A program made the position numbers and the translations under genes. A stretch of DNA of 33,190 nt, from assembly GCF_000002865.3 (NCBI RefSeq), contig NW_001865077.1, positions 301,094-334,283 of the forward strand, written 5' to 3'. Below, piece by piece: positions 1 to 33,190 of this stretch. The stretch's first letter is position 1. Every line of letters starts with the position of its first letter. The notes under the pieces were generated by a model, which was given only the letters and a program-made list of their open reading frames with translations, was not told the origin of the DNA and searched no databases. Source of the DNA: Monosiga brevicollis MX1. Lineage: Eukaryota > Opisthokonta > Choanoflagellata > Craspedida > Salpingoecidae.

Positions 1-916
1 GGGAGGAAGGGGGAAGGAAAGGATGAGTGTGTAAATTCCAAAAAGGCTCTTGGGTGGGTGTGTCGCGTGGTATGGCATGCATGGTTGTGTGAGCGCTATG
101 CGTGGCTCGGGCTCGGGCTCAAGCTCGGGCGCGGCATGATCTCTGGTTGAGGATGCGGGCACGATCGTTGAATGTGACAGCGTACATGGAACGTTTGATG
201 CTGGTGTGACAGACGGATAATGAAGGGGAGTGATGGGTAGTTTGAAGGGTGAAGGGTGTTTGGGAAGGAGAGCTAGAGACAGGAGACAGGGGCCAAGACA
301 AAGAGGCGACTGAGCTGGCTACGTACTGGGAAATGAACAGCAGAAGGCGAGAGAAAGCCGGCGCACGGGATGATGCAGAGAAATTGACAGAAAACGCAGG
401 GACGGCAGCGGCGGCGGGGGAGGAGATGAACGGTCATGCGACAATTGTTGCCTTTGGCTATGGAGTGGTGGAGGTACATGTGGCTCCTCCCCCTGTTCGA
501 AGAGGCACCCAGGTGCCCAGCGTGATGTGACCGCGCCTGATGCCACCACAAGAAAGGGGATCGCCAATCCACTGCGGTGTGTTGTGCGTCGTGTGCCGTG
601 TGACGGCCGCGGCTTGTTGGCGACAAGGCCACGAACAGAGCGTGGTCTTTTGTAGTCAGGCTCTCGTCAAGGATCTGCACATGTGATGTACCCGAAACAA
701 GAGGGAGGAGCAGACGAGGAGCAAATGTGAGAAAAGGCACCTCTGTTCCGAGGGGCAGCAAACCAGGAGCCCAGGCGCCAGTCGTGTGTCTGTGTGTCAT
801 GTATGTGAACACGGGCCGCGCAAGATCAGAGGACAGCCATCAACCGTCTATCCCCCAATCGGAGCAACTCAAAGCATGGTGTATATATGCATGTCTGTGT
901 GTGTGTGTGTGTGTCT

Positions 917-947
<31 letters not shown>

Positions 948-1027
948 CCTGTGTGTGTCTATGTGCGTGTGTGCACGCGGAGAGGGTAGAGCGGGGGGCG
1001 AGGCGGCAGGTTCAATGGCAGCGTCAC

Positions 1028-1082
<55 letters not shown>

Positions 1083-4000
1083 ATGATCTGGGCTGACGTA
1101 TGCGGCTCGTCATTTCTCGTTCAGTGGAGTGAACGGCTTGACCCCACACCCACACCCCTAACCCATGAAATCAAGAGGGAAATCAATCATCGGGATAGGA
1201 CCCATGGACCCTTGGAAACCAAATCGTCACACCAAAGGGTAGATCGAGTCCGAAAGCGTGGGTGCGAAGGTGGCGAAAAATGTCCGGTAGGGTAGGGTAG
1301 GGTCAGCGTGAATAGCAGGATGACCGCCAGCACAAGCAAAATGAATAAAAATACAAAAAACTTAAAAACAGTTGGAAAAAAAAAATGAAGAGCTGAAGAG
1401 CGCGGTCGCGGTGCAGTCGCTCGCGGTGATGGTGACGGTGATGCAAAAGAAACCGTGCCGCGGGTGTGTGCGAACAAAGTTGCGGGAAAACAGCAACGAG
1501 GAAAGAGAGGAGAGACAGATAGACCGGAAAGAAGCTCGAAAAAGGGGCAGCCGAACGCGCGCGCACACAAAGCAGACACATCACACGCACATGCAGACAC
1601 ATCACACGCACAGATTACAAGCACCCGCACACGCAGAGATCACACGCCAGAAAAGGTTTGTGGTTAGCAGACCAAATTCTCGCAAACAACAGGGGAGATG
1701 AGTGCTTGACGGGAGGAGGGAGGAGGCGCTCTGGCCAAAACCGCTGCGCTGCGCCTTGTTGACATGCAGCCCCCAAGATGGACAAGTCACTGAAAATAGG
1801 AACACACGATACCAGAAGATGGAGAATGGGGTCGGGGCGGGGGCGGAGGGATGTGCATGTGTGTACCACATGAAGCAATGGGCACGGAGAAGGTTGGGGT
1901 GCAGAAAAAACGTGTACGCGGCATGAAAAAAACGGCGAAGCGAGGAGCAAACAGGCAGAGGGCATCTGCACTGATCGCCAACGATTGACAAACTCACAGG
2001 GGCGTGTGTGATTCTAAACCTGGCAGGGACAAGGACCGGTGCAACCTGCCTGGCATCCAAGCCCCCCACACAGGGCAAAATGTCGCAGAAGAAGAAGAAA
2101 AATGCCAGATGCGCAAGCGGTGCGTGAGCTGAGCTGACATGTTCCGTCAGATTTGAATCCACCCGTGCAAGACAAGCAAGAGCAAAAAGAGATAAAAGGC
2201 CAAAGGCAAAAGGCCTAGAGGCAGGCGAGGCGAGGGTGCAAGTCCACAAATGGTTGGAGGTCGCGCCCGTTGTGGCAATGTAAGTAGCACTCACACCAGA
2301 AACGAAAGGCGTTCCGGAGCGGCTGCAGAGCAAGGCGGTGCTGTATCCGTCGCATGGAAAAAAAACCACTGACAACAACCTCTGTTGGCTCCCAACTTGA
2401 CCAGGTTCGGGGTGCAGACCCGCAAGCAAGAAGAGATCCTGAACTGAAGAGCGACACCCCCCTTCTGGCGGCCCTCGGGTGTGGGTTGGTGTGAACAAAA
2501 TGGTGGTCGTCGTACGTGTCTTCGACGTAACCTTGAGCGAGCGGACGCACAGCGAGCACGAGGGTGATGAGAACACAAGAGCGCGGCTGGTCCTTTTTGC
2601 ACTTGTTTGGTTGCAGCAGCGTGTGCCTTGAGATTAGGGGGAAGGCGGGAGGCGGGCATGGTTGGAGGAGGTCTACTTGAGTCTGTGGCCGGTGTAGGGC
2701 CTTGGAACGGGTCGTTCATTCCAGATGAATTGTAGACGGACCTGCGTGGCACATGGCAAGCAGCCACTCAGGTTTGGCTCCTTGACCATTCGTGTGCAAA
2801 ACAAGATTACAAGAACTCTTGTGCACGCATACTCGGGCACAGACAAACACACACACGCATGCACGCACACGAAGATGATGCGCATGAGTGACATGAAGCA
2901 AGATCCTTGGCATGTGTCGCGAGGCCAGAGCGCATTTGATTGTCCAACCGAGCGGGACAGTTGACATGGCTCGTCGGGTCCATTCTGCAGTTCACAGATG
3001 GGTCGTTTGCTCTTTCTGAGTAGGCGAGAGAGTATGGTTTTGGCAACCACGGACAGTCCTCATGCCACACACGCGCAGGCACACACTCGCACACACATGG
3101 ACATACGATGGCCACGCTGGAGGGGCGAGGAGGGGCGAGGAGGGACTCGGCGGGGCCCGACTTCCGGCCTGACTCTTGATTCCTTCCTATTTGAATCTGT
3201 GTCATCTGTGGGTCCAAACGACCTACATGTAATCCTAAATAACAGTACAAAGCACATGGTCCACGTGTACATGTACCATGTACCAATAGCATCGCATTCA
3301 CTTTCTGTCGTGATGCTCAACTTGGTGGTTGGGTATGTGGTCGTTCCCCAAACGCGCGCCATCCCGGCACAAAGCCTTTCTTTGCTTGTGCGCACCGCAC
3401 TGACTCGTTCGCCGCCCACGGCTTTCGCCCACGGCTTGCCGATCATCACAATTAATTCAAGCGGAAAGCAAGCAAGCAGATTTGGGCACGTCCAAAGTGC
3501 TACCATGGGATCAAGTAGGCAGTAGGGACCATTCGCGCATCTCACAACGTCATGAGATATCATTCAAGCTACCCCCACGTCCCGGCCTTTGGTTCCTGCA
3601 GATGTCAAAACGTGTCGTCCCCTCGAAGAAAACGAACACTCCTTCGCACACCTCTTGTTTCGCGTCGAACAGGTGTGGCTTCTGGCGATGAAGGAAGAAC
3701 ACGGAAGAAGAAATAAAAAAAAAAAAAATCGGTCTTGCTTCCGAATGTGAGGTGCATGCAAGCGTGCGAGGAGCGTGTGGTGGTGGTAGGCACGAGCAAT
3801 GGGATCACGACTCCTCCGTCCTGCTCTTCCCTCTCTCTTCTCTTCAATCAAGCGTGTCCAAGGACCTATGACAGTCTAATTCGGAATAACTCGTTGTTTG
3901 ATCTGCTCATGTCATAGCAGGCCAGGCCACTGCAGTCTCATCACTCACAATCACCGCTGAACGTGCCCACAGGTGCGAAGAACATACACAATCTGGAGCG

Positions 4001-5641
4001 CCAAAGGCCACACGTCCCCGACCACCACCCACCGCCGAGCAACTTTTTACACATCAATCATCAATCGATCCCCCACCCAGGCTCATCACTGTGCCACCAA
4101 CCTGGTGTGTGCTTTTGGCTCAAAACGCTTCCTCATGTGCACTCCGACCCATGGCTGGCAGCCTGCAAGTCTTTCACAGGAATCTCTTTGAATGGCATTG
4201 CTTCTTCAGATGCTCTGACATTTTTCGATGTTCTTTTTTTTTTCTTGACGTCTTCATCTCGCAATTTGCATCACACCATCGGAAAAAGCGCCTTCCTGGA
4301 AATTGACCGGGGTATGATGACAGCAACGAGAGCAATGAAAGTCACCTCTTTGGAATTGTCATGGTAAACAGCTGCAAAGTTGCCTCCGTGCAGCACTTGT
4401 TCTGGTTCTCATCTCCCGAAAGTCGAGCACGAAGAATTGTTCGCTGCCAAAAGGACTTTGATCAAGCCTGGCTGGCACGTGCACTTGAACAAAATGGAGA
4501 GGGTCTGGCCTATCATCATGAAATGGTTTGGCACGCACAAAGGTCAACTCGCTTCGGGCCATAAAAAAAAAACACGGGCAAGCTTTTTCTCTTGCCCGTC
4601 GTGCCAAGTTTCCCAAGACCTGCCGAAAGAGTGTTTGATTGACTCGACCCACAAACCCTGACCTCGATCATCAAGAGTGTCAACGCTAGCAACCACAGGC
4701 CGCCTTGCAGCATCCCTCGTGAATTAATTTCCGCCAATACAAAAACCAATCCAAACCAACCCACAAACCAACCCATTGTCATCATGATGTCTCTTGCCAG
4801 AACAACGACCCCACTACTCCCATCATGACAAACTGAATATCTTTTCGCACGATCGGGATTGGCGTGGATTGCCCTTTTTTTTTCCTGCTATCACGAAATT
4901 GGACACTCGACCACAACAACGTGTCTCGTTCCGTCTCTCGCTGCGCAGGAAGAGAGGAGGAGAACCACACGCGTGCATGACATGACATGAAGAAGGTTCA
5001 CCAGATCAAGCAACGACTGACTTATCATCACCATCGACGGCAGGCACACTGTCGTGGTGCGCCCCTGAACGTGAAACGGTTTCGATCCCGATGCATTAAA
5101 TGATAGTAGGAGTAGGAATCGTGTCGTCGAACAAGGCTGGTAGGGAAACATTTCTACCGAAAGAACAAAAAATCCCCCAAAACGTACAACCTGATATTCC
5201 ATATCAGGTAGCCTGGATGATAGATACTTGGCTGATTTGGTTGCCTACCGGTGCCCCATGTTTGCTGTTCGACTGCAAGTCATTGATTGGTCTTAAGAAA
5301 ATTGGGTGCGCAAACGGATTCAGTCTCATTGGTTTCAATTCAAAATCGTGACGTGTGGAAGACCAATGGTAAAACACAGCAGACAAAACACTTCCCTGAC
5401 CCGCAAGCTCATGCAAGTCAAGGACAAGACAGGACAGAACATGGACGCGAGATCGGTGACCCGCACCGACCGATGAACAGATAACCCGCCAGTCCAAACC
5501 ACCTCTGGTCCGTGAGACAACGTGGCGGCGACGAGCACAGCAAGGAAAAAAAAAGGAATCAGGAGAAAACTTAAATCACAGACAAGCTCCTTTGGCATGA
5601 ATGATCAACGAGAAGTCGACACACACACACACAGCGCCACC
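1..5641. other. gene-poor left flank, no supported gene
   Basis: I find no convincing coding exon on either strand. The open frames are short or compositionally odd (Cys/Val runs from GT repeats, Phe runs from poly-T, His/Thr runs from CA repeats), and none resembles a known family. The longest, about 324 codons on the minus strand at 1602-2576, is Ser/Leu/Phe/Cys-rich with no domain pattern and is probably fortuitous. A short stretch at 4380-4620 reads somewhat protein-like on both strands but cannot be tied to splice sites. The last few hundred bases before 5642 should hold the 3' UTR of the minus-strand receptor gene. A diverged, intron-rich gene or a non-coding transcript cannot be excluded. 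Confidence 0.5.
896..1082. repeat. GT/TG microsatellite tracts
   Basis: There are two TG-rich tracts, an interrupted one at about 896-966 and a nearly pure one at about 1033-1082, separated by some 65 bp of GC-rich sequence. They create spurious Cys/Val open frames. Such alternating purine-pyrimidine runs can form Z-DNA and are length-variable. Shorter CA runs occur nearby at about 2848-2870 and 3064-3096. Confidence 0.95.
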
Positions 5642-8600
5642 TTATGAGCTCGTCACAGAGCTGCGGGGAACCTTGCCTTGTGATCCATCCGTCTTCATGA
5701 CCATCATTAGACCCTGTGCATCGGCCTCACCCATGGGAACCAAAACCTCACCGGCCATCACCGTCAACAACCCCTTGCCCGAAACAGAGCGCGTGGCCTT
5801 GAGAATGTTGGACTTTGGCGTCGCAGAAGCACCGCGCCCAGCCGCCGGCCGCGGGCGTGACGGCTTGGTTGGGGGCACGGAAGCCCCTGATGCAGCGCTA
5901 GCGCTGTTGGCTGGCCGAGTTGGCGGTCGCGCCGCAGCTACAGGGCCCCCGGCCGGCTTCTCTGGCTTGCTGGGCGGCCCTGGACGTGTTGGGGTTTTGG
6001 GAGAGTTTGTTTGCCCCAAACTTGATGGCGGCTTGGACGGCATTTGCGGTCGCGCCGGAGGCACCGCGGTGGCGGTACTGGCCTTACGTGTTGGGCGCTG
6101 CGCTGGTGTTGGCGTTGACGGCGACGGCTCCGACAGCGCCACCGGTGCTGTCACTGGGGCCTCCGGTCGGCTGGGCACACCACGTCGCGTTGTTGCTGGT
6201 GAGGACTTTCGGGCTGGCTTAACCACTGCCGGTACCACAGGCGGCTTGGTCGGGACGTTCGCCGGCTTGCTGGGCAACACGTTGGGCTTGGATGGTGTCG
6301 TCACGGGCTTTACCGGTGGGGTACTCGGCGTGGTTGCTGGCTTGCTAGGAGCCGAAGCAGGTTTGATCGGTGCAACTTCCGGCTTGCTGGGTAGCACCGC
6401 GGGTTTGGTGGGTGCCGCTTCGGGTTTGCTACTCGGCACCACCGCAGGTTTGGTGGGTGGCGCTTCAGGTTTGCTACTCGGCACCACCGCAGGTTTGGTG
6501 GGTGGCGCTTCAGGTTTGCTACTCGGCACCACCGCAGGTTTGGTGGGTGGCGCTTCAGGTTTGCTACTCGGCACCACCGCAGGTTTGGTGGGTGGCGCTT
6601 CAGGTTTGCTACTCGGCACCACCGCAGGTTTGGTGGGTGGCGCTTCAGGTTTGCTACTCGGCACCACCGCAGGCTTTGCAGACGCTACGTCCGGCTTGTG
6701 GGCCGTTGAGGAGAACTGGCTGGGCAGGACAGGCGGCTTGGGTGGCGGAGGTACAATTGCTTGAGGTTGTGCGGGCACACTCCCCGAGACATTGCTCTGG
6801 ATGTTACTTGCAGGTGAGGTGTGCGACTTGGCAAAAGCCTTTGGCACGGGGAGTGCAAGACCAGGCATGGCTCCCGGAGGTGGCAGGTTAGCTGCCGAAG
6901 AGGCTCTCGAAGACGAATTGGCTGATACATCATCTGCACTCTTCGCGGAAGACGGCGGCACCTTGTGCGTCACCAATGGCGGTGCTGCTGGAGCCGGGAC
7001 CGGGGCCGGGGCCGGGGCCGGGGCCGGGGCCGGGGCCGGGGCCACCACCTTGTGTGGTGTGGCTGGTTTGGCGGGCTTGGTTTCCGACAATGCCGAAGCT
7101 ACACCAGATGATACCGCGGCTGCATTCGTGACGGTTGCAGAAGACGCGGGTATTTTGGGGACAGCAGATGGCTGAGCCTCGGTTTCAGCTGGGGGTGCAG
7201 GCAGCGGCGGAGCAGCGGGCGGTTGCAAGGCCATTGCCTGTGGCTGCGGCTTTTTGGTTGTTGTTGGTGTTGGTGTTGTTGTTGATGCTGGCGCTGGAGG
7301 TGTTGGCTTTGGTTTGGGAGCAGCAACAGACGTTGGCGTCGACACGGGAACGGAGGTGGAGCTCTGGATGGAACTTGGTGTTTGACCTGCAGCCTCATTG
7401 GCTAGCGTTTGCGAGTTGACATAACGATGAGCTGAGCCCTCGTGTCCCGCAGCCTTGAGTGCAGCTGCGGCGGCTTGCGCCTGGCTGCGTGCTGCCGCCA
7501 CGGCCACTGCCGCAGCTGCACTCTGTGCTTGAGCCACAGCGGGGCTGGGCAACAGCTTTGAAGGTTGGTCGTACTCATCATTGTTTGCCATCGCCACAGT
7601 CTTGGTTGTTGCCGGAAGACTAGGCGCTGCCTTGGATGGTGGGGGCGGCCGATGGCGAGTTCCACCACCATTTGCGTCGTCACTAGAAGTGACAGCGGTC
7701 GTCGCCGCTGCAACAGGAGTACTCTCGACTTGCTTCAGTGTCACGTACGTTGACGGAAACCAGCCCTCGCTTCCACTCGGCAGGCGACCTCGTGCCCAGC
7801 CATCCTGACGCTCCTCCAGCACGCTCACACGGTCCCCCGCCTTCAAGCTCAAATCACCAGCTCGCATGGGGTTGTAGGGATACATGGCTTGATACGAGTA
7901 CTCGGCTTCTTGTTGGTCCTTCCGCAGACCATTCGCTGCTTCGGAAGGCACAGTGTTGGCGGCACCACTGCGCACAGACTCCTGTCGAGACATGATGGCT
8001 TCGTACAAAACGCTGGCATTCTCGGATGGTGGGCCGTCGTAGCGTTGAGGTACTTCGTATGAGTTGCGGCTAATCGAGTTGGATCGCCCCTTGCTGTCCG
8101 TGCCAAAAATACAGTGCTCTGGAAACAGCCCTTGCGTCCCCTTGATCGTACCGCGGACCCAACCATTGCCGAGACGCTCAAGCACGGTAACCTGCTCACC
8201 CTCAACAACCGTCAGCTGCCCGGTGCCAGCAGCCTCAAACGACTGAATGACACGAAAGGCTTCGCCTTCCTCGTCGCCTGTGGGGCGAGCAGGTACGCCA
8301 GGCCCAGCCACCGTGGCCTCCTCATCAATGTCACCATATGCTGGGTCATTGTGTGCATCAACCATGGTGTCACGCTCTTCGACATAGGAAGCTGGAAACC
8401 AGCCCTCGCGTGCACCCAGCGTGCCTCGGTACCAGCCGCGGTCCGTGCGCTCCAATACGCACAACACATCCCCTGCTTTGAATGAGAGACGATCCACAGA
8501 CTCATCCGAGTAATCGTGCTGGGCCACTGCCTCGCATAATACTGTTTCGCCAGTGCTTGACAGTTGTGGCTGGGCGTGACTGCGAGCGGCACCTCCGGGA

Positions 8601-11600
8601 ATGGGCGCCACGGCCGCCTTTTGCGAAACGGTTGTTGCAGGTCGAACGGCAGGCACGGCGACGGTGGCAGCTGGCGTAGACTTGGGTACGGCGGAAGTTG
8701 GTGCTGGCCGCGCATAAGTTGGATTGGCATAGTCAGGATTACCACGCGGCGAAGGCTGAGGCGGCGTGCGCACCACCAACGGCCGTGCCGGTACCTCAAC
8801 TGGCCTTTGTGGAACCAATCCTGCCGTGGTCGTCGGTGCCGGTCGGGGTGAGGCAATTGGCTTCACTTCGGGTGTGCTGTGTTCGCCTAGATCTGGCGAA
8901 CTATACACCGCTGAGGCAGATGGCTGGCGATAAGCAGGGTTGGCATTCATGGTCAATGGCTCTTTGGACTGCGTGCGCGCTGGTTTGCTCTGCTTGCTCT
9001 TGCGCCGGCAGCAACAAAAGTATACCACAACCGCTACCACGACCACTCCCCCTCCAGCAGCGCCGGCAATGATGGCGATAGGCAGCTCGCTGCCGCTGCT
9101 GGCCGACGGTGCCGCAGTGCTCGGAGCAGCCGTTGAGCCTGTGTCGGTGGGTGCTGATGAACTGGCCGCGAGATCCAAGGCTCCCAAGTTGGCCAAGCCT
9201 GAAATGTTCCGCAGCACGGCCAAGAAGTCGACGTCCGTTGCCAACTGAAGTACCACATCCCGAAATTGGCCTATCGTGGTTGTGGATAGGAATGTGACGC
9301 GCGTGGTAACGCTCAAGTCCCCGGTGGCACGCCGGCGTCGAGCCACGGTGCGCACAGTCATGCTCGCGTCCACTACGGGAACGCAGTCGCACGCCTCACC
9401 CAATGCGGCCTGTAAAGCGTCCCGATACGCCACTTGGGCCGCAATGTCAAAGTCATCCATCGTCACCCCTGCAAGCTCCCCGGTCACGTACTGCGTCAGC
9501 CGCGACGGAGCCCGTGTCGAGGTCGTTGCTGGAGCCGGCGTCGTGGTAGGCAATGAGATGCCGACCAGCGCTGCGCAAGCCCTGATGCTAGACCCACGAT
9601 TCGCCGCCAACACAGCAAACGTGCGGCCCGCAACCGTGCCTGCGCCAACCAAAGGCACGTTTTCCACCGCCACGTGCAGACGATTGTTCAGTTCAAGCCC
9701 AATGGCAAGAGTTCCCATCTTGCTGCTCAGTGCACCCACAGCGCAGCCCAATTGGCTCGCTCGGGTGCACGCTGCGCCAGCAGCTGTGACGTTGGCGTAA
9801 GGATCCCAAACTGATCCTGTGGCGGCGCAACCTGCTTCCGTCAATCCCAGGGAGTTGATCACAAAGCGATGATCGTATGTCGTTGGCGTGTTACGCTGAA
9901 AATAGTTGAGGGCCACGTAGGCCAATGTTGGCTCAAATGGCGTTGAAGCAGCCTGCGTCAAACTAACTCGACCCTCAATGGTCCCTTCGAGGGCCACCTC
10001 AACTCGATATGGCTCGACATGGAAGCCTACCGAAGTGCAAAGACGACTGCCATCCAACGCCTCCACGACGAGACTGCGACCAGCCACGCTATTCTTCCCA
10101 AAGAGCGGTAAACCATACACGTCGACTGTCATATCGACCAGCGAAAGGACCACTGTGCTCAAGTCACCCGTGTAGGCGGTCAAGTTTCCCATCTGCAAAA
10201 AATAAAACATTATATCAAAAATAAAAAAAAAATAAAAAAATTCAAACCAACAAGAAATGTGAGCTTTTGAGCCCGCTAACATCGCCCATTCACAATTGCC
10301 TCCCAGCTCTACGAGAAAAAAAAAACCATCTTGGCATAGCTTACCGCAATCTCGCCGTCTACATACGGGTCGTAGAGAGTGCCAGTTGCGCTGGCGGCAC
10401 AGGCCGAACCTGCTGCTTCGGCCGCCGCCGGATCTTGAGGCATGGTAGTCACAAAGGCCCTGTAATATTGGCCATTGAGGTTGTGGAGGGTAAGGACGAG
10501 CCGCGTGGGTGCAAATGGGTTCTGCTGTTTCAGAACCAGGGAGCCATATACGCCGTCGTTGTTCCCCAGGGTAGCCGACAGTTGGCGCTCGTCAATTGCG
10601 TACAGAACGCCGCAGCCCGGTGCACCTGATATGTCGATTGAGATCGACTGCCCAATCACCGAAGCCGGGCCAGATAGGGGCAAGTTCAAATCTATAAATG
10701 AAGCACGCACTGTGCCGTTGATAAACGTCAGCTGCCCATGCTTGCTGCGCAAATCACCAACCGCACAATTTAACTGATAGCCCAAGATGCTGTCGGGTGA
10801 AGACCCTGACCCGCAGGCCTGCGCCGAGGCAGAAGCATTGGCGTTCAAAGGATCAAACACGGGTCCTAAGGCCTCGGCACAATCGTTGGCCATGTTGACG
10901 CCCGCCGATCCCAGCCCCTCGCGGATATAGTAGGACACGCCCACTGTCTGTCCTACCAGACTCGGAATGTGCAGATCCACAACAACCAGCGTTTCGCCTT
11001 CTGCCTCTGCCGCCAGTTGGTATAGCTGAACAGAGCCCAGGATGGCACCACGCAGGTATGCAAAGGCCATCTGAACGTCACGACCCTGATCAAAACCCAG
11101 TGGTGCGCACCAGCGCTCCCCCGTGCTCGGATCGCGAATCAAGAGACCTCGACCCGACACAGAATACAGGCCATAGAGAAAGCGTAGCGGATCAGATATG
11201 GAGGCAGACGAGGTCGCTGGCATGCTGCTGTGCCGAGAACTAAGAGCACCCACGGCACAAATAAACTGCTGCGACGGGCTGCAAGGAGCTGAACCGACTC
11301 CATCCGGGTCAAACGTCGGTCCAATGCGTGGGGCTGCACAAGCTGCGGCCCCATATTGTGCCAGGTCTGGCGCAAATTCAGTGATGGTCCACTCGAAATT
11401 GGCCAATGAATCGAGTCCCGCTTGAGTTATAACCACCTCGGCGTCAACGCTGGCTTGGGACATGGTCACGGTCCCCGAAACGCCATTCATTGCAATATTC
11501 GCCTTAACCAGTCGGCCAGGTTGTAAATCGGGCACGCACACGCCTGAGGCATTAACCACCATGCCTGCCGCACATGCGTAGACACACGTCTCCAGCGCAG

Positions 11601-14600
11601 AATCCCATGCAAAACGGCATCCCGCTCGACAAGATCGAGGGGTTCCGTCACCGCAACCTCCAGGGGCACACAGATAGCTGCAGCCCATACACTGCCCCGT
11701 GGTGACGTTGTAGACGCTCTCAGGGCTGATGGCACTGCAAGTGTCGAAGCACTGGCCGTTATAGTCCCGGTGCCGGCACATGCCCGCGCACCCGGTGGCA
11801 GACGCATTGGTGCACTGTCCTGCGCATTTTAGGTCGCATTCTTCGGTCAACGACGTGACCTCGCGACCACAGTATGGTCCCAACGGTTGATTGCCCACCA
11901 TCAGGAGAGCGGTGCTTCTCAAGCCACGACTAAAACCCGCGGAATAAAGCGGCACGTTACTGCTGAAGTGAAGATGCATGGTGCGGGGCGGAGCTGCAGC
12001 CACGGTCACAATATCAGCCGAAGCGCCAGATTCATGCTGCAATTGCACGCCCGACACAAACGTTGTGTTCCCGCTCGTGGCCACTCGCAAGACCAGTCCG
12101 TCCTGCGTCAACGAGAGGACCGTGCCCAAAGCCAAGCCATCCTCGAGCAGTGCCGTCACGGTCGCTCCGAGGTCGACCATCATGGCATCAGAGAGCACAA
12201 GCAGCACCTCCAGCGGTGCCAGTGCAACCTGACCGAGTTGACTCGACAGGTCACCCACCGCGCAGCCGCCGGGAAGTGAGGTGGAGCACTGGCCCACGCT
12301 GGCACATGCGGTCCCCGAGCTGCCGCCACTGCAAACATTGAACGGGTCGTAGGGCGCATAGGTTGAAGTTGGACAGGCCTCCGCCCCGCTTCTGTCAGTG
12401 TATGATGAACCATCAAGGCTCTGCACGAAGCGCCAGTCGGCGGACGATGTTGAATGAGGCCTGTTGTAGGTGAGCTGATTGAAGATAGCTGTCTCAACCA
12501 AACCATCGTAGGCTAGCTGTTGCAGCTGAACGTGGCCTCGAAGAGCAGCGGAGGAGTTGGGTGCATTGTAACCCATAACTAAAGCTTGCCAAGGGATGGT
12601 GGGCACTAGGTTGGCACATGCTATGCTGCCCTGCATGCCCCATCGCAGAGACCGAAAACTGGCTTGCTCTAAACCAAACAACGACAGTGTTGTCACCGTG
12701 ACGCGTGTTGACCCCCCAACGTCTGGCAGGCTCATGAAACTGCCCAGCGCTCCGGCCTGATCAGCAAGTGCAAATGGTTGGAAGCAGTGCCATCATTGAG
12801 TTGCGCCGGAAGAAAATTGCTAACAAGTGCACAGAACAATAACAAAAAGCAAAATAGACACGGTCTGACAGGCAGGCAACTGACCTGATAGTTGAGAAAG
12901 CTTGTTACGGGGGTGCCACTCAGGACGTCATGCGGGGAGTATATGCCTCCGCTCAGGTCGCACACATCTTCACCAAGCTCGAGCTCGGGAACGGGCAGTT
13001 CGTGCAATGTTAGACTCTGCAGTGCTTCAGTGGCAAGGGCTCCATCTACCTCGACGGTGGTCGGATCAAATGGGCTCGGCTGTGACAACGAAACGGCCCA
13101 CCCACTATGAACAGCACTAAAGCTGCGTGGTGATACCAGGCGAATTGTCGCACACGCCATGCGCGCAGCCCCATTGTTGGCAGCATGAATCGTGATGGAG
13201 CGGTTCAGAATGTCGGGCAGTGACAATTGCACGTCAGTCACGATGAGCTGAGTCGGGCGGGTGGACAAAGCAATTGTGCCATGCTTGGTCGACAAGTCGC
13301 CCGCCTCACAGTCAACCACGCTTTCTCGACACTGCTCCACGTAAGTCGAGCTGCCGGTGTTGACCTGAGTGGGGTTGTAGTGCCCACCAGTAGAAGCACA
13401 CATGCTGGAGCTGCCCGCGACACGATCATCGCCCGCGCCATTAACATGGATGTGCCATTTGTGATTGATGGTATCAGCAATATCAGTGGCATAGCGCAGG
13501 TCTACAAAAATCTGGAGCTCGGCTTCGGGATCATCGGCCAATTGCCGGAAGTAGATGTTGCCCACAACCACGCTGTCGAAATGGGCCACGGCTGTCAGTG
13601 TTGCAGCAGCCGGCAACGCCCGGGCACACGCCAAAGGTTGACCATTACTATTGATCAAGGCAAAAAAGTGATGCATAATGCTACTACTGTAGTAGAGTGT
13701 TGCATTGCCATTCACCACAGATTCTGAAAAGCTATACAGTGAACCGGAGGAAGCTGCACCCGTGCTTGTCCACAACGTTTTCTAAAAAGAAGAAGTGAGC
13801 AAACCAAAGACCAACCAAATGAGGGTGCAGAGCATGGAGACAAAAGATGGATACGCAAAAAGCACTGTAGCGCTTGGCTTGAGGACTTACCGTGGTAACA
13901 TCGCCGTCTGTCGAGGCGACAACGCACTCATCGAGAAACGCGTTTGGCAACAACACGAGTCGCAGTTCGGCATTGGCTGCCACCCCAGCGCCTTCAACGA
14001 CAAGAGCGTCTGCCGGCGAAGCCTGGAGAATCACAAAGTCCATGTTGGCAGCGGCAGAGACAAAGGAAAGGTGGGCCTCCAACGGCGTGATGACACGCTC
14101 GACTTGCAACGTCGCACAAGCCAGAGACTCGAGAGTCGTATCGTCCTGCAACAACAAGTGTGCCCCCCCAATCGAGGCCTGTCCCTCCAGCGGGAGCATG
14201 AGGTCAACTCCAACCTGACTCGGCAGTGCTCCGGTGGGTGCAATCGTCAATGTTCCCAACTTGCGAGCCAAGTCACCAACAGTGCAACCAATTTGCTTAA
14301 CTCCAGGACCGCAGGACGCCGTAGCGTAACCACAGCTTCCGTCAGTGCAGGTATTAAATGGGTTGTACACGAGGGACGAGTTGAGGTCTGAGGGACAGGA
14401 GCTGAGGGATGGGTCGAGAAGATGCCAAGAAGCGGTGGAAGCAGGAGCATCCAAGGCAGCGTAAGCCAGCTGCACAATCACAAACGATTCCGACCGTGGT
14501 TGGCCAAGAATTTGAGAAAATTGCACTAATCCTTGAATGGCGCCGTAAAAGCGAGTTGAAACGGCCTTTAACGTCTGTCCGCGCAAGTCGATGGTCGCAC

Positions 14601-17600
14601 ACGCCAGCCGCGGGCTGCCCGCCGTCACCTCGTGCAACACCACGCTCCGGCCCAGAATCGTCGACGGCCCAAACAACGGCAGGTTGTAGTCCACGTAGCT
14701 CGCACTCACACTGCTCTGCCCCGCAAAGCTCCCGTGCTTGCCCGACAGGTCCCCAACCTCACACTGGTCCACCGTCAAGCCGCTGCTGCTGCACGTCTGA
14801 CCCGCGCCATACGGATCATAATGGCCCTGCACCGCGGCAGCACTGCACTGCGCCCGCCCCGCTGTGCCACCCACCAGATCCGCGCTCGGCACCGGCAACA
14901 CATGGACATGCCAGCCCCCAACGCGCGAGGCCAACCCGTCGAGGTCGACCGACACCGTCGTCGGCGCTCCCGGATACGCCTGGCGAAAGACAATGCTCCC
15001 AACCACGCCCTCCATCGAGAATACTGCGCGTGCTTCCCGCGGTGACATCACACGCAAGCTCGCGCACGCCTGCCGTGCCGCAGCACCATCTGGACCGTGC
15101 AACACAATGGACCGACTGGCCACGCTCTCCGTACCAGACAGCGGCAGCTCCAAATCCGTAAACACGGACCGCGACGTCGGCAGCGTCGCATCGGCGCTAA
15201 TACTCAGGCCACCGTGCTTGCTATACAAATCACCCACCTCGCAGCCAGTCTGAAGCACACCCGCACCACAGCCCGAGCCGTAACCACATGCTTCTGTCAA
15301 GCATACTCCAAATGGGTTGAAGTGCCCCCCGGCAGTAGCACAATCCATCCCACTGACGGCTGTCTCATGCACATGCCACTTGTGCCCAGAAGTCGCCATC
15401 TGCGACCCATCGCTGTACCGGAGATCAGCTAACACGGTTGTCTCCGCAAACACCAGTGATTCGGGCTGCTGCAAAATGATGTGCCCCAATACAGAGCCCC
15501 GGAATTCGGCCACCGACGTCAGCACTTTCACATCGGAGCCCCAGCCAATGGTCGCACACGCCAGCCGCGGGCTGCCCGCCGTCACCTCGTGCAACACCAC
15601 GCTCCGGCCCAGAATCGTCGACGGCCCAAACAACGGCAGGTTGTAGTCCACGTAGCTCGCGCTCACACTGCTCTGCCCCGCAAAGCTCCCGTGCTTGCCC
15701 GACAGGTCCCCAACCTCACACTGGTCCACCGTCAAGCCGCTGCTGCTGCACGTCTGACCCGCGCCATACGGATCATAATGGCCCTGCACCGCGGCAGCAC
15801 TGCACTGCGCCCGCCCCGCTGTGCCACCCACCAGATCCGCACTCGGCACCGGCAACACATGGACATGCCAGCCCCCAACGCGCGAGGCCAACCCGTCAAG
15901 CTCGACCGACACCGTCGTCGGCGCTCCCGGATACGATTGACTAAAGCTCACCGTGCCAGATACCCCTTCCATGGAAAATATGGCTTCGGCACTTCGCGGT
16001 TGCAAGACATTCAAGCTCGCACATGCCTGCCGCGTTCCTGAACCAGCGGGCCCATGTAGCACAATAGACCGACTGGCCACGCTCTCCGTTCCAGACAGCG
16101 GCAACTGCAGGTCCGTGTACACGGCCCGGCTCAGCGGAAGGCTTGCACTGCTTGCCACGCTCACAGCCCCGTGCTTACCGGTCAGATCTCCAAGCTCGCA
16201 ACCATACTGCTGCTGGCCCTCACCACAACTGGCGCTGTAGTTGCAAGCCGAACTCAGACACACGCTGTACGGGTTGTAGTGGCCCTGTGCAGTCCCGCAA
16301 TCCATGTTGCTCACAGGCGATTGATGAACGTGCCATGAATGCCCAGAGGTCGGGCCCATTGACATGTTGCTATAGCGTAAATCCACCACAATGGTCGTCT
16401 CTGCAAAAGCAATGTCGCGCGGCTGTTGCAAAGTAATATGCCCCAGCACACTACCCTTGAACTCGGCCACAGATGTAATCAGTTGCACCTCAGGGGCCCA
16501 GCCAATGGTCGCACACGCCAGTCGCGGGCTGCCCGCCGTCACCTCGTGCAACACCACGCTCCGGCCCAGAATCGTCGACGGCCCAAACAACGGCAGGTTG
16601 TAGTCCACGTAGCTCGCACTCACGCTGCTCTGCCCCGCAAAGCTCCCGTGCTTGCCCGACAGGTCCCCAACCTCACACTGGTCCACTGTCAAGCCGCTGC
16701 TGCTGCACGTCTGACCCGCGCCATACGGATCATAATGGCCCTGCACCGCGGCAGCACTGCACTGCGCCCGCCCCGCCGTGCCACCCACCAGATCCGCACT
16801 CGGCACCGGCAACACATGGACGTGCCAGCCCCCAACGCGCGAAGCTAAACCACTGATGTTGGTGGTGACGGTGGTGTGCGGTTCAAAATAGTTTTGTGTA
16901 AAGGTGATAGAGCCATAAACCCCCTCCATGTCAACCAAGGCAGAGTAGGACCGGGTTGGCTGGGTGATGATGGTCGCACAGGCCAGACGCAGCGAGGAGA
17001 GCGAGCCCTGAAAGACGACGATGCTGCGATTGACAATGCTGTTGAGTCCACTCAGAGGCAGAGCTGTGTCTGTGACAAATACGCGTCGCTGCTGCGGCGC
17101 CACATCCAAGTACCCATGCTTCAAATCCAGGTCTCCCACAGAGCAGGTGCCAGAGGAACAGGGGGTTGAGACGCCGGCTGGCGAGTAGCGGGAGCCAGCT
17201 GAGAAGCATCGACTGCTATCACGAACGGCGTCGATGCCAGTGGGACTGTCACCGATCATCCAGCGATGTTGTTTGGTGGAGCTGACGAGCGCACTGACGT
17301 AGGAATACTTTAAAAACAGCTGGGTGTTGGCAGTGGGATCGTCTCTGGGTTGGCGCATGATAGCATCGAGGCGAAAGTAACTGCCCGTGTCAACACGAGC
17401 CATCAAAGTTGTCATTGGCTGAAACACACGGAGACCCGAGACTGCATCAAGCTGAACGCGTCGTATTTCGCTGCAAGCTACTGGGTTTTGATTGACGTCA
17501 AGAAGAAGGACCGCGTGTCCGATGATGCTTTGCGCGCCTGAGAGAGGCGCAATGGTAGAAGGCAAGAGGCCAGAGCGGCATAATTGGTTGGTGGCGCAAA

Positions 17601-18198
17601 AGGCCTCTGGTAGACGCCCGAGAGACGTGTCGAGATCCCCAATGGCGCAATTGGAGGGATCGGCAGGGGTACACAGCGTTGAATAATTGCTGGCGGCACG
17701 TTTGTTCTCTGGGTCATATCGACCACCAAGAGCTGCTCGGGTACACCGATCGGTGGGAGAAAGGGTGTAATCGACAGGATACTCGGTGATGTACCATGAG
17801 TAAGGTTGTGCGGTCAGTGGCCCGTCAGCCCCGGTAAGGGAGGCGTTGACAAGCACCTTGCCAGCGGTTTGCTGAAACTCAACGATGCCCTGTATCCCGT
17901 GCGTCGCAAAATGGGCCACAGCGTCGCAACTCGAGCACGGAGCCTCGGGCGTCGCTCCTGCTTTGAAGTGAAGTCCACAAATATATGAGAGCCCTGCTTC
18001 AGCTATGAAAAAAAAAAAAAATGGCAGGCTCTACAATGGGGCTCAAACAAGGTCAGAGGGGCGACACTCACCGGCTGCAGGGAGCAGAAGCGAGCACAGG
18101 AGGAAGCAGCGCGCGAGCACTTGGACGTGGTTTGGCGGTGTGGACCGCCTTGCTGAGGGCCCCAGCGCTTTGGCACGCGTTGAACTGTGCGACATCAT
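5642..18198 (-). CDS. giant SOD-repeat transmembrane protein with SH3 tail
   Basis: Five exons on the minus strand: 18198-18072, 18002-13891, 13781-12885, 12756-10345 and 10192-5642 (stop TAA at 5644-5642). All introns are GT..AG; the first is phase 1 and the rest phase 0, giving 4032 residues. The start is the first Met of an ATGATG pair. It leads into a hydrophobic core (CFLLCSLLLPAA, residues about 31-42) that reads as a signal peptide split by intron 1; the 5' end is the least certain part. Residues about 44-2720 are roughly 16 Cu/Zn-SOD-like modules interrupted by a Cys-rich block. A juxtamembrane domain follows, then a helix at 2887-2908 flanked by CCCRRK, tyrosine motifs, three SH3 domains, a Pro-rich region and a degenerate SH3-like end. 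Animals and oomycetes have copper-only SOD repeat proteins; I infer a surface receptor or scaffold that combines superoxide or copper chemistry with SH3/phosphotyrosine signalling. No characterised orthologue is known to me. Confidence 0.85.
5645..5806 (-). other. degenerate SH3-like C-terminal domain
   Basis: The last 54 residues (about 3979-4032) keep SH3 landmarks: an Ala near the start, L-x-V-x-AGE before the RT/n-Src region, a DG turn and G-x-VP-x-SxV at the end. The binding-site Trp and the ALYDY tyrosines are missing, so it may be a structural remnant that no longer binds PxxP ligands. The similarity is weak and seen by eye only. Confidence 0.45.
6406..6675 (-). repeat. 45-bp tandem repeat in Pro-rich region
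   Basis: Six units of 45 bp encode KPEAPPTKPAVVPSS or a close variant, between about 6406 and 6675. The central copies are identical at DNA level and the outer ones differ slightly. Each unit provides a proline-rich stretch with Lys that could serve as a polyproline-II SH3 ligand, so copy number may set ligand valency. The opposite strand has long open frames here that are only mirror images of the repeat. Confidence 0.95.
6992..7043 (-). repeat. GGGGCC hexanucleotide repeat (Pro-Ala codons)
   Basis: On the plus strand there are about eight head-to-tail GGGGCC units. On the coding (minus) strand they read as alternating Ala-Pro codons within the tail. The plus strand could form a G-quadruplex. 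Such runs are prone to expansion and contraction and are hard to sequence. Confidence 0.9.
7736..8542 (-). other. three SH3 domains in the receptor tail
   Basis: SH3-1 covers residues about 3067-3122 (8542-8375), SH3-2 about 3161-3212 (8260-8105) and SH3-3 about 3282-3335 (7897-7736). Each has the ALYDY-like start (AVAQHDY, VIQSFEA, AMYPYNP), the RT-loop acidic patch, the conserved binding-site Trp (DRGWYRG, GNGWVRG, DGWARG) and the G-[WL]-FP-x-x-[YC] end. SH3-2 lacks the ALYDY tyrosines, so its ligand choice may differ. Linkers contain YxxP-type tyrosines (YEVP, YDGP). Proline-rich ligands lie downstream in the same tail, so intramolecular binding is possible. Confidence 0.9.
9013..9084 (-). 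other. single transmembrane helix of the receptor
   Basis: Residues about 2886-2908 form an uncharged Ile/Ala/Gly/Val segment (PIAIIAGAAGGGVVVVAVVV). It is followed at once by YFCCCRRKSK, a triple-Cys/basic stop-transfer sequence. The basic flank sets type I topology, with the SOD array outside and the SH3 tail inside. The three cysteines are candidate palmitoylation sites. The preceding Thr/Ser/Pro-rich stalk (about 2855-2885) would be a likely site for O-glycosylation. Confidence 0.9.
11530..11875 (-). other. Cys-rich furin-like block between SOD modules
   Basis: Roughly 110 residues carry about 23 cysteines in C-x(2-3)-C and C-x(4-10)-C spacings. Examples are CDLKCAGQCTN, CAGMC, CMGC-x3-C and CRAGC. 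This resembles the furin-like / growth-factor-receptor Cys-rich pattern of receptor tyrosine kinases and other choanoflagellate surface proteins. It sits after SOD module 12 and before module 13, so the array is split into a copper-competent N-terminal part and a degenerate membrane-proximal part. Confidence 0.7.
14591..16842 (-). repeat. 957-bp internal superrepeat with near-identical blocks
   Basis: Blocks starting at 14591, 15548 and 16505 are almost identical for about 338 bp and spaced exactly 957 bp apart (319 codons). Copies at 14591 and 15548 stay similar for a further 45 bp or so. Each block encodes the same stretch from GGWHVHVLPVP to LACATI; the few visible differences are all silent. 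The sequence between blocks encodes a second, less conserved SOD module, so the array reads A-B-A-B-A (modules 3 to 7). Recent duplication or gene conversion is likely. Short-read assemblies could miscount the copies. Confidence 0.9.
18072..18198 (-). other. exon 1 of the receptor: signal peptide
   Basis: The exon encodes a basic leader of about 28 residues followed by a Leu/Cys-rich hydrophobic core ending in PAA. It stops at a strong donor (G|GTGAGT) with phase 1. The 69-bp intron at 18003-18071 carries a T-rich stretch and ends in CATAG. Joining the phases gives Ala-Glu-Ala-Gly, a plausible signal peptidase site just after the core. The frame stays open further upstream, so an earlier Met is possible, but the residues there look random. 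Confidence 0.6.
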
Positions 18199-18507
18199 GC
18201 CTCGATGCGCCGCCGGCCACGGCAACGATGGTGCCAAGTGGCGCGGCTGATGATGATGAAGCCAACGAGGCCGGGAGGGAGGCGGAGCCAGCTCAATGGC
18301 GCATGACGTCCCAAAAAGATGACGACAACACGAGGAGCGACTCGATGACCAGAACGCGAGGTAGGAAGAGTAGAGGAAGAAGAACGCTGGCAGCAGAGAA
18401 GAGCACGTCAACCAAGACGCAGAGCGACGGCCGCACTGGCACTGAGCAGAGATGGCGTCCACGCCTTGAGCGGAACGAGAACCAGCTCGCTGCCAAAAGA
18501 AAAAGAG

Positions 18508-18543
<36 letters not shown>
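18508..18543. repeat. GA microsatellite
   Basis: A (GA)n run of about 16 units follows an A/G-rich lead-in, roughly 310 bp upstream of the receptor start codon. On the receptor's coding strand it is a CT tract. It may lie in the promoter or 5' UTR. Confidence 0.9.
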
Positions 18544-18549
<6 letters not shown>

Positions 18550-18901
18550 GAGGGTGAGGGGAAGAACAGGGGCGGGGTGTGGAATCAGAGATATGAGAAA
18601 TATGGGTGATTATTCAGTGTAAAGTGGTGTTAAATCAAAGGGAAGTCAGAGAAGAGAATCATTCTGGCAAGACGTTCAGAGGTACAACGCTATGCCAGAT
18701 TCTCAGCAGAGCTACAGCTGTGTGATGAGTTGTCTTCCGTTTTATGTTAACTTTAGAGGATAAGGGTTGACCCCTCGGAAGTGATTCAACACATGTTTAA
18801 GTTGATCTTACCCCTCTTTTCTGTCATTTACAAGTATGTTCGACTGCTTCATCTTCTTGCTATGGGGTTGACGGATGTCTCTGCGCGCTGGCATGCGAGC
18901 A

Positions 18902-18945
18902 GGTGCGAGAAGACATGCGAGCTGGTGCGAGAAGACATGCGAGCT
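18902..18945. repeat. 22-bp direct duplication
   Basis: Two adjacent perfect copies of a 22-bp unit (18902-18923 and 18924-18945) contain the core GCGAGAAGACATGCGAG. A partial echo, GCATGCGAGCAG, lies just upstream. No function is evident. Confidence 0.9.
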
Positions 18946-19906
18946 GGCTGGACAAAAGGTCTGTTGCTATATGTAAATTCTTTCTTTGCTTTAGATCTCT
19001 GTTTGCGTCAAATCCGTGCTTCCAGAGGTCCAGGGGCCTGATAATTTGTGAGAAAACAAAAGCCGGGCCTGGAATGGTTGAGACACAACGGTGTGTCGGG
19101 GGTGGGGGTGCACTTGTTGTACTTGCGCGACGTGGCCCGTGTGTTGGATGTGGGGTTCCTGTGCAGGCAATAAAGGACAGACAACCCCACGTCGAAGACA
19201 TGCATGTACACATATGCTGCTCGTTTGCACGCCGCCCAGGAAAAAGGTTGCCCAGGCGGCGCAGTGAGTTCGAATCTTGACTTGAGCACTTGGCACAAGC
19301 ATGGAGTAATTGGATCTCACGGAAAGAGGTATGTTGCTGGTCTGCTCTCGGTGGCTTCGCATCGACGCTGCTCAAGCCATCGGGATTCCCGTGTGAGTGA
19401 GATGCTTTGCTATACTCAGCCTCGCATTACCAATTGATGCTCCCTTGTTGAATGCGTGCATCCCCATTGCCCATTGTCCGATTCTTGTTGGAGTGCAAAT
19501 GAGTATCGGGTGTTTCAAGGCACCCCATCTCATTAAATTTTTACGTTCGACTTTATGGTTAAGATCAAAATGGCATGTTTGTTGTTAAAATTTATGGCCC
19601 AAGCTTTGTGAGCAACTTTGTAACAAGTGCAGGTAAAGAGATACACTCACATCATGAGACCTGGTCGGATGATGACTCACACCCGCTAACATTAAAAGAC
19701 CGATGGCACCAGTAGCAATGCATGGGCTTTTCTCATTCGTGTCGTCAAACTTCAAAAAAAACAGGCAGACCAGTCAAAAGCAAAAGAATCAACACAAAAA
19801 CATTAAAAAAAAAAAAAAAACACGGCAAAAAGGAGGGACAAGGGAAGATCCTCTCGGCACAAGAAAGAGAAAGAACGATTGCCATGTTCATCAACGGTTC
19901 TGGAGC

Positions 19907-21692
19907 TCAAGATCGCTCGGCGATGAGATTGAGGTCCCGGGAAAGATAAGGATTATTGAGAACGAGGAGCCGCTTGCAAGCCAAGGGAAGACGGTTGGCT
20001 AGCAGCACCCGATGGTCATGGCCAGCCTCGGCATGCATGGTTCGTGCCCGTGCCACACAGAGCGCCTCCAGCGTGGGCACGCCTGTCTCGGGTAGGCCCG
20101 TCTGTCATGCAAGCAAACATATACGGGGGTGAAGGCAGCGTCGGGTATCAGCCATGGGGGTTGGTGGTCGTGCTGCTGAACAACCAAGCGGTTAAGGCGA
20201 GATCTTACGTGGAAAAGATCCACGGCAAGCAAGACTTGCTCCACATCGCCGTGGCCCCGCTGGCGTGCCACGGCCAAAGGCGAGGCATCAGAGTTGTTGT
20301 GGATCTAAGAACGTAATACCACAGAGAAATCATCAGGCCATGCCTTGGATGAGGGCATGAGGAACAAGGGTTTTTTTTTTTTTTTTGGCGACCACAGGTC
20401 AGCGCCAGGTGCCATGAGCCACTGACCGTAGGGTTGGCTCCCGCACAGAGCAGCAGGGACGCAGCTTCAGCATTGCCTGTCGAACAGAAAGGTTTATATG
20501 AGAGGCACGCTTGGCAAGCACACCCGCGAGCCGTGTCTTCAACTTGGGATGAGAAAGTCTCAATGACAGCCCACCACAAAACATACCAGCATAAGCGGCC
20601 GCTCGAAGACAGGTCCGAGACTCGAGACTCTGAGCATTCACGTCGGCACCGGCCTCGATCAGCATTTTAACTATGGAAAGCATTTGCGCGGCGGTGGCAT
20701 GCAAAGCCATTCGTGACACCAAGCCAATCGAGAAACCGAGAGCGAAAGAGCAAGCAAAGGAAAAGAGGGTTGGCACAGTCGTAAAAGCCATCTGCAGTCC
20801 ACCAGTGGCATACCAGCTTGGCGCTTGACATTGGGTCGACCGCAGATAAAGTGCAGAATGGTTTCGCGGCGTAGATTTTTGAGATCAACGGTAGCATCGT
20901 GGTGAATGAGAACGCGCATGCAACCGACGTGGCCAGCACGGGCGGCGAGGGCCAATGGGCTAGAGTGGTTGCGGCAGAGGGCATCCACGTCGCAGTTGTA
21001 CCGCAACAGGGCCTGACAAGTCTCTGCATGACCACTGGAGAAGCGAGAAGGCATTTGGAAAGTATGAGCAGAGGCTGAGCGGCAAGGAACGATGGCAAAA
21101 TGGTTTTGTGCTTGCGGCTTGTGATCACTCGTGGTGCGACCCAAGAGCGAGGGGAGGGGAAAACGCACTGGGCAGCGGCGGCGTGGAGAGGGTGCCAACC
21201 CCGAAGATCCGCCTGCGAGAAGGTAGCACCAGCGCGAACAAGAGGCTCGATGCAGCGAACCAAGCCCAGCTGGGCCGCGAGGTGTAGCGGGGCAATGCCG
21301 GCAAGGTTGGCAAGGGAGGTGTCCGGGCCATAGCCAAGGAGATGCTGCAGGACATCAAGGGCGCTCTCTGGGGTCAGGCAGGTCTGGGCGCCAGCGAGCT
21401 GCGCGTTGGCCATGAGAAGCGATGAGTTGGCATCGAGATTTGCAGCTTCCTCGGCGGCGTAAGCTATGGCGCAGTTGCGAAGGGCAAGGTGAAGGGGCAG
21501 GTTGCCACTCTCATCGATGGGCTGATCGCGGAGTTCAGGTCTTCCGCTGAAGATGGTATCCACCGTGGCTGTATCTCCCGTGTTTAGGGCGTTGATGAGG
21601 TCCTGGCGAGCGAGCGCGTTTTCGTGGGACTGAAGCGCGCGTGTGATGTATGCCGGGTCGAGCTGACTCCAGCTTCCAAACGATCCTGCCAT
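19907..21692 (-). CDS. ankyrin repeat and SOCS-box protein (ASB-like)
   Basis: Six exons on the minus strand: 21692-21169, 21034-20814, 20670-20587, 20476-20427, 20304-20209 and 20101-19907, with GT..AG introns of 107-143 bp whose phases agree, giving 389 residues. The start is the first ATG after an in-frame stop. About seven ankyrin repeats are visible, among them APLHLAAQLGL, HPLHAAAAHGH, SPLALAARAGH and VKMLIEAGADVNA; several become complete only after splicing. The last exon (326-389) holds TLEALCVARA, an exact match to the BC-box consensus [APST]LxxxCxxx[AILV], and then LPLA, close to the Cul5-box LPxP. Animal ASB proteins recruit substrates through ankyrin repeats and bind Elongin B/C and Cullin-5 as E3 ligase adaptors; I infer the same role here. 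The substrate is unknown. Confidence 0.8.
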
Positions 21693-22215
21693 GCCGGGAA
21701 GTTTGCCAATTTCCAACGCCACGGCGCTCGAGTGCTCGCGCGTGGTCCAGCGGTGCCGATCCGGTGTCGGTCAGGGCAGGATCGGCGAACCACAACCATG
21801 TGCTGCCAGAAGAAGCGCCAATCTGGACGGAGGAGCACACCGGTTATAGCGTCGTGCTACAGCTCCTGGGCAACTGAAATCAAAGAGAAGGCCAAGAAGG
21901 ACGGGCCGGGGCAAGGGAGCTCCCCGTATTTCTGCTCACCCCAGCACGGGGTTCGCAACCGGTTGCGCCCAAAGTCCATGCACAACTCCGCAAAGCCAGC
22001 CAGCCGCGTGTCCACCCTACGTTTCCACCTTTCTCTCCACGGGTCGATCGACCCCCACAGCTCGATCACAACTGCTACTCCTACGCCTCCTCCTCACGTG
22101 CATCCGCGGCAGCGAGCGAGCGGATCAGGCTTTGAAGAGTCCGTCGTCGTGTGCCCACTGCCACTCTCTCTCTCTCTCAAAAAAAAAAAAAAAACTGTTG
22201 AGAGAATGTTATTAT

Positions 22216-22261
22216 GTAAAATACTTTTTTACTCAAGACGGTTTTGAAAAAAGTATTTTAC
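22216..22261. repeat. perfect 15-bp inverted repeat (hairpin)
   Basis: The left arm GTAAAATACTTTTTT (22216-22230) is exactly complementary to the right arm AAAAAAGTATTTTAC (22247-22261), with a 16-nt spacer. In a GC-rich genome this AT-rich hairpin stands out. It could be a cruciform, a remnant of a small inverted-repeat element, or a structured RNA. No target-site duplication or transposon gene is visible around it. Confidence 0.85.
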
Positions 22262-22533
22262 TAGTTGAATCCCATGGAACAGATCTTGCGCCCGCTGCAC
22301 ACGTACCGCGGGCAAATGTGCTGAGGGCATCAGCATGATTCCTTTCAAAAGTGTAACATAAATCACACACATTCACCATTTGCTTGTGATGTGATGATTT
22401 ACAATCAGTTTGAGCGCTAATTATCCCCCTGAATCTTTACAAATCCCAGAAAAGTAAAATACATAGCCTATTTTCCCCTCTCTCTCCCTCTCCCCTGCTT
22501 TGCTTTTTTGCTTTTCAAACGGCAGCGTGCGAT

Positions 22534-22534
<1 letters not shown>

Positions 22535-22565
<31 letters not shown>
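22535..22565. repeat. CA microsatellite
   Basis: A (CA)n run of about 15 units lies some 230 bp upstream of the CNC-factor start codon, within its likely promoter or 5' UTR. Confidence 0.95.
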
Positions 22566-22568
<3 letters not shown>

Positions 22569-22791
22569 GACTGCATTTTTCTCGTTTACCCTTTACAGGT
22601 GGCGACCTCGTGCGCGCCTTCCTGTCACTGACCTTTGGGCGCCGTGTTTGGAACTCCTCACTCCTCACTTCCGCTCCCTCCTCCCTCTCTGTGCCTCTCT
22701 CGCTCTTCCTCGCTCGCTTTCTGCCTCTCCTGGTCTTGCGCAGCGCGCACTTTGAAGGAGAACACGACCGTTCGTGCTGGGTCTACTGTTG

Positions 22792-24197
22792 ATGTATTCC
22801 ACCGCCGACGACCACAATGGATCGGCTCCACCGCCCCAGCCCGTTGGCAGCGCGTCGGGTTTGGAGGACATGCCCACGTACTTTTCCCAGCTCGGCACGG
22901 GGACGGAGGACATGGCGGGCCAGGACACCGACTTTGCCACCGACATGAAGTCATTGGTCGCCGACGTCGACTTGATCAACAGCTTCAACATGCAGCCGAT
23001 GGACACCATCAACACCTCCACCGCCGCCGCCGCCGCCGCCGCCGCCAGCAACGCTGTTGCAGCTGCTGCCGCTCCCCAAGGCCATGGACGCCGCGACACG
23101 CCCGTCATTCAGGTGACTCCTCCTGCTGCCAGCTTCGCGCCGGCCACAACCTACAATGCCTGGCCGCCATCCTCCACCTCCGCCGCCGCCGACGACTTGG
23201 GATCTGCCAATGCCCATGCCCATGTCGTCGACCCTGCTTTGCTGAGTACCATGCATCTTCCCATGGTCGATCTGAGTGATTCCGTGGCGTTGAAAGCACA
23301 CTCCCCGGCGACCTCCGCCTCGGACGCCATGTTCCCGTCCATGGCCTTTAACAACGTCAATGCCGTTTTTGGTCACAGTGGCGCCAATTTACAACCTTCC
23401 ACCGCCCACATGGACACCACGGGGCCCGACTTTCCCAACCTCGAGGATGTCACCGGCATCATCTCCGATCTCCATAGCGCCAGCAACAGCGAATGCAACA
23501 GCGAGTGGAGCGACGTCACCTCGGAAGGCACTCACTCTTCCCTTCACGACTCGGAGCATGACTTGGAATTCTCGGTAAGTCGTCCCGTCGCGCTTCTGCA
23601 GATGTGGGTGTTTTTTTTTTGTTTTTGTTTTTGTTTTTTCCCTTTTCTCCCTCCCTTTTGCCTCTCCGCTCTCATAGCAACTGATCCATTTTTTTTTTTA
23701 CATGTTAATTTTTTTTTCCTCCTGGATAGGGAGATGAGGGCATTCGTCGCCAAAGCGGTCAGTTTCTGAGCGTGCCTCTACGCCAGCGCCAGCCCAAGCC
23801 GGCTGTATCAACGGTTCCATCCAAGTATGCCTGGCCCACCGACGTGCTGGAAATGAGCCGTGCCGAGTTTACCAAGCTGACCCACAGCCAAAATTTGACG
23901 GAGGATCAAATTGCCGATCTTCGCATGGCCCGTCGTCGCCACAAGAATCGTCGCTACCAAAAGGGGGCTCGTGTTCGTCGTCGTGAGCGACGTGAACGCG
24001 GCGAAGTGCCCCACCCCCAGTCCCCGGCACAAATGCGCCGCGACCTCAACGCCACCACGCAACAACTCCAACAAGCCTCCAACGCTTGTACGGACCTCCT
24101 CTCTGCCCTCCGTACGGTACCTGGCGCCCTGCAAGTGGCCCACCAAGTGGCCAACCAACATCCTTTTCTCCAAGACGTACTCCAAAACCTCTCTTAG
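22792..24197 (+). CDS. CNC/Maf-type basic-region transcription factor
   Basis: Two exons, 22792-23574 and 23730-24197 (stop TAG), with a 155-bp phase-0 intron (TCG|GTAAGT .. GGATAG|GGA), giving 416 residues. ATG 22792 is the first after an in-frame TGA about 40 bases upstream. The N-terminal 260 residues are disordered, with a poly-Ala run and acidic Ser-rich stretches that could be activation segments. Residues about 300-346 match the CNC/Maf extended homology and basic region. They run from VLEMSRAEF through LTEDQIADLRMARRRHKNRR to YQKGAR, with the bZIP N-x7-R signature (Asn334, Arg342) and the Maf-like Tyr. Leucine heptads occur only at 367, 374, (Cys381), 388 and 395, after a Pro-containing linker. 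Family members regulate oxidative and electrophile responses in animals. DNA-binding nuclear function is inferred; a canonical bZIP fold is doubtful. Confidence 0.8.
23015..23046 (+). repeat. GCC trinucleotide run (poly-Ala)
   Basis: About nine consecutive GCC codons encode poly-Ala in the disordered N-terminal part of the CNC-like factor. Length variation is likely between alleles. Confidence 0.95.
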
Positions 24198-24953
24198 GGT
24201 TCAATTCGTACCTCTGGTGCTGGTTTTGAGGCGTTGTCTTTTCTTCTCCACAGCCCGTGCGTGTTCTGTGACACACACAAGCTCAATTTTTTATTTGCCC
24301 TTCTTTTCGTTGGTTTCTGCGTGATACTTGCTGCCGTGGCGTTGTCTTTTCCGCCTGTGCCTTCTTTCTCTTTTTTTGAGCGACTCTTTCTGTAGTTCAT
24401 CACATCAGGCTACATCTCTATGTCCCAACTTGTGTTGACGCGCGCCGAGTGCGCGTTGTTTGCCCGCTGAATACCCCTCCCCCCCCTTTTTTTCACTCGG
24501 TACAGCGCCAAAAGAAATTCAATCCTTGAATGAGAATCAACATTGCTTGAAAGATTCCTTCCACCGATCACCCATGAACAACGCAGAAAAAGAAGAAGCA
24601 AGGAACAATGCCAAAGCGCATTCCACCGGTGTTGGGATGATTCGGCGACGCGCAACAATGGCCGGGACCAGCGTGCAGCTCCTTTCGGTGCCGCCGAGCG
24701 TCTTCTATTCCAACAAAGGGTATCGCTTGCCACTTGACATGAATCAACAATGGACACTGCATAGTTCTATATATGCTAAGAAAAGTCAATCGATTAGGAT
24801 GATGAAGAAGAAGAGGAAAAAGGTGAAGAGACAGCCGAGGATTTAAGCAGGCTTTTCCTTCATAGCTAGGCGGGGTTGATCAGGGTTCAACGGGAGCGCC
24901 CGACTCTCAAACGGTTGGGATGGCCGTGGTCGGTATTTGAGGGTGCGCAGGGC
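24198..24953. other. intergenic, converging 3' ends
   Basis: The CNC-like gene (+) and the CXorf65-like gene (-) end towards each other across 756 bp. Both 3' UTRs must lie here. An open frame at 24460-24846 (+) reads about 128 residues, with a Lys-rich end and no recognisable domain; I do not call it a gene. Confidence 0.55.
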
Positions 24954-25562
24954 TCAACGACGGATGTGTTGCTTCTTGATCTTGCCACCGTTGGAGAGGG
25001 TCAGTTCAAAGGACGGGCAAACCGTCTGCAGATAGGTCGCGTCACACAGAATGTTGTAAATGCGCTTGCCCTGATCGTCCGAATTACCGCCTCCCTTTGT
25101 TCCACCGCCATCCTCGGCGTCACCACGGCGCTGTTTGCCGTTGCTGGCCTGTCGCCCCACCAGGGAGCGTGAAGAGCCTGGTCGCGAGGGCACCTGGCTG
25201 CCAGTGTTGGAGCCCAGCGAGTCACCCAGTTTGGGCGATACACCCTGCGTGTACAGCACGGGGACATAGACGGCCTTGGCCTTGAAGGCGCTCGTACCAC
25301 GCGCATCCATATCGGCCTGGCCTGGCACATCGCACAGTCTTCCCCGCTCCGAGGCTAGATCCAACTGTGCCGTCGCCTCCATGTCCAACAAGTCTGCCAA
25401 AAAGTCCATAATGTGCCGCAGCCGGCAATCCAAGTTGATCAGCGCGCTCTCCTCATTGCCGTACACGACTCGACAAAACTGCGCCCCGAGCGCATTGTTG
25501 CCACCGCCCCCACTGTTCCCGGCGGCATTCCCGCCGCCCCCGTTGCCCCCATTGCCACTCAT
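24954..25562 (-). CDS. CXorf65/C22orf15-like small protein
   Basis: A single open frame of 202 residues on the minus strand, with no intron needed. Start ATG 25562 leads into a Gly/Asn-rich N-terminus; in-frame Met codons further up would add a Leu/Ser run encoded by a GA repeat and were rejected. After the low-complexity start comes FCRVVYGNEESALINLDCRL, then a helical segment (HIMDFLADLLDM), a short Leu/Asp stretch (AQLDLASERGRLCDVP) and, after a Ser/Gly-rich loop, a conserved-looking end (YNILCDATYLQTVCPSFELT). The order of strand, N/D-C turn, hydrophobic helix and L-x-L-x-x-E-x-G resembles the ubiquitin-like animal CXorf65/C22orf15 family, whose function is unknown. The assignment is from memory and moderate at best. 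Confidence 0.6.
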   Translation of the reverse strand: MSGNGGNGGGGNAAGNSGGGGNNALGAQFCRVVYGNEESALINLDCRLRHIMDFLADLLDMEATAQLDLASERGRLCDVPGQADMDARGTSAFKAKAVYVPVLYTQGVSPKLGDSLGSNTGSQVPSRPGSSRSLVGRQASNGKQRRGDAEDGGGTKGGGNSDDQGKRIYNILCDATYLQTVCPSFELTLSNGGKIKKQHIRR

Positions 25563-25746
25563 CCTCCTTCGCTTGGCGTCCTCAAACCCCTGCCGCAAAC
25601 GCACGCTCTCAAAATCCGCCGCGCCGCTCGCTCTGTGCCGCTGTCCTCGCTGATGCGCGAGAGAGGAGTTTGAGAGAGAGAGAGTTTGAGAGAATTTGAG
25701 AGAGAGTTTGAGAGAGTTTGAGAGAGTTTGAGAGAGAGAGAGAGAG

Positions 25747-25780
<34 letters not shown>

Positions 25781-25926
25781 GTTTGCTGTTGTCAAGCAAG
25801 TCGACGAATGTTCTGACAAACATCATCGAATGCAGTCAGCATAAACTATTCAAGACGCTTGCGCAATGTTATGGAAAAGCCTCTCCCACAACACACACAC
25901 ACTCACTCTCTCTCTTGGCACCGACG
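25563..25926. promoter_or_regulatory. short divergent promoter with GA/CT tract
   Basis: Only 364 bp separate the start codons of two divergent genes. The region carries an interrupted GA tract at about 25658-25778 with TTT interruptions of regular spacing, and a short CA run plus CTCTCTC at about 25892-25915, just before the heparanase-like ATG. A shared bidirectional promoter is the simplest reading; GA/CT tracts can bind GAGA-type factors in other eukaryotes. No core promoter motif is certain. Confidence 0.5.
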
Positions 25927-28492
25927 ATGAGTTCGGTTGCTCGTTCTGCTTGCTTGCTTGGATTCGCTTCCATGGCACCGCGACGACCAAACCGGGGCTG
26001 TCTGCAGGACCTGTCTTCTGTTCTTATTGGCCGGGTGATGGCATTTTGCTGGGGGATGGGGGCCGTGTTGGCGTTGACGGCAGCAGAGCCACTGTTGGAT
26101 CGAGCCCCCACACCCCAGCCCGTCAAGTTGCAGCCGAGTCCACAGCCCATCGGCCATGTGATGCCGGGATTTGCTTCCTTTGATCTTGACTGGTTGGTGT
26201 CTGTGCATGGCCGGCGTGGTGTGTGCGTGGATGTGCGTGTGTGACTGCTGCTGCTCATCAACCAGTGGCTGGCCTTGATGACGTGCCGATCTCACCCCTT
26301 GCTCCTCCTGACACTAGGTGGCACAACACATCAGAGTCGGGCGGTAGCTGGGGCAATGCCTCGGTACTCGACCTCAACCTCAGCGACCCCTTTGTTCGCA
26401 ACTATGCTTCTGCCATTGCGCCCGGCGTCCTTCGCATCGGTGGTAGTGAAGACAATATTGTCAAATATCTGTGCGTCATCCCACCGTCCACCCACATGTC
26501 GACACACTCTTTGCTCACAATCAACCATGGCAGGGTCGGGGACATGAACGAGAGCGAATGTCAAGCACCCTCGATCTTTCGCAAACAAAATGTGACCCTC
26601 TGCTTGGACATGGAACGCTGGCAAGCTGTGCGTCGCAGCCTCGAGTCCACGATGGTGCCTGCACGTGTGGCCCCGTAGCTCAATCACGGCGCACTTGGCA
26701 ATGTGCAGGTTCTGCGCTTTACTGCCTCGATTGGCGCCCGTCTGGTCTTTGGTCTGCAGTTTCGCACCAATTCTACCGGCTATGATGGACGAAACACGCA
26801 TGCCCTGCTGCAATGGACCGCTTTACACAATCACACCGTCTGTTGCTCACTTTTTTTTTTTTTTTTTTTGTGACTGCATCCCCCTTTCCCCTTCCCCGAG
26901 TGAGGCTCAATCTTTCCCGACATCACCAGTACAGCTCATTTTGCTCGCCTTCTTGGCCTCCTTGGCCTTGACTTTTGATCTCAGATTCACGCTTTTGAGG
27001 TGGGTGAGGAGATGGCGCCTTGGCCGCAAGGTGCTTCCTTCTCCCATTTGATCGACGCCTACAAGAGCGTGCACCGGTGGACAACCGAGCTCTGGCCAAG
27101 CAATCCCGTACGATTGGTTGCTAGCTCACCCCACGTGAAGCCTGCACCCACCATGGCAAGGCAATTCTCAGCCTGACCTTTGGTGCCTTGCCTCAATGCT
27201 TTCCACAGCCCCTTGTTTTGGGCCCCTGCGTAGGCATGAGCGACGCACCGCCCAATAAAAATGATTTTTGGCAAGGTCAGCTGCCGTGCTCAAATACGTC
27301 ATGACTCTTGCCAGCCCAATCATGGCAGCTCTTGCCAAAGAAACATAGAATAGTTCACGACAACTCGTCTTTCGGATGCCAGCCTTTGTCAATGCCACTG
27401 TCCCCACTGGACTCGTCCAAGGACTCGTCATGCACAGGTATTGCACGCTGGTACGCGTGACAGTCCCAATCTGGTCCATTCATGCACACGGTCTTGATTA
27501 TTGCCCCACGCACTTTGGAATTGCAGCTACAACAACAATGGTGGCAATGACTGGCATCAACCCGGCTTCTTAGATCAGACCCTGGTGCAAGCCCAAGCCA
27601 TGTCCACCATGGCTCGCACGGCCGGTGTTCCCCTATGGTGCGGTGAATGCGGACCTCACAACGGCGGTGGCATTGCCAACGTCACCGATCGCGTCTTTAG
27701 TTCCTTCTGGTACCTTGATGCTCTTGGTGGCCTGGCGCGGCTTGGCCTCTGGGAGTTTGGTCGCCAAGCGTTGGTTGGGTCGCACTACGGCTTGCTGGAG
27801 GTAGGTACTCACGCTCTGCTTTTCGTTCCGGCTCATGCACGACCACGCTTCTCACATCCTCGCTGCCGTCCTTTGCTTGCAGCTGGGCACACACTTTCCC
27901 AACCCCGACGCCTTTGTGGCGATTCTCTTCAACCGCCTCATGGGCACGGCCGTTTTGGATGTGACCCTGACAGCAGGCACCAATACCAGCCAACTGCATG
28001 TGTACGCCCACTGCCACGCGGCTCGCGATGGTCGAGCCGTCTACGCATTTATAAACATTGCAACCAACGTCAGCTTTCAGTACGTGCCGCCATGGCCGCA
28101 TAGCATCTTGTTCAAAAAAGTAACCTTCTCAACACACTGCCCTGCGGCTATTAGATTGGATTGGTCTGATGCAGTCTCTGAACTGGATGTCTGGCTTTTC
28201 AATGGAAGCGACACGGGCAGCCAAGTCGCAACCCTGAACAATCGGACGCTGAAGCGTACCCTGCCCGAGGTAAGGTCTCCCCTTTGTGCTTGTAACTCAA
28301 GAACCTCTCGCCCTCGACCTGGTGCAAGTGCCCCCGATGTGCTGACGCTTTGTTATTCATTGTGCCAAGGTCCCAGACCTTGCTCCCGTTCACTTCGAAG
28401 CCGCCACGCTAATGGTCCCACCCATGAGCTACGGGTTTGTGGCACCCACGGCTGTCTTGGCTGCCTGCACATCATCATCCAAAGCGTCATAA
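25927..28492 (+). CDS. heparanase-like GH79 endoglycosidase
   Basis: Ten exons: 25927-26192, 26318-26470, 26534-26627, 26679-26837, 26985-27107, 27209-27275, 27383-27437, 27527-27800, 27883-28269 and 28370-28492 (TAA), GT..AG introns with consistent phases, 566 residues (human heparanase 543). A hydrophobic stretch at about 31-53 (MAFCWGMGAVLALTAA) suggests a secreted or signal-anchored protein; an in-frame ATG at 26038 would make it a neat signal peptide. GH79 landmarks in order: LRIGGSEDN (about 126), GARLVFGLQF, FEVGEEM (acid/base Glu233), LGPCVG, VMHSYNNN, WCGECGPHNGGG (nucleophile Glu346), a long DALGGLARLGLWEFGRQ helix, and C-terminal PPMSYGFVAP..AAC of the beta-sandwich. The family cleaves glucuronide-containing glycosaminoglycans. 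The Asn before the acid/base is Glu here, so activity needs testing. Likely acts on extracellular or lysosomal glycans. Confidence 0.88.
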
Positions 28493-28686
28493 AGAAGTTC
28501 CTTCACGGCGAGTTCAAGTGCTTGACTCATTCGAATAAATTCGGTACTATATCAATCTGGCCCTCTCACTCTTCAGCCTTGACGGCGATCTCTTAATCAT
28601 CGGATGGGAGAGCGCCGAAGACTGTAACAGGAGCTTTTATCACACAGACCGTGCGTCCCCCTCGATAACTCAGGCGGCAAAGGTTT
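28493..28686. other. 194-bp gap between converging genes
   Basis: The stop codons of the heparanase-like (+) and PHAF1-like (-) genes are 194 bp apart, so their 3' UTRs probably overlap as antisense transcripts. No polyadenylation signal stands out. Confidence 0.6.
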
Positions 28687-30853
28687 TCACGACGGGCTGC
28701 CGACAGACGGCGTGGGTTGCGAGAGGGTAACCACGGCAACATCACCTTCATGTGTTGTCTAACCCAAATCAAGTAAGCGGATGATGAGTCAAAAAAGCGA
28801 CAAAATCAATCCCCAAACCATTCATCCACCCACACACACACACAAAGGGCATGCCTCAGTGGTTATGGTTACCTCAATCAAAACAGTGTCGGTGCCGTAG
28901 AGGAAGCAAGGGTGAAAAGGGTTGGTCGCATTTGGAAGAGCGGGGCGATTCAAAATCACGGCCTTGCCAAACGTGCTGTGTAAACTCTTGGGCAGATTTT
29001 GCCACTAACCAGATCATAGCGTGAGTTGTGTGACACGAGTGCATGGGAACCGTCAACCCCCCCCTTTCCTAAGTCAGAAAGCTCGGAGGAGATGTCTCGC
29101 GCAAAACCATATCTTACGTTGGTGGTGGGAAACACCTTGATGAGCGACGCCACTTCTTCGCCACTTTCAGCAACCGAAACGTCCTCGTGAGTTGAACGCA
29201 GGTCAACCGGCTGCAAACGGCTTGTCGTGTCCATAGCCGTTGGCTGCTGGTGAACCACAGATGCCGCCATGGGTGCGGGGGTCGAGTCCGAGTCGGATTC
29301 TCCAGTCCCCTCACCATCATTTTCTCCACTACCGGAATGTTGCTCCAGCTCATCATCATCACTGTCAAAGTCGCCCCAGCCACTGGATGCGGCCTCGGCC
29401 AGTCGGTGCTTGTCGTTTTGGGTGCCACCGCTCTTGCTTGATTTGTTTGCTTTGTTTCCTTTTTTAGCCTTGCTCCCCTTGCCCTTGCCCTTGCCATTCT
29501 TGCTCGACTTTTGACCCTTGCCGCTCTTGGTCGTCTTGTTGGATGACGGGGCTTTGGCGGGGGTATTGTCGTGGCCGTGGTCATGGTCGTCATCCACCCG
29601 CAAAGCCTGGGCGTGCCTTGTACCATTGCTGTTGGTCTGATGGGCCTGGCCGGTGGCGGCTGAAGCCAAAGCTGCACCATCTACATGCCAGGAAACAGTC
29701 CAACACGTCAGGCTGCACCACACGCACAAGAACAAGGGCAGGAAAGTCATGACGAATGAAGCAGATGGTGCCTTCAAAACGTACTCTCCGAAGCACGCGC
29801 TTGCAAGTGAAGTTGGAAAGGGCAGCGCTGATAGCGGGAAAACTCGTAGTGGCCCGGCACATTGGTGTACAACAGGAGCTTGATCACCGTCTTGAACCGA
29901 CCATCAAACATGACGTCCAGTCCATGCCGATAGTAGTTGTAAAAAACATCGGTGTGGGATTGGCCATCTGGCACATCCGACTGACAAAGGAGTAGGTCAC
30001 AACAGATTCACAATCGAAAAAGGACACGTAAGCAAACAAAGCGATAGTTGTTATGTTTTTGTTTATTTTTGTTCCTTGATGTCTTTCATGTCAAACGGGT
30101 GCGGCAAGGAATTTGGAAATCAAGATTTCCGTCGCCTACCTTGTAGTACACATCATCTGGCGGGCCCAAGGCTAAAAGAACGTCTTGAATGGAAGCGCCA
30201 AACTTGATCTAATTACGGATCGACAGTCGCCAAGATAAGGTGACTAGTGGGAGATGGGACGGTCACATTGCGAGAAAAGAACAAGGGTCTGTCCGGGCTC
30301 CTACCATTTGCTTGCCACGGACCGTTGTGGAGCCAACGTCGAGCCCCAAGCCCGGCCAAACACGGTAAACCTCGTCGGCCTTGGGCGGAGCCTCGGGAAA
30401 CCGCCACTTGTCGCCTGCAATCAATGGAATCAAAACAGGCCATGAAGCGGGGTCAAAAGCACGCGGGGAAGCGGCAAGAAGCAAGTTGCCACTTTCTAAC
30501 AAAAAACCGTACCAAGGTGAATCACGAGATTATCCAGCATTGGAATTGAATTGTCGAGGTGTCGGTATGTGGCTGCCAGGTCAACATCTTTGGACCCATA
30601 CGTTTCCTACCGCATGCACAACGTGAATGGAAAGCCCATCGCGTGTGGGGTCGAACAATCGCGATGGGATTCGAGTTGCACCAGAGAAAGGTTGCACCAG
30701 AGAAAGGGAGTGAGTATAACCAACCTGAAGGGCTTCGGGGACATTGAAGAAGAGGGCCATGCCATAGTATTGCAGCACAAACTTGTGGCGGTCCTTGTCA
30801 TACTCTATGGCAACGTTGCTTATCAGCAACAATGCGCGCCACAAAAAAAAAAA

Positions 30854-30884
<31 letters not shown>

Positions 30885-31562
30885 AGAAAGACGGGAGGTC
30901 GAACGAAGCTCACCGCCAGGGCAAACGCTAAGGGCACAGTAGAGGCGCTCAAAAGTGGGCTGAACCTCTGGCAGATCAGACACGACTTGTCCGCTAAGAT
31001 CAGGACACCACATGTACAGTTCACGGATGAGAATGAGCGCCGATGAGCTGAACTTTGAATCCAACAACTGGTTGGAGCGTTGATATTAGCTCGCTGGAAT
31101 TGCAAAGCAAGTTGTCAAGCTTGGTGCCCGACCTGATATGCAGAACAAGCCTGGCCGGGTCGTAGACCTCAATGACGGTTAGAAGTTGAGTGTCGGCGGC
31201 AAATCGAAGATTGAAGCCACCCGCCCGATTATCCACCATAATGTTGGTACCATTGGCATTCTAGGTGTGAGGGCAACCACATGCAAAAAGAGACATGATC
31301 CTTTCATGAGCTGCGGATCAAGCAAGAAGGAAACAAACAAGCTGGAGCAAGCGCACAAGCGAAAGGTAGGGAGGGCGCAACGAAAATAACGAGGCCAGGG
31401 CCATAGTCTCACTGCAGGGTTGTAGATGATGTCGACGCGTTGTGATGTCTCATATTCTTGCTTCAGCAAGTTTATGGCGTGGTTCAACGACATGCCAAGC
31501 AAGAAGGGGCCAAGGCCCTTGCCTTGAATGGCCTCGCAATCCCATTTTTGGTCGTGATCCAT
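28687..31562 (-). CDS. PHAF1: PHAF1/C16orf70 (UPF0183) family protein
   Basis: Eleven exons on the minus strand: 31562-31413, 31260-31133, 31047-30914, 30804-30725, 30606-30513, 30414-30305, 30208-30140, 29980-29785, 29680-29118, 29004-28873 and 28758-28687 (TGA). All introns are GT..AG (85-159 bp) and phases agree, giving 575 residues. Family landmarks appear in order: LGPFLLGMSLNHAINLL near the start, FAADTQLLTVIEVYDP, QYYGMALFFNVP, IKFGASIQDVLLALGPP, then VFYNYYRHGLDVMFD and TNVPGHYEFSRYQRCPF (about 267-310), and finally AVILNRPALPNATNPF. Animal PHAF1 (about 420 residues) associates with BCAS3 on phosphoinositide-marked phagophores in autophagy; a similar role is inferred. Exon 9 adds a large Lys-rich then acidic insert absent from the animal protein. 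The exon 2/3 and 4/5 junctions are the weakest. Confidence 0.87.
29118..29680 (-). other. low-complexity insert in the PHAF1 homologue
   Basis: This one exon encodes residues about 321-508: a Lys/Gly/Ser-rich stretch (KSGKGQKSSKNGKGKGKG and similar) followed by Asp/Glu/Ser-rich sequence (DSDDDELEQHSGSGENDGEG). In animals the corresponding position is a loop of roughly 20 residues between the PGHY..F strand and the final conserved block. The charge pattern, basic then acidic, predicts a disordered linker that could interact with nucleic acid, membranes or itself. Confidence 0.8.
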
Positions 31563-32894
31563 CGTGGTGGGCGTCGGTGGGGCCTGGGCTGCACAAAGGG
31601 TAGCTGAAGGGACAAACTCTGAATCAGCACCACACCCGCCCACCCAAAAGTCGATACATGCGCGTGTAGGCTCGCATACAAGAGCAGTGGTCTAGTTGTA
31701 TGCAAGGAGAGAGGGAGAGCGCGCGCGTGCGCGAAGGGTAAGCAGGGGAGGGGGTGAGCAAGGGAGTAAGAGGGCTGAAGAAAGATGATGGGGACGGTGC
31801 TGTACGACAGAGAATGCATGGGACGAGAACGAACGGCCAACTGGGTGTTTCGGCTGATGCAGGACAAACAAGGTGTGGACCGGCTGCGCGACGCTGCTGG
31901 CGTGGGGAACACTCGCCAGCCAAGTGCAAAAGGCACTTGCACTACCCAATCAAGACAACAATCATTGCTGCATCATGAGCCAAGCCGCACAGTCCCTGTC
32001 CAGCAAAGAACAGCAAGAGCCCAGCGCGCCAGGTTGGAGCCATCGAATGGCGCGGCCGCACACACACACACCACACACACACACACACACAACAACAACA
32101 ACAACAGCGTACCCTGGTCCAAAAGGCAAGCTGGTTGACGTGATTCAAGCTCTGACCTGAATGCAAACGGGCATCCACATACACATGAGATCGTGCGTGC
32201 ACCGCAGCCGGCGAGCCAGTGGCAGTGGAGCACGCAATGACGACGACGACGACGACCCCTCTTGGACGCGCTGCCGTTTTGGACTTACAAACTTGGAAAC
32301 AAATTTAAAAATAGAGAGTGAAGCGAAGAGAGAGAGGAAACAACTGTAACTCGACTACAAGCTGCGACATTGCATAAAAACATCTACACCAACCATTGTT
32401 TTATCTACATATAGTAACTTTATGTACATTACTAATGAATCAATAAGTGGATGATCTTCTACATATTCTCTGTCCTTCACTACAACAATGCAACAAGCGC
32501 CATTCATCTTCTTCAAACAGCACTGGATTGCACATGTACGCCCCGTCCCTGAATCATGAATGTACCTTAATATGTTGTTCAGCGGGATAGTTCGGTCACC
32601 TCCTTGAAAGTAACATATGTATTCCCTTTTTGTAACAACATATTGCTCTTGGGATTGAGGCAGGTGCGATTAATTGGCAGTCAGTATTTCGGGTCGTGCT
32701 CGGCGATTCTGTCTGCTGTGCGTTTCAAATCAAGCACAGCAGAAGCGCTAAATTTTTGCGGATCAAACGAGGGTGCTCTTGTGTTCATACGCTTCCTGTG
32801 GATGCCATAGCAGCCCAAAGACCAGAAAATCATTTATTTTGAAATAAATCCCATTTCTTTTCCATACGAAACTTATTTGGCTTTGACTCTCTAG
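31563..32894. other. intergenic region right of PHAF1 homologue
   Basis: No gene is supported. The left part should contain the PHAF1 promoter and 5' UTR. A CA run followed by AAC repeats lies at about 32059-32106 and a GAC run at about 32237-32257. From 32340 the sequence becomes distinctly AT-rich. An open frame at 32604-32810 (+) has 68 residues with no known pattern and may or may not belong to the open segment that follows. Confidence 0.5.
32059..32106. repeat. CA and AAC microsatellite
   Basis: A CA run (interrupted once by CC) leads directly into about five AAC units. It lies roughly 500 bp upstream of the PHAF1-like start codon. Confidence 0.95.
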
Positions 32895-33073
32895 GGCTAC
32901 ATGGCTCTGATTGGTATGTCAAATGGCAGCGCCATAAGACGAGTCAGCGAAGCAATGAGACAACTTGGTGGGTAGAAGCAGATGGACAAGACAAGTTCCG
33001 ATTGATCAATGGTCATTCAAGGTTTATTTCGATTGACAAACGCCCGGGACGATTTTTTTTTCTAAACACTTAG
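32895..33073 (+). CDS. possible terminal coding exon or gene fragment
   Basis: An acceptor-like CTCTCTAG ends at 32894. The frame after it stays open for about 60 codons and reads protein-like, with Trp-rich segments (GSDWYVKWQRHK, ETTWWVEADGQDKFRLING, RFISIDKRPG) before TAG at 33071-33073. Alternating hydrophobic and turn residues suggest beta-strands, faintly like a fascin-type beta-trefoil, but I cannot name the family. A second protein-like stretch (SWDVVATAPLVQGVFDVETE) runs off the window edge from about 33123 and could not be joined with a sensible intron. No start codon is identified, so this may be the end of one gene, a fragment, or chance. Confidence 0.3.
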
Positions 33074-33190
33074 TAAGCAAGCTGTTTCCTCATTGGGTGG
33101 ACTTAGACGATTTTCTCTTCTTGGGATGTGGTTGCCACTGCGCCACTCGTGCAAGGTGTGTTCGACGTGGAGACCGAGTTTGGACGATTG

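Follow-up and report, generated by a model that had tools for sequence, protein, structure and literature searches.

On the minus strand of the window (the whole stretch of Monosiga brevicollis DNA analysed, 33,190 nucleotides), five exons between positions 18198 and 5642 give a product of 4032 residues with a single terminal stop. The four introns (69, 109, 128 and 152 nt) are all GT-AG and their phases are consistent. These coordinates, and the spliced frame of 4032 codons, agree with an earlier sequence-only reading of the same DNA. An UNC18 exon that matches PDB 2xhe, the M. brevicollis protein, at 47 of 50 residues speaks for the choanoflagellate origin. The features are the following.

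18198-18072, 18002-13891, 13781-12885, 12756-10345, 10192-5642, minus: exons 1-5
18072..18198, minus: exon 1, with the start codon; the N-terminal segment is hydrophobic, like a signal peptide, and hydropathy peaks at residue 25
16960..17937, minus: modules M1 and M2, SOD-like, copper site lost (29.5 and 75.6 bits with the intact-module profile)
14581..16959, minus: M3-M7, complete Cu-only SOD site in five of five (Sod_Cu 2e-59; H,H,H,H,R,E,D,C,C aligned)
14101..14580, minus: M8, SOD-like, copper site lost (60.8 bits)
13611..14100, minus: M9, degenerate, spans intron 2 (position only, no profile match)
13137..13610, minus: M10, complete Cu-only site (Pfam 5.9e-10; alignment)
12595..13136, minus: M11, degenerate SOD-like, split by intron 3 (27.5 bits joined; halves match profile 19-86 and 108-159)
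12013..12594, minus: M12, SOD-like, copper site lost (36.6 bits)
11518..11910, minus: Cys-rich stretch, weakly furin-like (Pfam Furin-like E 0.0066, below cut-off)
10597..11523, minus: M13 and M14, SOD-like, copper site lost (21.0 and 69.2 bits)
10019..10596, minus: M15, SOD-like, copper site lost, split by intron 4 (45.4 bits joined; halves match profile 5-82 and 101-155)
9557..10018, minus: M16, SOD-like, copper site lost (57.3 bits), in a frame common with the transmembrane helix and SH3 domains
9101..9508, minus: juxtamembrane domain, family unassigned (no Pfam match above cut-off)
9020..9082, minus: transmembrane helix, followed by CCCRRKSK (hydropathy 2.65)
8705..8941, minus: three NPxY motifs and the first four of seven YxxP motifs (motif scan)
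8378..8530, minus: SH3 domain 1 (Pfam)
8105..8263, minus: SH3 domain 2 (Pfam)
7739..7900, minus: SH3 domain 3 (Pfam)
5831..7720, minus: Pro-rich tail (23% Pro) with tandem PSSKPEAPPTKPAVV repeats
5645..5818, minus: C-terminal, weak fourth SH3-like stretch (Pfam SH3_9 E 0.035, below cut-off)

The stop-to-stop frames at the locus are 1649, 1432, 827 and 349 codons long. Among 200 Markov shuffles of the window, frames reached up to 451 codons, and the 349-codon frame alone is therefore unremarkable. M16, the transmembrane helix and the three SH3 domains lie in one open frame of 1649 codons (5642-10591), and the halves of M11 and M15, split by introns 3 and 4, fit together in the profile alignment when the exons are joined. 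A wrong fusion of two neighbouring genes, one for a secreted SOD-repeat protein and one for an SH3 scaffold, is rejected for these reasons and is scarcely credible, M15 bridging the very junction between exons 4 and 5. That one spliced frame joins Cu-only SOD repeats to an SH3 tail, as first read, is thus upheld by the exon phases and by the exon that M16 shares with the helix and the SH3 domains. In the hydropathy profile a single helix dominates, near residues 2887-2907 (2.65), as had been claimed; the N-terminal segment reaches 1.88 and the remainder at most 1.69. Two viral Pfam families matching at the helix (2.7e-4 and 4.6e-4) were below their own cut-offs and were set aside. The juxtamembrane domain looked SEA-like, an assignment that was dropped as there was no family match above cut-off and no second copy was found in the own genome.

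About 16 SOD-like modules had been proposed, and this number holds: profiles pick up 15 of them, M11 weakly, and M9 is placed by position. The Pfam search that the sequence-only reading had suggested gave Sod_Cu in exon 2 (E 2e-59, six stretches) and exon 3 (E 5.9e-10), with below-cut-off values in exons 4 and 5 (E 0.0034 and 0.064), and three SH3 domains in exon 5. A module profile was built solely from the six intact modules (M3-M7 and M10) and then scored on the remaining ones, which gave 21-76 bits except for M11 (4.4 bits) and M9 (undetected); the best of 200 shuffled proteins gave 2.5 bits. With a wider profile, from which it was left out, M11 reached 27.5 bits. In the module tree 15 of the 20 inner branches were drawn open, and the order of duplication can therefore not be read from it. 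The intact label required six changes on this tree, and since 76 of 500 shuffles were equally low no claim is made for one origin or for a history of loss of the intact sites. M3, M5 and M7, three of the six intact modules, are copies homogenised by gene conversion, so the conservation of these three is not independent evidence.

The description as a copper-only SOD array stands for the six modules that keep the full Cu-only set (four copper His, the Arg, E-x-x-D and both disulfide Cys); the other ten of the 16, among them the N-terminal M1 and M2, have lost the copper site and cannot bind copper in the way known for SODs. All six intact modules have a short loop VII, with 7 residues from the copper His to the Arg; in SOD1 there are 22. 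The zinc ligand is replaced in ten intact modules, six here and four of another gene of the genome (C42), which have C-E-x-G-D-L. The aligned copper-less modules, here and in a third gene (C30), have no E at the E-x-x-D position. When a profile of 22 modules was compared with solved structures, the top row overall was a two-domain Cu/Zn chain; the best single-domain matches were Cu-only SOD5 (5kbk 3.1e-18, 4n3t 3.4e-18), with single-domain Cu/Zn SODs ranking lower (3ce1 4.7e-16). A profile of the copper-less modules alone still retrieved SODs, with no preference for the Cu-only type (native SOD5 4n3t 8.3e-9 against Cu/Zn 3ce1 6.7e-10). As comparisons between sequences, these matches show homology to SOD, not fold. 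Pattern-based scans of prokaryotes and viruses gave 44 loci, 37 with one SOD domain (E below 0.01) and 7 with none; tandem SOD modules in one frame were found in 0 of the 44.

The sensing or disproportionation of superoxide, or the binding of copper, suggested for the protein is plausible and fits the intact sites. Capture of copper by a surface receptor, for uptake or storage and with the NPxY motifs used in endocytosis, would accommodate the six copper sites with their short loop VII and the three NPxY; the catalytic Arg and the E-x-x-D signature are nevertheless kept, which storage alone would probably not need, and this function is very improbable.

The tail has the NPxY and YxxP motifs reported earlier, three of the former and seven of the latter, YxxP accounting for seven of the ten tyrosines outside the SH3 domains (p = 9.5e-4). 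The three SH3 domains of exon 5 were likewise recovered (Pfam E 2.8e-35); bacterial SH3 families overlapping them were set aside. The Pro-rich tail of the earlier description is present, but its quality as SH3 ligand is weak, since neither class I motifs (5 against 3.4 expected; 5 reached in 491 of 2000 shuffles) nor class II motifs (7 against 3.5; 7 reached in 115 of 2000) are clearly enriched. Only plain PxxP exceeds expectation (50 against 34; 2 of 2000 shuffles), probably because of the tandem repeat. With class I and II counts close to shuffled, strong binding of the SH3 domains to the protein's own Pro-rich tail is not supported. Pfam gave no kinase and no PX domain in exons 2-5 and no C-terminal FAT-like domain, and NCBIfam gave below-cut-off matches only. 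Two other SH3-rich genes were considered as sources of the tail and rejected: by reading, the C35 frame resembles a PI3-kinase that carries three SH3 domains, and the C53 stretch a neighbourhood of myosin/tyrosine-phosphatase and SH3; neither showed a SOD module.

The C30 and C42 genes are two further membrane-anchored SOD-repeat genes of the same genome. C42 has a short tail and four clearly detected modules, all with the complete copper set (four His, Arg, E-x-x-D, Cys), and two weak or undetected N-terminal stretches without copper site. C30 combines SOD modules, five of which were aligned and all of which lack the copper site, with Ig-like repeats, a transmembrane helix and tyrosine motifs; an SH2 domain lies just downstream but in another frame. 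The tails are varied, with SH3 domains and YxxP motifs at the present locus and tyrosine motifs, perhaps with SH2, in C30. Two membrane-anchored sister genes, C30 having tyrosine motifs and SH2 downstream, favour a use in signalling.

The ectodomain could instead serve in non-enzymatic adhesion or recognition, the SOD fold binding prey, matrix or cells, the tail signalling adhesion and the leftover copper sites being structural or residual. The copper site is absent in ten of the 16 modules and in the five aligned ones of C30, Ig-like repeats stand beside SOD modules in C30, the tail is Cas-like, and copper-less CSRPs are described from arthropods and tardigrades, as is the recognition protein dominin from oysters (PMC13017621). 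Six modules here and four of C42, on the other hand, keep the whole catalytic set including Arg and E-x-x-D, which counts against a mere scaffold, as this would be expected to lose the set; gene conversion among M3, M5 and M7 makes the argument somewhat weaker. Adhesion is on balance rather unlikely.

In the same genome the NAD-binding domain of the NOX/ferric reductase family finds a match, as does p22phox, the latter in a frame whose C-terminus reads as proline-rich. Nox2-like, p22phox and p47phox-like genes were reported from M. brevicollis by Kawahara and Lambeth (PMC2121648). The SH3 domains might accordingly dock on the p22phox proline-rich tail, superoxide from NOX being turned into peroxide on the spot. 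This is improbable: a p47phox-like protein is already reported for that role, a PX domain was not found in exons 2-5 and SH3 specificity is not revealed by sequence.

The reading we prefer, and regard as an even call, is that of a surface protein with a SOD array and a Cas-type scaffold tail, which ties the handling of superoxide or peroxide, or a held ligand, to tyrosine-kinase signalling. It would be a choanoflagellate single-pass type I protein with the array outside and the SH3/YxxP/NPxY tail inside. The six intact copper sites would disproportionate superoxide at the cell surface, the substrate perhaps coming from the cell's own Nox2-like oxidase, and the copper-less modules may serve folding, spacing or ligand binding. 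Once tyrosine-phosphorylated, the tail would act as a membrane-tethered Cas-type scaffold and recruit Crk-type SH2, PTB and SH3-ligand proteins; the SH2 domain of M. brevicollis crka1 binds phospho-YxxP (PMC5043372). Expression, SOD activity and signalling are predicted for the protein. More tentatively, choanoflagellates may have receptor-type SODs in general, with a Cu-only array on varied signalling tails that linked superoxide/peroxide chemistry to tyrosine-kinase docking before animals.

CSRPs are poorly understood as a group. That of the oyster has SOD activity, and frogs require theirs to regenerate the tail, through a mechanism described as unknown (PMC13017621, PMC10416458). A SOD array on a docking tail in a close unicellular relative of animals suggests that CSRPs can signal, and the gene is a place to ask whether copper sites matter for the signal. 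The protein would also feed a redox-linked signal into the tyrosine-kinase network that preceded animals. As of 2016, what FAK, SRC and ABL act on in pre-metazoans was described as unknown (PMC5043372).

No described protein with this architecture was known to the sequence-only reading, and a SOD array with an SH3 tail was not found in the literature searched, among the matches listed. Tandem SH3 domains are shared with p47phox/SH3PXD2, from which the protein differs in spanning the membrane and in that no PX domain was found; from a receptor tyrosine kinase it differs in that no kinase domain was found (Pfam, exons 2-5). BCAR1/p130Cas has an SH3 domain, a proline-rich stretch and several YxxP motifs, as does the present tail. 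These features are partly described in PMC5043372. The present protein is however membrane-anchored and its three SH3 domains are internal, while that of Cas is N-terminal, and as no FAT-like domain was found it is not classed as a member. Pre-metazoan transmembrane YxxP proteins (PTSG_05573, 12435, 12436, A9VAL3, A9V449) likewise come from choanoflagellates and carry several YxxP on the cytosolic side; some also have SH2-like domains and DUF5011 (PMC5043372). Their ectodomains, as named in that paper, are TSP1, EGF, C2, DUF5011 and Cys-rich, with no SOD, and the three from S. rosetta are given there as without SH3. Candida Cu-only SOD5 has the same active-site set and is the best single-domain structure match of the 22-module profile, but is a single domain without repeats or signalling tail. 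Earlier work had already described SOD4/CSRP proteins in choanoflagellates (PMC10416458). The CSRP/SOD4/CUSR proteins of animals, Capsaspora and choanoflagellates share the tandem Cu-only modules, lost zinc ligand, short loop VII, E110/D113 signature and copper-less N-terminal modules; they are presumed extracellular, as the array here may be. They have 4-12 modules against 16 here, and secreted or GPI-anchored forms are reviewed in PMC13017621; both points describe known members and are not taken as a definition. A C-terminal transmembrane segment in SOD4/CSRP is mentioned by Lyubetsky et al., with no tail domain named in the available text (PMC10416458). New relative to known Cu-only SOD repeat proteins are the size and, behind a single membrane pass, a tail of 1.1 kilo-residues that holds three SH3 domains and seven YxxP motifs and resembles a membrane-tethered Cas scaffold.

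The SOD-repeat receptor gene, here called the main gene, lies on the minus strand and encodes 4032 residues. Joining and translating its exons (18198-5642) confirms the sequence-only reading of one spliced frame of 4032 codons, with five exons, four introns that are all GT-AG (69, 109, 128 and 152 nt) and a sole, terminal stop. The window spans C18:301094-334283 in an assembly of 39.47 Mb and 57 contigs, and it holds no N bases. An UNC18 exon from this genome agrees at 47 of 50 residues with PDB 2xhe, UNC18 of Monosiga brevicollis, which makes that choanoflagellate the very probable source. Stop-to-stop frames of 1649, 1432 and 827 codons are far longer than the maximum of 451 codons reached when the 33-kb window was shuffled 200 times by a Markov model; one of 349 codons is not above it.

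The SOD-like modules are numbered M1-M16. Exon 5 runs with no internal stop through the second half of M15, M16, a juxtamembrane stretch, the membrane helix, three SH3 domains and a proline-rich tail, and the other five frames of this exon contain 26-56 stops. Introns 3 and 4 interrupt M11 and M15, respectively. With a profile built without either module, the halves of M11 fall at profile positions 19-86 and 108-159 (27.5 bits when joined) and those of M15 at positions 5-82 and 101-155 (45.4 bits). The continuity of exon 5 and the fit of the split modules across the introns are good evidence, at sequence level, that array, membrane helix and SH3 tail belong to one gene. The predicted gene and its unusual architecture are very probably real.

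Two other matches were seen in the window. An ankyrin-repeat frame is found at 20670-21770 on the minus strand (Ank_2, 5e-8), and a Pfam Il2rg match at 24957-25835 (2.6e-6) is just above the cut-off and probably without meaning.

Pfam Sod_Cu matched exon 2 in six stretches (2e-59) and exon 3 (5.9e-10), so the expected Sod_Cu assignment stood for these exons, but not for exons 4 and 5, where the values of 0.0034 and 0.064 are below cut-off. The remaining modules were sought with a profile of the six intact modules of the main gene alone, intact meaning that the whole Cu-only SOD set is present (M3-M7 and M10). The scores were 29.5 bits for M1, 75.6 for M2, 60.8 for M8, 4.4 for M11, 36.6 for M12, 21.0 for M13, 69.2 for M14, 21.3 for M15 and 57.3 for M16, and the top score among 200 shuffled proteins was 2.5 bits. 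The count of about 16 modules in the earlier reading therefore holds for 15 of the 16, M11 weakly, but M9 was undetected by this profile and is placed by position.

Two further SOD-repeat genes occur in the genome:
C42:277846-280992, SOD-repeat gene on contig C42 (L009), Sod_Cu 1e-48 in four stretches
C30:281231-268632, SOD-repeat gene on contig C30 (L037, L038), one 4200-codon frame

The C42 gene has four intact modules, C3-C6; with the intact-module profile C1, at the N-terminus, reaches 5.5 bits and C2 goes undetected. By reading, the gene has one TM-like helix, and its tail is about 45 residues long; no SH3 match was found in it, and its 5' side adjoins an assembly gap. The C30 frame combines bacterial-surface Ig-like repeats with Sod_Cu (4.9e-18). 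It also has a TM-like helix, its tail bears tyrosine motifs of the YEGV type, and the copper site is missing from all five of its SOD modules that were aligned. Similar motifs recur in a 525-codon frame that starts where the C30 frame ends and carries a terminal SH2 domain (2.6e-8). The two frames differ and could make one protein only through a splice or through an error in the assembly; if the SH2 frame does belong to the C30 protein, two kinds of signalling tail have been combined with one type of ectodomain.

The residue roles that follow are those of SOD1/SOD5 numbering. Four copper histidines (H-x-H, the one in GH[YF][ND]P and a fourth), the Arg and the cysteine pair of the SOD disulfide are retained in M3, M4, M5, M6, M7 and M10. 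In these modules the zinc-ligand motif is replaced by E-x-x-D, and just seven residues separate His from Arg. The His, Arg, Cys and E-x-x-D positions are invariant in all ten intact modules (six of the main gene, four of C42), which is partly definitional, since His and Arg were the criteria for calling a module intact; the E played no part in that choice. The nine other detected modules of the main gene have lost the copper-site set, M9 is unalignable, and the E is absent from all aligned copper-less modules of the main gene and C30. Two additional cysteines beside the former zinc loop are invariant in 22 aligned modules (window 9557-17937), though not in M15, and may form a disulfide replacing zinc. 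SOD activity of some modules is likely. An E110/D113 signature with loss of loop VII is described for Cu-only SOD repeat proteins (CSRPs, or SOD4) in the cited part of PMC13017621.

A profile of 22 modules (13 of the main gene, four of C42, five of C30; without M9, M11, M15, two N-terminal C42 stretches and one partial C30 module) matched 120 SOD-type sequences of solved structures at E <= 0.001. Among the best 60 of these 120, a two-domain SOD1 chain ranks first, the best single-domain sequences are Candida Cu-only SOD5 (5kbk 3.1e-18, 4n3t 3.4e-18), and single-domain Cu/Zn SODs rank behind SOD5 (best 4.7e-16). At the E of E-x-x-D in 4n3t, 5kbk has A. Built from 12 copper-less modules and no others, a profile likewise matched SODs, with no preference for Cu-only over Cu/Zn forms (two-domain chain 1.4e-14, 5kbk 3.7e-10, the Cu/Zn 3ce1 6.7e-10, 4n3t 8.3e-9). 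One intact module as sole query gave weak SOD matches, the best 0.0013.

M3, M5 and M7 (window 14581-16959) are identical across 110 residues, 431-540 in M3, and third codon positions are alike at 104-108 of the 110. For M3/M5 and M5/M7 the tract is about 340-390 nt with 92-100% identity in 60-base steps; its borders are fairly sharp, with about 20-75% identity per 20 bases beyond them, and the likeness of M5 to M7 extends slightly farther upstream. It begins shortly ahead of the first copper His, ends near the last Cys and spans the copper site. Either gene conversion or a partial duplication of recent date fits this pattern; assembly collapse or error may also lie behind it.

The single TM helix proposed earlier is borne out by a dominant hydropathy peak of 2.65 at about residues 2887-2907, compared with 1.88 in the N-terminal segment and no more than 1.69 in the rest of the protein. 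CCCRRKSK follows the helix, so by the positive-inside rule the C-terminus is predicted to lie inside. The three SH3 domains were recovered by Pfam (2.8e-35), with a possible fourth SH3-like stretch below cut-off (0.035). The NPxY and YxxP motifs are likewise present: there are three NPxY, and Pro follows at +3 for seven of the ten tail tyrosines that lie outside SH3 domains (binomial p 9.5e-4, given the Pro content of the tail). Consensus motifs for SH3 ligands show no clear enrichment in the tail. In exons 2-5 Pfam found neither a kinase nor a PX domain, and there is a Cys-rich stretch of weak furin-like character (0.0066, below cut-off).

For the main gene, what the sequence shows is the architecture and the conserved residues. 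The array would be exposed at the surface, with modules loaded with copper and SOD-active. An extracellular source of superoxide is plausible because the genome has a partial match to the NAD-binding domain common to NOX and ferric reductases (1.1e-8) and a p22phox match (2.5e-23), and Nox2-like, p22phox and p47phox-like genes of M. brevicollis are reported in the cited part of Kawahara and Lambeth (PMC2121648). The p22phox-match frame (L040, 1111-1953, minus strand) has, by reading, a proline-rich end and an apparent WW domain.

The tail reads best as a membrane-tethered scaffold like Cas (BCAR1/p130Cas), since M. brevicollis crka1 has an SH2 domain that binds phospho-YxxP, and further choanoflagellate membrane proteins have YxxP repeats, some with SH2-like and DUF5011 domains (PMC5043372, part cited). 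Partners would dock on the tail, a putative Cas-like role that is slightly favoured. At E <= 0.001 the genome contains 87 SH3 and 114 SH2 matches; signalling partners are therefore plentiful, and gain of such domains by shuffling is possible. A frame at C35:541005-544583 (L042) resembles, by reading and SH3 matches, a PI3-kinase with three SH3 domains. A signal might cross the membrane through clustering by ligand, or through local peroxide acting on phosphatases or juxtamembrane cysteines. For the combined mechanism, as proposed, the case is evenly balanced.

Multiple SOD domains in one frame were found in none of 44 prokaryotic and viral loci, 37 having one SOD domain and seven none by profile. 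The architecture of SOD array and SH3 tail, for which the sequence-only reading knew no described example, has no description among the matches listed from an open library of papers. SOD4 members were already reported from choanoflagellates and Filasterea, and a C-terminal TM domain was described, in the cited part of Lyubetsky et al. (PMC10416458). The cited parts of PMC7730656 and PMC12784942 name CSRPs in animals only and mention neither choanoflagellates nor Monosiga. A 2026 review (PMC13017621), as excerpted, gives CSRPs as secreted or GPI-anchored with 4-12 repeats, the largest, with 12, in Capsaspora; the words choanoflagellate, transmembrane and SH3 are absent from that main text. The ectodomain of the main gene belongs with CSRP/SOD4, and what is new is the signalling tail on a CSRP-type array.
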